Shown piece by piece: positions 1-64,000 of a stretch of DNA of 64,000 bases. The notes below the pieces were generated by a model. It did no database searches. It was given only the letters and a program-made list of their open reading frames with translations, and had not been told where the DNA came from. The stretch comes from Staphylococcus schleiferi (GTDB lineage Bacteria > Bacillota > Bacilli > Staphylococcales > Staphylococcaceae): contig NZ_LR962863.1 in the NCBI RefSeq assembly GCF_900458895.1, forward strand, positions 1,488,001-1,552,000, read 5' to 3'. Each line of letters opens with the position of its first letter. The stretch's first letter is position 1. Both the position numbers and the translations under genes were made by a program.

Positions 1-649
1 CTACGATTCAGTAAATCTCAAAACGGAAAGACAGTTCAAGTTGTAGACGGTAATTATTCAACCGGCGGCGATACTACAATCGAGGCTGGATATGGTAGTT
101 TTAACACTATATCTAAAAGAGATGGAAATAAATATGTAAGGATTATAAGTGATGACGGCTTTCTCGTCGGACGTGATAACGCAGGGAATCGTATAGCATC
201 AAAAATTTATCTATAATAGAACCTATTCGGGGTCACCAAATTTACACATTACAGGTGAAGGGACTTTAGGTCGTTCAACGTCGGCTATGAAATATAAAGC
301 ACTAATTGAAAAACAGTTTGATGACAGTAAAAGACAATTGGAACACTCTCAACACATTTTAGACTTAGATGTAAAATCATGGTTTGATAAACATGAAGTG
401 GAAAATTATGCTAAAGAAATTGTCGAGGGAGAAAAATTAGACGAAGATAAATACAAAATATCACGACACGTTGGTTTAATTGCTGAGGACTTAGCAGAGG
501 CAGGTTTAATCGAACATGTTGTGTATGGTTCTGATGGAGAAATTGAAGGTATCGAATACGATAGACTGTGGATACATTTGTTGCCAGTCATTAAAGAGTT
601 AAAAAACAGAATTAAAGTATTGGAGGAAAAACAAAATGAATCAAAATAA
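1..649 (+). pseudogene. Phage tail-fibre/baseplate protein 3' end with S74 chaperone domain, frameshifted
   Basis: The gene enters from the left edge. Frame 1 is open from base 1 and hits TAA at 214-216 just after the residues RIASKIYL. The homologous continuation is in the next frame from about 212 (YNRTYSGSPNLHITGEG) to the stop at 647-649. The C-terminal part reads like an intramolecular-chaperone (peptidase S74, endosialidase-type) domain: a Ser/Lys self-cleavage region (GRSTSAMKYK), then GLIAEDLAEAGL, then YDRLWIHLLPVIKELK and a coiled-coil tail. That domain trimerises fibres and then cleaves itself off. One extra base near 212-217 accounts for the shift. An ATG at 287 could start a separate chaperone-only protein, but without its fibre this would have no known use. 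Confidence 0.7.
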
Positions 650-786
650 TCAAGGGTTGCAAGCAGACCCCTCATCTCGTGATCAATAATTTGACGCAGG
701 AAGTAGCAAGGCTTTCACAAGAAAACGCAATGTTAAAAGCAATTATTCAAGAACAAAATAACGATAGTAAAACGTCTGACGAATAA
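636..786 (+). pseudogene. Small phage coiled-coil protein, frameshifted
   Basis: The ATG at 636 overlaps the end of the tail-fibre gene and starts MNQNNQGLQADP, ending at TAA 687-689. The next frame continues as a short leucine-heptad helix (INNLTQEVARLSQENAMLKA) to TAA 784-786. Spliced with one base removed near 672-680, the product is 49 residues. Staphylococcal phages often carry a small protein of this kind between the tail fibre and holin genes. That reconstruction is my inference and no function is known to me. Confidence 0.5.
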
Positions 787-832
787 ACGTTAGGCGTTTT
801 TATTATAAATAAAAAAATTAGGAGGAATTATC

Positions 833-1108
833 ATGGAACAAATTACAGAATTTTATTTAGTTGAGGTTAATGAAAGAGGAGAAGAAAGTTGTTTAATGCA
901 AAACTATTCAAACAGTTTTGTACGTGGTGCGTCACCAAATAGCGCATACAAATTTAAAGATGAGGAACAGGTTAAAAAAGTATGTAGTATGCAAAACATG
1001 CTTGCAACAATCTTTAACAACGGTACTAAAACGTACTATGTAAAGCAAGACATTACACGTAACAGTTTTGATGAAAAAGGCGAACCATATACAGCTAAAA
1101 AAGAGTAG
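833..1108 (+). CDS. Phage protein of unknown function between tail and lysis genes
   Basis: The gene codes for 91 residues with an ideal ribosome site (taggaggaattatc) before the ATG. The product is soluble and charged, without signal or membrane segments. It begins MEQITEFYLVEV. Proteins of this size and start occur in the same place in staphylococcal siphophages, usually filed as domain-of-unknown-function proteins (DUF1366-like, from memory). It is intact, unlike the genes on both sides, and lies 5 bases before the next gene, so the two are probably co-translated. Function unknown. Confidence 0.7.
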   Translation: MEQITEFYLVEVNERGEESCLMQNYSNSFVRGASPNSAYKFKDEEQVKKVCSMQNMLATIFNNGTKTYYVKQDITRNSFDEKGEPYTAKKE

Positions 1109-1113
1109 GTGGC

Positions 1114-1416
1114 ATGATGTTTGGTTTTATCAAACGACGGGAGCATGAATGGCGCATTTTGCGCTTGGAAGAAAATGATAAAGATATGTTTAAAAAACTA
1201 GATAACATTGAACATAGTCTTCGAACGCAAGAAAAAGTTTACGATAAGCTTGATAGAACTTTTGAAGAATTAAAACGCGATAGATTGAAAGATGAGCAGA
1301 ATAAGAAAGAAAACGCCAAAAACATTAAAGATTTGAAAATGTGGATGCTGGGTGTTATAGGCACGATTGCAAGTACGATCGTTATTGCTATCCTGCGTAC
1401 ATTTTTTGGCATTTAA
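1114..1416 (+). CDS. Phage membrane-anchored coiled-coil protein (DUF2951-like)
   Basis: The gene codes for 100 residues. Residues about 5-75 are strongly charged heptad-like helix (EEND..LDNIEHSL..YDKLDRTFEELKRDR), followed by one C-terminal membrane segment (WMLGVIGTIASTIVIAIL) and a very short tail. This tail-anchored layout matches the DUF2951 family of staphylococcal phages as I remember it; haemolysin XhlA of Bacillus phages has a similar design and helps cell lysis. Its place just ahead of the holin supports a lysis-accessory role, which is inference. Two tandem ATGs (1114, 1117) are possible starts. Confidence 0.7.
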   Translation: MMFGFIKRREHEWRILRLEENDKDMFKKLDNIEHSLRTQEKVYDKLDRTFEELKRDRLKDEQNKKENAKNIKDLKMWMLGVIGTIASTIVIAILRTFFGI

Positions 1417-1430
1417 AGGAGGTGATTGTT

Positions 1431-1487
1431 ATGAAATTTGCGTACAGTTTTTGGAGCTGTTTTTGGTTTGGTAAATGCAAACGATAA
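1431..1487 (+). CDS. 18-residue phage peptide with a near-perfect Shine-Dalgarno
   Basis: The reading frame MKFAYSFWSCFWFGKCKR lies directly behind aaaggaggtgattgtt, about as complementary to the 16S tail as a ribosome site gets. The peptide is short, aromatic and basic, with two cysteines. It sits between the DUF2951-like gene and a terminator, ahead of the holin. Strong translation signals argue that it is expressed, or that it couples translation. I do not recognise a function. Confidence 0.5.
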   Translation: MKFAYSFWSCFWFGKCKR

Positions 1488-1500
1488 TTAAAAAGCGTTT

Positions 1501-1530
1501 AAGTCGGCACTTATGTGTCGGCTTTTTATT
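1501..1530 (+). terminator. Hairpin terminator before the holin gene
   Basis: Stem aagtcggcac (1501-1510) pairs with gtgtcggctt (1515-1524) across a 4-base loop with two G-T pairs, followed by a T-rich run. It would separate the upstream late genes from the holin, or attenuate read-through. Confidence 0.6.
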
Positions 1531-1552
1531 TTGCTAAAAAGGAGCAAATGAT

Positions 1553-1952
1553 ATGAAAATTAATTGGACAAATAGACTTAAAAATGGAGCGACTCTATCA
1601 GCTTTGATAGGGACGCTTTTTTTTATTGGTAAAACAAGTAACTGAAATTTTTGGTATAGACATTTCCAACCAATTACAAATGGCTAGTGGCATTGTAGGG
1701 ACGATTCTAACGCTATTAGCAGGTTTAGGCATAATTACCAATCCAAACACAAAAGGCGTGTCTGACGCTGGCATAGACATGCAATTGAGCAAGCCGCGTG
1801 ACCAAGATACACACCCAGTCTCTTTTGAAGAAGATAGCAATAGTAAAACCCCGAAATTTTACGATACATCACAACATTTTACAGACGACAGCACAGACGT
1901 TGTCTTTGATGTTAACCAGTATGAGGCAAACGAAAGAGAAAGAGGGTTATAA
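1553..1952 (+). pseudogene. Phage holin, frameshifted in a T8 tract
   Basis: The ATG at 1553 follows aaaaaggagcaaatgat and starts MKINWTNRLKNGATLSAL, the typical start of a phage_holin_1-type holin. The frame runs into TGA at 1643-1645. Dropping one T from the run of eight at 1617-1624 restores ...IGTLFLLVKQVTEIFG..., with two membrane segments (about residues 15-32 and 44-62) and an acidic tail ending NERERGL at 1950-1952, 132 residues in all. Holins permeabilise the membrane so that the endolysin can reach the wall. The gene ends one base before the endolysin start. As read here the product loses its second membrane segment and is unlikely to work. Confidence 0.8.
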
Positions 1953-1953
1953 C

Positions 1954-3412
1954 ATGGTTGCTAATCTTTCTAAAAAAGAATTCCTATCTTTTTTAAATTC
2001 GACTGAAGGCAAACAGTTCAACGAAGATGGGGTTTTTGGCTTTCAATGCTTCGATTATGCGAACACCGGGTGGAAAAAGCTTTTTAACCATATGCTAATG
2101 GGACAAGGTGCAAAAGATATACCATTTAACTCCATCAACAAAAACCACTTTAAAACAGAGGCGAAAATTTATTCAAACACGCCTGAATTTTTAGCAGAAC
2201 CCGGCGACATGGTGGTTTTTGGTTCGAATTATGGCGGTGGCTATGGTCACGTTGCGTGGGTCATTGAGGCGACACTAGATTACATTATTGTACTCGAACA
2301 AAACTGGTTAGGCGGTGGATGGACTGACAATATAGACTATCCTGGTTGGGGTTGGGAGAAAGTAACGCGTCGTAAGCATGCGTACGACTTTCCGATGTGG
2401 TTTATCCGACCTAATTTTAGACCAGAAGGCGTTCAAAAAACAGCGCAATCCGTTACTAATTCAAAAGAAAAAGCCGTTAAGCAACCGCAAAAGCAACCTA
2501 AAAAAATTGACTTACATCCGTGATGAGATAAAAGGTTACAACATGGATAAACGCGGTTATAAACCACGCGGTATCGTTCTACACAATGACGCAGGTAGTG
2601 CAGGGGCAACAGCAGAGGCGTATCACAACGGATTAGTTAATGCCGATTACAACCGTTTAGAAAGAGGCGTCGCACACGCATACATCAGCGGTAACACGGT
2701 GTATCAAGCTATACCAGAGGGCAAGGTGACGTGGCATGTAGCTAATCGTGCAGGTAACCACGACTATTATGGTATCGAGATATGTCAATCTGTTGGTGCA
2801 ACCGATAAACAATTTTTGGCAAACGAGCAATCAGCTTTCCAAGAATCGGCACGAATGCTAAAAAAATGGGGATTGCCTGCCAACCGTAATACAGTACGTT
2901 TGCATGTTGAGTTTTACAATACAGCTTGTCCACACCGTAGCATGTTATTACACACAGGTTATGATCCAACAACAAAAGGTATCGCGCCAGAGTCAATGCA
3001 ATTAAAATTGAAAGATTACTTTATTAAGCAAATACGCGCTTACATGGACGGTAAAGTACCAGTAGCCACTGTATCAAACAAAACGAGTGCTAGCAGTAAC
3101 ACAGTAAAACCAATTGCAGGTGCATGGCGAGTAAATAAATACGGTACTTACTATGTGAAAGAAAGCGCCACTTTTGTTTGTGGTAATGAACCGATTAAAG
3201 TTAGAACTGTTGGACCGTTTACCACTTGTCCAGTAGGCTATATGTTCCAGCCTGGTGGCTGGTGTGAGTATGACGAAGTGATGTTACAAGACGGTCATGT
3301 TTGGGTTGGTTATGACTGGCAGGGTCAACGTTACTACTTACCCATACGCAAATGGAATGGTGTAGCCCCACCGAACCAAGGTTTAGGCGATTTATGGGGA
3401 ACAATTAAATAG
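1954..3412 (+). pseudogene. Phage endolysin CHAP-amidase-SH3b, frameshifted in an A7 tract
   Basis: The ATG at 1954 opens a CHAP domain (catalytic Cys in GFQCFDYAN, His in [11 protein letters not shown]), residues about 1-150, then a Lys/Gln linker and a stop at 2521-2523. The next frame carries an Amidase_2 domain ([19 protein letters not shown], Cys in [10 protein letters not shown]) and a C-terminal SH3_5 wall-binding domain ([13 protein letters not shown] ... [14 protein letters not shown]), ending at 3412. Taking one A out of the run at 2500-2506 gives one continuous three-domain lysin of about 485 residues, the usual staphylococcal layout. As read, only the CHAP domain and linker would be made. 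An internal ATG at 2543 could in principle start an amidase-SH3 fragment. Confidence 0.85.
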
Positions 3413-3447
3413 AGTGTGTTATAATAATTTTTCCAATAGTAATAATT

Positions 3448-3478
3448 GAGGGTAGTCGTATTGCCTGCCCTCTTTTTT
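3448..3478 (+). terminator. Terminator after the endolysin
   Basis: Stem gagggtagtc / gcctgccctc with a 5-base loop, followed by tttttt. Its stem is nearly the same as the second hairpin at 3618-3642. Confidence 0.7.
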
Positions 3479-3519
3479 GTTTTAAGATAGTTGTGTAACT
3501 TAACATTAATATGTTACAG

Positions 3520-3649
3520 TATAAGCAGGGAGTGTTCTTGGGAGAAACTCTATCACATTATGTGAATACCTTTTAACTCTGGACAAGCAGATTATTCAAT
3601 AACTCTTTTAATTATAAGAGGGCGGTCATTGCGACTGCCCTCTTTTTTT
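3520..3649 (+). ncRNA. Candidate prophage small RNA between twin terminators
   Basis: A -10-like TATAAG at 3520-3525 follows an inverted repeat TAACAT-N4-ATGTTA (3501-3516). About 120 bases later there is a strong terminator, gagggcggtc/gactgccctc plus T7 (3618-3649). Between them no good gene is seen, only a 21-codon frame from ATG 3511 without a ribosome site. S. aureus prophages carry small RNAs downstream of the endolysin, so this is a reasonable candidate. The -35 is poor and no homology can be tested here. Confidence 0.35.
3618..3649 (+). terminator. Second, near-identical terminator
   Basis: A 10-bp stem gagggcggtc / gactgccctc, loop attgc, then T7. It ends whatever is transcribed from the 3.5-kb region. 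Confidence 0.8.
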
Positions 3650-3695
3650 ATGCTATAATACATATAAATTACCGGTAACCAATCCGGCTTTATTT

Positions 3696-3729
3696 ACCAC
3701 CACCTATACTAGTTAAGGGTGGTTATTTT
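3696..3729 (+). terminator. Weak terminator ahead of the Panacea gene
   Basis: ACCACC (3696-3701) pairs with GGTGGT (3718-3723), followed by tatttttg. It insulates the accessory gene pair from the lysis module. Confidence 0.5.
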
Positions 3730-3731
3730 TG

Positions 3732-3760
3732 TTTACAAAACTTTTATACAGGTATATTAT
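3732..3760 (+). promoter_or_regulatory. Promoter of the Panacea/PemK-like pair
   Basis: TTTACA (3732-3737), 17-base spacer, TATTAT (3755-3760), then a strong ribosome site aagaaggaggggaaaat before ATG 3797. This gives the pair its own promoter, independent of phage late transcription. Confidence 0.6.
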
Positions 3761-3796
3761 TAGTAATAAAGTCTTTTTTAAGAAGGAGGGGAAAAT

Positions 3797-4429
3797 ATGA
3801 CGTATAGTATTAATACGATTGCGAAATGGTTTGTAGAGAATAACATTACAAGCAGTGAAAACAGCTACGACGGGAATTTAACATTAAATAAACTTATTTA
3901 TTTTGCAGATGCGATGAATTACGCAATCAACAACAAACAATTAGTAGATGAAGTACCAGTAGGATTTGCTAACGGCCCGGTGTATCAAACTGTGTATATT
4001 GATCATAGATACCGTACTTTAGCATCAATCAATTCGGATGAGGCTGAAATTTCTGAAGAAACTTTAAAATTGCTTAGAATTGTTAAATTCGCATTCGGAT
4101 CATACAACCCTCAATATTTATCAGAATTAACACATGAACAAACTCCATGGAAAAATAAAGAGGAACTGTGTAAAAAAAATTTTATCAATCCGCAGCTTAG
4201 TTTTGAAGACTTAACTGATGATGAAAAATCTGATTTAATTGAAATATATAATATGTACGGAGATATGAATTTAGACAATTATGTGATTGACAGAATAGGA
4301 AACAATGTTTTTGTTTATGATATAAATACTAACCTAAATGAAGATGATTACATGGAACTACAGCAACTAAAAATTGAGAAAGATAGTATCTTTATTGAAA
4401 AAATTGGCGGAGAATTAGTGTATGCATAA
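3797..4429 (+). CDS. Panacea-domain protein, probable antitoxin
   Basis: The gene codes for 210 residues. The N-terminal half matches the Panacea (DUF4065, SocA/GepA-like) fold: helix TINTIAKWFVENN, then LTLNKLIYFADAMNYA, a basic/acidic linker and the signature GPVYQTVYIDHRY. Panacea domains are known antitoxins that pair with many unrelated toxins. The residues after about 135 are Asp/Asn rich and may be the toxin-binding part. The gene overlaps the next one by 8 bases (ATGCATAA), a usual antitoxin-toxin arrangement. Base composition is more AT-rich than the endolysin, which fits an added moron. The toxin pairing is inference; the domain call is fairly secure. Confidence 0.75.
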   Translation: MTYSINTIAKWFVENNITSSENSYDGNLTLNKLIYFADAMNYAINNKQLVDEVPVGFANGPVYQTVYIDHRYRTLASINSDEAEISEETLKLLRIVKFAFGSYNPQYLSELTHEQTPWKNKEELCKKNFINPQLSFEDLTDDEKSDLIEIYNMYGDMNLDNYVIDRIGNNVFVYDINTNLNEDDYMELQQLKIEKDSIFIEKIGGELVYA

Positions 4430-4883
4430 CGGTTCGGTATTTATAGCAAAAATAAAATTTAAAAGAGATAACAGCCCTAATATAAAACCCCGTCAATTTA
4501 TTGTTGTTAGTAGTGACAATGGATATTTATATTTTCTGGAGACTGAAAGCGTTATTAACAAAGTAAAATTCAACGTTTCAAATATTAAGCATTCAAGGTT
4601 GAAATATCATATTTTAACATCTGAAGAAAGTTGGAAATGCGGATTTAAAGTTAAAACAGCGGTGAATTGTTATGAATTGTTTTATTGTGAATATTTTTCG
4701 GAAATTTTGTCCTTAAAACACAGAGACCTACCTATTGATATTTTAAAAGATATACAAGAAAAAGTAAGGTTGGTTAAAGAAGCCGAATTAATTATTGAAG
4801 ATTGTAAAATAAGCAAACACGAATTGATACGTTTTAATCCAAAGTTGAGAAAAAAAACAGATATATTAACAATCGTTGTATAA
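4422..4883 (+). CDS. PemK/MazF-like protein, probable toxin partner
   Basis: The gene codes for 153 residues starting inside the end of the Panacea gene. The first strands (GSVFIAKIKFK..., then PRQFIVVSS) resemble the GD-V-F/RPA-VVLS opening of PemK/MazF-type RNases. A later segment, CGFKVKTAVNCYELFYC, sits where MazF proteins have G-x-K-D-S-x-V....Q-R. The helix at 107-128 (DILKDIQEKVRLVKEAELI) also fits the MazF C-terminal helix. The 25 extra C-terminal residues are basic. If real, it would be an endoribonuclease held off by the upstream protein. The similarity is weak and judged by eye; it could instead be a different SH3-like barrel toxin. Confidence 0.5.
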   Translation: MHNGSVFIAKIKFKRDNSPNIKPRQFIVVSSDNGYLYFLETESVINKVKFNVSNIKHSRLKYHILTSEESWKCGFKVKTAVNCYELFYCEYFSEILSLKHRDLPIDILKDIQEKVRLVKEAELIIEDCKISKHELIRFNPKLRKKTDILTIVV

Positions 4884-4961
4884 TTGAGTAACAGCATAGG
4901 CTGTCTATATTAAGGTCGCTGAAGAGATTCTAAACGTATTTTTAAGTAAATAGTCCTTACT

Positions 4962-4993
4962 AAATAACCGCATCCTAACTGATGCGGTTATTT
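4962..4993 (+). terminator. Strong terminator after the toxin-like gene
   Basis: A 12-bp stem aaataaccgcat / atgcggttattt with an 8-base loop and a T-rich end. Confidence 0.8.
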
Positions 4994-5003
4994 TATATTA
5001 TTC

Positions 5004-5030
5004 CCACACCCCATCGGTGTGGTATTTTTT
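5004..5030 (+). terminator. Second terminator
   Basis: CCACACC / GGTGTGG with a 5-base loop, then tattttttt. With the hairpin before it, this fully separates the toxin-like gene from the HTH gene. Confidence 0.75.
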
Positions 5031-5046
5031 TATGTCTAAAATTAAT

Positions 5047-5097
5047 TATGACAAATGTCATAAAAGCATTGACTTATGACGAATGTCATAGTATAAT
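5047..5097 (+). promoter_or_regulatory. Operator-promoter of the HTH gene
   Basis: TTGACT (5069-5074), exactly 17 bases, TATAAT (5092-5097): close to an ideal sigma-A promoter. Two copies of TATGAC-N4-GTCATA lie at 5047-5062 and 5075-5090, 28 bp apart centre to centre. The second fills almost the whole -35/-10 spacer. A bound dimer there would block RNA polymerase, so this is a tightly repressed promoter. The downstream HTH protein is the obvious candidate repressor. Confidence 0.75.
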
Positions 5098-5176
5098 ATA
5101 GACATAAGGTAATCAAAGGTATTAAAAGCAACATGAAATCTAGTACCTTACGTAAAAAAAGCGGAGGTAGCTTAAT

Positions 5177-5737
5177 ATGAGAGGAACAATTGAAAGACTA
5201 TTAAACAGCAACTTATCCAGCAACAGCATCGCGGTGCACACAGGTGTATCGCAAGCAGTTATCAGTAAATTACGTAATGGCAAGAAAGAGGTAGGCAACT
5301 TAACGCTTAACAGTGCTGAAAAATTATACAATTACCAAAAGGGGTTGGAAGTAATGGATAAAATCATCAAATTAGACAACAAAAATGATGTAGAATTAGT
5401 TGATAGCTTAGGTCAATTCTTCACAGAAATTGAGAACGATAATAACGGTCGTTACAATGTCGAATACGTTTTGTTGAATGAAGTGGAACATGACGGCAAC
5501 ACGTATTACGAAGTGGGAATATTTAGAACCGAAGAAATTCCGTTTGGCGAAAAGGTTACTCAAGATAATGTTGAATTGCTAGAAGATAAATGGCTCGAAG
5601 TAGATCAGTCGGGCGAGAATTATATCGAAAGCGTCTTTTTCGAAAATGAAGAAGATGCGAGAGAGTATATCAAATTAGTTCTGAAAGGTAACAAAAACTT
5701 TGCTGACGTTGCAAAAGCAGTCGGCTTGATTAAATAA
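5177..5737 (+). CDS. HTH regulator at the prophage right end
   Basis: The gene codes for 186 residues. Residues 1-55 form a small Cro/XRE-like helix-turn-helix (SNSIAVHTGVSQAVISKLRNG) followed by LTLNSAEKLYNYQKG, a unit common in staphylococcal phage regulators. The rest is an acidic alpha/beta domain (NVEYVLLNEVEHDGNTYYEVGIF ... FADVAKAVGLIK) that I do not recognise. It is the last gene before the lacE junction, with its own repressible promoter and terminator, so it is expressed as an independent unit in the lysogen. Probable roles are autorepressor, superinfection control or a conversion factor; none can be proved from sequence. Confidence 0.65.
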   Translation: MRGTIERLLNSNLSSNSIAVHTGVSQAVISKLRNGKKEVGNLTLNSAEKLYNYQKGLEVMDKIIKLDNKNDVELVDSLGQFFTEIENDNNGRYNVEYVLLNEVEHDGNTYYEVGIFRTEEIPFGEKVTQDNVELLEDKWLEVDQSGENYIESVFFENEEDAREYIKLVLKGNKNFADVAKAVGLIK

Positions 5738-5743
5738 TAGAGT

Positions 5744-5772
5744 AAAGAGGGGCAAACAGCCCCTCTTTTTTT
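5744..5772 (+). terminator. Terminator after the HTH gene
   Basis: GAGGGGC / GCCCCTC with loop AAACA, followed by seven T. It is the last phage feature before the chromosome junction. Confidence 0.8.
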
Positions 5773-5800
5773 ATGTATGGTTCGTAACCATAGCCACTTT
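5773..5800 (+). other. Prophage right attachment junction (attR) inside lacE
   Basis: Phage-type sequence ends with the terminator at 5772. LacE-homologous coding sequence begins at about 5793 (ATLLVPYLF..., aligned by memory to S. aureus LacE). The crossover core must lie in or next to this interval. The left junction is outside the window, so the core repeat cannot be read. Confidence 0.65.
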
Positions 5801-6608
5801 ACTCGTCCCTTATTTATTTATATTTCTTTGTAAATCAAAAGAATTAAAAGCTGTTGGTAAAGCATCTGTCGTTCCAACTACTTTTGCAGTAAACGAACCT
5901 TTACTCTTTGGTGCACCGATTATCTTAAATCCAGTATTTATGATTCCTTTTATCATTACGCCTATTATTAATTCATGGATTTTAAAATTCTTTGTTGAAC
6001 AATTAGGGATGAATGGTTTTATGCACTTACTTCCATGGCCTACACCAGCACCGATTGGTATATACATGGCTAGCAATTTTGCAATGCTTTCTCTTGTTTT
6101 AATAGCCGTATTATTGATAGTGGATTTTATTATTTGGTATCCATTTGTACGTGCATACGACAAAATCAAGCTTGATGAAGAACGCAGTACTGTAACTGCT
6201 GAATCAAGCAATGATTTAAAAGATACCTCTGATACAAAGACTGAACAAGAAAATGAATCTTCATATGACCAATCGACTCACAACTTTAGTGCCAATGTTT
6301 TAGTCGTCTGTGCAGGTGGCGGAACAAGTGGTATCCTAGCTAACGCACTTAACAAAACAACAAAAGAAAAAGGCGTTCAGTTAGAGGCAACCGCTCGTGC
6401 ATATGGTCAAGACATGGATTTGATTCGTGACATGGATGTTGTAATCCTTGCACCACAAATGGATTCAATGAAAGATGAAATGAAGAAAATAACAGATCAA
6501 TATGACGCACAACTAATGACTACAACTGGACGTGAATACATTGCGTTAACACGTGACGGAGATGCGGCATTAACAAAAATAGCTAACTTGATTCGTCAGA
6601 AAAATTAA
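5793..6608 (+). pseudogene. lacE: lacE 3' part, lactose PTS EIICB cut by the prophage
   Basis: The frame is open from before the junction. From 5793 it reads as the last transmembrane part of a lactose EIIC (KAVGKASVVPTTFAVNEPLL, then FGAPIILNPVFMIPFI), followed by the linker and the EIIB domain with its phospho-cysteine loop VLVVCAGGGTSGILANAL. About 270 residues remain of the usual 570. The first half, including most of the sugar channel, is missing and should lie beyond the left end of the prophage. ATG codons such as 5940 could start a fragment but not a transporter. lacG follows 29 bases later with its own ribosome site. EIICB-Lac imports and phosphorylates lactose, so this lysogen should lack that route unless the phage excises. 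Confidence 0.85.
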
Positions 6609-6637
6609 ACAAAAATAAACATAAAGGAGCGATTTAA

Positions 6638-8050
6638 ATGATAGCATTACCTAAAACTTTTATCTTAGGTGCCGCAACAGCAGCATATCAAGTTGAAGGT
6701 GCAAGCAAAGAAGATGGGAAAGGTCGCGTTTTATGGGATGCGTTTTTAGAAAAAGAGGGGCGATTTAGTCCTGATCCAGCGAGTGATTTTTATCGCCGTT
6801 ATGAAGAAGACATCCGTTTAGCTCATGAACATGGTATTACAGCGCTGCGTATTTCAATTGCATGGTCACGCATATTTCCAAATGGAAGTGGCGAGCCGAA
6901 TGTGAAAGGGGTTGAATACTATCGCAAAGTATTTGAAACATGTCTTCGATACGATATAGAGCCTTACGTTACTTTGCATCATTTTGATACGCCTGAAACA
7001 TTGTTTTTACAAGGAGACTGGCTCAATAAAAATCAAATTTCAGCATTTGAGGATTATGCCGCTTTTGTTTTTGAAGCATATCATGACATTGTTAAACATT
7101 GGATAACGATAAATGAACCTATTGCCTATGCACAAGGACAGTATCTTTCTGGTGCGTTTCCACCAGGTGAAAAGTATGAGCGTCTAAAATGTGTCCAATC
7201 TCAACACAATCAACTCGTTGCACATAGTCGTGTTGTCAATTTGTTTAAAGAAAAAGGCTATCAAGGTGAAATTGGTCTCGTACATGCATTAACACAATTT
7301 TATAGTATTGATCAACAACCTCAAAATATTGAAGCAACACGTAAACATGATATTTTCATGAATGGGTTCATGTTAGACGCAACATTTTTAGGCTATTATA
7401 CGGACGAAAAACTCACAACAATAAAAACGATATTAGCAGATGAATTTGAGCAATTAGATATTCGAAAAGAGGAGTTGGATACCCTTAAAATTGCAGCACC
7501 GCAACTTGATTTTATTGGAATAAATTATTATCAAAGTAATTGGATTCAATACCATCAGGATGAAAGCTATATTTTTCATAATGGAACAGGTGATAAGGGG
7601 ACTTCTGTGTATCGCATCGCAGGCATTGGTGAAGTTGTCAAAAATGATAAAATTCCAACGACCGACTGGGATTGGTATATTTATCCAGAAGGCCTTTACG
7701 ATATGATTCAACGGATTCAAAATGATTATCCAAACTATAAGAAAATGCTCGTAACAGAAAATGGACTTGGTTACAAAGATCAGTGGATTGACGAAGAAAC
7801 ACCGATAAACGATCAAGTACGTATTGACTATATAGCAACTCATCTAGAAGCAATTAGTAAAGCGATCAAAGAGGGTGCACGTGTCGACGGTTATTTTGTA
7901 TGGTCACTACAAGATATGTTTAGTTGGTCAAATGGTTATAATAAACGGTATGGACTATTCTATATTGATTTTGAAACGCAAAAAAGATATGTCAAAAAAA
8001 GTGCATTATGGTACCGTGAATTAGCAAAAACGATTGCCCAACAATCTTAA
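6638..8050 (+). CDS. lacG: 6-phospho-beta-galactosidase
   Basis: The gene codes for 470 residues, the normal length for LacG, a GH1 enzyme that splits lactose-6-phosphate into galactose-6-phosphate and glucose in the cytoplasm. Visible landmarks: N-terminal FILGAATAAYQVEGA, acid/base Glu in TINEPIAYAQG (about 160), nucleophile Glu in VTENGLG (about 375), and the phosphate-binding loop WSNGYNKRYG near the C-terminus. The ribosome site aaaggagcgatttaa lies before ATG 6638. It follows the broken lacE and converges on lacD. The gene itself is intact, but its promoter was presumably upstream of lacE and is now cut off by the prophage, so expression is uncertain. Confidence 0.95.
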   Translation: MIALPKTFILGAATAAYQVEGASKEDGKGRVLWDAFLEKEGRFSPDPASDFYRRYEEDIRLAHEHGITALRISIAWSRIFPNGSGEPNVKGVEYYRKVFETCLRYDIEPYVTLHHFDTPETLFLQGDWLNKNQISAFEDYAAFVFEAYHDIVKHWITINEPIAYAQGQYLSGAFPPGEKYERLKCVQSQHNQLVAHSRVVNLFKEKGYQGEIGLVHALTQFYSIDQQPQNIEATRKHDIFMNGFMLDATFLGYYTDEKLTTIKTILADEFEQLDIRKEELDTLKIAAPQLDFIGINYYQSNWIQYHQDESYIFHNGTGDKGTSVYRIAGIGEVVKNDKIPTTDWDWYIYPEGLYDMIQRIQNDYPNYKKMLVTENGLGYKDQWIDEETPINDQVRIDYIATHLEAISKAIKEGARVDGYFVWSLQDMFSWSNGYNKRYGLFYIDFETQKRYVKKSALWYRELAKTIAQQS

Positions 8051-8101
8051 CATACGTAAATAGGAAATGAGCCTGAGACAAAATTGTCTCAATAATCGAT
8101 G

Positions 8102-8147
8102 AAATCCGAGGTTTTCGTAAAAAACGAAAAATCTCGGATTTTTTCCT
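8102..8147 (+). terminator. Terminator after lacG
   Basis: A two-part stem, aaatccgag/ctcggattt and ttttcg/cgaaaa, followed by tttttcctttt. Confidence 0.85.
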
Positions 8148-8398
8148 TTTATCATCAGTTTAGCCGCACTAGATGCGACAAATTTCCTTAGGCACCTCGT
8201 TAATTTAGTTTTTGTTGTGATGAATTAAATTATACGAAAGTGCCTTATTTTTTTAAGTATAATGGTGAATGATTACATATATAAGCGAAGTATTTATAGC
8301 GAGACTCCTGAGGGAACAGGACGAGCCGAAGACTACAGGCTGAGGCTGTCCCCTCGGAAAGCGAGCCTATATAATACGAAGCATGATAATAAAAAGGA

Positions 8399-8436
8399 AG
8401 CTCGAAGACGATTTTTATCAAAATCATCTTCGAGCT
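8399..8436 (-). terminator. Terminator of the lacABD unit
   Basis: agctcgaagacgatttt pairs with aaatcatcttcgagct. The stem is long enough to act in both directions and lies 33 bases past the lacD stop. Confidence 0.7.
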
Positions 8437-8468
8437 ATTTATTTTGGTATTTATGTCCCAGGCTCATA

Positions 8469-9416
8469 TTATAATGATTGAATAGGTGTGGCTGTCTTCT
8501 CTAATACTTTGTTTAAGGCTTCTATATTTTTAACCCCTTCGTTTGTAAGCCACGATTGCGCTTGGCTCATGTTTTCATTACGGTACAGTTGTGTTGCGCC
8601 TGCCCATGTCGCTCTTCCACAAAGCACGCCATTAAATGTTGAGCCAGATTTATGGGCAAAAATCAATGTTTCTTGGAACAACTGAGCAGATACACCTGCA
8701 CTTAAGAAAATATAAGGTAGAGGCGTATGATCCGCCTGAGCTTTAAAATGTTGCGCTGCCTCAGATTGTGTATAAACGACTTCTTTTTCACTAAATCCTT
8801 CAACAAATGACATGTTAACAGGAATTTCTACTTTTAAAACATCAACTTGAAAACGTGGTTGACTGTATATTTCCATCGCTTGATTAACTTTATGCGGCTT
8901 TAATTTTGCGTATTCAATACTTTGGTTGTCTTCAATAGTCGCATCATAAGTCAATATTTCTAAGAAGAAAGGTATATCTTCAGAATGACACTCTGCGCCC
9001 ACACGTTCAACAAATGCTTCCTTTTTAATATTTATGTCTTCTGATTCATCTACGTCAACATAAATAAGTAACTTAATAGCATTTGCGCCAGCCTCTTTTA
9101 AACGCTTAACAGACCAATTATCAAGTAAATCTGGAAGTCGACCTGGTTCGGTTTTATCATAGCCTGTTTTTTCATAAGCTAACATTAAACCACACAATGG
9201 CTCTCTGCAAGCAGCAGCTGGAAGGCCATATTCAGGATCTAATAAAATGCTAGATGCATAAGGTGTCAAAGATTCAGAAACGATAACTTTAAATTGTTCG
9301 ATAGCTTTATCTGAAATATCATTTCCTAACATTCGCTTTAATGCACCACGTTGATCAATCGCCAATGCTGCAATAAAGCCTTTATCATTCACTAAATGAG
9401 ATAAGTCTTTTACCAT
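8469..9416 (-). CDS. lacD: Tagatose 1,6-diphosphate aldolase
   Basis: LacD cleaves tagatose-1,6-bisphosphate to dihydroxyacetone phosphate and glyceraldehyde-3-phosphate. From the ATG at 9416 the product has 315 residues (family about 326). Hallmarks: [29 protein letters not shown], Schiff-base Lys in [11 protein letters not shown], and [14 protein letters not shown]. The frame is open upstream to 9509, but that part does not look like LacD. It contains a strong AGGAGGT sequence at 9496-9502 that is too far away for this start. The local ribosome site before 9416 is weak. Last gene of the minus-strand lac unit; lacC, normally just before it, is absent. Confidence 0.85.
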
Positions 9417-9632
9417 TTTATTTGCCTGCGGATAAAAACATATACAAATCTTCTCAAATTGATTATTGTATAGTGATGCTCGTTTATTTCGCAGGTACCT
9501 CCTAATCATTACACGCGCACCTAGTGATATTATTTTACTTTTTCAACTTAAATGTCATAGTAGTCAATAGCGTATCTCCACATCCCCAGAGATATCATTT
9601 AGTAACTGTGCTTATTTTAAGTACTATAATCT

Positions 9633-10148
9633 TTAATCTTGGTAAGCCCCTTGATTCCATTTTTCTAAATACAAATCAAACATATCGTCAGTGTAATGAA
9701 CATCTTCTGACTCTAATACATGATCAATTTGCCGAATCAATGCTTCGTTTTCATCTGTGTGCTTATATTCAGTGTTAATAAATGTTTCGACAATATTTTT
9801 GATTAAGTCAATCCCCGTCACTGCACCTCCAACTGCAATAAGGTTGCAGTTATATTGTTGCTTTGCAATTCGTGCACTTGTAGTATCACGCACAAGAGCT
9901 ACACGTGCACCAGGTGTTTTATTCGCAGAAACACTAATGCCAACACCCGTTCCACATAAAACAACACCTAAATCTGCTTCTTGTTTAACGACACTTTCTG
10001 CCGTCAATTTTCCAAAAATAGGGTAGTGCGTGCGGTGCTTATCGTATGTACCAAAGTCAATAACTTCATGCCCTAAATCTTTTAAATGTTCAGAAATCCT
10101 CATTTTTACATCTGTAACAATGTGATCACAGCCAATCGCTATTTTCAT
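9633..10148 (-). CDS. lacB: Galactose-6-phosphate isomerase subunit LacB
   Basis: The product has 171 residues, exactly the usual size. It has the RpiB/LacAB fold with MKIAIGCDHIVTD at the start, a CGTGVGIS active loop and GARVALVRDTTSARIAKQ. With LacA it forms the heteromer that turns galactose-6-phosphate into tagatose-6-phosphate. The ribosome site gggagggaaaatt precedes ATG 10148. It lies 18 bases after lacA. The next gene should be lacC, but 123 non-coding bases and then lacD follow instead. Confidence 0.95.
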   Translation of the reverse strand: MKIAIGCDHIVTDVKMRISEHLKDLGHEVIDFGTYDKHRTHYPIFGKLTAESVVKQEADLGVVLCGTGVGISVSANKTPGARVALVRDTTSARIAKQQYNCNLIAVGGAVTGIDLIKNIVETFINTEYKHTDENEALIRQIDHVLESEDVHYTDDMFDLYLEKWNQGAYQD

Positions 10149-10166
10149 AATTTTCCCTCCCAGTTT

Positions 10167-10598
10167 TTAACACATATGATTGAGCATATCGATTCTAATT
10201 TGATGACGACCTGCATCGTAATCAGCTTTAAAAAAGGCGTCTGCACAATTTTGCACAAGTGTTGCACCTATAATTTCTGAACCTAAAACGATGATGTTCG
10301 TATTATTATGACGTCTTGTCATTTTAGAAGATTGCTCATCGGATACACTGGCACAAATAATGTGTTTATATTTGTTCGCAATGATAAATGGGGCAATGCC
10401 ATAGTCATCAACGATAATCGCTTTACTTTCTAAATCACTCTGAATCTTCATAACAGTCTGTTGGGTTACTTTGAAAACATCGTCTCCATCTTCTGAACTT
10501 GTTAAATCCACGACGTCATGACCTTTAGCTACCAAAAAAGAAAGCAATTTTTCTTTTAATGCTTGTCCTTTTGTTGTCGCATTGAGGTACAATTTCAT
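10167..10598 (-). CDS. lacA: Galactose-6-phosphate isomerase subunit LacA
   Basis: The product has 143 residues from ATG 10598, which is preceded by aaaggagtgagagat. A GTG three codons upstream overlaps that ribosome site and is less likely. The C-terminal half is clearly LacA (SKMTRRHNNTNIIVLGSEI, YDAGRHQIRIDMLNHMC). The N-terminal 70 residues are more divergent than usual (MKLYLNATTKGQALKEKL), so the active site deserves a check. Partner of LacB; first gene of the unit controlled by lacR. Confidence 0.85.
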   Translation of the reverse strand: MKLYLNATTKGQALKEKLLSFLVAKGHDVVDLTSSEDGDDVFKVTQQTVMKIQSDLESKAIIVDDYGIAPFIIANKYKHIICASVSDEQSSKMTRRHNNTNIIVLGSEIIGATLVQNCADAFFKADYDAGRHQIRIDMLNHMC

Positions 10599-10664
10599 AT
10601 CTCTCACTCCTTTAAAATGTTCGATAAAGTATAGTTATGTTCTTAAATGTTTGTTTATAGTTAT

Positions 10665-10692
10665 ATTATACACAACAAAGTAATTTTTACAA
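10665..10692 (-). promoter_or_regulatory. lacA promoter region with LacR-like repeats
   Basis: Read on the minus strand: TTGTAA (10692-10687), 16 bases, TATAAT (10670-10665). Just downstream come A-rich repeats, aaacaaacatttaagaacat (10660-10641), close in style to the A/T direct repeats bound by staphylococcal LacR. A similar repeat precedes lacR itself at 11688-11727. Confidence 0.5.
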
Positions 10693-10820
10693 ACTTCATT
10701 GTGCAATACCGTTATATTTTAAACAGAGGGATGATTTTAAAATTATTGTGTGATAAAAATGCGATGGAGTAGGGGTTAATCATTGTTTTTATCAAAATGA
10801 TGAAGAAAATAGGTGTTCAA

Positions 10821-10867
10821 AAGAAAAAAAGAGTATAAGAGAAATTATTTGGTTTTCTCTTATACTC
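10821..10867 (-). terminator. lacR terminator
   Basis: A 14-bp stem, gagtataagagaaa / tttctcttatactc, followed on the minus strand by a T run (the A tract at 10821-10830). Confidence 0.85.
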
Positions 10868-10908
10868 CAGTTCGAGTTAACGTAATGTTTGCATACAGCC
10901 ACTTTTTA

Positions 10909-11670
10909 TCAAATAAAAAACATAGGATTTTGTTCGATTTTTGCAACATCATCTGTGATGACAGCTGTAACTTGATTCAGTGTAGCGAATGTAAATAACG
11001 CTTTGACATCGAATTTTGTTCGATCTGCATTAATATAAACTTGCTCAGCAGTTTCAATAACAACTTGATGGCAGGCACCTTCAGCTTCATTTGCTGTCGT
11101 TATTTCTTGGTTTACGATCCCATTTGCGCCGATGAATGCCTTTGTAATTTCAAATTGACGAATCATATTTTCAGCATATTGGCCTACAAAAGTACCTGTT
11201 TTTTCTCGATATCGACCACCAACTAAGTACGTATCAATATGTGCCAAGCCTTTATACTGCATAAATATATCCATAGAGTTCGTTACAATCGTCAATCTTT
11301 TCTCTTTTATATAATCAAAAATGGCTTCGTTCGTGGTGCCTGAACCAATAAATACAACTTCCTCATTATCATCAACAACATCATGGATAAGTGTACTACA
11401 CTTTTGTGCGATGATTTTTTTAGCTGCTGTATTCATTGCTTTCTTATCTTGTCTTGATTGTTCTTTATAAATCGTTGGGTTAGGGGAGGATAAAGCTTTA
11501 GCGCCACCATGTATACGTTGCAAATAACCTTGTGACTCAAGTTCTTTTAAATCACGACGTATCGTCATTTCGGCTACATTTAAATCTTTCGACAAATCTA
11601 ACACACGTGCGATTCTTTTTTGTTCGATTTGATCAAGTATATACTGATGACGTTCATCTTTCAATTTCAT
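10909..11670 (-). CDS. lacR: Lactose phosphotransferase system repressor, DeoR family
   Basis: The product has 253 residues. The N-terminal DeoR winged helix (ILDQIEQKRIARVLDLSK, then MTIRRDLKELESQGYLQR) and the DeoRC sugar-phosphate domain with the GSGTTNEAIFDYI loop are both present. LacR represses the lac operon until tagatose-6-phosphate builds up. It stands in its usual place, ahead of and in the same direction as lacA. With the sugar channel gene broken and lacC missing, how inducer would form is open; LacR may now respond to galactose entering by another PTS. Confidence 0.9.
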   Translation of the reverse strand: MKLKDERHQYILDQIEQKRIARVLDLSKDLNVAEMTIRRDLKELESQGYLQRIHGGAKALSSPNPTIYKEQSRQDKKAMNTAAKKIIAQKCSTLIHDVVDDNEEVVFIGSGTTNEAIFDYIKEKRLTIVTNSMDIFMQYKGLAHIDTYLVGGRYREKTGTFVGQYAENMIRQFEITKAFIGANGIVNQEITTANEAEGACHQVVIETAEQVYINADRTKFDVKALFTFATLNQVTAVITDDVAKIEQNPMFFI

Positions 11671-11728
11671 CTCTATATCCTCCGCATTTCTTTAAACATT
11701 CTTCTTAAAGTTTATTTTTAACATTCAT

Positions 11729-13552
11729 TTACTTTTCGCTATCAGTCCCAGCCTCAATTTCATTCGTTAATGCTTCTAATTCATCAACTAATTGACCGAT
11801 ATATTGTATTGTTTCTTTAAGTGGTTGATCCGTCGTAATATCGATACCAGCAATCTTCGCAATCTCTGTTGGAGAAACACTACCACCGGCTTTTAAGGCA
11901 GTTAACCAATCTTCTACAGCAGGTTGACCTTCATTTTTAATACGTTGTGCCATAATTGTTCCGATAGTTAAACCAGCTGAATAAGTGTATGAGTAAAGTC
12001 CCATATAATAGTGAGGTTGACGCATCCAAGTTAACTCAGCACCTGGTGTATACGTTACTACATCTCCCCAGAATGCTTTAATCACATCTAATTTAATTTC
12101 ATTTAGCGCAGGGGCATTCAATGATTCACCTTTATCAACACGTTGATAGACTTCTCGTTGATAAGCTGCCTCAAGTAAATGCGTGACCATATTATGATAA
12201 TATGTGCGTGCTAAAATAGAGCCGATTGCCCAACGTTTAAAACGTGGATTATGACTATTTTTGAATAAGTAATTTAGCATTAACATTTCGTTCATTGTTG
12301 ATGGTGCTTCAACAAAATACATAGATGCTTCAGATTGTAAGTAATTTTGATGCGCTTGTGCAAATGTAAAATGGCCTGCATGACCTAATTCATGAGCTAG
12401 CACAAATGCCTCTGTCATTTTACCTGTCCACGAAATAAAAATATAACTATGTGACGCATAAGGGCTCGCACAATAAGCACCCGTTTGTTTACCTTTATTT
12501 TGTGGAAAATCTATCCATCTTTCATCATAGGCTTGATTTAACATTTTAACATAATCAGCACCTAAGACATCCAGTGCACCAAAAATATATTTTTTAGATT
12601 CTTCAATTGTAATTTCAGGCTCATATGTAGGATCAACCGAAATCTTTAAGTCTTCAAATCGAAGCTCGTCTAATTTATTTGTTCTTTGAATGATTTCCGC
12701 ATATTTACGCATAATAGGGGCTAAATCAGACATAATCGTATCAATTTGGCGATGATACATCTCTAAAGTAACATCTTGTTCTTCGAGTAGGTACTCAATG
12801 ACTGAATCGTAACCCCTCAAATCAGCTTCTAATTTTTCTCTTTGGACTTGAGCATTGTATACTGCAGCCGTTGTATGTTCATATTTTTTAATCGTGTCAC
12901 TAAAATGACGGAAGCTCTTACGACGTAAATCCGTGTCTTCATGATCTTCATAGTAGCCTTCAAACGTCGTATAGTCCATATCATATTGCTGACCATTCAC
13001 TTCGAAACTTCCGAAATCAATATCAAGCATTTTTGTGATGCCATAGATTTCACTTGCTGATGAAAACGCGGGTGCCATACTCGCCAAAGCTTCTTCTGCT
13101 TTGGCATGTAATTGATGCGGTTGTCTTTTTTGCAATTGCTTTAAATAATAACCATAAGGCAACTCATTAATTGCAGTATCCATCGTTTCTTTGTCTAAAG
13201 ATAGCAACTCAGATTCAACAAAAGACAGTTGGCTTAAAATCTTACCATAATTCGTTGAAAATAGGGCGCTTAACCGTTGTCGTTCTGCGTCTGTAGTATC
13301 GACACTCAGCAATAGTTCTGCATAATTCCCTGCGCGATCTAATTCTATTAAGATTTGAGAAAAGGCTTCTAATCCTTTTTTAATGGTATCTAATTGGTTC
13401 AATTGCCCTTCATATTGCGCTTTAAAGCCTTGGGCATCTTGATATAATGCGTGAATCGCTTTTTCGTAAGCCGCTGAATCAGCGTATAAATCACTTAAAT
13501 CCCAAGTTTCAGCTGTAGGAACTTCCGTTCTATGTGGTAATTTTTGAGACAT
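11729..13552 (-). CDS. pepF: Oligoendopeptidase F
   Basis: The product has 607 residues, an M3-family zinc metallopeptidase that trims cytoplasmic peptides of about 6-17 residues. The zinc motif HELGHAGHF with a downstream Glu (STMNEMLML) is clear, as is the helical PepF N-terminus (ETWDLSDLYADSAAYE). The ribosome site taaaggagg lies 9-15 bases before the ATG. It is a single gene with no obvious partner; the next gene upstream is divergent. Confidence 0.93.
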   Translation of the reverse strand: MSQKLPHRTEVPTAETWDLSDLYADSAAYEKAIHALYQDAQGFKAQYEGQLNQLDTIKKGLEAFSQILIELDRAGNYAELLLSVDTTDAERQRLSALFSTNYGKILSQLSFVESELLSLDKETMDTAINELPYGYYLKQLQKRQPHQLHAKAEEALASMAPAFSSASEIYGITKMLDIDFGSFEVNGQQYDMDYTTFEGYYEDHEDTDLRRKSFRHFSDTIKKYEHTTAAVYNAQVQREKLEADLRGYDSVIEYLLEEQDVTLEMYHRQIDTIMSDLAPIMRKYAEIIQRTNKLDELRFEDLKISVDPTYEPEITIEESKKYIFGALDVLGADYVKMLNQAYDERWIDFPQNKGKQTGAYCASPYASHSYIFISWTGKMTEAFVLAHELGHAGHFTFAQAHQNYLQSEASMYFVEAPSTMNEMLMLNYLFKNSHNPRFKRWAIGSILARTYYHNMVTHLLEAAYQREVYQRVDKGESLNAPALNEIKLDVIKAFWGDVVTYTPGAELTWMRQPHYYMGLYSYTYSAGLTIGTIMAQRIKNEGQPAVEDWLTALKAGGSVSPTEIAKIAGIDITTDQPLKETIQYIGQLVDELEALTNEIEAGTDSEK

Positions 13553-13723
13553 ATGTCATCATTCCTCCTTTAAATATGTATGTAACCATATTATAACGTT
13601 TTTATATGCATAAACGCATGTCAAAAGATATTGATAACTTAATTTGACTTTTAAAACTGATAAAGTACAGTAATTTTAGTATAATGAAATCTAAATCAAA
13701 GCAATTGAAGGAGACTAACCCAT

Positions 13724-14050
13724 ATGACGATACTAGAAATGCCGAACTATTTGTGGGTGACTTTACTCATTATGGTCGTCCTCACGTTATTTTGTACTTT
13801 AGTGCTCAATAAGTGGTTTTCTACAGCAATAACCATGTTTGTCGTGCTTGGTGTATTGGCATTTATCATACCCAATTTTTATGACATTACGTATGAACCG
13901 TTATTAGGATATGCAGCATTTGTCGCAATTCTAAGTTTAATCATTAGCGCATTGTTATGGTATTTTACACGCAATTGGCGAAAACAGCGTCAGCTTAGAA
14001 AATTTGAAAAAGAACGTGCACGCTTCGAAAAATATCATTATCCAAAGTAA
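13724..14050 (+). CDS. Small three-helix membrane protein of unknown function
   Basis: The product has 108 residues with three hydrophobic segments (about 8-28, 32-50, 66-86) and a basic cytoplasmic tail (RNWRKQRQLRKFEKER). ATG 13724 follows aaggagactaacccat. It is divergent from pepF and ends 700 bases before the next gene end. I recognise no family beyond staphylococcal conserved membrane proteins. Confidence 0.75.
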   Translation: MTILEMPNYLWVTLLIMVVLTLFCTLVLNKWFSTAITMFVVLGVLAFIIPNFYDITYEPLLGYAAFVAILSLIISALLWYFTRNWRKQRQLRKFEKERARFEKYHYPK

Positions 14051-14054
14051 TCGC

Positions 14055-14108
14055 AATATCCTTAAGCAAGTTGATATCAATCATCAACGGTTTAGGGATA
14101 TTTTTTAT
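14055..14108 (+). terminator. Terminator after the membrane protein gene
   Basis: AATATCCTTAA (14055-14065) pairs with TTTAGGGATATT (14091-14102), with a smaller hairpin gttgat..atcaac inside, then T6. Confidence 0.75.
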
Positions 14109-14715
<607 letters not shown>

Positions 14716-14752
14716 ATAAAAAAATTCGCGCTTTTTAGCTCAAAGCGCGAAT
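14716..14752 (-). terminator. femAB operon terminator
   Basis: ATTCGCGCTTT / AAAGCGCGAAT, 11-bp stem, seven bases downstream of the femB stop, with a T tract on the minus strand. Confidence 0.9.
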
Positions 14753-14758
14753 CAATTG

Positions 14759-16021
14759 TTATTGTTTTTTAATTTTTGTACGTACTTTATTCAATGTATT
14801 GAAGACAAAGTATTTTACTTTATGGATAGGTTTATAAAAGTCACCAATAAGTTCTTCAATTTGCACATTGAATCCTCTTTTAAAGCGATATACACCATAA
14901 TCTTCACTGTTTTCGGTAAAATCACCGGACAAACCGTAAAAATTGTAACGCTCATAACCATGTTCAAAGCAATAGTTAATCATAAACCAATGCATCGCAT
15001 ATGGTCCCATAAATTGGTTGTATTTCTCACTTGAGCCGCCCGAAAAATAATTGATTTCATAAGCATTTGCAAAATATACACCCGAAGCAAGATGAAGGAT
15101 TGCACCATCTGTTTGACGTAATTCGCTAGCTCTTAACAATTCTTTTTGGTCATGATCAATTTGCGTATCTAACTCTGCAATTTTCTTGATTTGTTTGTCT
15201 GTTTTATTCTCTTTAGACATCATTTGATCACGTCTTGATTCTTTATCATTCAAGCTCTCTTGTAATGTCGTTATATACTCATCAAGATCAATATATGCTA
15301 ACGGAATCAACACTTTATGGCCATAATGATTAATAAAGTTTTTGAAATAGTCGTCTGTTTTTGACACAAAGCCTGCACGTTCTTCAGTCTCTCTATAAAG
15401 CTCTAAAAAGAGATCGATTTCATCTTTTTCTAAAAATCTAACTTTCACACCAAAATTGTTCGCTTTATTGATATTTCTTTTACGCTGACTATCGAACGAT
15501 TTTTTTAATGTCTGTGGCGTTTGATCTTTTAAATCGAGTACGCCCATCCATCTCACTTGACTCGATGTGTCATATGTAGTTGTAAAGCCATGATGACGGT
15601 AACCGTGCGATTTGAAAAGTTGTACTAATTTATCATTACGCTCTCGATTCGGAAACGGTTGGATATCTTTATCATATATTTGATAAATCCAATATGGATC
15701 TATTTTGACATAAAGGCATTTATTTTTCGTTAAATATTGTTCTAATTCTTTTAAATAGAAGTCTACTAATCCTAAATCGCTATAATCCATGACCGGGCCA
15801 CGATTTGAGTAATAAACATAACTGCCTGCTGTAGGAATTTTTGAAAATAAGCTGGCTGCAAGGATTTGATTGTTGTCATCTTTCACACCAAGCAACACAA
15901 CTTGAAATCCGTCCGCTTCTCTTGTTGCAATATTTTCTTTTACTTGAAAATAGTGGCTTTCTAAAACAGGATTTTGAACAAATTGGTCGTATTCTTCAAC
16001 TGTTAACTCTGTAAATTTCAT
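14759..16021 (-). CDS. femB: FemB aminoacyltransferase for pentaglycine positions 4-5
   Basis: The product has 420 residues (S. aureus FemB 419) and is very close to it throughout: [38 protein letters not shown], a two-helix coiled-coil arm at about 240-300 and the C-terminal [20 protein letters not shown]. FemB adds glycines 4 and 5 to the lipid II cross-bridge from Gly-tRNA at the inner membrane face. It lies 30 bases after femA with its own ribosome site. It is essential for full beta-lactam resistance in S. aureus. Confidence 0.96.
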
Positions 16022-16051
16022 ACCAATAAATCCCCTTCTCTTTGCTATATC

Positions 16052-17317
16052 TTATCTTTTTATCTTGTCTTTTAATTGCTTTAATTTTAAGTAGACTGTA
16101 TAGGCAGGTTTGTTTATAGGCTTAATAAAATCACCGACATATTCTATTACTTCTGCATTATAGCCTTTTTTAAATTTTATCACACCTGCATCTTCTGCAT
16201 CTTCTGAAAAATCACCACTAATGCCATAAAAGTTATATCTTGGAATTTGATAATCAATCGCATAATTAATCATTTCCCATTGCACTGCGTAGCTTCCAGC
16301 AAAATGACGAAATTCGTTTGCTGTGCCGCCTGCATAATAAACAACCTCAAATGGATTAATAATAAAGAATCCAGCCGAAATCGGTAATGTGTCACCGTGT
16401 TTAAGTTGCAATGTTTCTGCTTCTTTTATTTTAGCTTGATTCGCTTCTAGTTGTTGCTCTAAATTTTTCTTTTTATTTATGGCTTTCTGATTTTCAGGAC
16501 GCTTGTTGATGTCTTTATCTGCTTTTGCAATTTCTTTTTTAAAGTCTTGCGCTTCAGTGTTGAGCTCTGCTAAATATGCATTAAAATCAATATACGCTAG
16601 TGGTACGCGGACACGATCTTTATAGTATTTCATACGATGATAATAAAAATCGTCATCTCTATCTACAAAATCTTTTGTTTCAGATGTATCTTCCATAAAC
16701 GAACGGAAAATATGTAATTCATCTTCGTTTAGATAGCGGACTTTCACACCATTTTTCTGTACTTTTTTCGTATTTCTTTTCCTTAAATTATCCATTTGAT
16801 TTAAGATGTCTTTTGATGTTTTATTTTCAACATCGAGCACAGAATGAAAACGAATTTGCCTTATTGTATCAAACCCAGTTGTGAAACCTTCATGTTCAAA
16901 GTTTAATTCAGCCATTTTATCAAAAAACCAGTCACTGCCGTATCTTTCAATCACTTCACCATCATGGTTTCGCTTTAACATTGGTAAATAAGGGTCTACT
17001 CTCAAATACAATGCGTGATATTTCTTAACATATTTTGAAAGTTCATTAAAAAAGAAATGAACGAGCTCTTTATTTTCGTAGTCCATGACTGGTCCGCGGT
17101 TTGAATAAAAATATTTAAAAAACTTCATTACTGGCACTGCTGTCAGTAAACATGCTGCTAGTACGTTATTGTTGTTATCTTTAATGCCGACAAGATGTGT
17201 TTCAACACCTTCAGCAACCTTTAATTCATAGTTCCCTACCATTTGCGTGAAATGGCTATATGGCATTTGATCTGTAAACGCACCAAATTCAGCCGTCGTT
17301 AAATTTGTAAACTTCAT
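16052..17317 (-). CDS. femA: FemA aminoacyltransferase for pentaglycine positions 2-3
   Basis: From ATG 17317 (ribosome site aataggagtattaaa) the product has 421 residues, the FemA size; an earlier in-frame start at 17350 lacks a ribosome site. Typical segments: [38 protein letters not shown], coiled-coil arm at about 245-305 (PENQKAINKKKNLEQQLEAN), GISGDFSEDAEDAGVIKFKK. Adds Gly 2-3 to the cross-bridge. The gene opens the femAB operon. In S. aureus the trp operon lies just upstream; here it does not. Confidence 0.96.
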   Translation of the reverse strand: MKFTNLTTAEFGAFTDQMPYSHFTQMVGNYELKVAEGVETHLVGIKDNNNNVLAACLLTAVPVMKFFKYFYSNRGPVMDYENKELVHFFFNELSKYVKKYHALYLRVDPYLPMLKRNHDGEVIERYGSDWFFDKMAELNFEHEGFTTGFDTIRQIRFHSVLDVENKTSKDILNQMDNLRKRNTKKVQKNGVKVRYLNEDELHIFRSFMEDTSETKDFVDRDDDFYYHRMKYYKDRVRVPLAYIDFNAYLAELNTEAQDFKKEIAKADKDINKRPENQKAINKKKNLEQQLEANQAKIKEAETLQLKHGDTLPISAGFFIINPFEVVYYAGGTANEFRHFAGSYAVQWEMINYAIDYQIPRYNFYGISGDFSEDAEDAGVIKFKKGYNAEVIEYVGDFIKPINKPAYTVYLKLKQLKDKIKR

Positions 17318-17529
17318 TTTAATACTCCTATTTCTCTTTATATCTTCCAAGCATTTTTAATTTGTTCTGCTTTTCCTCTTATGGCATACCTAGAAAAAGC
17401 AACAGTGAAGTTTTAAATCCCCAGATTGTTTAAACTCTATCACCGTTGCGATTACGCCATATTCACCCTTTTATTCTTTCTACATTTTAACTTATTCCCT
17501 TCAAATTCGCCAATATGACGGTATTAAAT

Positions 17530-18564
17530 TTAAACTAATTCTGAAAAACAGTATGCTTCTAAAAGGGCTTGAGCTGCTTTAATTGAATCTATATGTGTCC
17601 GTTCCAATGCATGTGAAGACTCAATTCCTGCCCCAAACAAACCGTGTTTGACATCTGCACCTGCACTTAAAGCGGCAGAAGCATCAGAACCATAATATGG
17701 ATAAATATCTACTTGATATGGAATGTGGCGTTCACGACATAAAGACACCAGATGATGACGCAATTTTTTGTGGTAAGGGCCTGAAGCATCTTTTGCGCAT
17801 ATTGACACAGTGTATTCGTCTGAGGATTGACCATCACCTAATGCGCCCATATCAAAAGCGATAAATTCTTTGACTTTTGGATCAATATTTGAGTTCGCAC
17901 CGTAACCAATTTCTTCATTATTAGAAATATAAAACTGAATTGTATAAGGGAGCCGCTTCGATTGTTCTTGATACCATTCCAAAAATTCAATAATGACTGC
18001 TACACTGACTTTGTCGTCTAAATGACGTGACTTTACAAATCCTGAAGCCGTAACTTCTGTTCGAGGATCAAAACTGACAAAATCACCGACTTCAATACCT
18101 AAAGCACGTGTTTCCGCTTCAGATGTCACCTTTTCATCTATTCTCACTTCCATATTAGTCTCATCACGCACAATTTCATGATTGTTACGATAAACATGTG
18201 GCGTCGTCTCATGGATTAAAATTGTACCTCGGTATGTTTGTCCTGTTGCCGTTTCAATCGTACAATATTCGCCTTCAATTGCATTATAACGAAAGCCACC
18301 AATAAGAGCTAAACGTAAACGACCATCTTTTAATATCTCTTTAACCATTGCGCCAAGTGTATCTACATGAGCTGTGATACACTTTTTCTTCTCATCGTTG
18401 TCGCCCTTAACTTCTATTAGTAATCCGCCTTTATTAGTAATATGTGTCGTGTAGCCACTCAATTCCACACGCTTTTTAACATAATCGATGGCACGCTCAG
18501 CACTTCCCGACGGACTATTGATGGCTGTTAATTCAGTTAATGTATCAATGACACGTTCATTCAT
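17530..18564 (-). CDS. M42 family glutamyl aminopeptidase-like enzyme
   Basis: The product has 344 residues from the second of two close ATGs (18564; spacing of 9 from aaggggatg), or 347 from 18573. M42 cocatalytic metal site residues are all visible: His/Asp in TAHVDTLG, Asp in SRHLDDKVS, Glu-Glu in NNEEIGYG, Asp in IAFDMGALGDG and the late His in GIESSHALERTH. Family members form tetrahedral dodecamers that trim peptides. The exact substrate is not predictable. The gene is divergent from tyrA. Confidence 0.88.
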   Translation of the reverse strand: MNERVIDTLTELTAINSPSGSAERAIDYVKKRVELSGYTTHITNKGGLLIEVKGDNDEKKKCITAHVDTLGAMVKEILKDGRLRLALIGGFRYNAIEGEYCTIETATGQTYRGTILIHETTPHVYRNNHEIVRDETNMEVRIDEKVTSEAETRALGIEVGDFVSFDPRTEVTASGFVKSRHLDDKVSVAVIIEFLEWYQEQSKRLPYTIQFYISNNEEIGYGANSNIDPKVKEFIAFDMGALGDGQSSDEYTVSICAKDASGPYHKKLRHHLVSLCRERHIPYQVDIYPYYGSDASAALSAGADVKHGLFGAGIESSHALERTHIDSIKAAQALLEAYCFSELV

Positions 18565-18706
18565 ACTCTTCATCCCCTTCTTCTTTTTATTCTATTGTAA
18601 CGATGATACGCTAAAATCTCACGTATTCTTATCTCACTCTTGCAATTAAACGCGTTAAAATGATAAACTAGCCATTATTTATTATAAACTCAAGGGGGGG
18701 ACTTTG

Positions 18707-19798
18707 ATGACTCACATCTTTTTTGTTGGTCTCGGTTTAATCGGTGGAAGTTTAGCCAGTAATATAAAGTATTTTCATCCAAACGTAACCATTACCGCTT
18801 TTGATGCAAATCCCGACCAACTCGAACGTGCACAGTCTATAGGTATTATTGACCATGCCTCTTCAGATTATGAAACGACACTTAAGCAAGCAGACATCGT
18901 GATTTTTGCGACACCCGTTCAAACGACAGTTAAATATTTAAAAGCGTTGCCCCATCTTGAAACACAACCCGGTTTAATTGTCACTGATACTGGAAGTACG
19001 AAAGCAACGATTCAAGCATTTGAGTCGACTTTATTAGCTGCTCAAATCCACTTAGTCGGTGGGCATCCGATGGCGGGAAGTCATAAATCAGGCGTACTCA
19101 ATGCAAAAAAGCATCTATTTGAAAATGCTTATTATATTCTCGTTCATAACCTTGCAGAAAATAATGATGCACGTCAGCAAATTCAGCAATTACTCGAACC
19201 TACGCGTGCCCACTTTATCCATTTAACTGCTGAAGAACACGATCGTATCATGAGTGTCGTAAGTCATGTCCCTCATTTCATGGCCTCTAGTCTTGTTCAT
19301 CTTAATGCTTTTTTCGCTTCTGAGTCTTCTTTAATTCAAGACTTTGCGGCTGGAGGTTTTCGCGATATTACACGTGTAGCAAGTAGTAACCCCGAAATGT
19401 GGCGAGATATTTCAATTGAGAACAAGGCCCATATCATTTCGACACTTAAACATTTACAGCGTCAGCTTTCGAATACCATTCATTTGCTTGAAACCGAACA
19501 GCAAGACGCCCTATATGATTTTTTTAATGATGCAAAATCTTATCGCGATGCCTTGCCAATTCGTCAAAAAGGAGCAATGGAGAGTACTTTTGATTTATAT
19601 GTAGATATCCCAGACCAACCGGGCATGATTTCAAAAATTACAGATATATTGAGCACGCATTATATTTCTATAAGAAACTTGAGGATTTTAGAGGTTCGTG
19701 AAGACATTTACGGTGCTTTACGTATTAGTTTTAAACGTCCGGAAGATCGAGATGCAGCACGTATTGCATTAAAAGACTTTGATACTTACTTAAGCTAA
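18707..19798 (+). CDS. tyrA: Prephenate dehydrogenase
   Basis: The product has 363 residues from ATG 18707, which lies 10 bases behind a G7 ribosome site; a TTG directly before it is less likely. N-terminal NADP-binding fold (FVGLGLIGGSLASNI), catalytic region GGHPMAGSHKSGV, C-terminal ACT domain from about 295 (FDLYVDIPDQPGMISKITD), which probably senses tyrosine. It converts prephenate to 4-hydroxyphenylpyruvate. It stands alone; in S. aureus it also sits next to an M42 peptidase gene and the trp genes. Confidence 0.93.
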   Translation: MTHIFFVGLGLIGGSLASNIKYFHPNVTITAFDANPDQLERAQSIGIIDHASSDYETTLKQADIVIFATPVQTTVKYLKALPHLETQPGLIVTDTGSTKATIQAFESTLLAAQIHLVGGHPMAGSHKSGVLNAKKHLFENAYYILVHNLAENNDARQQIQQLLEPTRAHFIHLTAEEHDRIMSVVSHVPHFMASSLVHLNAFFASESSLIQDFAAGGFRDITRVASSNPEMWRDISIENKAHIISTLKHLQRQLSNTIHLLETEQQDALYDFFNDAKSYRDALPIRQKGAMESTFDLYVDIPDQPGMISKITDILSTHYISIRNLRILEVREDIYGALRISFKRPEDRDAARIALKDFDTYLS

Positions 19799-19845
19799 CA
19801 GACAGGAAATATCAACGCATTTTGCATTTCCTTCCTGACTCGTGT

Positions 19846-19924
19846 TATAATAACTTCAACAAGAACTTCGTGCATGATATGCACCAATCCCCTCGCTATC
19901 GGAAGTAGCGAGGGGATTTTTTCG
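19846..19924 (+). ncRNA. Antitoxin RNA (RNA II type) of an Fst-family type I system
   Basis: Promoter TTGCAT (19822-19827), 18 bases, TATAAT (19846-19851), giving a transcript from about 19858 to the terminator at 19886-19924, near 65 bases, the usual RNA II size. It contains AACAAGAACTTCG...ATATGCACC (19857-19885), repeated almost exactly at the toxin start (20030-20058). These are the DRa/DRb-style repeats through which RNA II binds the toxin message in the par locus of pAD1. The transcript converges on the toxin gene and shares its terminator. Confidence 0.75.
19886..19924. terminator. Shared bidirectional terminator of the Fst-type locus
   Basis: A 12-bp stem aatcccctcgct / agcgaggggatt with loop atcggaagt, then T6. 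Very stable; it ends the antitoxin RNA and, read from the other strand, the toxin RNA, so both share this stem. Confidence 0.85.
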
Positions 19925-19944
19925 GCGCTAGCTTATCATATCGC

Positions 19945-20046
19945 CTATTTTTTCTTATTGCTGCGTACACGTAGCCAATGTGCAAATAACGCAACAATAC
20001 AACCACTGACAACCGTGGTTGTGATGTGAACAAGAACTTCGGTCAT
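19945..20046 (-). CDS. Fst/PepA1-like type I toxin, 33 residues
   Basis: ATG 20046 lies 7 bases after gagaggaggtg. The peptide starts MTEVLVHITTTVVSGC, continues IVALFAHWLRVR and ends SNKKK. One membrane helix followed by a basic tail with the ALFAHWLR signature is the Fst/Ldr family hallmark. Such peptides damage the membrane when freed from RNA control. An extended -10 (TGGTATAAT at 20112-20104) drives it. The 5' leader folds TCTCTCAGGCGTCA on TGACGCAGAGAGGA, next to the ribosome site. Together with RNA II and the direct repeats, this is a complete chromosomal par-type locus. Confidence 0.88.
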   Translation of the reverse strand: MTEVLVHITTTVVSGCIVALFAHWLRVRSNKKK

Positions 20047-20188
20047 TCATATGCACCTCCTCTCTGCGTCATCATTGACGCCTGAGAGATAGGCGACTTT
20101 TTTATTATACCACCTTCATTTTTACAATCCTAGCTTACTTCTTATCCACCGTAAAATAACAATAAATACGGGTATCTCAATCATACAG

Positions 20189-21457
20189 TTACATTTTATG
20201 TCCCGCCATTAAGCCTAATCTTCCATACTTTGTTCCCGCTTCAGTATAGGATATCGCTTTTGAAACGATCCCTTTGCCATATTTCTCTTGTAATTGATCG
20301 ATCGTTTTCGCCAACTTTTCTTGACGTAACCTTTGAAATTCATCCGTAAATAAATCTAACTGTCTTTCACTTTCAGGTGACATTTTCGTCAACGACACAC
20401 TCAAGGTCCGATATAATTCATTTGGGTCACAATACGTTTCAGCCAAACGCGCAACAACGTTATAAATATCTTGCTCTAAGTTGGTACCGACTTGTAACGT
20501 ATACTGTTTAGAGATACCGCCTCCATCTTTGTAACCAAACGAAAAATGAATCGTCTTTGCGAGTTGTTCACGTTCTCGCAAGCGCCGTGCCACATCTTCA
20601 ATGAGCTCTTGCATAACGACCTTTGCTTCTTGAAATGTATAATCACGCATCAAAATTTGGCTTTTACAAATAGAAGGGTTCATAATTTGATACGTTTCAT
20701 TGATACGACTTTGATCAATCCCATTCGCATGTAAATGAAGGTCCACACCTATAATCCCAAAGTCTCTTTTTAAGTAAACGTACGGATACTGTGCTAATTG
20801 TCCAATTTTAAAGATCCCGCGTGCATTCAACTTTTTCTCCGTTCGTTTACTAATCCCCCAAAAAGAAGTCAAAGGAGAAATCTCCCATACTTTATCTGGC
20901 ACATCTTCATAACGCCATTCGGCAATATAGCGCGGATTATTTTTAGCTTCATTATCCAGTGCGAGCTTACTGAGTAACATGTTAGAACCGACACCAATCG
21001 CACATTGCACTTTAGTTTCTTCATATATTTCTTTAATTAAACGCTCACAAAAAGAATGTAAAGTCGTATTAAAACGATAGTAACTCTTCGTCACATCCAT
21101 AAAAAACTCATCAATACTGTACTGATGAAAATCTTCTGGTGGCACATAACGTAACGCGATTTTAGAAATCTTTAGTGATATATCTAAATACTTACGCATA
21201 CTTGGATTAATAATATAAATATCGTTGCGATGCGGAATTTCAAATAGACGTGAACCTGTTTGAATACCTAACTTTTTAAGGGGTTGCGTTGCTGCAAGCA
21301 CAACCGATCCCTGTCTTTTCGTATCTGCAACTACTGCTAACTTTGTCGTTAAAGGATCTAATCCTTTTTCAATACACGACACACTCGCAAAAAAACTTTT
21401 TTGGTCTATACACAAAATATCCCTGTTTTCTAATAAATGATAATCATACATCTCCAT
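20189..21457 (-). CDS. SOS-induced Y-family DNA polymerase, UmuC/ImuB type
   Basis: The product has 422 residues (ATG 21457, or 21451 with better ribosome-site spacing). Y-family marks: DQKSFFASVSCIEKG (first catalytic Asp), SIDEFFMDVT (Asp-Glu pair), then helix-hairpin-helix SFWGISKRTEKKLNARGIFK and little-finger domain. It lacks an obvious C-terminal beta-clamp peptide of DinB kind. S. aureus has the same gene here, annotated umuC. A perfect LexA box 40 bases upstream makes it SOS controlled; it would carry out error-prone translesion synthesis. Confidence 0.9.
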   Translation of the reverse strand: MEMYDYHLLENRDILCIDQKSFFASVSCIEKGLDPLTTKLAVVADTKRQGSVVLAATQPLKKLGIQTGSRLFEIPHRNDIYIINPSMRKYLDISLKISKIALRYVPPEDFHQYSIDEFFMDVTKSYYRFNTTLHSFCERLIKEIYEETKVQCAIGVGSNMLLSKLALDNEAKNNPRYIAEWRYEDVPDKVWEISPLTSFWGISKRTEKKLNARGIFKIGQLAQYPYVYLKRDFGIIGVDLHLHANGIDQSRINETYQIMNPSICKSQILMRDYTFQEAKVVMQELIEDVARRLREREQLAKTIHFSFGYKDGGGISKQYTLQVGTNLEQDIYNVVARLAETYCDPNELYRTLSVSLTKMSPESERQLDLFTDEFQRLRQEKLAKTIDQLQEKYGKGIVSKAISYTEAGTKYGRLGLMAGHKM

Positions 21458-21495
21458 TCACCCTCACCTATCTGAAGTTATATTTCTATCATACA

Positions 21496-21509
21496 CGAAC
21501 ATATGTTCT
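21496..21509 (-). promoter_or_regulatory. LexA box of the Y-family polymerase gene
   Basis: CGAACATATGTTCT; the core GAACATATGTTC is a perfect palindrome. A degenerate second copy, AGTACATACGTTCT, lies at 21525-21538. Confidence 0.85.
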
Positions 21510-21553
21510 TAAATCAACACAAACAGTACATACGTTCTAATAAAATCATAAAA

Positions 21554-21592
21554 AAAGCGATGTCGCGCCTTTCATCAGCGGCAACATCGCTC
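21554..21592 (-). terminator. Terminator of the Spo0M-like gene
   Basis: AGCGATGT / ACATCGCT with further internal pairing (cgc..gcg) and an A7 tract on the plus side. Confidence 0.7.
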
Positions 21593-21619
21593 AATTGAAT
21601 CCTCACTGCTTATGAATGA

Positions 21620-22027
21620 TTAACGTCGGTAAGGAATGACAGCTTCCATCTCTTCATCCAAACCGTGCCCAATATAAACATGAGTATGTAAATAAATATG
21701 GCTTTTAAGTGATTTAAACGTTAACGACTCCGGTTTAAAACTAAAGTCTATTTTTTTATCTTCACCTACATCGATAGTAAATGCTTCATCAATCACAAAG
21801 CGGTCTAGTTCGTGCGTTAAATATGAAAAGTCACTCGTTTCATCATCATTCGGATATTTTTCAATCATCGTCAATACAATATGTGTCACTTTTTGATCAC
21901 TCTGACCTGCTTTGAGATGTACACAACCAGAAATTGTATCCGAAAGATCATATTCTCGCTGATTTAAACGAATAAATACTTTCATACCGTTGATGCCTAA
22001 AGATGTTAATACATTATCGAAACCCAT
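21620..22027 (-). CDS. Spo0M-like arrestin-fold protein
   Basis: The product has 135 residues, resembling the N-terminal half of Bacillus Spo0M (SpoOM family; about 258 residues there): MGFDNVLTSLGINGMKVFIRL, then beta-rich YDLSDTISGCVHLKAG. In staphylococci, which do not sporulate, the short form is usual as I remember, and its role is unknown. Arrestin-like folds act in protein trafficking. Single gene between two terminators. Confidence 0.75.
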   Translation of the reverse strand: MGFDNVLTSLGINGMKVFIRLNQREYDLSDTISGCVHLKAGQSDQKVTHIVLTMIEKYPNDDETSDFSYLTHELDRFVIDEAFTIDVGEDKKIDFSFKPESLTFKSLKSHIYLHTHVYIGHGLDEEMEAVIPYRR

Positions 22028-22137
22028 AAAAACCCTCCATGTCTCTTGTTGTTAATCTTATCATAGCCAAAAATGATTCAATCGCGCAACCGATATCAAA
22101 AATGCTATAATGAAATAAAAATTGAGGAGGTCTTATC

Positions 22138-22323
22138 ATGCCTATTGTTACAGTTAAATTATTAGAAGGTCGCACAGATGAACAGCTTAAAAATTTAGTA
22201 ACTGAAGTGACAGATGCCGTAGAAAGAACAACAAATGCAAAGCGAGAAGCGATTTCTGTTATCATTGAAGAAATGAAAAAAGAACACTTCGGCGTTGCTG
22301 GTGTACGTAAATCAGACCAATAA
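22138..22323 (+). CDS. 4-oxalocrotonate tautomerase family protein
   Basis: The product has 61 residues; Met removal exposes the catalytic Pro of MPIVTVKLLEG. The Arg residues of the fold (GRTDEQLKNL) and the beta-hairpin end VAGVRKSD fit the family. Ribosome site gaggaggtcttatc. Family members tautomerise enols; the natural substrate in staphylococci is not known to me. Confidence 0.88.
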   Translation: MPIVTVKLLEGRTDEQLKNLVTEVTDAVERTTNAKREAISVIIEEMKKEHFGVAGVRKSDQ

Positions 22324-22327
22324 TACT

Positions 22328-22363
22328 AAAACCCCCTGTTTGATTGAAAACAGGGGGTTTTAA
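22328..22363. terminator. Bidirectional terminator between the tautomerase and msrR genes
   Basis: AAACCCCCTGTTT / AAACAGGGGGTTT, loop of 5, with A and T tracts on both sides. Confidence 0.9.
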
Positions 22364-22370
22364 CATCATT

Positions 22371-23342
22371 TTAATCATTCAAAAATGCTTGAATTCGCTT
22401 TTTATTTTCAGCTTTATCTATACCTAAAGCAGAGCCACCATCATTCGTCGTAATATTTTCGTAGCTTCCTTTAACAGGAACACTTAACGTCTTAATATCT
22501 TTATCACCACGGACAATAAAACTGAAGCCTGTTTGATAGATTGCTGAATCTGGCATGTTCGTACCGACATAACCCCGCATAATGCCCGCTAATTTAGGCG
22601 CCTTCATAATAGATGAAGGTTGTACGAGTTGTTGTTTCAATGCCGACATCACTTGTTGTTGACGACGTACACGTCCAAAATCCCCTTCCGGATCATTACG
22701 AAAACGTGCATAACCTAGTAACTCTTTCCCGTTTAGGCGATGATAGCCTTTTTTCAATGATACACCAATTTTGGCAGACATATCTTTTTCAACGTGAATA
22801 GGCACGCCTTTAGGCTCAAGTTCGTCAATCATCGCTTCAAAACCATTAAAGTCTAGTGTTGCATAGTACTCTGGCTCAATACCTAAGTTTGACTTTAACG
22901 TCTTGCGCAATAGTTCAGGTCCACCTAATGAATAAGCCGCATTAATTTTATAGCTGTTATAGCCTGGAATATCCGCATAAATGTCACGCATAATAGACAC
23001 GATCTTCATATCTTTTTTAATATAGTCATATTGTGCAACCATAATCGAATCGGTACGAGACACACCGCCGTCTTCACGGTCCGCACCTAAAATTAATACA
23101 GTGGCTTTCCCATCATTTTTAATTGCACCATTAAATTTATGTATTTTCGGCGCTTGATTATGTTTTTTAGCCACTTCAAGACCTGACTTATAACTAGAAA
23201 CACAATACATCACAAAGGCAAAAAGCAGAATGATAAACGCCAAGATAAACAAAGGCCATTTAGGTATCTTTCTCTTTTTCTTACGCTTTAAAGTTTTCTC
23301 AGAAGCATTCGAGGTACTACGGTTTAAATTGTTTTCATTCAT
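22371..23342 (-). CDS. msrR: LytR-CpsA-Psr family protein MsrR
   Basis: The product has 323 residues: basic N-terminus ([12 protein letters not shown]), one membrane anchor at about 31-50, then the LCP domain outside ([37 protein letters not shown]). LCP enzymes attach teichoic acids or other undecaprenyl-linked glycopolymers to peptidoglycan. MsrR sits next to msrA in S. aureus, as here (divergent). Ribosome site aaggttgataag before the ATG. Confidence 0.9.
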
Positions 23343-23477
23343 CTTATCAACCTTATATCTTCAAAATTATGTATCTATGTACTATAATAAATACATATTA
23401 ACGTTATATAAATTTATTTTAAAAATCAAGTGAAAACCATAAAATCATACCAAGTTCTTATATGGAAGGGTGTTTAA

Positions 23478-23996
23478 ATGAATATCAATACAGCATATTT
23501 TGCAGGTGGTTGCTTTTGGTGTATGACCAAGCCATTTGACCAAAACGAGGGCATTGAGCAAGTCACATCAGGTTATATGGGAGGCCACGTTGATCAACCG
23601 ACGTATCAACAAGTGAAAACAGGAGAAACAGGTCACTATGAAACAGTCAAAATCGAGTATGATGTCGCACTCTTTTCATACCAAAAGCTGTTAGAAATCT
23701 TTTTCTCAGTGATTGATCCGACTGATGACGGTGGACAATTCCAAGATAGAGGTTCGCAGTATCGCACTGCTATTTTTTATACAAACGAAGACCAAAAAGA
23801 AGTCGCTGAAGCTTATATTGCTTCACTCGAAGGCACTTTTGACCACGATAAAGCAGTCGCCACTAAAGTTCTTCCAGCTTCTGAATTTTATGAAGCTGAA
23901 GCATACCATCAAGATTTCTATAAAAAAGACCCTGAACGTTTTGAACAACAAGAAAGAGAACGTGAAGCTTACGCGCAATCTCATCAAATTAAGTAA
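23478..23996 (+). CDS. msrA: Peptide methionine-S-sulfoxide reductase
   Basis: The product has 172 residues with the catalytic GCFWC motif at about 11-15 ([13 protein letters not shown]), [14 protein letters not shown], and [10 protein letters not shown] near the C-terminus. It repairs oxidised methionine with thioredoxin. Ribosome site ggaagggtgttta. Only the MsrA domain is present; no MsrB follows, the next gene being convergent mprF. Confidence 0.94.
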
Positions 23997-24076
23997 ACAT
24001 AAGCATACCATTGCTGATTTGAATAAAGGATTTTTATATCGGACTTATCACATATTGGTTTTAAACTACAGAAACA

Positions 24077-24110
24077 CCGACAAAGTACTTATGACTTTGT
24101 CGGCGTTTTT
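24077..24110. terminator. Terminator between msrA and mprF
   Basis: CCGACAAAGT / ACTTTGTCGG, loop acttatg, then gttttt; serves the convergent pair. Confidence 0.85.
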
Positions 24111-24125
24111 ATTTTTCTATTACAA

Positions 24126-26648
24126 TTATTTTTTTCGACGAATCACTCTTGTCACTTTAATGAGACTCTCCCAGACACTTTGGCCTCGATGATACACTAA
24201 ATAGCGTGACTCCCAATCTGGATTGAACTTGCTTTTATATTGACGTAAACCTTGGAAACTATACAAACCATTAAAGTGTTCATAAAAGCGACCTGCAAAT
24301 TTCTCTCTAATATGACCATAAGGCACTTGTCCAACATTGGATAATGTCGCCATCCCCATATTAAAACGTGAATAGCCTTCTGATTGGGCCCATAAAATCA
24401 TATTTAAATATAACGCGTCCATGAAAGGTAAGCCTAATGATTTATCCCAACGAATCAAATCGACGGAAATGGTATCTGCACCTTCAACAGGCATTAATGT
24501 ACAAAAGGCATCAATACGACCTTCTTCATTTCTCAACACCCCAACTGGCGCTGCGTTAATATAGGCAGGCGTGAATCGACCTACTGAAAAGTAAAACTCT
24601 GATTGCTGACCTAGCCACTCTCGACTAATTTGATGCAATCGATCATACGTTTTCTCGTCTAACGGCGTCTCTAAAATTTCAAATTGATAACCTAATGATT
24701 CAAATTTATTCAACGTCGCTCTAAAACCACGTCGTTTTTTACCTGCAACTGTAAAGTCTGTCGCGTTGATTAACGCCTCTTCACCCAATTTGAAGAATTG
24801 GTTACCAAAGTCATGATAAAGCGTCAAATAATCTTCAGACACTTGATAAAAAATGACATCTCTACCTAAATATGTGGCATACTCATAAAACTCCGTCAGC
24901 AACGAACGGAAATCTGATTCTAAACCTACAGGATCACCTAAAATGATATAGGCACTTCGGTCATAACGATACATAACGAAAGCCGTTTGTTGTTCATTAA
25001 CAAATACGAGCTTATCGCCACTATATAATAAATGGCTTAATAAATGCCCGCCATATTGTTTCAAAATTTGACTGGCCACTTCTTTATCATGATGTTCTCG
25101 AGGGCGACGATAATTCCATTCGAAAAGATAAATAATGACCACAACAATTAATGTCATACCAATGACAGACAACCAAAAAGTTGAACGTAATAAGAAAAAG
25201 TCAATTTTAGGCGGTTGTACTTCAATTAAGTATAAAAATTGCTTCACTAATAGCTGATTGAAATAAAGGACAATCGCACTAATGACTAAAATAATCGTTA
25301 ATTTTTGGATACGAAGTGGTCGTTTAAGTACACGTGCTTTACGATAAGCAAAGATCAGTGCTGCAAGTATTAAAGCGATAACGAGTAATAATAACGTCGC
25401 GCCATATACATAAAAATTAGATAATAATAAGATAACGAGCGCTACAATCGCAAACAATATCGATCGTTTACTCCTAGCGATAATCCCACGTAAATTCAGC
25501 AGTAAAATCAAACTTGCACTGACATTTAAAATATACAATAGAATAAACAATGTATGATGCTTCGTATTTAAAGCATCGAATATAATGGAGAAATTACTAA
25601 AGAATAAAATCGAACTCATCATTAATACTAGAATACTCAACGCAAGTGATGGTATTAACGCAACAAAGTCTTTTTGGAAAGACATTAAAAAACCTGAAAC
25701 CTCTTTTGCGGGTAAAAAGTATTTTGATTCAGAAACATATTTTTTCGCAAGTGAACCGAATTCAAAAACGGTTAACACAAGTGCTATTAATAATGGGAAG
25801 AAGTAATAGGCAAAACGATATAAAAGTAACCCTAATACCACTTTTTCTTCGGCAATCCCTAAATGTTGTAGACCTAACAGAACTATTAAATCAAATGCAC
25901 CGAAACCACCCGGTATAAATGAAATAAGCCCTGAAATCGCCGCAACAATAAAGACACTGAGAATCACTGGATAAGAGACATGCACACCTACAAGTTGGAA
26001 TGCACAGAACAGAACGATACTCGCTAATAACCACTCTGAACTAGACACGAGTGTAAAGATAGACCCTAACCAACGCGCCGTCCGATCAATAGGCCAAATC
26101 CATGAAATAATAATAAATACAGGTAATAAAAAAGCGATAACGTATAAAAAGACTGTAAACCAAATCGATGTGCGGTATAAAAAGCTAACATCTAACACAT
26201 GTGTCACGATTAATAGTGACAAGAAACTTAAACCTGTCAGCATCGACGTCAACATATAGGAGACAAATTGAACAAGCTTTTTGCGCTCATTTGTATAACT
26301 CCCATAAAACCACATACGAACACTAGCGCCAATAAAACCACCGAATCCGATAATATTATTAAACGCATTGATAATATAACCGACGCGCAACGCTTTAAAA
26401 GGAGAAAGATCTAATTTAAAACGACCGGTTAAAATCACGTCATAAAGTGATAATAAAATGACGGAACTTCCCCCTAATAAGAAGAGAATAATCATTTCCA
26501 TTGGACTAATATGATTGAATAATAGGAAGACTTTCTTAAAATCAATAGCCGCAAGTTCTTTGACTAAAATCACTGTAATCGTTGTGATTAAAAAAATGAT
26601 AAATGCAATTTTTAGATATTTAAGCAAGTGATGTTTTTGTTTTATCAT
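24126..26648 (-). CDS. mprF: Lysylphosphatidylglycerol synthase/flippase
   Basis: From ATG 26648 (ribosome site aaaggaacagtttgc) the product has 840 residues, the S. aureus MprF length; the frame reaches 26681 but without a start signal. About 14 membrane segments make up the flippase half. The cytoplasmic C-terminal DUF2156 domain (from about 515; YDRSAYIILGDPVGLESDF, GMATLSNVGQVPYG) transfers lysine from Lys-tRNA to phosphatidylglycerol. Positive charge at the membrane surface protects against defensins and daptomycin. Single gene with terminators on both sides. Confidence 0.96.
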   Translation of the reverse strand: MIKQKHHLLKYLKIAFIIFLITTITVILVKELAAIDFKKVFLLFNHISPMEMIILFLLGGSSVILLSLYDVILTGRFKLDLSPFKALRVGYIINAFNNIIGFGGFIGASVRMWFYGSYTNERKKLVQFVSYMLTSMLTGLSFLSLLIVTHVLDVSFLYRTSIWFTVFLYVIAFLLPVFIIISWIWPIDRTARWLGSIFTLVSSSEWLLASIVLFCAFQLVGVHVSYPVILSVFIVAAISGLISFIPGGFGAFDLIVLLGLQHLGIAEEKVVLGLLLYRFAYYFFPLLIALVLTVFEFGSLAKKYVSESKYFLPAKEVSGFLMSFQKDFVALIPSLALSILVLMMSSILFFSNFSIIFDALNTKHHTLFILLYILNVSASLILLLNLRGIIARSKRSILFAIVALVILLLSNFYVYGATLLLLVIALILAALIFAYRKARVLKRPLRIQKLTIILVISAIVLYFNQLLVKQFLYLIEVQPPKIDFFLLRSTFWLSVIGMTLIVVVIIYLFEWNYRRPREHHDKEVASQILKQYGGHLLSHLLYSGDKLVFVNEQQTAFVMYRYDRSAYIILGDPVGLESDFRSLLTEFYEYATYLGRDVIFYQVSEDYLTLYHDFGNQFFKLGEEALINATDFTVAGKKRRGFRATLNKFESLGYQFEILETPLDEKTYDRLHQISREWLGQQSEFYFSVGRFTPAYINAAPVGVLRNEEGRIDAFCTLMPVEGADTISVDLIRWDKSLGLPFMDALYLNMILWAQSEGYSRFNMGMATLSNVGQVPYGHIREKFAGRFYEHFNGLYSFQGLRQYKSKFNPDWESRYLVYHRGQSVWESLIKVTRVIRRKK

Positions 26649-26693
26649 GCAAACTGTTCCTTTCTCTATGTGTGAATCCATGTCTTAGAAAAA

Positions 26694-26727
26694 GAGATTG
26701 AGACACTTTATGATTGCTCAATCTCTC
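26694..26727 (-). terminator. Terminator of the AI-2E family gene
   Basis: GAGATTGAG / CTCAATCTC, loop of 14, between the AI-2E family gene and mprF. Confidence 0.7.
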
Positions 26728-26733
26728 CATCTT

Positions 26734-27939
26734 TTATTGTTCTTTATTATATTCTTCCTCAGGCATCTCGTATCCACCTGCATCATCAGCGTAATATTTA
26801 TTATAACGACGCTTGAATAATAGGAAGATGTGAGAAACTAAAACTTTGATAATCGCATAGGTTGGAATACCTAAAATAACCCCTACAATCCCTAAGAGAT
26901 TACCTGCAGATAAAAGGACAAAGATAATCGTTAACGGATGAATTTTAAGTGTTTTCCCCATAATATTTGGCGAAATAAAATGACCTTCTATAAATTGAAC
27001 TGCAGTCCAGACGACAATCAATTTTACCAACATAAATGGAGAGGTAATAATAGAAATAATAATCGCTGGTGAAATCGCAATCGTTGGTCCTAAATAAGGC
27101 ACAACACTCGTTACTGCGGCTATACTTGCCAAAATCAAAGCATAATCTAAGCCGATAATGGAGTAACCGATAAATAATAAAATCCCTATACAGAAAGAGA
27201 CAATAATTTGTCCTTGAATGTAAGACCCAACTTGTTCACTCATTTTATCTAATAAATCATGTACATCTTTGCGAAACTTTGGAGGAACAATTCTGTTAGA
27301 AAATTCTTTAAAACGATGCCCATCTTTTAACATAAAAAATAGAACAAAAGGAACTGTCACAATAACAACTGTGATATTCACAACAGTTTCAGCAAAAACA
27401 CGTATTTTTGAACTTAAGCCATCAGCTAAACTAGGCACCTTTTCTTGTAAACCATGTAGTGTTTTTTCAATTTGCGAATAATAATCAGACAAAAATGGTA
27501 TATGCATCATATTGTCCGCAAAGGAACTGAGTTTATTAATATAATTTGGAAAGTTATGCATTAAGCGTTCAAATTGAATTGTAACAAGTGGAATTAATAA
27601 ATTTACAACAATCGTTATAATTCCAGCAATACCTAAAAATAAAATCGTAATGCCCCAGACCCGATTAATATTATAACGCTCCATTAAATTAATAATCGGA
27701 TTAAACAAATAGTACAGAATGAGCGCAACAATAATCGGTGCTGCAATAGTATTAAATATAATAATGAAAGGTTGAAAAATATAAGACACACGATCAAATA
27801 TAAAAATAACAACCCCTATTAAAATAAAAACAAGCAATGCAAATATTAAGTCTTTACCACCGAAAAATTTCATAAAGCGACTCTCACGTATGTTTAGATT
27901 TCGATGTTCTAATTGTTCTTTTTGTTGCTGTTCGGTCAT
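26734..27939 (-). CDS. AI-2E family membrane transporter
   Basis: The product has 401 residues from ATG 27939; a TTG four codons earlier is possible. About eight membrane segments with the family's cytoplasmic loop (DLLDKMSEQVGSYIQGQI) and the signature region VPYLGPTIAISPAII ... GHFISPNIMGKTL. The family is named for TqsA (autoinducer-2 export) but includes Na+/H+ antiporters; here the substrate is unknown. It ends in an acidic tail. Likely followed by mprF with only a weak terminator between them. Confidence 0.85.
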   Translation of the reverse strand: MTEQQQKEQLEHRNLNIRESRFMKFFGGKDLIFALLVFILIGVVIFIFDRVSYIFQPFIIIFNTIAAPIIVALILYYLFNPIINLMERYNINRVWGITILFLGIAGIITIVVNLLIPLVTIQFERLMHNFPNYINKLSSFADNMMHIPFLSDYYSQIEKTLHGLQEKVPSLADGLSSKIRVFAETVVNITVVIVTVPFVLFFMLKDGHRFKEFSNRIVPPKFRKDVHDLLDKMSEQVGSYIQGQIIVSFCIGILLFIGYSIIGLDYALILASIAAVTSVVPYLGPTIAISPAIIISIITSPFMLVKLIVVWTAVQFIEGHFISPNIMGKTLKIHPLTIIFVLLSAGNLLGIVGVILGIPTYAIIKVLVSHIFLLFKRRYNKYYADDAGGYEMPEEEYNKEQ

Positions 27940-27969
27940 AGATTTCACCAAGCCTTTTAGAAATTAGTT

Positions 27970-28358
27970 ATAGTTTATCGCTTTTCCATAAAAATTTAAA
28001 CTTAAATCTATAATAACAAACAAACATACGAATTTGTCGCAAAGATGAATATACAAGTCTTTAAATTTATTTCTATCTAAACGATGAACCTCATACGCTT
28101 CATTATACCATTAATATTACCAACGCTCTTCAGACTATAAACCGAAAATTTCAAATAATAAAGCATGATTTTCTGTTGAACGATGTTTTCCTTAGAAAAT
28201 GAAATCACACGAATAATATAAAAAAGCTCTAAGATGATTATAATCAAATACCATCTTAGAGCGATTTCTATTAAGATTAAAGCTTAACCATAATTGTCAA
28301 TACATCGGTTAATGTCATCAAGTCAAATGCATCTTGACCTTCATTCCAAACTTATCTG
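27970..28358. other. Intergenic region before the ptsG end
   Basis: No gene seen. Contains the ptsG terminator (GCTCTAAGATG 28226-28236 / CATCTTAGAGC 28252-28262, T tract on the minus strand) and otherwise AT-rich sequence. Confidence 0.6.
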
Positions 28359-30395
28359 TTAAATTTCAAAAATTTTATCACCATGCTGAACAGTTTGCAC
28401 ATCTGTATAATCAAGATGTTTAATTTCAGATTGCGTTACAATAATTGGCGTAATATCGCTTTTCGCTGATTTTCTAATTAATTCTAAATCAACGGTCATT
28501 AAATGATCGCCTGCTTTAATTTCTTGCCCTTCTTCAACATGAACAGTAAAGCCTTCACCATTTAACTTCACCGTATCTAGACCAACATGGATAAGCAATT
28601 CTAAACCATTGTCTGAAACCAGACCTAGTGCATGCTTAGTTGGGAATACGAGTTGAATTTTGCCATCAAATGGTGCATAAATTTCACCTTCACTTGGACG
28701 AATTGCAATACCTTCACCCATCATTTTTTCACTAAAGACTTGGTCAGGTACTTCTGAAAGTGGCACAATTTCACCACTCATTGGTGCGGATACAAGACCA
28801 GAATGTGTCACTTCAAGATCTGATTGTGAACCATCAACAATAACTGTTTCATCATTATCATCAAGTGTCACAGGATCTCTAACCACTTTACCATCCATAA
28901 TTTGTTGCATTTCATGTTTGATTTGGTCTGATTTTGGACCAAATATCGCTTGCATATTATTACCGACTTCAAGTACACCTGATGCACCTAAATCTTTCAA
29001 ACGTGCGACGTCTACTTTAGATTTATCATTCACCTCTACACGTAGTCTTGTGATACATGCATCTAAATGCTTAATGTTGTCTTTATCACCCATCGCTTCT
29101 AAAACTTCATATGGTAAATCACTTGTCGATGTTGTCGTTGCTTTTGTTTGTTTATCTTCACGTCCAGGTGTTTTGTAATTGAACTTGACGATAAGGAAGC
29201 GGAACACAAAGTAGTAAATCACCGCATACACTAAGCCGACTGGTATAACAAGCCACCATTTCGTTTGGTTTGGTAAAATACCTAATAATAAGAAATCGAT
29301 AAATCCACCAGAGAATGTATAACCTAAATGTAAGTCAAGTAAGTATAAAATTAAAAAGCTGAAACCATCTAATACAGCATGAATAAAGAATAATAATGGT
29401 GCCACAAATAAGAATGAAAATTCAAGTGGCTCTGTAATACCTGTTAAAAATGATGTTAAAGCAGCAGAACCCATTAAACCTGCTACAACTTTTTTATTTT
29501 CCGGTTTAGCCGTATGATAAATTGCTAACGCAGCTGCCGGTAAACCAAACATCATAACTGGGAACTCACCTTGCATAAATTTACCTGCTGTTAAGTTCGC
29601 ACCTTCACGGATTTGCTCAATAAAGATACGTTGGTCCCCACGGAAAATTTGTCCTGCACCGTTTGTATATGAACCAAATTCAAACCAGAATGGTGCATGG
29701 AAAATGTGGTGTAGACCAAATGGTATTAATAGACGTTTAATAAATCCAAATAAGAATACAGCTAAACCTGTATTTGAGTCGAGTAAACCTTCACTAAAAG
29801 CATTTAAACCGTTTTGAATAATAGGCCAAATCAATGCCATCGGAAATGCTAATAAAAATGATGTTGTCGCCATCACAATAGGTACAAAACGTTTACCTGC
29901 AAAGAAACCTAAGTACGAAGGTAACGAAATATTATAAAACTTGTTGTAACACCAAGCCGCAAGCGCACCAATGATGATACCACCAAATACCCCTGTTTGT
30001 AGCGTTGGAATACCAAGTACACTTGCATAACCTTTTGCTGTGTCGCTAACATTATCAGGTGTAACACCTAAAAATTCACCCATCGTTTTGTTTAAAATAA
30101 TAAAACCTACAAATGCGGCAATGGCAGCTACACCATCTCCACCTGCTAAACCAATGGCCACACCCATCGCAAAAATGATAGGCAAGTTATCAAAGATAAT
30201 ACTTCCCGCCGCAGCCATCATTTCAGCTACATTTTGAACACCATGGTTTTGAATAAAAGGTAAATACGATTGTAACTGATCACCTTGTAATGCTGCACCA
30301 AATGCAAGAAGTAGCCCTGCAGCTGGCAAAATCGCAACCGGTAACATTAATGCTTTACCAATACGTTGCAATTGTCCAAACAATTTCTTTCTCAC
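28359..30395 (-). CDS. ptsG: Glucose PTS EIICBA
   Basis: The product has 678 residues from the GTG at 30395, chosen because agggaggtttatgta precedes it; earlier in-frame codons lack a ribosome site. EIIC spans about 1-400 ([19 protein letters not shown]), EIIB has its phospho-Cys in [17 protein letters not shown] its His in [14 protein letters not shown]. It imports glucose as glucose-6-phosphate. It lies directly downstream of glcT with a RAT/terminator pair between them, the arrangement of B. subtilis; in S. aureus glcT and ptsG are, as I recall, apart. Confidence 0.94.
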
Positions 30396-30440
30396 TACAT
30401 AAACCTCCCTATATTTATGACACATCACACTTCACACGAC

Positions 30441-30503
30441 ATAAAAAAAGGGCATGAGTCAACGACATGTGAAAACTGTTCACAATGTTTTAAACTCATG
30501 CCT
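30441..30503 (-). terminator. Conditional terminator in the ptsG leader
   Basis: On the minus strand GGCATGAGT (30502-30494) pairs with ACTCATGCC (30459-30451), followed by a T7 run. It overlaps the RAT site, so GlcT binding prevents its formation. Confidence 0.88.
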
Positions 30504-30522
30504 AATCTAACTTAGTAACACG
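30494..30522 (-). promoter_or_regulatory. RAT antiterminator site for GlcT
   Basis: The minus strand reads CGTGTTACTAAG, then TTAGATTAGGCATGAGT. Its outer parts are the same as the B. subtilis ptsG RAT as I remember it. It lies 3 bases after the glcT stop and overlaps the 5' arm of the terminator, the textbook antitermination layout. Confidence 0.88.
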
Positions 30523-30525
30523 TTT

Positions 30526-31377
30526 TTATGCTTGTTTTTTAGATGCGAGCGACAGCTGATGGATATGCATCGTTAAATATGCCACTTCAGCTTCATATAC
30601 GCGAACATCAATTTGTGATTGAATCATTTTAACTATTTTAACAGCTATATTGTAACATAATGGGTATTGTGTCTTCAATAGATTTTCAAAATTCAATTCA
30701 ATGGTTGTGCCTTCACCTTTTTTCAATCGTTGCAATAAGAAATGGATATGTCTTACAAAACGTTGATATGGAATAGATGACTCTGGAATTTCAATCCCCA
30801 TATCATGTTCAATCATTCGAATAGCATTATTAATTAATTTCGGAACGGTTTGCATTTCTCCAAATTCAACATCATTGATCTGCGAAGCGATATGAAGTGC
30901 AATAAAGCCGACTTCATCTTCCGGAAAATCAATGTTGAGTTGCAAGTTAATTCGCGTCACCACTTTTTTCGCAATTTGATAAGCTTCTGGATAGCTATAT
31001 TTTGTCTCACTTAAAAATGGATTAGTAATTAATTGCCCGTTTTCCATACGCTTTAATGCAAAAATCAAATGATCTGTTAACGAAACGACAAAAGATTCTT
31101 CATGACTCAAATCGAAATGCGACATAATCATTTGAACAGAATCAATGACAACACGCAACACCCGTTCATCAGTGTGCGCAATTAACATTTTATAATGATC
31201 TTGCTCCGATTTGCTTTCTAATTTGAAAACTTTCTCAATCGTTTCTGGATCTCGAATTGTCATGCCCGGTTTTTTATTAAACCCTAATCCTTTTCCGATG
31301 ATAATCACTTCAGATTGTTGATGTTGGCAAATAAGTACATTATTATTGAGGACTTTTTTAATTGTATACTGATTCAC
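30526..31377 (-). CDS. glcT: BglG-family transcription antiterminator GlcT
   Basis: The product has 283 residues. I prefer the second of two GTG codons (31377) since aagaggtg lies 6 bases before it and the protein then begins MNQYTIKKVLNNNVLICQ, like B. subtilis GlcT. It has an N-terminal RNA-binding CAT domain (about 1-60) and two PRD domains with conserved His (HTDERVL in PRD1, FIALHIASQ and LTMHIHQ). EIIGlc phosphorylates PRD1 to switch GlcT off. It controls ptsG just downstream. Confidence 0.92.
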   Translation of the reverse strand: MNQYTIKKVLNNNVLICQHQQSEVIIIGKGLGFNKKPGMTIRDPETIEKVFKLESKSEQDHYKMLIAHTDERVLRVVIDSVQMIMSHFDLSHEESFVVSLTDHLIFALKRMENGQLITNPFLSETKYSYPEAYQIAKKVVTRINLQLNIDFPEDEVGFIALHIASQINDVEFGEMQTVPKLINNAIRMIEHDMGIEIPESSIPYQRFVRHIHFLLQRLKKGEGTTIELNFENLLKTQYPLCYNIAVKIVKMIQSQIDVRVYEAEVAYLTMHIHQLSLASKKQA

Positions 31378-31539
31378 TGTCTTCACCTCTTACATCCAAT
31401 TCAAATCATACCGCTTATTGCCGAAGATGAAAAGCACAAAATCATGGCTTATTCACAAAAAAATATGTTTAAATGACAAATGTTATACAATATTAAAATA
31501 ACACGCTCACTCATCAACGTTCCACTTAAAAAAATTGTT

Positions 31540-31577
31540 AATAAAGGGCTGTAGACATTCATGCCTCAGCCCTTATT
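31540..31577 (-). terminator. alsT terminator
   Basis: AATAAAGGGCTG / CAGCCCTTATT, stem of 11, five bases after the alsT stop. Confidence 0.85.
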
Positions 31578-31581
31578 GAAA

Positions 31582-33045
31582 CTAATCGTGTTTTTTATTT
31601 TTATGAATTTCGTTACCCCAACATTCAATACCAAATAAATTAATTTCTAATTCTTCTGGTCTGAAAATCGGTCGTTTTCCTGCTTTTCGTTGTTTCTGAT
31701 AATCTTTCATCACTGCAAAAGCAATATTAGAAAGTCCAATAATCGCCACGATATTAACGATTGCCATTAATCCCATAAAGACGTCTGCAGTATTCCAAAC
31801 TGTCTCAGTTTTAACGACTGCGCCAACAAATACAAGTAAAACGACAAAACAACGAAATACAAAAAGTACCATTTTATTCGTCGATAAAAATTCGATATTG
31901 GATTGACCATAGTAGTAGTTACCAATTACAGATGAAAAAGCAAATAATGTAATCGCTACTGTAAGGAAAATTCCACCAGCACTACCTAAATGCTCATTCA
32001 ATGCTGATTGTGTCACAGCCACACCTTGTGGTTGTCCTTCACCGAACTTCAAACCTGTATATAACAAAATCATAATCGCTGTTGCAGTACAAACTAAAAT
32101 CGTATCAAAAAATACACCGAGTGATTGAATTAATCCTTGCTTAACCGGATGTGAGACTGCGGCTGTTGCTGCAGCATTTGGTGCTGAACCCATCCCTGCT
32201 TCATTTGAAAACAGACCACGTTTAACACCTTGTAATACAGCAAATCCTACAGCGCCACCCGCTGCTTGATCAATACCAAAAGCACTTTTAATAATAGTTG
32301 AAATCATCGGCAAGATTTGATCAAAGTTTAATAATAAAATAATTAATACCATGAAAATATAAATAATTGCCATAATTGGAACGATAAATGATGATAATGT
32401 TGCAATACTACGCACACCACCAAAAATAACAATCGCAGTAATGACTGCTAAAATAATCCCTGTAATCACAGGACTTACGTTGTATTGCGTATTTAACGAT
32501 TCAGCAATTGTATTGGATTGCACTGTATTAAAAACAAATGCAAATGTAATTGTAATTAATATCGCAAACAAAACACCTAACCAACGTTGATTGAGTCCTT
32601 TAGTAATATAATATGCAGGGCCTCCACGGAAACCGCCTTCTTTATCTGGCACTTTATATACTTGTGCTAAAGTGGCTTCAATAAATGCACTCGCTGCCCC
32701 TATGATTGCTATAATCCACATCCAAAAAACTGCACCAGGGCCACCTAATACGATTGCAGTTGCAACACCAGCGATATTACCCGTTCCCACTCGAGAACCC
32801 GCACTGATTGCAAAAGCCTGGAATGGTGAAATACCTTTTTCACCACTGTCTAAAGTTTCCGATTTTTCAGTTAAAGCTCTAAACATTTCTGGAATCCATC
32901 TGATTTGAACAAACTTAGAACTAATTGAGAAAAATAAACCTGCTGTTAAAAGTAAACCAATTAAATACTGAGACCAAATCAAATCATTACCGACATGAAT
33001 AAAAGCCTTAAACCACCCCGGAATTAAACTATCAAAATCTCTCAC
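31582..33045 (-). CDS. alsT: Sodium:alanine/glycine symporter (AGCS family)
   Basis: The product has 487 residues starting with GTG 33045 (ribosome site agagggatttgt). About eleven membrane segments; the AGCS signature GSRVGTGNIAGVATAIVLGG and GLFSNEAGMGSAPNAAATA are present. It takes up alanine or glycine with Na+. Same position next to parC as in S. aureus. A 108-base spacer with no terminator separates it from parC. Confidence 0.93.
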   Translation of the reverse strand: MRDFDSLIPGWFKAFIHVGNDLIWSQYLIGLLLTAGLFFSISSKFVQIRWIPEMFRALTEKSETLDSGEKGISPFQAFAISAGSRVGTGNIAGVATAIVLGGPGAVFWMWIIAIIGAASAFIEATLAQVYKVPDKEGGFRGGPAYYITKGLNQRWLGVLFAILITITFAFVFNTVQSNTIAESLNTQYNVSPVITGIILAVITAIVIFGGVRSIATLSSFIVPIMAIIYIFMVLIILLLNFDQILPMISTIIKSAFGIDQAAGGAVGFAVLQGVKRGLFSNEAGMGSAPNAAATAAVSHPVKQGLIQSLGVFFDTILVCTATAIMILLYTGLKFGEGQPQGVAVTQSALNEHLGSAGGIFLTVAITLFAFSSVIGNYYYGQSNIEFLSTNKMVLFVFRCFVVLLVFVGAVVKTETVWNTADVFMGLMAIVNIVAIIGLSNIAFAVMKDYQKQRKAGKRPIFRPEELEINLFGIECWGNEIHKNKKHD

Positions 33046-33152
33046 ACAAATCCCTCTTTACTTTTTAATTTCAAAATGTAAACAATCAAGTTAAAACAAC
33101 TAGCCCCATTTTATCATCAAAGTATAACAGTGACTATAAATTTTTTTAGTGC

Positions 33153-35563
33153 TTATTCAACAAACAGATTCTCTATCTCGCCAAATACTGTTGTATCGAC
33201 AACGAAGCTACCATTTGTATATTGCTCTGATAAATGAATATCTTTAATTTCGCCTTCAAAAGTATCATTTTGAGAAATCAGTTTGTAGCGATTTTGATCA
33301 GGTTGACACACGCGCGCTGACACAATACGATGCGGCTGTTTCTTTAACTCTTTCAACAATGTAATTCCACGTTGAGCACGTTTCGCTTGTTGTAAGACTT
33401 TAAAAGCGATACGTTTAAGTGAACCACGCTGAGTCGCAATTAAAATCGTGTCTTGTGGTGAAACTGTATTAACCATCACAACATGGTCATCATTTTTTAA
33501 ATTAATTCCCTTAACACCTGCAGCACGTAAACCCGTATCAGGTAATTCTTCAAGCGCATATGTGAGTGACATCCCTTTGAAAGTTAAAAATGTCAATAAC
33601 TGCGAAGGGGTCTTCGTTGACACATGCATGACTGAAATCAATTCATCGCCATCTTTAATTTTAGCTGCCACGAGTGGTTTATTCGTGCGTGTTGATTTAA
33701 AACCAGAGAGCAAGCTTTTCTTAATCATACCTTGACGTGTCGCTGTGATGATGGCACTTTGATCATCGAATTCAGAAACAACATAGCAATCAATAACTCG
33801 CTCATCCTCATCAATCGGCACAATCTGAGAAACATGTTGTCCCAAATCCTTCCATTTGATATCTGCAATTTTATGAACGGGAATGAACAAGTAACGCCCT
33901 TTATTTGTAAAAACAAGCGCATTGTCTTGCGTATTGACTTCTAAAATTTTAAGTACACCATCTTGCTCTTTCAATCCGATTTCATCTTTGCCACTTGCAT
34001 TAAAACTACGTAATGATGTTCTTTTAATGTAGCCTTCTTGCGTAATACTTAACATCACTGTTTCACTCGGTACAATGACTTCTTTGTCGATTTTGATTTC
34101 TGCTATTTTTTCTTCAATCACTGAGAGACGTGGTGATTTAAATTGCCTTTTATTCGCTGTAAGTTCTTCTTTAATGACATTTAATAATGCATCATGGTGA
34201 TCTAGAATGTGGCGTAATGCATCGATTTTTTCTTTTAACTCTGCATGTTCTTCTTGAAGTGCCACAATGTCCGTATTTGTCAGGCGATATAATTGCAACA
34301 TCACAATCGCTTCAGCTTGAGCTTCAGTAAAATCGTATTTTTCAACTAAATTATCTTTAGCATCACGTTTATTTTTGGAATTTCTAATTAACGCAATCAC
34401 TTCATCTAAAATCGATAAAGCTTTCATTAGTCCTTCTACAATATGCATTCTCTCTTCCGTATGTTTCAAATCATAACGTGTACGTCGACTCACGACTTCG
34501 ATTTGATGGTTTAAATAACTATCGATGATTGATTTAATGCCCATTAATTGAGGACGTCCTTCGCGTATCGCAACCATATTGAAATTATATGCAACTTGTA
34601 AGTCCGTATTTTTAAATAAAAAATTTAACACTGAAGTCGCATTGACATCTTTTTTAAGTTCAATTGCAATTCGAAGACCGCTTCGATCCGTTTCGTCACG
34701 TACTTCAACGATACCGTCCACTTTTTTATCAGCACGAAGCTCATCAATTTTTTTAACGAGACTACTTTTATTCACTTCATAAGGAATTTCAGTAACAACA
34801 ATTTGATGACGTCCGTTTCTCAACGTTTCAGTTTCAGACTTCGCGCGGACAACAACCTTGCCTTTACCTGTCTCATAAGCTTTTTTAATACCGTCAATCC
34901 CTTGTACAATACCACCAGTAGGAAAATCAGGGCCTTTAATATGTTTCATTAACTGATTGACAGTAATATTAGGATGATCGATATACTTTAACGTCGCTGT
35001 AATCACTTCTGCTAAATTATGTGGCGGAATATCCGTGGCATAACCTGCAGAAATGCCTGTTGAGCCATTGACCAATAAATTTGGAAAACGTGCCGGTAAT
35101 ACCATAGGCTCCATTTCAGTATCATCGTAGTTCGGAACAAAATCTACCGTATCTTTATGAATATCACGCAAGATTTGCTCAGAAAGCTGGCTCAATTTTG
35201 CTTCAGTATAACGCATCGCTGCAGGCGGGTCATTATCAATACTTCCGTTATTCCCATGCATCTCAACTAATACATGACGTAATTTCCAGTCTTGGCTCAA
35301 ACGTACCATCGCATCATATACAGAGCTATCGCCGTGTGGATGTAATTGACCTATAACATCACCGACTGTTTTAGCACTCTTTCGAAAATGTTTGTCATAC
35401 GTGTTGCCATTGGAATACATTGAATAAAGGATACGACGCTGTACTGGTTTTAAACCGTCACGTACATCAGGTAAAGCACGCTCTTGAATAATGTATTTAC
35501 TATAACGACCGAATCGATCTCCAATCACGTCCTCTAAAGGTAAATTTTGGATGATTTCACTCA

Positions 35564-35564
<1 letters not shown>
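33153..35564 (-). CDS. parC: Topoisomerase IV subunit A
   Basis: The product has 803 residues with catalytic Tyr in the [11 protein letters not shown] region and six C-terminal beta-pinwheel repeats. The quinolone region reads [12 protein letters not shown]: Ser80 and Asp84, so no resistance change is seen at the two main sites. S. aureus has Glu84; Asp84 is what I recall as normal in S. pseudintermedius and S. epidermidis. Start ATG overlaps the parE stop by one base (TAATG), giving translational coupling. It unlinks daughter chromosomes. Confidence 0.97.
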
Positions 35565-37561
<1,997 letters not shown>

Positions 37562-37576
37562 TCAATTCCCCTCCTA

Positions 37577-37590
37577 CAAACATACGTTCG
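37577..37590 (-). promoter_or_regulatory. LexA box upstream of parE
   Basis: On the minus strand CGAACGTATGTTTG, fitting CGAAC-N4-GTTYG. It lies between the parE start and the divergent plsY promoter region. Confidence 0.7.
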
Positions 37591-37852
37591 TTCATCAAAC
37601 TATACAATAGCTATTCTTATATAAAATCATTGAAAATGCAAGCGCTAATCTATATCATGACTAAAATAAATATTATTTTTATCAATCCTGACATCTATTT
37701 AGAAATTAGGGAATATGTCAAAAAAACAATGATTTATTGCCATTTTTTTAGTCCACCTTTTGATTAAATGTACAGAAACGACTATAAAAATACATGACTC
37801 TTTGTGAAATTATGTTAAAATAAGAGCAGGTACTAAAAGGATGTGAATACTT

Positions 37853-38434
37853 ATGGTGATAGCCCTACTATTCATTGCAAGTTATTTAATTGGTTCTATT
37901 CCAAGTGGTTATTTAATTGGGAAGATTTTCTTTAAAAAAGATATTAGGGAATATGGGAGCGGCAATACAGGTGCAACAAACAGTTTCCGTGTACTAGGTA
38001 AACCAGCTGGGTTTGCTGTCACATTTTTTGATATATTTAAAGGGTTCATCGTTGTATTCCTTCCAGCGTTATTCAATGTGGAAATACACGGTTTACTCGT
38101 AGGAATTTTTGCAATTATCGGTCATGTTTACCCTATCTACTTGAAATTTAGAGGGGGAAAAGCAGTGGCGACAAGTGCTGGCGTCCTGCTTGCTGTTAAT
38201 CCGATTTTACTATTAATACTTGCTTTGATTTTCTTTATCATTTTAAAATTAACAAAATATGTTTCATTATCAAGTATCATTGCAGCAATTTGTTGTGTGA
38301 TTGGCTCATTTTTCATTAGTGATTATGTATTATTAATAACGAGCATCGCTGTTTCAGTTCTACTCATTTATCGACATAGTAGTAATATTAAACGCATTAT
38401 TAAAGGGACTGAACCTAAAATCAAATGGATGTAA
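37853..38434 (+). CDS. plsY: Glycerol-3-phosphate acyltransferase PlsY
   Basis: The product has 193 residues with five membrane segments and the three PlsY motifs: [26 protein letters not shown] and [14 protein letters not shown]. It makes lysophosphatidic acid from acyl-phosphate and glycerol-3-phosphate, the first step of phospholipid synthesis. Ribosome site aaaaggatgtgaatactt. Divergent from parE, as in S. aureus. Confidence 0.95.
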
Positions 38435-38515
38435 TACTTAAAATTTGAATTTAGTTTAAAACCCATTAAAATAAGGTAAACAAATCATATCCTTATACTG
38501 GGAGGAGAATTCGAC

Positions 38516-38821
38516 ATGAAAATAGAATTTACGAATGATGCCATTACTTGGTTTAAAGATGAACTTGACTTACCAGAAGACGGAAAAGTGTTACGCTTCT
38601 TTGTTCGCTATGGTGGAGAGTTCCAATTAAAACAAGGATTTAGCCCAGCTTTTAATGTAGATTACACACGTGATATAGATGAAATTGGATACGAAGAAAA
38701 ATTTGATGGCATTCATGTCATCGTAGCAGAAAAAGATGTTTGGTATTTTGAAGATCATCATATAAAAGTAGATATTAAAAATGATGATGTGCTTTATGAA
38801 GCCGAACTTATTGAATCATAA
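38516..38821 (+). CDS. HesB/IscA-like protein without cysteines
   Basis: The product has 101 residues with the HesB/YneR fold ([35 protein letters not shown]). There is no cysteine in the whole protein, so it cannot hold an Fe-S cluster in the IscA way; its role is unknown. Ribosome site gggaggagaattcgac. Sits between plsY and a terminator. Confidence 0.85.
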
Positions 38822-38835
38822 ATTAAATTAACAAG

Positions 38836-38878
38836 AAAAATCGAGGTGGAATCACAATTTCCTAACCTCGATTTTTTT
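38836..38878 (+). terminator. Terminator after the HesB-like gene
   Basis: AAATCGAGGT / ACCTCGATTT with a 17-base loop and T7. Confidence 0.88.
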
Positions 38879-39010
38879 ATGATTGCGTTGAAACAATTTC
38901 TATGACAAAGCTATTAAGACTACAATAATCATTACTCTAAATTTTAATAGCCTCATTTGCCCTGCAATTTGCTGATGCACAAACGAGATGATAAAAACAA
39001 ATTGATGTTT

Positions 39011-39475
39011 TTATATGGACGACTCTTGTGTGACTTCTAACTCTTCGCCCGCTTCATTTCTTTGCTGAACATCATGATAAACTTCATACCAATTTGGAAA
39101 AGCTCTATCTAAACGAACAGGTTTGCCTTCATTTTTAGTGATGATGACATTATCTGTATAACCCGTTGTCGCAAGCTCACCTTTTTCATTATAAACTTCA
39201 TATTGATAACGAGAGCGTAATTTTGAAAACTTAGACACCCATGTTTTAATTGTTACTTTTTCAGGATAACCAATACTCTTTTTATAATTAATATTCAGTT
39301 CTGTTACAGGAGAAACAATACCTGCTTCTTCCATTTCTACATAGTCTAAGCCGAGTTTGCGTATGTAGTCTGTACGTGCAACTTCAAACCATGTCGCATA
39401 GTTACCGTGGTAAATCACACCCATTTGGTCTGTCTCTTGATAACGTGCTTCGATTTCAGTTAATGCGTAGATCAT
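39011..39475 (-). CDS. Acyl-CoA thioesterase, hot-dog fold (YbgC/FadM type)
   Basis: The product has 154 residues. The 4HBT signature region YHGNYATWFEVARTDYIRKLG is complete, followed by the long helix and strands (NINYKKSIGYPEKVTIKTW). It hydrolyses acyl-CoA thioesters; the substrate is not predictable. Ribosome site agaaggaaggtaaaata. It follows acnA in the same direction but past a hairpin. Confidence 0.88.
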   Translation of the reverse strand: MIYALTEIEARYQETDQMGVIYHGNYATWFEVARTDYIRKLGLDYVEMEEAGIVSPVTELNINYKKSIGYPEKVTIKTWVSKFSKLRSRYQYEVYNEKGELATTGYTDNVIITKNEGKPVRLDRAFPNWYEVYHDVQQRNEAGEELEVTQESSI

Positions 39476-39595
39476 TATTTTACCTTCCTTCTCTTAGCGC
39501 TCATGCCACTCATTTTACCATAAAAAACCACCCTAGAAACTTATAATGAATTTGGCAATAGATGTATCAAGGATATTAACCTCTACGTATCAAAA

Positions 39596-39632
39596 AATAA
39601 AGCCCGGTACATCAAAATGACCGGACTTTATA
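39596..39632 (-). terminator. acnA terminator
   Basis: TAAAGCCCGGT / ACCGGACTTTA with one mismatch, 25 bases after the acnA stop. Confidence 0.75.
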
Positions 39633-39653
39633 TAATATTTTCTTATCTATTCA

Positions 39654-42359
39654 TTATGAAGAAGCTAATTTTTTACGTAACACAAGTTGTAAAATACCAC
39701 CATGACGATAGTAATCAATTTCTACATTAGAATCGAAACGTGCAATGGCTTCGAACTCAACAGTAGAACCATCTTCTTTCGTTGCAGTTACTTTCACTGT
39801 GTCTCTAGGTTGAACAGATTCGCTAATTTCAACTGAAATCGTTTCTTTACCGTCTAAACCTAACGTATCCGCTGATTCACCTTGTTTAAATTGTAATGGT
39901 AAAACACCCATCATAACTAAGTTAGAACGGTGAATACGCTCATAACTTTGTGCAATAACTGTTTTTACACCTAATAAATTTGTACCTTTCGCAGCCCAGT
40001 CACGAGATGAGCCCATACCATAGTCGTTACCTGCTAATACAACAAGGCCAGTGCCATCTTCTTTATATTTCATAGCTGCATCAAAGATTGGCATTACTTC
40101 TCCAGTTGGCCAATATGTTGTGAAGCCACCTTCTGTTCCTGGTGCTAATTGGTTTTTAATACGAATATTGGCAAATGTACCACGAACCATGACTTCGTGG
40201 TTACCACGACGAGAACCATAAGAGTTAAAGTCACGTGGAGAAACACCATTTTCTGTTAAGTAGTGTCCTGCTGGCGTATCTTTACCAATTGCCCCTGCTG
40301 GAGAGATATGGTCAGTTGTAACAGAATCACCAAATTTACCCATGACACGTAAATCTTTTAATGGTTCAATGTGACCTGGTTCTTTAGATAATCCTTGGAA
40401 GAATGTTGGGTTTTGAATGTACGTTGATTCAGGATCAAAATCATACAACGGTTGATCTGTCGTATCGATTTGGTTCCATAATTCGTTGTTATCATAAACA
40501 CTCTTATATTCTTCTTTAAACAATTCAGGTGTAACAACACTTTCTACAGCGTCTGCTACCTCTTGAATAGATGGCCAAATATCTTTCAAGAATACATCGT
40601 TTCCTTGTGCATCTTGGCCTAAAGCTTCTTTGTGTAAATCAATATCTACAGTTCCCGCTAAAGCATAAGCTACAACTAATGGTGGTGAAGCTAAATAGTT
40701 CGCTTTGACAAGTGGATGGATACGTCCTTCAAAGTTACGGTTACCTGATAATACAGAAGTTACTAATAAATCTTCTTTAGCGACAGCTTTTTCAATTTCT
40801 TCTAATAGTGGACCTGAGTTACCAATACATGTTGTACAGCCATAACCGACTAAGTTAAAGCCAAGTTTGTCTAAATAGCTTTGTAAACCTGAGTCACGTA
40901 AATAACCTGTTACAACTTTTGAACCCGGTGCTAAAGACGTTTTAACATAGGCTGGAACTTCTAATCCTTTTTCAACAGCTTTTTTAGCTAGTAACCCCGC
41001 ACCTAACATCACGTAAGGGTTAGAAGTATTTGTACAAGAAGTGATCGCTGCAATCGCAATGTCACCTGTCGTCATTTCAGTTGTTGAACCATCTTTGAAT
41101 TCGATTGTTGCCTTTTTATCGAATTCTGATGCGTCTAAACCATGACCTTGGTTACCCGCTGGTGCAGTCACTGATTTTTCGAACTCTTTTTTCATATCGC
41201 TTAAGAAAATTAAATCTTGTGGACGTTTTGGACCTGATAAAGAAGCTTCAACTGTAGATAAATCAAGTTCCACAACGTCTGTATAATTTGGCTCTTCATT
41301 AACATCAAAGAACAGGTGATTTTGTTTTAAATACTTTTCAACTGTTTCAATATGTTCATCAGAACGACCTGTTAAACGTAAATATTTTAACGTTTCGTCA
41401 TCAACAGGGAAGAAACCACAAGTTGCCCCGTATTCTGGTGCCATGTTGGCAATTGTCGCACGGTCAGCTAAAGGTAATTTATCTACACCTGGACCGAAGA
41501 ATTCAACAAATTTACCTACTACCCCTTTTTTACGCAATAACTCTGTTACGCGTAATGCTAAGTCTGTCGCATTTGCACCTTGAGGCAATTCATTAGATAA
41601 ACGTACACCAATAACTTCAGGAATTGGGAAGTATGATGGCTGACCAAGCATGCCCGCTTCTGCTTCGATTCCGCCAACACCCCAACCTAAAACGCCAAGG
41701 CCATTAATCATTGTAGTATGTGAGTCCGTCCCCACTAATGTATCTGGAAATGCAACGTCTTCTCCATCTTCTTCACGTACGTGAACAACATTAGCTAAAT
41801 ATTCCAAGTTAACTTGGTGTACAATCCCTGTTGCTGGAGGTACAGCATTATAATTTTTAAACGCTTTAGTAGCCCAGTTCAAAAATTGATAACGTTCATA
41901 GTTACGTTCGAATTCTAATTTCATGTTGCGCTCTAAAGCTTCTGGATTTGCGTAACTATCAACTTGTACAGAGTGGTCAATCACTAGGTCTACAGGAACT
42001 TCTGGGTTGATTTTAGACAAGTCTCCGCCAACATCGTCCATTGCTTTACGTAAAGAAGCTAAGTCTACAACCGCTGGGACACCTGTAAAGTCTTGTAAAA
42101 TAACACGTGAAGGTTTGAATGGCACTTCACCTTTACTATTTTCTTTACCAAATGTTGAAAGCGCTTTAATATGTTCGTCTGTAATAACGAAACCATCTTC
42201 TTGACGCAATACTGATTCAAGTAATACACGAATAGAATATGGTAATCGGCTTACTTGAGTAAGTCCTTGTTCTTCTAACGTTTTCAAATCATAGTACGTT
42301 AAGTTTTTTCCGTTTAATTGAAATGACTTTTTAGCTTGTTCTTTTAATTTTGAAGCCAT
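39654..42359 (-). CDS. acnA: Aconitate hydratase A
   Basis: The product has 901 residues, full length. [4Fe-4S] cysteines in [11 protein letters not shown] and [14 protein letters not shown]; swivel-domain Arg/Ser in [16 protein letters not shown]. It turns citrate into isocitrate in the TCA cycle and, without its cluster, can act as an iron-responsive RNA-binding protein. Ribosome site aggggggatattcg. A likely promoter is TTGTTT (42427-42422), 17 bases, TACAAT (42404-42399). Confidence 0.97.
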
Positions 42360-42532
42360 CGAATATCCCCCCTGATATTTTTATATGCCGTTGGTTTAAT
42401 TGTATAATTAACGCTTTATGAAAACAACTAAATGATGATTAAAACTGGGGTTTTGAAGTTTTGACTTTCTAATCGGTTATTATAACTAAAACTTATGACT
42501 TTCATCAGGTGTAATAAGTATATATTATTAAT

Positions 42533-42547
42533 TGAGAATGATTTTCA
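42533..42547 (-). promoter_or_regulatory. Possible Fur box upstream of acnA
   Basis: TGAGAATGATTTTCA differs from the 7-1-7 Fur pattern TGATAATNATTATCA at two positions. It lies 175 bases before acnA and overlaps a minor TTGAAA -35 candidate. Fur control of aconitase would make sense, but this is read by eye only. Confidence 0.35.
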
Positions 42548-42565
42548 ATCAACTGTTGATCAATA

Positions 42566-42622
42566 AAAAAGACAGGTCCATCCACTGTATTTTCATTTCA
42601 GTGAATTGAAACCTGTCTTTTA
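42566..42622 (-). terminator. Terminator of the BCCT transporter gene
   Basis: AAAGACAGGT / ACCTGTCTTT with an inner hairpin CACTG/CAGTG and a T run on the minus strand. Confidence 0.85.
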
Positions 42623-42633
42623 ATTAAATGAAT

Positions 42634-44268
42634 TTATTTTTCTTGATCTCGCAACGCTTTACGTTTTGAAATTAATTCCTCTTCATAATCTTGTTGTGAA
42701 CTTGCGACATATTCTTTCAAACGATGTTTATTAGGGGTTAATGTTAAGCCCAAGAACTTACGCTCTTTATTCGCATCTTTATAGAAACTAATCATCATCA
42801 GTATGACAATCAATGAGAACGGCAAGGCACTAATAATCGCTGCACTTTGCAACGCATTTAATCCTGCTGCACCATCGCCTCCGCCTGATAATAATAAAAC
42901 AAATGCGATAAGTGATTGTGCGACACCCCAAGTTACTTTAACAAAACCACTTGGATTAAGTGAACCGTATGTTGTCTGCATACCTAGTACAAATGTCGCT
43001 GAGTCTGCTGATGTAATAAAGAATGACGCAATTAAAAGTAACGCGATAATTGAAAGCACCATGCCTAATGGCACATGATGAAAGACACCGAAAAGTTGTG
43101 TTTCAGGTGACATTTTGAAAATTTCTGTATGTTTTTTAGCCGTTTCAATACCTAAAACGCCAAACACACTAAACCAAACGAAACTTACAATAACAGGCAC
43201 TAAGAGTACGCCTGAAATAAATTCTCGAATTGAACGCCCTTTTGAAACACGAGCAATAAATACACCTACGAATGGGCTCCAGCTTAGCCACCAGCCCCAA
43301 TAGTAAAGCGTCCAATTTGTCATCCATTCACGTTTTTGAGGATTTGTTGGTGCTGCATCAAAACTGTTAAATAAGAAAGAATTTAATAAGCTTCCCGTTG
43401 AACTTGTAAACATGTTTAAGATTAAGATTGTCGGTCCCACAATTAACCCGGCAATCAATAATAAAGTCCCTAAACCGATGTTCAAGTTACTTAAATATTG
43501 AATTCCTTTACTTAAACCAGACCAAGCACTCATTATAAATAAAATTGTCACGACAACAATAATAATAGATTGCGTAATGATATTGTTAGGTGTGCCGAAT
43601 AGGTAATGTAAACCACCTGAGATTTGAAGTGCACCCATACCTAGAGAAACGGCTACCCCAATAACTGTCGCAAATACAGCTAAAACATCAATAATCGTAC
43701 CAACGAGACCATCTACATGATCCCCTAAAATAGGACGTAATGTTTTAGATAATAAGCCCGGTTCACCTTTTCTAAATTGCGCATAAGCTAATGCAAGTGC
43801 GACAACACCATATACTGCCCACGCATGGAATCCCCAATGAAAGAACGTCGCACGTAATGATTCAGTAAATGCTTCCGTTGATTTCGGATCAGCATTAGGG
43901 GGTGACGCAAAATGAGAAATTGGCTCTGCTGCACCATAAAAGACTAATCCAATCCCCATACCTGCACTAAATAGCATCGCAAACCAAGAAATTGTGTTGA
44001 ATTCCGGTTTATCGTGTGGTCGGCCTAACTTCAATTTCCCTATCGGACTGAAGATTAAGAAGATACAGAAGAATACGATAATCGTCGTTAAAATAAGATA
44101 GTACCAACCCAGTTTATCTGTAATCCAAAGTTTTATCGTATTCGTAAATTCACCAAACTGCGTTGGAATGAACACACCGACTAACACAATCGCAAAAACG
44201 ATAATTGCACTAATCAGGAATACCGGAGAAAACTTCTTACCATTTGGTTCTGGAGTTGAAGAACTCAT
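42634..44268 (-). CDS. BCCT-family glycine betaine/choline transporter
   Basis: The product has 544 residues with twelve membrane segments and the Trp-rich substrate segment YYWGWWLSWSPFVGVFIARV. Na+-coupled uptake of betaine-type osmoprotectants; the S. aureus gene at this place is called opuD2 or similar. The C-terminal tail is charged (LISKRKALRDQEK), as in osmosensing BCCT carriers. mscL lies next to it, divergent, making a small osmotic-stress pair. Confidence 0.92.
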   Translation of the reverse strand: MSSSTPEPNGKKFSPVFLISAIIVFAIVLVGVFIPTQFGEFTNTIKLWITDKLGWYYLILTTIIVFFCIFLIFSPIGKLKLGRPHDKPEFNTISWFAMLFSAGMGIGLVFYGAAEPISHFASPPNADPKSTEAFTESLRATFFHWGFHAWAVYGVVALALAYAQFRKGEPGLLSKTLRPILGDHVDGLVGTIIDVLAVFATVIGVAVSLGMGALQISGGLHYLFGTPNNIITQSIIIVVVTILFIMSAWSGLSKGIQYLSNLNIGLGTLLLIAGLIVGPTILILNMFTSSTGSLLNSFLFNSFDAAPTNPQKREWMTNWTLYYWGWWLSWSPFVGVFIARVSKGRSIREFISGVLLVPVIVSFVWFSVFGVLGIETAKKHTEIFKMSPETQLFGVFHHVPLGMVLSIIALLLIASFFITSADSATFVLGMQTTYGSLNPSGFVKVTWGVAQSLIAFVLLLSGGGDGAAGLNALQSAAIISALPFSLIVILMMISFYKDANKERKFLGLTLTPNKHRLKEYVASSQQDYEEELISKRKALRDQEK

Positions 44269-44500
44269 AAAATAACATACTCCCTTTCATATATTAAATT
44301 TTAAATAATCACGCACTTTATATTAACAATGTACAAATATTTTAAAGCGCAATCGACATATATACAATAACAAAACATTATCGTATAATCAACGAACTAA
44401 GAATCATATCAATTTCTTTATTAATTAAATCTTGCAATATTTTATGAGTAATGTATAATCGGTGTGCCATTAAATATGTTTATTGGAGGGGAAAAAAGCC

Positions 44501-44866
44501 ATGTTAAAAGAATTTAAAGAGTTTGCATTAAAAGGTAACGTGCTGGATTTAGCTGTTGCTGTTGTAATGGGTGCTGCTTTCAATAAAATCGTGTCATCAT
44601 TGGTCGAAAACATCATAATGCCTTTAATCGGTTTACTATTTGGCGAAGTTGATTTTGCTAAAAACTGGTCAATGTTCGGTATCAAATATGGTATATTTAT
44701 TCAATCTATCATTGATTTTATTATCATCGCTTTTGCATTATTTATCTTTGTTAAAATTGCAAATACGCTCGTGAAACCGAAAGCAGAAGAAGAGGAAGAA
44801 GCTATCGAAGAAAACACTGTACTCCTAACTGAAATCCGCGATTTATTACGTCAAAATCAAAAATAA
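44501..44866 (+). CDS. mscL: Large-conductance mechanosensitive channel
   Basis: The product has 121 residues from ATG 44501, 10 bases after ttggagggg; an upstream TTG overlaps that ribosome site. Typical Msc[28 protein letters not shown], two membrane helices, acidic C-terminal helix ([20 protein letters not shown]). Opens at extreme membrane tension to release solutes. Confidence 0.96.
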
Positions 44867-44879
44867 GTGGGCATTAAAA

Positions 44880-44927
44880 ATGACAGGCGATAAGGTAGAA
44901 AAGAATCTCTATCTTACCGTCTGTCAT
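44880..44927. terminator. Bidirectional terminator between mscL and sbcC
   Basis: TGACAG(gcga)TAAGGTAGA pairs with TCTATCTTA(ccgt)CTGTCA. Confidence 0.7.
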
Positions 44928-44965
44928 TTATATTTTAAGCTAGTCCAAAAATATAGGACGTATAA

Positions 44966-47900
44966 TTATTCATTGTAACGTAATAAAGTTGTACTTTGAT
45001 AATTTTTAGAAACTACATCTAAAATAACAGGGATACGATTTTTTAATTCAGTGACATGAGAAATAATTCCTACTAATCGTCCACTCGATTGAAGTTGAAT
45101 TAATGTATCTAACGCTGTCTCTAAAGTTTCTTGGTCTAATGTCCCAAAACCTTCGTCAATGAACATCGCATCTAGTGCAATGCCTCCCTGCTCATTTTGT
45201 ACCACTTCACAAAGACCTAAAGCTAATGCCAGTGACGCTTGAAATGTTTCTCCCCCAGATAATGAGGTAATATGACGTGATTGGTTTGAGTAGTAGTCAA
45301 AAACTTCAATTTCTAAACCACTAAACCCTCTTCCTTTTTTCTCATTCCTAATCAACTCATACCGTTGACCTGTCATACTTAACAATCTTTGATTCGCTTT
45401 AACGAGAATTTGTTCTAGAAAATGCATCAGTACATAATTTTCTAAAGTTAAATTATGCTCATTTTTTCCATTTAAAATTTCGGCGAGTTGAAAGAGTTCA
45501 ATTTGTGCTGACAATGTCTGCTTTAAATGTGCTATCTCCCGTTCTATTCGTTGTATCGTCTTCTTATTTTGATCTACTTGAAAAGCAAATTCATTCAACT
45601 GCTTTTGCACAGACTCATATTGTAATTGTGTTTCTTGTTGCTCTTTTTTCAAAATATCTATATCATGCGGTTCAATAGTTAAAATTTGTGTCGTAACATC
45701 TTGAAGTTTAAATTGAAGTGCTTGTATTTCATGATGAAATTGCTCCACTTCAGACGCATAGTCAGATTTGTTTTCACTTTCGTTTGAAATGGTCATTAAT
45801 GTCGTCTCATCCGCAATATCTAATTGCTTCATTGCTGTTTTCAATTCTTCGTCGAGTCGATTTAGTTGTATTGTAACATCATCAATTTGTTGTGCTATAA
45901 GACGCAGATCATAGTGATGATTTTTCACTTTATTTTGTGTATTTTCTAATTGTTGTGTTAACGCTACTTTTTGCGCTTCAAAGTCTTGAACTTCCGCATC
46001 AATTTGCTCAAATGCCTTTTGAAACTTCACAATATCATCATATCCTGTTATTTGTTGAAAACTTCCTAACTGTTCTTGAATGTGTTGTTGTTCTTTTTCT
46101 AAAAGTTGCTTTTGACTCATATTTTCATCCAACACTTTATTGATACGTTCAACTTGTTGTTGTAATGCTTCAATCCGTTTATTTTCACGATCAACGGCTT
46201 CTATATCATTTTTAACATTTAAAAGTTGTGCTTCATTTTCATTTAATAAATTTTTATCAAATTGAACGTCTCCAATTTCATTTATTCTTTCCTTTGTATG
46301 CGTAATATCTGCTTCGCAATGAATTTTTTGCTCAGTGAGTTCTCGAATTTGAATTTCAATTTTCGCATTTTCACTTTGCAATGATTTAATGGCCTCAATC
46401 TCCGGACCATGATCGACATGTGAAACGTGTTGCCCACACACAGGACAAGGTTCGTCAACTTGTAAAACTGTTCTTAAAGTAACAACCGCTTTTTCATGAT
46501 CGAGTAAGTGTTGATCTTGACTTGAAATCGTATGCAATTGTGCGCGCTGTGCCTCAATTTTATGCGTTAAATTTTCATATTGTTTGTTGAGTTGTTGAAG
46601 ACTTTCTTCATGCTTTAGCTTGAGTTGCATGCGCTTTTCAGATTCAATAAGTGACGTATGCTGTTCAGTGAGCCTCATTTGCATATTTTGTAACTGTGAT
46701 TTTTTCTCATAATCCGGTTTTTTCTCAATATCCACTTCACTAATTTGTTGTAATTCATTTTTAGCTTTATCCATTTCTTCTACGAGTTGCTGATGTTGTG
46801 CGTTGATTTGTTGGTCACGCTGTTGCTTTTGTTTTAACTGTTCGACTTGTTGAAAATAATGTCTCGTATTTTGGATAAATTGTGATTGTTGAGCTATCCG
46901 TTCTTGTTGAGCTAAATGTTTTTCAAGCAATGTTGCATCTTGTGTTTCTAGTTCTTTCAATGCATCAAATTCTGATGTTAAAGTAGACTGCTTACTTTTT
47001 TTGGAATTCAGTGTTTTTTCGTATTCAAGCTTATTTTGATACGTTTTGATAGCCACTTGGCTTTCAGTTATCAATTTTAATTTCTTTTCTAGCTCCGTAA
47101 TTCGGGGTTGTTGTTCATTTAACTGATTTAATTTGTGTTCTAAGTCCGCTTTTTGTTGTTTTAATTGTTGACGTGATTCTTCACGTGCAACCGCTTCATT
47201 TATCTTTTTCATAGCGGCTTCACTTTTGCTTTTCTCCACTGCCGTTTCGTCGACCTGTTGTTGTCCTATACGTTGAAACATCGGTAATGCATCAAGAATC
47301 AATTCATATTGTTCACTTTTCAATTGTTTTTCTGCTACTAATTCAGCGTCATCTAATGTATACATTTCATCCCAGCTGCTTTGGATTTTTGTATAGATTT
47401 GATTAATTTCATTCTTCATATTTTTAGTTTTATCTACCAACTCATTTTTAAGAATGTCATACAATTGCGTATTAAAAAGCGTTCTCAAAATCGCCTGCTT
47501 ATCTGTGCTATTTGAAACTAAAAAGGATTTAAATTCGCCTTGAGGCAAGATAAATAACTGTCTAAATTGATCTTGTTTAAGCTTTAAAAGATTTAAAATA
47601 AATTGGTCTCCGGCTTGAATTGTACTTTCAACCAGCTCAAAAACGTCACCATTTAAATGGTAAACTTCAAGTTTAGGTTTTGTCTCATTTTTATTTCCTG
47701 GTTTCAAAAATGAAGCTTCTCGAACGACCTTATAACGACCGCCGTTGATTTCAAATTCAAAGGTAACCGTTAATGGTTCCTTAGGTTGCGCAAAGTGACT
47801 TCTCAAATGTTTCACTTCTCGTTTTTCAGTAGACGCACGTCCATATAGCGCATAGACCATTCCATCAAATATCATCGTCTTACCTGAACCTGTTTTTCCG

Positions 47901-47998
47901 CTAATTAAGAAGAGTTGATTCGATTGTATATTTGAAAAATCAATGGTTTCATCTAAAAAAGGCCCAAAATTTTTAAGATGGAGGCGTATCGGTTTCAT
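44966..47998 (-). CDS. sbcC: Exonuclease subunit SbcC
   Basis: The product has 1010 residues, an SMC-like ATPase: Walker A ISGKTGSGKTMIFDG at the N-terminus, long coiled coils, zinc hook PCPVCGQHVS near the middle, ABC signature SLSGGETFQASLALALG and Walker B near the end (FIDEGFGTLD). With SbcD it opens hairpins and trims DNA ends. Starts 3 bases after sbcD, so co-expressed under the sbcD LexA box. Confidence 0.96.
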   Translation of the reverse strand: MKPIRLHLKNFGPFLDETIDFSNIQSNQLFLISGKTGSGKTMIFDGMVYALYGRASTEKREVKHLRSHFAQPKEPLTVTFEFEINGGRYKVVREASFLKPGNKNETKPKLEVYHLNGDVFELVESTIQAGDQFILNLLKLKQDQFRQLFILPQGEFKSFLVSNSTDKQAILRTLFNTQLYDILKNELVDKTKNMKNEINQIYTKIQSSWDEMYTLDDAELVAEKQLKSEQYELILDALPMFQRIGQQQVDETAVEKSKSEAAMKKINEAVAREESRQQLKQQKADLEHKLNQLNEQQPRITELEKKLKLITESQVAIKTYQNKLEYEKTLNSKKSKQSTLTSEFDALKELETQDATLLEKHLAQQERIAQQSQFIQNTRHYFQQVEQLKQKQQRDQQINAQHQQLVEEMDKAKNELQQISEVDIEKKPDYEKKSQLQNMQMRLTEQHTSLIESEKRMQLKLKHEESLQQLNKQYENLTHKIEAQRAQLHTISSQDQHLLDHEKAVVTLRTVLQVDEPCPVCGQHVSHVDHGPEIEAIKSLQSENAKIEIQIRELTEQKIHCEADITHTKERINEIGDVQFDKNLLNENEAQLLNVKNDIEAVDRENKRIEALQQQVERINKVLDENMSQKQLLEKEQQHIQEQLGSFQQITGYDDIVKFQKAFEQIDAEVQDFEAQKVALTQQLENTQNKVKNHHYDLRLIAQQIDDVTIQLNRLDEELKTAMKQLDIADETTLMTISNESENKSDYASEVEQFHHEIQALQFKLQDVTTQILTIEPHDIDILKKEQQETQLQYESVQKQLNEFAFQVDQNKKTIQRIEREIAHLKQTLSAQIELFQLAEILNGKNEHNLTLENYVLMHFLEQILVKANQRLLSMTGQRYELIRNEKKGRGFSGLEIEVFDYYSNQSRHITSLSGGETFQASLALALGLCEVVQNEQGGIALDAMFIDEGFGTLDQETLETALDTLIQLQSSGRLVGIISHVTELKNRIPVILDVVSKNYQSTTLLRYNE

Positions 47999-48001
47999 CT
48001 T

Positions 48002-49120
48002 TTATTCCTCCCCTTCTATTTTTTCTAACAATGCCAATACATTTTCTTTTTGCAATTCCGATAACTTTTCAGTAGTCATTTCACTATAAAACTTCTCCAC
48101 GATATCTATTGGATGCATTTTTTTAACATCTTTTAAAGCTTTAGATTGATATTGGGAAGTCTGTACTTGTTGTGTTAGTGATAAAGTGTTGGGATAAATT
48201 TGCTTTAACTTTTGCATTGGATCTTTTACATGACTGAGTTGTTCAACAATAAAGTGAAAATAACTTTCGTCACTTTTACGCTCAAATTCACCATTCATTA
48301 AATCATCAAATTTTGCTTCGACTACTTCTAATTCGTGTTTAGGTTTCAAAGGGACAAAAGACTGTTTTATTCCATGAGACTGTACGTCAAATATTCGAAT
48401 CCCTTTTGCTTGTCCAGCTTCCGAAAAGGAATATTGCAAAATTGACCCACTATAGACGATATGCTTAAATGGCGTCGCAAATGGATGATGTATATGCCCT
48501 AACATCACAGCATCAAAATCATTTAAAAATTGGGGTGAGACCGCTTCAATTGTACCTACAGTAATTTCACGTTCAGAGTCACTTTTAGGTGCACCATTTA
48601 AAGTGAAATGTCCCACTAAAATATTCGTCATATTTTGGTCTAAATGTGGTTGAATACGTGCAATCAATTTCTTAACCGCTTGCTCATATGTTTCAATCGG
48701 TTCATTCAGAAATTCACGCGCTTCTGATACAGTAAAAAACGGCATAGTGTAGAGTGCAACATCCTCAAATATGTATGGCGTTAAACACTGCTCTAATTCT
48801 GTAGCAATGTACAATTGATTGTGCTGAAACCATAAAGCTCCATAACGTAGACGCTCTTTACCATCATGGTTGCCATTAATCATAACAATAGGAATTCGTA
48901 AATCTAGATTTATCTTTGCGATAGTATTTTCCATTAGTCTAATTACATACTTATTTGGATACGTTGTATCATAGATATCACCAGCTATAACGAGCAAATC
49001 AGGTTTTTCTTTTATAAGCACTTCTATCAATTGATCCACAATATACTGTTGATCTTCCAAAAATGAATGGCCATTTAATACTTTTCCTAAATGCCAATCC
49101 GCTGTATGTATTATTTTCAT
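48002..49120 (-). CDS. sbcD: Exonuclease subunit SbcD
   Basis: The product has 372 residues from ATG 49120 (ribosome site gaggtgatcaat); the frame reaches 49180, but the extra residues are not SbcD-like and overlap the LexA box. Metallophosphoesterase motifs: HTADWHLGK, AGDIYD, NGNHDGKERL, GHFTLNG, GHIHHP. Nuclease partner of SbcC in double-strand break processing. Confidence 0.96.
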   Translation of the reverse strand: MKIIHTADWHLGKVLNGHSFLEDQQYIVDQLIEVLIKEKPDLLVIAGDIYDTTYPNKYVIRLMENTIAKINLDLRIPIVMINGNHDGKERLRYGALWFQHNQLYIATELEQCLTPYIFEDVALYTMPFFTVSEAREFLNEPIETYEQAVKKLIARIQPHLDQNMTNILVGHFTLNGAPKSDSEREITVGTIEAVSPQFLNDFDAVMLGHIHHPFATPFKHIVYSGSILQYSFSEAGQAKGIRIFDVQSHGIKQSFVPLKPKHELEVVEAKFDDLMNGEFERKSDESYFHFIVEQLSHVKDPMQKLKQIYPNTLSLTQQVQTSQYQSKALKDVKKMHPIDIVEKFYSEMTTEKLSELQKENVLALLEKIEGEE

Positions 49121-49132
49121 ATTGATCACCTC

Positions 49133-49146
49133 AGAACAAACGTTCG
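49133..49146 (-). promoter_or_regulatory. LexA box of sbcDC
   Basis: CGAACGTTTGTTCT on the minus strand, 13 bases before the sbcD start codon. Confidence 0.85.
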
Positions 49147-49180
49147 TTATTATTGTATAGGTGTTTTTATTGGAATTCAA

Positions 49181-49484
49181 GCGCCCATTTCAAATCTATC
49201 ATTTCATCATTTAATGATAATATCAATGCCTCGCTTTAACTCAATAAACCTAAAAAAAGAATGAGATTGAAACCAAGAGATTTCATTATCCCACTCCAGC
49301 ATATTGATTATGATTAAAAAAATGGATTGAGGCTGAAACACTCAACTCAATCCAAGACGGTTAATTTATAAATATCAGCGATTCAACAATGTATGAATAT
49401 ATCGCCAAGCTGCAAGCATTTTTTATTAAAACAAACGACACGTACAACACATAAATGAAACATTACATTTTAATAATATGCTCT
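49181..49484. repeat. Intergenic region with two hairpin elements
   Basis: No gene. Element one, 49260-49301: tgagattgaaacc...tcccactcc, a form of the common staphylococcal GAGAC/T-GAAA...CCCACTC intergenic motif. Element two, 49313-49351: GGATTGAG / CTCAATCC with gctgaaacactcaa between. Either may serve as terminator of a divergent or convergent transcript. Confidence 0.5.
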
Positions 49485-49952
49485 TTATTGTACAAGTTGA
49501 TGCTTAATTTTGCGATAGCGACGTAACATCGCAAGGCGCCATGGCAATAACATACTAAAAGCTAATAAAAAGAACATACCTGCTAACTCACCCGGATCAA
49601 TATTACTGCCTATAAATACTTTTAATACTGTTCTTACCAATAGAAGCGTGATGAGCACAAGCGGGAAAGCTTTAGATTTTTTTAAAAAGATTTGGCTCCC
49701 TTTTGTTTCAAAGTGTGATGTCATAATGAGTACACTCGAAAAAATCACACCTAATACAACTGACTCTAAAATTTCAAAATTAGAAAGTCTAAAATAGGGA
49801 ACAACGTACATCAATGCACCTGTTGCCATAAAAAAAGGAGGTAAAAGAATTTTCTTTTCATTCACTGGATATTTTTGCGCTTTCATTCTAATTACAATGA
49901 CCGCTGCCCCCATGACAAATGCAATAAGAATCGATAATACTAAATACGTCAA
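49485..49952 (-). CDS. CcdC-family membrane protein
   Basis: The product has 155 residues starting with TTG behind gaggaggagcaaca. Five hydrophobic segments and the CcdC features VIRMKAQKYPVNEKKILLPP and FRLSNFEILE fit CcdC/DUF1453, found near cytochrome c biogenesis genes in Bacillus. In staphylococci its role is unknown to me. Confidence 0.8.
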   Translation of the reverse strand: MTYLVLSILIAFVMGAAVIVIRMKAQKYPVNEKKILLPPFFMATGALMYVVPYFRLSNFEILESVVLGVIFSSVLIMTSHFETKGSQIFLKKSKAFPLVLITLLLVRTVLKVFIGSNIDPGELAGMFFLLAFSMLLPWRLAMLRRYRKIKHQLVQ

Positions 49953-50115
49953 TGTTGCTCCTCCTCATTTCTCATTCGATACTCAATAGTATATCACATG
50001 ACATTTAAATTCGTTAATTTTCTTACTTCGACGTATTATTTAAGATTTTACATCTAATAATGTGTTTTTTCATAACTCATGTTATACGCACGTCTATCAA
50101 TGTCTTTTATTGAAA

Positions 50116-50403
50116 CTACTGACTTATCTTATAATAATATATATAAAAAGAGAGCATTAATAATAAACTAACCACTAACAAAATAAGACCTATAAAAAGA
50201 TGTGTTTCGATTAAAGCAATTACTAATATAAGACTTAAACTAGTCAACCATAACATTACTATAAACAAATAAATCAATTTAGTTTTTAAATGTGCAGGCA
50301 CCTTTTGCGCATCAATTGAAGCGATAATATTCACATCTTTTGTTATCCCCAAATAAATAGTCACAATCGTTGATATAACAATAATGAGTATGATACTAAT
50401 CAT
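50116..50403 (-). CDS. Small membrane protein of unknown function
   Basis: The product has 95 residues from the second ATG (50403), which is 9 bases after aggaggt; the first ATG abuts that ribosome site. Three hydrophobic segments (about 1-19, 44-62, 66-88) with a short charged loop. Not recognised. Confidence 0.65.
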   Translation of the reverse strand: MISIILIIVISTIVTIYLGITKDVNIIASIDAQKVPAHLKTKLIYLFIVMLWLTSLSLILVIALIETHLFIGLILLVVSLLLMLSFYIYYYKISQ

Positions 50404-50619
50404 GTATGTCATACCTCCTCTTATCCATTATAACAAACGAAACCACAATTATATTACGTTTATTTTAAATTTTTTTCTATATGAATAAACTGGACGTACT
50501 TTGACATAACATAGACCCTACCTCTTTCAGTTAATAGAGTGGAAGTCACTTGTCTTAAAATTAATACCAAGTAAGGTATAGCCATACGCTTAAAGCCCTT
50601 CTTTATTTTAACCTAAAAA

Positions 50620-50670
50620 AATAGCAAAGTTGAGTACGATTTTTATTACCGTACTTCTCTTTGCTATTAT
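50620..50670 (-). terminator. Terminator of the YneF gene
   Basis: AATAGCAAAG / CTTTGCTATT with inner GTACG/CGTAC pairing. Upstream (50413-50619) I see no gene. Confidence 0.8.
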
Positions 50671-50684
50671 CAACATCATGGATA

Positions 50685-50912
50685 TTACATTTTTTTGTCC
50701 ATGTTTTTATTCATCATTGTCATCATTTGATTAATCTTCTTTTGAGATGGTTTTTGTCCCATTTGCATCATCATCATGCGCAACATTTCTTCATTAATAG
50801 GTGGGTTCTTTTTTAAATAGTCCATCATATATTTACGTGCTAAGAAAAAGCCCCCCACTAATCCACCGATAAGTGCAATAACAATTAATAAAATTGCTAA
50901 CCATGTAGCCAT
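50685..50912 (-). CDS. YneF family (UPF0154) membrane protein
   Basis: The product has 75 residues from ATG 50912 (agtgggtgaaact before it). One N-terminal membrane helix ([20 protein letters not shown]), then [20 protein letters not shown] and a Met-rich helix, as in Bacillus YneF. Function unknown; always near tkt in staphylococci. Confidence 0.88.
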
Positions 50913-51003
50913 AGTTTCACCCACTTTCTGTATCCTTTTGCATTTTACTAAAATTATGTATTCTTTTCAAGATATGAAAGCAAAATTATATGAATAACTA
51001 AAA

Positions 51004-51047
51004 GAAAAGCCAAGCTCAATTTTGAACAAATCAAGCTCGACTTTTGA
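51004..51047 (-). terminator. tkt terminator
   Basis: aaaagccaagctcaa pairs with tcaagctcgactttt allowing G-T pairs. Confidence 0.7.
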
Positions 51048-51060
51048 ATGCGATCATCAA

Positions 51061-53046
51061 TTATAATTTTTCAATTTCAGATAATATGTTTTCTTTTGTA
51101 AAACCATATTTTTCGACAACTAAGTCGCCAGGGGCACTTGCGCCATAACGATCAATACCTACAACAAGACCGTGCATACCTACATATTTATGCCAACCAA
51201 GTGATGATGCCATTTCAACAGCAACACGTTTTTCCACTTGTGGTAATAAAATTTCGTCTTGGTACGCTTTTGATTGTGCTTCAAATGCATTCCAGTTTGG
51301 CATTGATACAACACGAACACCTTTACCTTGTTCTTCAAGTGCTTTTGCAACTTCAACTGTTAAACTTACTTCAGAACCAGAAGCTAATAAAACATACTCA
51401 GGCGCTTTTTCAGTTTCATAAACGACATATGCACCTTTTCTAACGCCTTCTTCTACAACAGATTCTTCTACATCTAACACTGGTAAACCTTGACGTGTTA
51501 ATACTAAAGCAGTTGGGATACCGTTTGATTCAACAGCAACTTTCCATGCAACACGTGTTTCATTACCATCAGCTGGACGAATCACGTTAAGATTTGGAAT
51601 GGCTCTTAAGCCTGCCAATTGTTCGATTGGTTCATGTGTAGGACCATCTTCACCAACAGCGATTGAATCGTGTGTAAACACAAATGTAGAACGAAGTCCC
51701 ATTATTGCTGCTAAACGTAAAGCAGGTTTTAAATAGTCACTAAATACAAAGAATGTTGCACCGTATGGATGTAAACCACCATGTGCAGCCATACCATTAA
51801 CGGCAGCAGCCATCGCAAATTCACGCACACCGAACCATACGTTTTTACCTTCGCCATTTTCAGCTGAGAAGTCTGTTTCTTCTTTTACATTTGATTTATT
51901 TGAAGATGCTAAGTCAGCAGAACCACCAAATAATGTTGGAACAGCTTTACTTAATGCTTGAATTACATCTCCTGAGTCTGCACGTGAAGCACCTTTATGA
52001 CCTAATTCGAATTTTGGAAGTTCAGCTTCATAACCTTCAGGTAAACGGCCTTCTAAAGCATCTTTAAACTCTTTGTATAATTCAGGATATTGTTGACTGT
52101 ATGCTTCAACTTTTTTATGCCATTCATCTTCATTTTCATTGGCACGTTTAATCATTGTTGAATTGAAGATTTCATAAACTTCGTCGTCAACATGGAAATA
52201 TTTAGAACTATCTAATTGATAGTTTTCAAATGTAAGCTTACGTTCTTCTTCACCTAAAGGTGCACCATGAACTGAATTACTATTTGATTTGTTTGGTGAA
52301 CCTTCACCAATAATCGTTTTAACTTCAATGATTGTCGGACCATTTTGTTGTTTAGCTTCAGAAATGGCTTTGTCGATAGCCTCTACGTCATTACCATCTT
52401 TAACAAGAATATGGTTCCAACCATACGCCTCAAAACGTTTTTTAATATCTTCAGAAAATGATTTATTTGTCTCACCATCTAAAGAAATGTTGTTAGAATC
52501 ATAAAGTGTAATGAGTTTGTCTAGTTTTAAATGTCCTGCTAATGATGCTGCTTCATGAGAAATACCTTCCATTAAATCTCCGTCAGAAGCTAAAACATAC
52601 GTATAGTGGTTGACTACTTCGATGTCTTTATTAAATTTAGCTGCTAAATGTTTCTCAGCCATTGCCATACCTACAGACATTGCAAAACCTTGACCTAGTG
52701 GACCAGTTGTAATTTCTACACCTTTAGTATGGTGATATTCTGGATGTCCTGGTGTTTTAGAACCCCATTGTCTGAATTGTTTAAGCTCTTCTAATTCTAA
52801 GCTTCCTGAAACATGGAGTAAGCTGTACAATAATGCTGAACCATGACCCGCTGATAAAATGAAACGGTCTCTGTTAAAATATTCATTTGAATTAGGGTTG
52901 AAATTCAAATGACGTGTCCATAAAGTATAAGCCATAGGTGCTGCACCCATTGGTAATCCAGGGTGTCCTGAATTTGCTTTTTCAATGGCGTCAATACTTA
53001 AACCACGTAATGTATTAATCGCAAGTTGATCTTTTGTTTCTGTCAT
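51061..53046 (-). CDS. tkt: Transketolase
   Basis: The product has 661 residues from ATG 53046 (ribosome site aaaggaaggaagtaataat). Thiamine diphosphate and substrate motifs: [59 protein letters not shown]. Non-oxidative pentose phosphate pathway. Single gene. Confidence 0.96.
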
Positions 53047-53157
53047 ATTATTACTTCCTTCCTTTCGAATGCTCATCATATTTTCATTATAACCGAAATG
53101 GTAGTATAAAGCCTAATAAATCAGCATGCCAATCAGCAAATATAAACTAATTTTAGA

Positions 53158-53397
53158 TTAGTTACGTAAATGATTTTTCTTTTGGATTTCTTTAAGTTTT
53201 TCAGGTGTAACATCATTACCTTCTGGATCAATCACTTTAGTGTTCTCAATTTGGCTTTTGAAGCTACTTCTGAACATTTCTAAATATTCACTTCTCAATT
53301 GTGATTGCTCTTTTGCTTCACTTTCTGTTAAACCCTCTTGCTTTTTCTTATTAGCTAATTCATTGATTCGATTCAATTTTTCTTGAGTAAACATCAT
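53158..53397 (-). CDS. YnzC family protein (DUF896)
   Basis: The product has 79 residues from ATG 53397 (or the next ATG, 53394); ggagggaattg before it. Helical hairpin LNRINELANKKKQEGLTESE then QSQLRSEYLEMFR, the DUF896/YnzC mark. In Bacillus, YnzC belongs to the SOS-controlled yneA operon next to lexA; here it also lies near sosA/lexA, but without its own LexA box. Confidence 0.88.
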   Translation of the reverse strand: MMFTQEKLNRINELANKKKQEGLTESEAKEQSQLRSEYLEMFRSSFKSQIENTKVIDPEGNDVTPEKLKEIQKKNHLRN

Positions 53398-53400
53398 CAA

Positions 53401-53782
53401 TTCCCTCCGTCATTTTCTTTTCAAAAATATAACAGATATAGTGGATAAAACCAAACACTTGGACTTATATTACAATTTAAGCGGAATAGCGTCCGTTTTA
53501 TAGTCAAATCTTTCTTATCTTGTGAAAAAATAGGCATATAGAAAGGTACAATTTATTAAAAAATTAAAATAGCTAATTCAAAAGAAGGTTGTCTTTTTCT
53601 TTTATAGACTTTATCAATAGTTCGTCTACCAGTCTAACTGACCTCGAGCATATTTTGACTCGAGGTTCAAATGAGACTGAAAACTTCGATGTGTCATAAT
53701 ATATGGGATGTCTAATTGGAAAAGAAATGGAAGTAAAAATGGAGGTTAAAAGTATTTCGTACGCAGAAAAAGTTGATTTTGA
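53401..53782. other. Intergenic region between ynzC and sosA
   Basis: No gene seen. Holds a hairpin CCTCGAG...CTCGAGG (53642-53664), followed by a GAGACTGAAA motif of the dispersed type, and an inverted AAAAGAAG/CTTTTATA-rich stretch near 53578-53606. A small RNA cannot be ruled out. Confidence 0.4.
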
Positions 53783-54007
53783 TTAACGACCAAGTGTTGT
53801 CGCAATGGCTGGCTGATTCGTATCGATGTGTTCGTGTTTTTGAACTTTTTCTGTTTGGTTTGTTTTCAATTGATGATCTGTCATTTCGTACGTTTGTTCT
53901 GTATGGCTACTATCGCTTGCTAATACAAAGAATGTAAAGAAAAGTAGTATAGATATGATAAATACCGCTAAGAACAGGTATATTTCTGAAATTTTAACAT
54001 GAATCAT
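53783..54007 (-). CDS. sosA: SOS-induced cell division inhibitor SosA
   Basis: The product has 74 residues from ATG 54007 (ribosome site ctaggagtgatagca). One N-terminal membrane helix (IYLFLAVFIISILLFFTFFV) and an extracellular, charged, His/Gln-rich tail with conserved end PAIATTLGR. SosA stops septation during DNA damage in S. aureus and is removed by proteolysis. It is divergent from lexA across three LexA boxes. Confidence 0.88.
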   Translation of the reverse strand: MIHVKISEIYLFLAVFIISILLFFTFFVLASDSSHTEQTYEMTDHQLKTNQTEKVQKHEHIDTNQPAIATTLGR

Positions 54008-54020
54008 TGCTATCACTCCT

Positions 54021-54092
54021 AGAACGTTTGTTTGCATTAATACTCTAACAGAACAAATGTTCTATGTCAACATCAAAACGAACAAACGTTTG
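54021..54092. promoter_or_regulatory. Three LexA boxes between sosA and lexA
   Basis: AGAACGTTTGTTTG (54021-54034), AGAACAAATGTTCT (54050-54063, best match) and CGAACAAACGTTTG (54079-54092). They allow LexA to repress both genes at once. Confidence 0.85.
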
Positions 54093-54151
54093 TGATTATT
54101 TCATCAATATGTTATACTAATTTCAAACCAAGCGAAGAAGGAGTGTGCGAA

Positions 54152-54775
54152 ATGAGAGAGCTCACAAAGAGACAAAGCGAAATATTTGAATTTATAAAGC
54201 ATGTCGTGCAAACAAAAGGGTATCCACCGAGTGTTCGAGAAATCGGTGAAGCAGTTGGTTTAGCTTCAAGTTCAACTGTGCACGGTCATTTATCTAGATT
54301 AGAAGAAAAAGGGTATATTAGACGAGACCCCACTAAGCCTCGTGCCATAGAAATTGTGAATGAACTCATGGGAGAACCTGTGAATATGGAAGAAACGATC
54401 TATGTGCCTGTCATTGGTAAGGTTACTGCAGGGACACCTATTTCTGCTATTGAGAACGTTGAAGAATACTACCCATTACCAGAACATTTCACTTCAACAC
54501 ATAACGGCCAAATATTCATCCTAAATGTTATAGGAGAGAGTATGATTGAAGCTGGTATATTAGACGGAGATAAAGTTATCGTTAGAAGCCAATCTATCGC
54601 TGAAAATGGTGACATCATTGTAGCTATGACTGATGAAGACGAGGCTACAGTAAAAAGATTTTATAAAGAAAAAAATAGATACCGTCTTCAACCAGAAAAC
54701 AGTAGTTTAGAACCTATTTATTTAGATAATGTCACTGTACTCGGAAAAGTGATTGGCTTATTCAGAGAAATGTAA
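54152..54775 (+). CDS. lexA: SOS repressor LexA
   Basis: The product has 207 residues from ATG 54152 (ribosome site gaagaaggagtgtgcgaa). Winged helix [32 protein letters not shown]; self-cleavage site Ala-Gly in [11 protein letters not shown]; catalytic Ser in IGESMIEAG and Lys in [10 protein letters not shown]. Master repressor of the SOS response; its targets in this window are polY, parE, sbcD and sosA. Confidence 0.97.
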
Positions 54776-54802
54776 AAATGACATTTGATCACTCCTTCTA
54801 AA

Positions 54803-54850
54803 AAAAGCAAGCGACTTAATGAAGCACATTCATTAGTCGCTCGCTTTATT
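54803..54850. terminator. lexA terminator
   Basis: agcaagcgacttaatgaa / ttcattagtcgctcgct, A and T tracts on both sides, so bidirectional. Confidence 0.9.
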
Positions 54851-54853
54851 TTT

Positions 54854-54952
54854 TTATTTTTTATTGAGTAATTTTTTAATACGATCTAAAATATCTTCCG
54901 ATTGATTTAAAGGAGGTTGATTTTGTTGATTAATTTCTTTTCTCCAAATCAT
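54854..54952 (-). CDS. Putative 32-residue helical protein
   Basis: MIWRKEINQQNQ, then PPLNQSEDILDRIKKL and LNKK: an amphipathic helix with a basic end. It ends inside the terminator region after lexA. The ribosome site is weak (ggaagtgattaacagtgaat). Codon use looks coding, and a similar small gene may exist in other staphylococci, which I cannot check. Confidence 0.45.
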   Translation of the reverse strand: MIWRKEINQQNQPPLNQSEDILDRIKKLLNKK

Positions 54953-55007
54953 ATTCACTGTTAATCACTTCCAAAGAAGCTATTCCCCTTTATCTCAGCA
55001 TCAAACA

Positions 55008-56021
55008 TTAACCGATATAGTTTTCTGTGAAAAATGGTTGACGGTCTGAATTAAAATCAACACCAATACCTATTGTTTTCACACTTCTATTCAATATATT
55101 TTTACGATGTCCTTTAGAATTCATAAGTCCATGATGGGCATATATAGGACTCGTTTGACCATATGCTAAGTTTTCTGCAGCAACTTGATATTGATGTCCA
55201 TCAGCTTTAATACGATCAAATGGTGTTTTACCGCTTAAATCATTATGATCAAAGTAATGATTTTTTGCCATATCAGTACTATGCTTTCTTGCTGTTTGCG
55301 CAAGAGAATCAGAATAAGCTAATGGTTTTAAGCCTTTTTGAACTCTTGTAGCATTTAACAAGACATAATCACCTTTTTCAAAACTATCACTCAAATATTT
55401 TGAAGGGGCAGCGTACTGCGCATTTAATTTATTCTCCATCGTATGACTGATTTGCATCAATCCCATGAGTCGATTGTTGTCATATTTATCATAGAAAGCA
55501 GTTGTGTAGATGCCATTTTTATCAAAAATATCATAATCTTGTTGCTCTTTTTTATAAATCGTATGACCTTTTTTAATTTCCTCTACAGGTGTTCCGAGTT
55601 TATCACGGACAAAATCTTTAGGGCTTCCATATTTAATCCCATTTTTAGAAGTAATCATATTTTGATTCGTATACAACCCGTGTACTTTATCATTGATAAA
55701 ACTGACCATGACAAATTCGTTAAAATCATGATGGTAGACATACCAACGTGTACCATATTCGTTTCCTATTTTGGATACTGGTTGCCCAAGTTTTGCTTCA
55801 ACTTGCTTTTTAGTCATATTCATTTGAATATTCCTCATCGCAAAAACTTGCTGTTCTGGCGTTTTTAACGTCGTTTCATTTGTTTCACCATCGACAAATT
55901 GATCAATTTTTTCATTCGCTGGCTTCACAAAATCAGATATTACCGTACTCGGTTGAATGGGGACAAAAAGAATGATTAACAATCCTATAAGAAAAAACAA
56001 AAGGAATTTACGGATGATCAA
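55008..56021 (-). CDS. CAP-domain (SCP-like) exported protein
   Basis: The product has 337 residues beginning with TTG, with aaaggag just upstream, 8 bases after the guaC stop. N-terminal signal anchor (FLLFFLIGLLIILFVPI), two CAP-associated repeats (MRNIQMNMTKKQVEAKLGQP, KYGSPKDFVRDKLGTPVEE), then a CAP domain (ARKHSTDMAKNHYFDHND, AENLAYGQ, HRKNILN). Likely outside the membrane; function in staphylococci unclear. Coupled to guaC. Confidence 0.85.
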   Translation of the reverse strand: MIIRKFLLFFLIGLLIILFVPIQPSTVISDFVKPANEKIDQFVDGETNETTLKTPEQQVFAMRNIQMNMTKKQVEAKLGQPVSKIGNEYGTRWYVYHHDFNEFVMVSFINDKVHGLYTNQNMITSKNGIKYGSPKDFVRDKLGTPVEEIKKGHTIYKKEQQDYDIFDKNGIYTTAFYDKYDNNRLMGLMQISHTMENKLNAQYAAPSKYLSDSFEKGDYVLLNATRVQKGLKPLAYSDSLAQTARKHSTDMAKNHYFDHNDLSGKTPFDRIKADGHQYQVAAENLAYGQTSPIYAHHGLMNSKGHRKNILNRSVKTIGIGVDFNSDRQPFFTENYIG

Positions 56022-56029
56022 CAGCTCCT

Positions 56030-57007
56030 TTAATCTCTGTCACCATTAAAAATAGAATTACGAACGATGACGTAGTCTACCTTTCTGAGCGCATCAATGT
56101 CTTTGCCACCTGCATATGAAATCGAACTTTGTAAGTCTTCTTTCATTTCAGTGAGGGTATCTTTTAATGCACCTTTATGTTCGACAAACATTTTTTTGCC
56201 CTCAACATTTTTACGTTCACCTTTTTGAAATTCTGATGCACTACCGAAGTATTCCTTGTAAGTTTTACCATCTATTTCAACCGTTTCTCCTGGTGATTCT
56301 TCATGGGCAGCAAATAATGACCCTATCATTACCATTGAAGCACCAAAACGGATTGATTTTGCGATATCACCATGTGTTCGAATACCACCGTCTGCAATAA
56401 TCGGTTTACGCGCCGCTTTACTACAGTGATTCACCGCTGCCAGTTGCCATCCACCGGTACCAAAACCAGTTTTAATTTTAGTGATACACACGCGACCTGG
56501 ACCGATACCTACTTTTGTAGCATCTGCACCCGCATTTTCAAGTTCTCTTACGCCTTCAGGGGTACCCACATTCCCTGCGATAACAAATACATTCGGTAAT
56601 TGTTTTTTAATATGCTGAATCATTTCAATAACTTGATCTGAATGACCGTGTGCAATATCGATTGTAATATACTCAGGAGAAAGACCTTCTGCTTTTAATT
56701 GATTGATAAAATCAAATCCACCTTGTTTTACACCTACTGAAATTGATGCAAAGTAGCCTTTTTCATGCATTCTTTTAACGAATGGTAAACGTGCTGCTTC
56801 GTCAAATCTATGCATAATATAGAAGTAATCATTTTGAGCAAACCACTCTGCCAATGATTCATTCATCACGGTTTGCATATTTGCTGGGACAACAGGTAAT
56901 TTAAAACGCTTCGGTCCAAATTGAATGGAAGTATCGATTTCTGAACGACTTTTAACTACACTTTTATTAGGGATGAGTTGTATATCTTCATAATCAAAAA
57001 TTTTCAT
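56030..57007 (-). CDS. guaC: GMP reductase
   Basis: The product has 325 residues with an IMPDH/GMPR barrel: catalytic Cys in [30 protein letters not shown]. It converts GMP to IMP with NADPH. No CBS domains, as expected for GuaC. Ribosome site aaaggggctttttt. Confidence 0.95.
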
Positions 57008-57086
57008 AAAAAAAGCCCCTTTATATATTTATTCCTATGATAATATACTATCTTTAGGAAACAAAGTAAATAAAGGGAGATCGGTT

Positions 57087-57356
57087 TTACCAGCTTGATT
57101 TTTTAACACCAGGGATTTGTCCTTTGTGTGCATGTTCTCTAAATGCGATACGAGACATTTCAAATTTACGCATAACACCACGAGGACGACCTGTAACTTT
57201 ACATCTACGAGTTAAACGTGTAGGTGATGCGTCTCTAGGTAATTTTTTAAGACCTTCATAGTCACCTTTTGCTTTTAATTCTCTTCTAATTTCAGCATAT
57301 TTAGCGACCATTTCTTCTCTTTTTTTCTCTTTAGCTATTTTAGACTTCTTAGCCAT
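57087..57356 (-). CDS. rpsN: 30S ribosomal protein S14, zinc-independent type
   Basis: The product has 89 residues, [19 protein letters not shown]...[20 protein letters not shown]. Only one Cys remains, so this is the long zinc-free paralogue that replaces the zinc form under zinc limitation. A possible zinc regulator (Zur) site was not evident to me. Confidence 0.96.
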
Positions 57357-57529
57357 TTATATGAACAACTCCTTTGAATCGTAATTATTACGTTTTACAT
57401 CATAGCACATTCTTTTCCCTATTCGCAAGCCTTTAAAATATAAAAAAGTAAAAAAGAGTTGGCAAAAATGGAGTGACATGCTAAAATATTAAATCGTAAT
57501 AGTTTCAATTTGAAAAGGAGGTCCTACCC

Positions 57530-57679
57530 ATGCGCGTAAACGTTACTTTAGCATGTACTGAATGTGGTGATCGTAACTATATCACAACTAAAAACAAACG
57601 AACTAATCCTGAGCGTATTGAAATGATGAAATACTGCCCAAGATTAAACAAACATACTTTACACAGAGAAACTAAATAA
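57530..57679 (+). CDS. rpmG: 50S ribosomal protein L33
   Basis: The product has 49 residues, [17 protein letters not shown]...RPKH-type end [12 protein letters not shown] is present, while the second pair is reduced to one Cys (YCPR), like the S. aureus RpmG2 as I recall. Ribosome site aaaggaggtcctaccc. Divergent from rpsN. Confidence 0.95.
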
Positions 57680-58290
57680 TCGTAGTGCTTATATCATAAC
57701 ACTACGATTATAAAGTATAAAAGAAAATGAATCTATCATTTCTTTAACTTAAATCACAAGTGTCATTGCCTTGTCATATTTTCGAGGCAATTAGACATTC
57801 ATTGAGGATTTTTATATTTAAACGATTTGATTATTAATTTTGAGTTGAATTATTTATGTCCTAGGCTCTTTTAACAGTAGAGCAGGATACCTATCTTTTA
57901 TTTAAAATACGACACCAGTCAAATTACGTCACACACGCGAATACGTAATTTGACTTTTTTTATGTGTTTTAAAGCTCAATGAAGTCAATTGAGTCACTTC
58001 AAACTCTCTTCAGTATATATTTATTATGTTATACATACCATGTTAAATTTTGAGTCTACTCCTCTTTTATTTAGCCCACTGAACGAAATGTTTGCTTACT
58101 ATTTTAATTACTTAGAAGCAAAATTGAATCGTAGCCTTAAACGCCATCCAGGCTATTTGGCATATTCCACTCTTAATGAATATGCTTAAAAACCTTATTT
58201 TTATCACTTTAAAGTCTTAAATTTCTATTGAAACTATACTACTTTAGAAGTAAAATAAATGAAAATCTAAATTATGAGGAGAAATTGTTT
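57680..58290. other. 600-bp region where S. aureus has katA
   Basis: Holds a hairpin just after rpmG (ATCGTAGTG/CACTACGAT), a motif GTCCTAGGCTC (57858-57868), a strong terminator GTCAAATTACGT/ACGTAATTTGAC (57918-57954, T7 after it), and one short frame at 58040-58189. No catalase remnant is visible. Confidence 0.6.
58040..58189 (+). CDS. Doubtful 49-residue reading frame
   Basis: MLNFESTPLLFSPLNE, then FNYLEAKLNRSLKRHPGY and ending TLNEYA. No ribosome site. Composition is protein-like (aromatic, with a basic helix) and could be the end of a lost gene. I do not recognise it. Confidence 0.25.
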   Translation: MLNFESTPLLFSPLNEMFAYYFNYLEAKLNRSLKRHPGYLAYSTLNEYA

Positions 58291-59745
58291 ATGGAAGAAA
58301 AGAATTTGAGTAGAACCCTCCAATCAAGGCATATCACAATGATTGCCATTGGGGGTGCTATCGGAACAGGATTGTTTGTAGCAACCGGTGGCGTTATCGC
58401 ACAAGCTGGCCCAGGTGGTGCCATACTCGCATACATGATTATAGGTATTATGTTGTACTTTTTAATGTCATCTATCGGGGAAATGGCTACATTTTATCCA
58501 GTGTCAGGTGCATTTAGTAGTTATGCAACACGTTTCGTTGATCCGTCACTTGGTTTCACGATGGGATGGCTTTATTGGACTATCTGGTCGTTGGTTACAA
58601 GTGTAGATGTCATCGTCGCATCTAATGTGATTAGTTATTGGGATACCTTTCATTTCTTCTCACCTCTTGTTTGGAGTCTGCTTTTTCTAACATTACTATT
58701 CTTAGTTAATGTATTCACTGTAAAAGCCTTTGGAGAAGCTGAGTTTTGGCTCTCATTAATCAAAGTCATTACAATTATTATTTTCATAATACTCGGTATT
58801 TTAATGATTTTTGGTATTCTAGGTGGGCATTACTATGGTCTTAAAAACTTTACGATTGGAGAAGCACCGTTCGTAGGCGGCATTTCAGGATTTTTAAGCG
58901 TGCTGTTAATTGCTGGATTTTCAGTTGGTGGTACTGAAGTTGTGGCGGTAACTGCAGGGGAATCTGATAATCCAAGAGAATCTATGCCTAAGGCGATTAA
59001 ACAAGTGTTCTGGAGAATTTTACTGTTTTATGTATTATCCATCGCTGTTATTTCAGCCATTTTAGCTTATACTGATCCGACATTACTTAACGAGAGTGGA
59101 TCCATTGCACAAAGCCCATTTACGATTGTATTCGACAAAGTAGGTATTGCATTTGCTGCTTCTGTTATTAATGCGGTCATTTTAACTTCATTACTTTCAG
59201 CAGCTAATTCTGGTGTCTTTACTACAAGTCGTATGCTTTATTCATTAAGTCAACATGGGCAAGCGCCTCAATTTTTAGGTAAAATTCATCATCGCTCAAA
59301 ATTACCTTTAAATGCTTTATTTACAACTTTTATTTTTATTGCGATTGTTACGCTCTATGCCAATTACAATCCAAAAAGCGTCATTGGGTTGCTAAATATT
59401 ATTGGTGCACTGGTCACATTTGTATGGGGCTCAAGTTTAATTGCACAAATCCGAATGAGACGTGCAATTAAGAAACAAAATAAAGATATTGATCAACTAC
59501 TTGCGTATAAAGCACCGTTCTTCCCTGTGGGACCGATTATCGTTATTGCAATCTTGTTGTTCTTAATATTTGGTAGTTCAGCAGAAGCTATTGTTCATTT
59601 TGAAGTTTCTAAATTACTTCAAAGCTTTTTACCTATTATTGTGCTAATTGTTGTTTATTTCGTACACAAAGCAATCAATAAAACAAAAGTGATTCCTCTT
59701 GAAGAAATAGATTTAAGTGAACATGAGTCCTATCGCGAATCATAA
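58291..59745 (+). CDS. lysP: Amino acid permease, lysine-permease type
   Basis: The product has 484 residues from ATG 58291 (ribosome site atgaggagaaattgttt). APC/AAT family: RTLQSRHITMIAIGGAIGTG, GEMATFYPVSGAF, twelve membrane segments and a charged tail. S. aureus has a lysP-like gene here. Lysine specificity is by position and similarity, not proven. No lysine riboswitch was recognised in the leader. Confidence 0.82.
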   Translation: MEEKNLSRTLQSRHITMIAIGGAIGTGLFVATGGVIAQAGPGGAILAYMIIGIMLYFLMSSIGEMATFYPVSGAFSSYATRFVDPSLGFTMGWLYWTIWSLVTSVDVIVASNVISYWDTFHFFSPLVWSLLFLTLLFLVNVFTVKAFGEAEFWLSLIKVITIIIFIILGILMIFGILGGHYYGLKNFTIGEAPFVGGISGFLSVLLIAGFSVGGTEVVAVTAGESDNPRESMPKAIKQVFWRILLFYVLSIAVISAILAYTDPTLLNESGSIAQSPFTIVFDKVGIAFAASVINAVILTSLLSAANSGVFTTSRMLYSLSQHGQAPQFLGKIHHRSKLPLNALFTTFIFIAIVTLYANYNPKSVIGLLNIIGALVTFVWGSSLIAQIRMRRAIKKQNKDIDQLLAYKAPFFPVGPIIVIAILLFLIFGSSAEAIVHFEVSKLLQSFLPIIVLIVVYFVHKAINKTKVIPLEEIDLSEHESYRES

Positions 59746-59786
59746 ATATCACTTTAATCACTTTCTTGAATTACACCCTATACTCG

Positions 59787-59856
59787 ATGACTATTTTCAG
59801 TAGTCATCGTGCACTATCATGGAGTGAGACGTACAAAGTCACGCTCCATGTTTCTT
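59787..59856 (+). terminator. Two hairpins after the permease gene
   Basis: GATGACTA/TAGTCATC (59787-59809) and CATGGAG/CTCCATG (59818-59850), the second followed by tttcttttt. Confidence 0.75.
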
Positions 59857-59975
59857 TTTATCCCCCATCATTTTTAACTTGCCTATATTGATGTGAAAAC
59901 CTATTTATCTCCCATTTACTATAAATCGTTAAATAATGTATAATTAAGTTAATAAATTGTAAAGGTGGTTATTGT

Positions 59976-60290
59976 ATGGTCGGTCAAACAAACCTTTTCG
60001 ATGATGTTTTAAAGCCGGATGAACGTTTTGTCATCGTCGTTCAAGCTTTAGAAAATAAAAATGGGCAATTAGCAAAACGTACGTTAAGAGAATATAGTAG
60101 CTTAACCCATGATCAGATGAACAATTTATTTCAACATTTAAAAGAACTATATTTAGACTCTGAGTTTGAAGCGAATCAATCTGCATTCACAATTACAGTC
60201 TATACGAACTTAGACTATACTGCAGATCAAGTGTATGCCCATATTAAACGTCATCGTGGCAAACACGAATGGACACATACTGCAAAATAG
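59976..60290 (+). CDS. Conserved staphylococcal protein of unknown function
   Basis: The product has 104 residues, soluble, mixed alpha/beta: FDDVLKPDERFVIVVQALENK, LREYSSLTHDQMNNLF. Ribosome site aaaggtggttattgt. S. aureus has a similar-sized gene here, between lysP and the HAD gene, as I remember. No domain recognised. Confidence 0.75.
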   Translation: MVGQTNLFDDVLKPDERFVIVVQALENKNGQLAKRTLREYSSLTHDQMNNLFQHLKELYLDSEFEANQSAFTITVYTNLDYTADQVYAHIKRHRGKHEWTHTAK

Positions 60291-60312
60291 CATCATCTAT
60301 TTGTTCCATAAA

Positions 60313-60394
60313 AAACAACACAAGTCATAATGATAACAGTTGAATTTCACTTTATAATCCATTTTATCGTTATCTAAAGACTTGTGTTGCTTTT
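60313..60394. terminator. Long bidirectional terminator
   Basis: AACACAAGTC (60317-60326) / GACTTGTGTT (60379-60388) with inner GATAAC/GTTATC pairing; lies between convergent genes. Confidence 0.8.
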
Positions 60395-60458
60395 TAAATT
60401 TTTATATGCGAACAGTGTACGGCTTTAATCTATTTTATTTCACGAGTCCGAGTGCTGC

Positions 60459-61265
60459 TTATTTGTTTATAAGTTGTTCTAACGCGTATGGAATTCCATC
60501 TTCATCATTACTTTTGGTTACCATATCTGCTTGTTCTTTTACTTCATCAGATGCATTATCCATTGCAACTGCAGTCCCAGCAGTTTTAAACATTTCTAAA
60601 TCATTGGCGCTATCACCAAAAGCTACAATATAATTTACATCAATATCCAATCGCTCCGCTAACGCTTCAATGGCTGCACCTTTTGAAACGCTTTTTCTCA
60701 TGAATTCTAGGAAAAATGGTTTACTTGTAGTCATGTCGATAGCTTCATTAAATTCGTTTCCGAATTGTTTAGTAATTTTTTCAATGTTTTCTTCAAAGTC
60801 AACACCCATTACTTTCGGAACTGATTTTTGAATGTAACTTTTCAAATCATCTACTTTTTCCATTTCTAAACCAGTCAATTCAGATTCTCGATTCATGTAT
60901 TCATGTTCACCATCATAGATAATCTTGCCGTGATCATACGTAAGAACAAATAAATCATGTTCTCGACAAAAATCTACAATTTTATCAAATTCTTCCTTCT
61001 CAATATCTTTTTTTGATACAACCTTATCAGCAGCTAAATCAGTTGTTTGAGCACCGTTATAGCTCATTATATAACTGCCATACTGATCCATTTTAAGTTC
61101 TTTTGCTGTCGGTAACATCCCTTCAGTCGGACGACCTGAAGCTAAAGCAAGTTTATAACCTTCATTTTGTAGATCAAGCAAATAAGATTTTGTTTTTTCT
61201 GAAAGATGGTTTTCAGAAGTCATTAATGTATCATCCATATCCATTACAATTAATTCAATTTTCAT
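60459..61265 (-). CDS. Cof-type HAD phosphatase
   Basis: The product has 268 residues. HAD motifs: MDMDDTLMTSENHL (nucleophile Asp), SGRPTEG, SKGAAIEALAE (Lys) and FGDSANDLEMF. C2-cap (Cof/YidA) type; removes phosphate from sugar phosphates or flavin precursors; substrate unknown. Ribosome site aaaggagattgttag. Confidence 0.92.
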   Translation of the reverse strand: MKIELIVMDMDDTLMTSENHLSEKTKSYLLDLQNEGYKLALASGRPTEGMLPTAKELKMDQYGSYIMSYNGAQTTDLAADKVVSKKDIEKEEFDKIVDFCREHDLFVLTYDHGKIIYDGEHEYMNRESELTGLEMEKVDDLKSYIQKSVPKVMGVDFEENIEKITKQFGNEFNEAIDMTTSKPFFLEFMRKSVSKGAAIEALAERLDIDVNYIVAFGDSANDLEMFKTAGTAVAMDNASDEVKEQADMVTKSNDEDGIPYALEQLINK

Positions 61266-61599
61266 CTAACAATCTCCTTTCAACTTGTTTATATCTTACA
61301 ATAGTCTTCCGAACATATACAATCAAACCGATTGGTAAATAACAAATAAAGTCCTTTTATAGTGCACTAATGAATCAACACAGATAAAAAAGAAGAGTGA
61401 GACAGAAATCAATTCGGATTCGTCCCACCCTTCCACGGCAAAGATGACTAAGAATGTACAAACTTTCATACAAAAACATACGTAAAGAGTACATCTATGC
61501 ACCTTTTATTTAAAGCCCACATTAGACTAAATGTATAATATTTCAGTGTCAAGTTTCCATCTTATTTGATATGTAAATCAAACGCGACACGGTACCTGT
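61266..61599. other. Intergenic region with a GTGAGACAGAAAT element
   Basis: At 61391-61431 the sequence gagtgagacagaaatc...gtcccaccctt has the look of a dispersed staphylococcal intergenic element. No gene seen in the rest. Confidence 0.5.
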
Positions 61600-62520
61600 T
61601 TAATAATGATGAATGACGTCGCTCACCACACCTGTTGTATTTACAGTTGCTAACTCTGAATGACAACTTTTAACTTCTTTGCGTAATGCGCGCACAAGCG
61701 GACCGCTGTTTTCTTTTTTTACCATCGTTAAAATGGTTGGCCCCGCTCCTGATAAAACAGTGGCATAAGCATGATAACGATGAGCAATTGTTTTAATTTG
61801 ATCAAAATCTTGAATAAGATGTTGACGAAACGGTTCGTGCAAGCCATCTTGTTCCATCATTTGACCTGCGAGAACATAATTATGCTGAATTAGCGCACTT
61901 ATCATGGTATTGCTAATAGCGCTATATTTCACCGCTTCTTTATGCGTCAGTGTCTCTGGCAATACTTTTCGTGCTGTTGTTGTCGCTAACTCATAGCTTG
62001 GTATTGTAACGATAAAATCAACATCTGGTACATCAATATGTGCAACACTTGTGACATGTGTTTCTTCATTATGATAGCCCACTACTAATCCGCCATAAAT
62101 CGTCGGTGCGACATTATCAGGATGACCTTCAATATTAGTGGCAAGTTGTAAAAGCTCGTACTTGGATAACTCTATATCACCAAAATAATTGGCGATGTAT
62201 AAAGCAGCAACAAGTGCAGATGCCGAAGAGCCAAGACCTCGCGCTAGAGGAATGTCACTAAACATTCTTATTTCTAAAGCAGGTAAGGTCACTTGATACT
62301 TATTGGCCACTTTTTGAGCAATCTGATACATATAATGCCCCTCATCTTCAGGTAAACCGACCAAATGCGGGCCTTCATGAACAAATCTCCATTTTTCACC
62401 TGAAATGATTTGCGCCTCGATGTATAAAAACTTGTTCAATGCCATACCAATTGAATCAAAGCCACAACCCAGATTCGCTGTCGATGCGGGAACTTTTAAG
62501 CTCAAATTATTTTTTGTCAT
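61600..62520 (-). CDS. thrB: Homoserine kinase
   Basis: The product has 306 residues, GHMP kinase: [23 protein letters not shown] loop [17 protein letters not shown], and [10 protein letters not shown]. It phosphorylates homoserine. The start overlaps the thrC stop by four bases (ATGA), third gene of hom-thrC-thrB. Confidence 0.96.
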
Positions 62521-63581
62521 TGTAACGCATCCTTAATATATTGAATAATACTTTCCTTATTATTTGGTAATGCTTGAATTGGATTCTCTAATAAACCAAT
62601 CGCAGTGTCTGGATCTTTTAAACCATTTCCTGTTAATACCGCAACAACACGTTGTCCTGGTTTGAGTCGACCTTGACGATGTAATTTAATCAGACCTGCA
62701 ATAGACGCATTACTTGCTGGCTCACTAAAAATACCTTCTTTAGACGTCATCAATTGATAAGCTTCTAAAATTTCTTCATCTGTGACAGCATCAATAAGTC
62801 CTTGTGACTCATCAATAGCCTGTACTGCTTTCTCCCAACTTGCAGGATTACCAATACGAATCGCCGTTGCGATAGTCTCTGGATTTTTCACGACTTTGTT
62901 TTGCACAATTGGCGAAGCGCCTTCTGCTTGAAAGCCAAACATCTGTGGTAATCCAGATTGATTTGCATCATGATAAGTTTTAAATCCTTTCCAATATGCA
63001 GTAATATTGCCTGCATTACCGACTGGTATCGCTAAAACATCGGGTGCTTGTCCATCAAGTTGGTCGACAATTTCAAATGCACCTGTTTTTTGACCTTCAA
63101 TTCGGTATGGATTGACAGAGTTTACTAATTCAATTTCACCGTCTTGCGCTACTTCTTTTACGATTTCTAAAGCTTCATCAAAATTTCCTTCAATAGAAAC
63201 AATTTCTGCACCATACATCACAGCTTGTGATAATTTACCCAATGCGATTTTACCTTCCGGAATAACTACAATCGCTTTTAAACCTGCTCTTGCAGCATAA
63301 GCAGCTGCCGAAGCAGATGTATTGCCTGTTGATGCGCAAATCACAATTTTACGCCCTTGTTCCTTAGCTTTAGTGACTGCCATCACCATACCTCTATCTT
63401 TAAATGAACCTGTAGGATTGGCACCTTCATATTTGACGTAGAGTTCGATACCTAACATTTCAGAAATTGTATCGCAATAAATTAAAGGCGTATGCCCTTC
63501 ATTTAATGTCACTTTAGGTGTATCATCTGTGACTGGTAAAAATGATTGATATTCTTCAACAAGACCTTTCCATAATTTCAT
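62517..63581 (-). CDS. thrC: Threonine synthase
   Basis: The product has 354 residues from ATG 63581, with gaaggag inside the end of hom. PLP Lys in [26 protein letters not shown], glycine loop [14 protein letters not shown]. Makes threonine from O-phosphohomoserine. Lies 5 bases after the hom stop. Confidence 0.96.
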
Positions 63582-63586
63582 GCTTA

Positions 63587-64000
63587 TCAAACTCCTTCAA
63601 CTGGATATACTTTTTGTACGTGATAGCCTTCTTCTGATTCGACGTAAGTTGTTGGATGATGATCAACACCTACAACAACCACTGCTACACTATGAGGCGA
63701 TAACGGTTCAATTTGAAGAGACTTATGAAAAGGTAGCTTGCTTTTCAATGTCGCTTCGACTTGTTTTTGTGAAACTTCAGGTGTATTAACCACTAAATAA
63801 TAACTTTCCTTTTCTTTTATCGTTACTGTTTCGCCATCATCCATCATTTCTTTTGTTTTATCGGTTTTTAATTCAAAATGCGGTGGTAATGTATGAAGAT
63901 CAGACTCAAATTGGAGTGCAACATTTAATAAGTCACTCACGACTGCTGAGCCTGTCGCTAAACTGCCGGCACCTTTCCCATAAAACATAGTTTCTCCTAC
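63587..64000 (-). CDS. hom: Homoserine dehydrogenase, C-terminal part
   Basis: The frame is open to the right edge ([24 protein letters not shown]) and ends with an ACT-like domain ([19 protein letters not shown] ... [15 protein letters not shown]). Only the last 137 residues are in the window. Hom reduces aspartate semialdehyde; the ACT domain allows threonine feedback. First gene of the threonine operon. Confidence 0.93.

Follow-up and report, generated by a model that had tools for sequence, protein, structure and literature searches.

We find that two overlapping genes at one end of a Staphylococcus schleiferi prophage very probably form a type II toxin-antitoxin unit of the PanAT (Panacea) type, carried as a prophage moron, with a putative toxin of predicted MazF/CcdB fold that most likely cuts RNA and would serve prophage upkeep or phage exclusion. 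The evidence consists of the Panacea domain of the first protein, the coupling of the two genes and its conservation, the predicted fold of the second protein (the partner), the position of the pair in a cargo slot and the one-sided loss of the partner in relatives. The pair is a rare example of a known toxin-antitoxin kind and no new kind. Positions refer to the window, that is, the whole stretch of 64,000 nucleotides analysed (contig NZ_LR962863.1, positions 1,488,001 to 1,552,000), and the features of the pair are:

3616..3644, forward strand: terminator-like hairpin upstream, between the endolysin gene and the pair
3732..3760, forward strand: match to a sigma-70-like promoter consensus, TTTACA-17-TATTAT
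3783..3791, forward strand: ribosome-binding site of the antitoxin gene, AAGGAGGGG, read from the sequence
3797..4429, forward strand: panA-like putative antitoxin gene, 210 aa, Panacea domain (SocA_Panacea, PF13274) at residues 30-119, GPV motif at residues 60-62
4406..4412, forward strand: ribosome-binding site of the partner gene inside the antitoxin gene, GGCGGAG, read from the sequence
4422..4429, forward strand: 8-base gene overlap, ATGCATAA
4422..4883, forward strand: partner (putative toxin) gene, 153 aa, predicted MazF/CcdB/Kid-type fold at residues 1-122, plus a C-terminal strand and helix
4962..4993, forward strand: terminator-like hairpin downstream, 13 pairs
5004..5022, forward strand: second terminator-like hairpin downstream

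In silico, the domain, the cargo position and the predicted fold support the original prediction of a Panacea antitoxin that is borne by a prophage and has a PemK/MazF-like partner. The Panacea call made there on the first gene is borne out by a PF13274 match well above the Pfam cut-off (55 bits, E 1.9e-14, against 25.7) and by the GPV motif, present as NGPVY; this motif is the signature of the Panacea domain and is critical for neutralisation (Kurata et al. 2022, PMC8832971). The Panacea domain is common to the window antitoxin and to SocA of SocAB, a type VI system of Caulobacter, and the NCBIfam SocA model NF047745 gives a weak partial match to the window protein (E 1.2e-4). The Panacea protein might hence act by handing the partner over to ClpXP to be degraded, and not by direct blocking, a reading that we regard as highly improbable: the SocA model reaches 21.8 bits against a cut-off of 190, a score on which membership of the pair in SocAB was rejected, and the five Panacea pairs tested in PMC8832971 form stable complexes.

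As originally predicted, the reading frames 3797-4429 and 4422-4883 overlap by 8 bases, and the pair is flanked by terminator-like hairpins on both sides: both strands of 3000-6000 hold six such sites, where shuffled sequence averages 1.6 (sd 1.5). The private promoter that had also been proposed is a consensus match only; with 12 such promoter-type matches in the region against 14.4 expected, a promoter at 3732-3760 is plausible by its position, the number of matches being not above chance. No Rfam match was obtained at 3400-5900. The 8-base overlap occurs in 4/4 loci examined, namely the window, S. rostri (L007), S. caledonicus (L008) and an IMG/VR contig (L009). Because the same two genes with the same overlap recur in three further loci, chance can be excluded, on this comparison, as the origin of the pair. 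PanAT loci were delimited in PMC8832971 as two genes no more than 100 nt apart, in an arrangement found in at least two species and in an operon of at most three genes; the pair conforms to this, with its 8-base overlap across species and, in the window, hairpins on both sides.

At the level of sequence, the partner matches no known family. Pfam gave nothing above cut-off (the best E, 0.021, belonged to an unrelated family, and PF02452 was not among the matches), NCBIfam and PADLOC gave no match at E up to 1, and PHROG returned one row at E 0.24. When the partner family was compared profile to profile with MazF from 30 loci of the order, identical sequences being counted once, and with a sister PemK-like family, neither comparison was significant. 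The sister family, in which 3/4 members scanned have a weak PF02452 match, served as a control and also failed against MazF; the profile test is therefore insensitive and gives no evidence of unrelatedness.

The structure check called for by the original prediction was carried out on the partner, and two models, both built on the same 8 sequences, show a MazF/CcdB-type fold. A predicted structure unrelated to PemK/MazF would have been half of a refutation, and on this point the outcome favours the original prediction. For the window partner one model out of five was confident, the others reaching 36.8-39.9. Among the fold matches of the partner, MazF rows stand at the top and are more numerous, and the best viral match is PemK/MazF; CcdB is on a par with MazF as a fold match. 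Foldseek against the PDB had no MazF among its 50 best chains with either model, the lowest E being 0.20 and 0.13. The chains that it did list, type III secretion chaperones among them, had E of at least 0.13 and TM-scores of at most 0.30 and were rejected as noise. The proposed PemK/MazF-like nature of the partner is thus retained for the fold, a PemK/MazF match at the sequence level being absent, and the models make it look like a very divergent MazF-shaped putative toxin.

The chromosomal MazF of the same genome (G000:C1:851640-851960) shares the predicted MazF-type fold with residues 1-122 of the partner; the two proteins have no significant sequence similarity, and the Arg-Pro of MazF is, by eye, Lys-Pro in the partner. 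MazF of B. subtilis has a catalytic Arg and a catalytic Thr in its active site. By strand order and without superposition, K22-P23 of the partner lies at the place of R23-P24 of MazF (own-genome numbering) and, likewise by strand order, T41 at the place of T46, the second catalytic residue. Together with the biochemistry of MazF, strand order makes Lys22 appear to replace the catalytic Arg; RNA cleavage is therefore uncertain, though still likely. Around these residues, KPRQFIV is retained in 7/7 full-length relatives of the partner, and the motifs ETE and TA[IV]NC.E in 8/8; a remote, broken relative (L079) differs in the letters of its first and third motifs. The shared MazF/CcdB fold and the seeming replacement of the Arg would both suit a toxin-antitoxin pair whose partner is a CcdB-like gyrase poison, or acts on some other target, and is no RNase. 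We consider this unlikely, given the rank and number of the MazF matches, the PemK/MazF best viral match, the position of T41 (strand order, without superposition) and the divergent first and third motifs of L079. It is likewise doubtful that the partner founds a MazF-fold toxin family of its own, with a remodelled active site (Lys-Pro for Arg-Pro, invariant ETE and TA[IV]NC.E, the extra C-terminal strand and helix), a target or chemistry other than the mRNA cleavage of MazF, a dedicated Panacea clade to restrain it, and a distribution across Staphylococcus prophages and perhaps satellites.

Relatives of the partner are few. A single-sequence query of a large protein database found four proteins, 67-90% identical, one of them named S. 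aureus. The partner occurs in 3/108 genomes of the family and 3/157 of the order, the window's own genome counted in both, and in one IMG/VR contig, and tblastn against 50,697 phage and 72,556 plasmid records gave no match at E up to 1. Several hits were discarded as chance: G011 in the family search (E 0.0075, 26% identity, stops inside), G006 and G132 in the order search (partial, E 0.005-0.01), and G478, G477, G006 and G387 in a class sample of 398 genomes (threshold E 0.01; partial matches with E 8e-4 to 0.008), which leaves the window's own genome alone in that sample. One of these last four loci was inspected, that of G478 (L073), where the match overlies unrelated enzyme-like reading frames; L074 (G477) and L073 reach E 4.5e-5 and 3.6e-4 among 684 frames, a set that contains both as prior matches.

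The partner of S. rostri (L003/L007) is 55% identical to that of the window and its frame is broken near the N-terminus; that of S. caledonicus (L004/L008) is 43% identical, and that of the IMG/VR contig L009 is 45% identical in its best segment and 43% over the alignment. The Panacea genes upstream of these three are 46-63% identical to the window's. Gene order in L009 is the same as in the window (endolysin, pair, phrog_1529 HTH gene), the S. caledonicus pair has phage-type replication and regulatory genes upstream, and the S. rostri pair sits among chromosomal genes that we recognised as transporter-like. A remote Panacea relative was found by profile match (E 7e-30) in G311 (L079), from another bacterial family of the class, with a broken partner relative downstream (E 2e-7 among 684 frames); the class search did not report this partner, which was detected only through its Panacea neighbour. 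On another IMG/VR contig (L064, 3235-6216), a Panacea gene truncated where the contig stops lies behind a terminase small subunit gene, an arrangement that suggests that Panacea genes or pairs may be carried by satellites (PICI-like). Two genes of L064 resemble, by eye, genes of the S. caledonicus locus.

We then compared the fate of the two genes in the eight loci that have a related full-length Panacea gene, either at least 43% identical to the window's (window, L007-L009, L012-L014) or found by profile match (L079). This count excludes L064, whose gene is cut, the weaker matches L080 and L081, and the more distant genes L015-L026. The partner is intact in three loci (window, L008, L009), broken in two (L007, L079) and absent from three (L012, L013, L014; tblastn, E up to 1), L012 and L013 being one locus in two genomes. 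Loss is one-sided: the partner is broken or absent where the Panacea gene is kept, which suits an antitoxin and its toxin. The GPV motif is kept in 5/5 loci with partner sequence and lost in 3/3 without, by two different substitutions (NSPVY in L012 and L013, DGSVY in L014). That GPV has decayed solely in loci lacking the partner suggests the partner as the target of the Panacea protein. This rule is drawn from the close set alone and is not clean outside it: L080 keeps GPV and L081 does not, and neither has a same-strand reading frame of at least 60 aa downstream in the stretch examined. The three partnerless Panacea genes lie downstream of a gene recognised as MFS-transporter-like.

Selection was estimated from dN/dS. 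Between S. caledonicus and L009, the ratio is 0.16 for the Panacea gene and 0.21 for the partner, indicating purifying selection on both; for the partner of the window against these two loci it is 0.38 and 0.43, in comparisons where synonymous sites are close to saturation. The partnerless Panacea genes L012 and L014 give 0.52 on few changes, a weaker constraint. These values bear on whether the partner is a toxin at all. It could instead be an accessory protein, for example anti-defence or regulatory, or a decayed and harmless former toxin, as might be argued from the broken frames in S. rostri and G311 and from the 8 of 25 selected partners that were non-toxic in E. coli in PMC8832971. We judge this quite unlikely, because loss is one-sided with the Panacea gene kept, dN/dS between two intact loci (0.21) shows purifying selection on the partner, and a MazF/CcdB fold beside a Panacea gene predicts a toxin.

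The toxin-antitoxin reading is also consistent with the setting of the pair, directly downstream of the endolysin and putative holin genes of a staphylococcal prophage. This prophage, about 42 kb long, splits a PTS IIC gene into a 5' part at 1451131-1451793 and a 3' part from 1493763 on (both contig positions; the latter is window 5763), so that the pair lies within about 2 kb of its right end. Abutting the left PTS IIC part is a 470-aa reading frame that we recognised as resembling a large serine recombinase; the two junction zones compared have no common stretch of at least 9 bases, which fits such a gene at the left end. DNA homology to phages vB_SpsX-DS12 (88.7%) and phiSP38-1 (79%) ends at 3425 and 3426, respectively, just past the endolysin stop, and that to vB_SpsX-DS12 restarts at 5317, inside the HTH gene, the interval being filled in DS12 by other small reading frames. 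The interval is delimited as:

3427..5300, no strand assigned: variable cargo slot, defined by the break in phage DNA homology

By this comparison, the stretch between the endolysin and the right end of the prophage is a variable cargo (moron) slot, and the moron position originally proposed is confirmed by the homology break behind the endolysin, the split PTS IIC gene and the nearness of the pair to the prophage end.

Further observations were made around the slot. In front of the HTH gene (5177-5737, phrog_1529), the promoter match TTGACT-17-TATAAT (5069-5097), which is the strongest in the region, is covered by two tandem palindromes (TTATGACAAATGTCATAA and TTATGACGAATGTCATAG, 5030-5107) that look like an autoregulated operator. 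The endolysin CHAP (1798-2523) and amidase (2378-3412) lie in two overlapping frames, and DS12 has a single frame of 496 aa; the two-frame endolysin is a broken gene or a sequencing error. The PTS IIC gene (window about 5763-6608; G000:C1:1451131-1451793, L067) adjoins a gene recognised as phospho-beta-glucosidase-like.

Two other phages have a comparable layout. In StauST398-2 (NC_021323.1) and Listeria B025 (NC_009812.1), the interval from endolysin to attachment site carries RefSeq annotations of DUF4065 and of a 'MazF-like growth inhibitor'. Both phages share with the window the order holin, endolysin, Panacea gene, overlapping MazF-like gene and attachment site, with at least one small gene interspersed. 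The overlap is 29 bases in StauST398-2 and 4 in B025, against 8 in the window. The partners of these phages belong to a family (alignment A4) without significant sequence similarity to the window partner; of its six members scanned, four match PemK below cut-off (E 2e-4 to 2.2e-3) and two, L019 and L071, have no such match. The Panacea proteins of the five staphylococcal A4 loci share 21-24% identity with that of the window. In Staphylococcaceae, other Panacea genes adjoin the A4 PemK-like family or other proteins: those of L021 and L025 are followed by a protein of 183-189 aa, and that of L022 by one of 405 aa with hydrophobic stretches. Pfam gave no match above cut-off for the L021 and L022 partners, and the neighbours in all three loci are candidate unclassified Panacea partners. 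The Panacea neighbours in a Pseudomonas phage (L086) and in Paenibacillus (DUF5406) have no PF02452 match, and L086 matches neither of the MazF-like partner families, the window's or A4. The wider antitoxin network is reportedly the subject of a follow-up study of 2023. Panacea antitoxins swap partners (PMC8832971), and the varied neighbours in Staphylococcaceae fit this.

The closest known parallels to the window are the PanAT loci of Pseudomonas moraviensis and Bifidobacterium ruminantium (Kurata et al. 2022, PMC8832971), which likewise consist of two genes, one for a Panacea antitoxin and one for a partner that hits no domain model and is predicted to fold like MazF. PemK is among the toxin domains found paired with Panacea in that work, and the PanT proteins of these two species, which lack a CDD hit and are predicted to have an EndoA/PemK/MazF-like fold, were verified as toxic, are neutralised by their Panacea protein and inhibit protein synthesis; for the P. 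moraviensis pair a stable complex was demonstrated. They were tested experimentally, whereas the window partner is predicted and is likened to them by fold and layout. Panacea partners of PemK/MazF fold are published, two of them verified (PMC8832971), and a Panacea gene with a MazF-like neighbour is annotated in StauST398-2 and B025; the suggestion that the partner might add a new type of toxin to the Panacea network is therefore not sustained.

From these comparisons we infer toxicity, binding, RNA cleavage and a biological role for the pair. The Panacea antitoxin made from the upstream gene would bind and block the 153-aa partner made from the same message, as in a type II system. Once freed, the partner would inhibit growth, most likely by cutting RNA and stopping protein synthesis, and the unit may help to retain the prophage or act against other phages by abortive infection.

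The partner family is without a model in the four libraries searched (Pfam, NCBIfam, PHROG and PADLOC) and would thus be missed by annotation and defence-system scans that use them. Its relatives form a natural series for what a Panacea antitoxin needs, from intact pairs through pairs with a broken partner to partnerless genes that have lost GPV by two substitutions. In staphylococcal phages, one slot between lysin and attachment site holds two families of MazF-like partners, with no detectable sequence similarity to each other, together with Panacea antitoxins.
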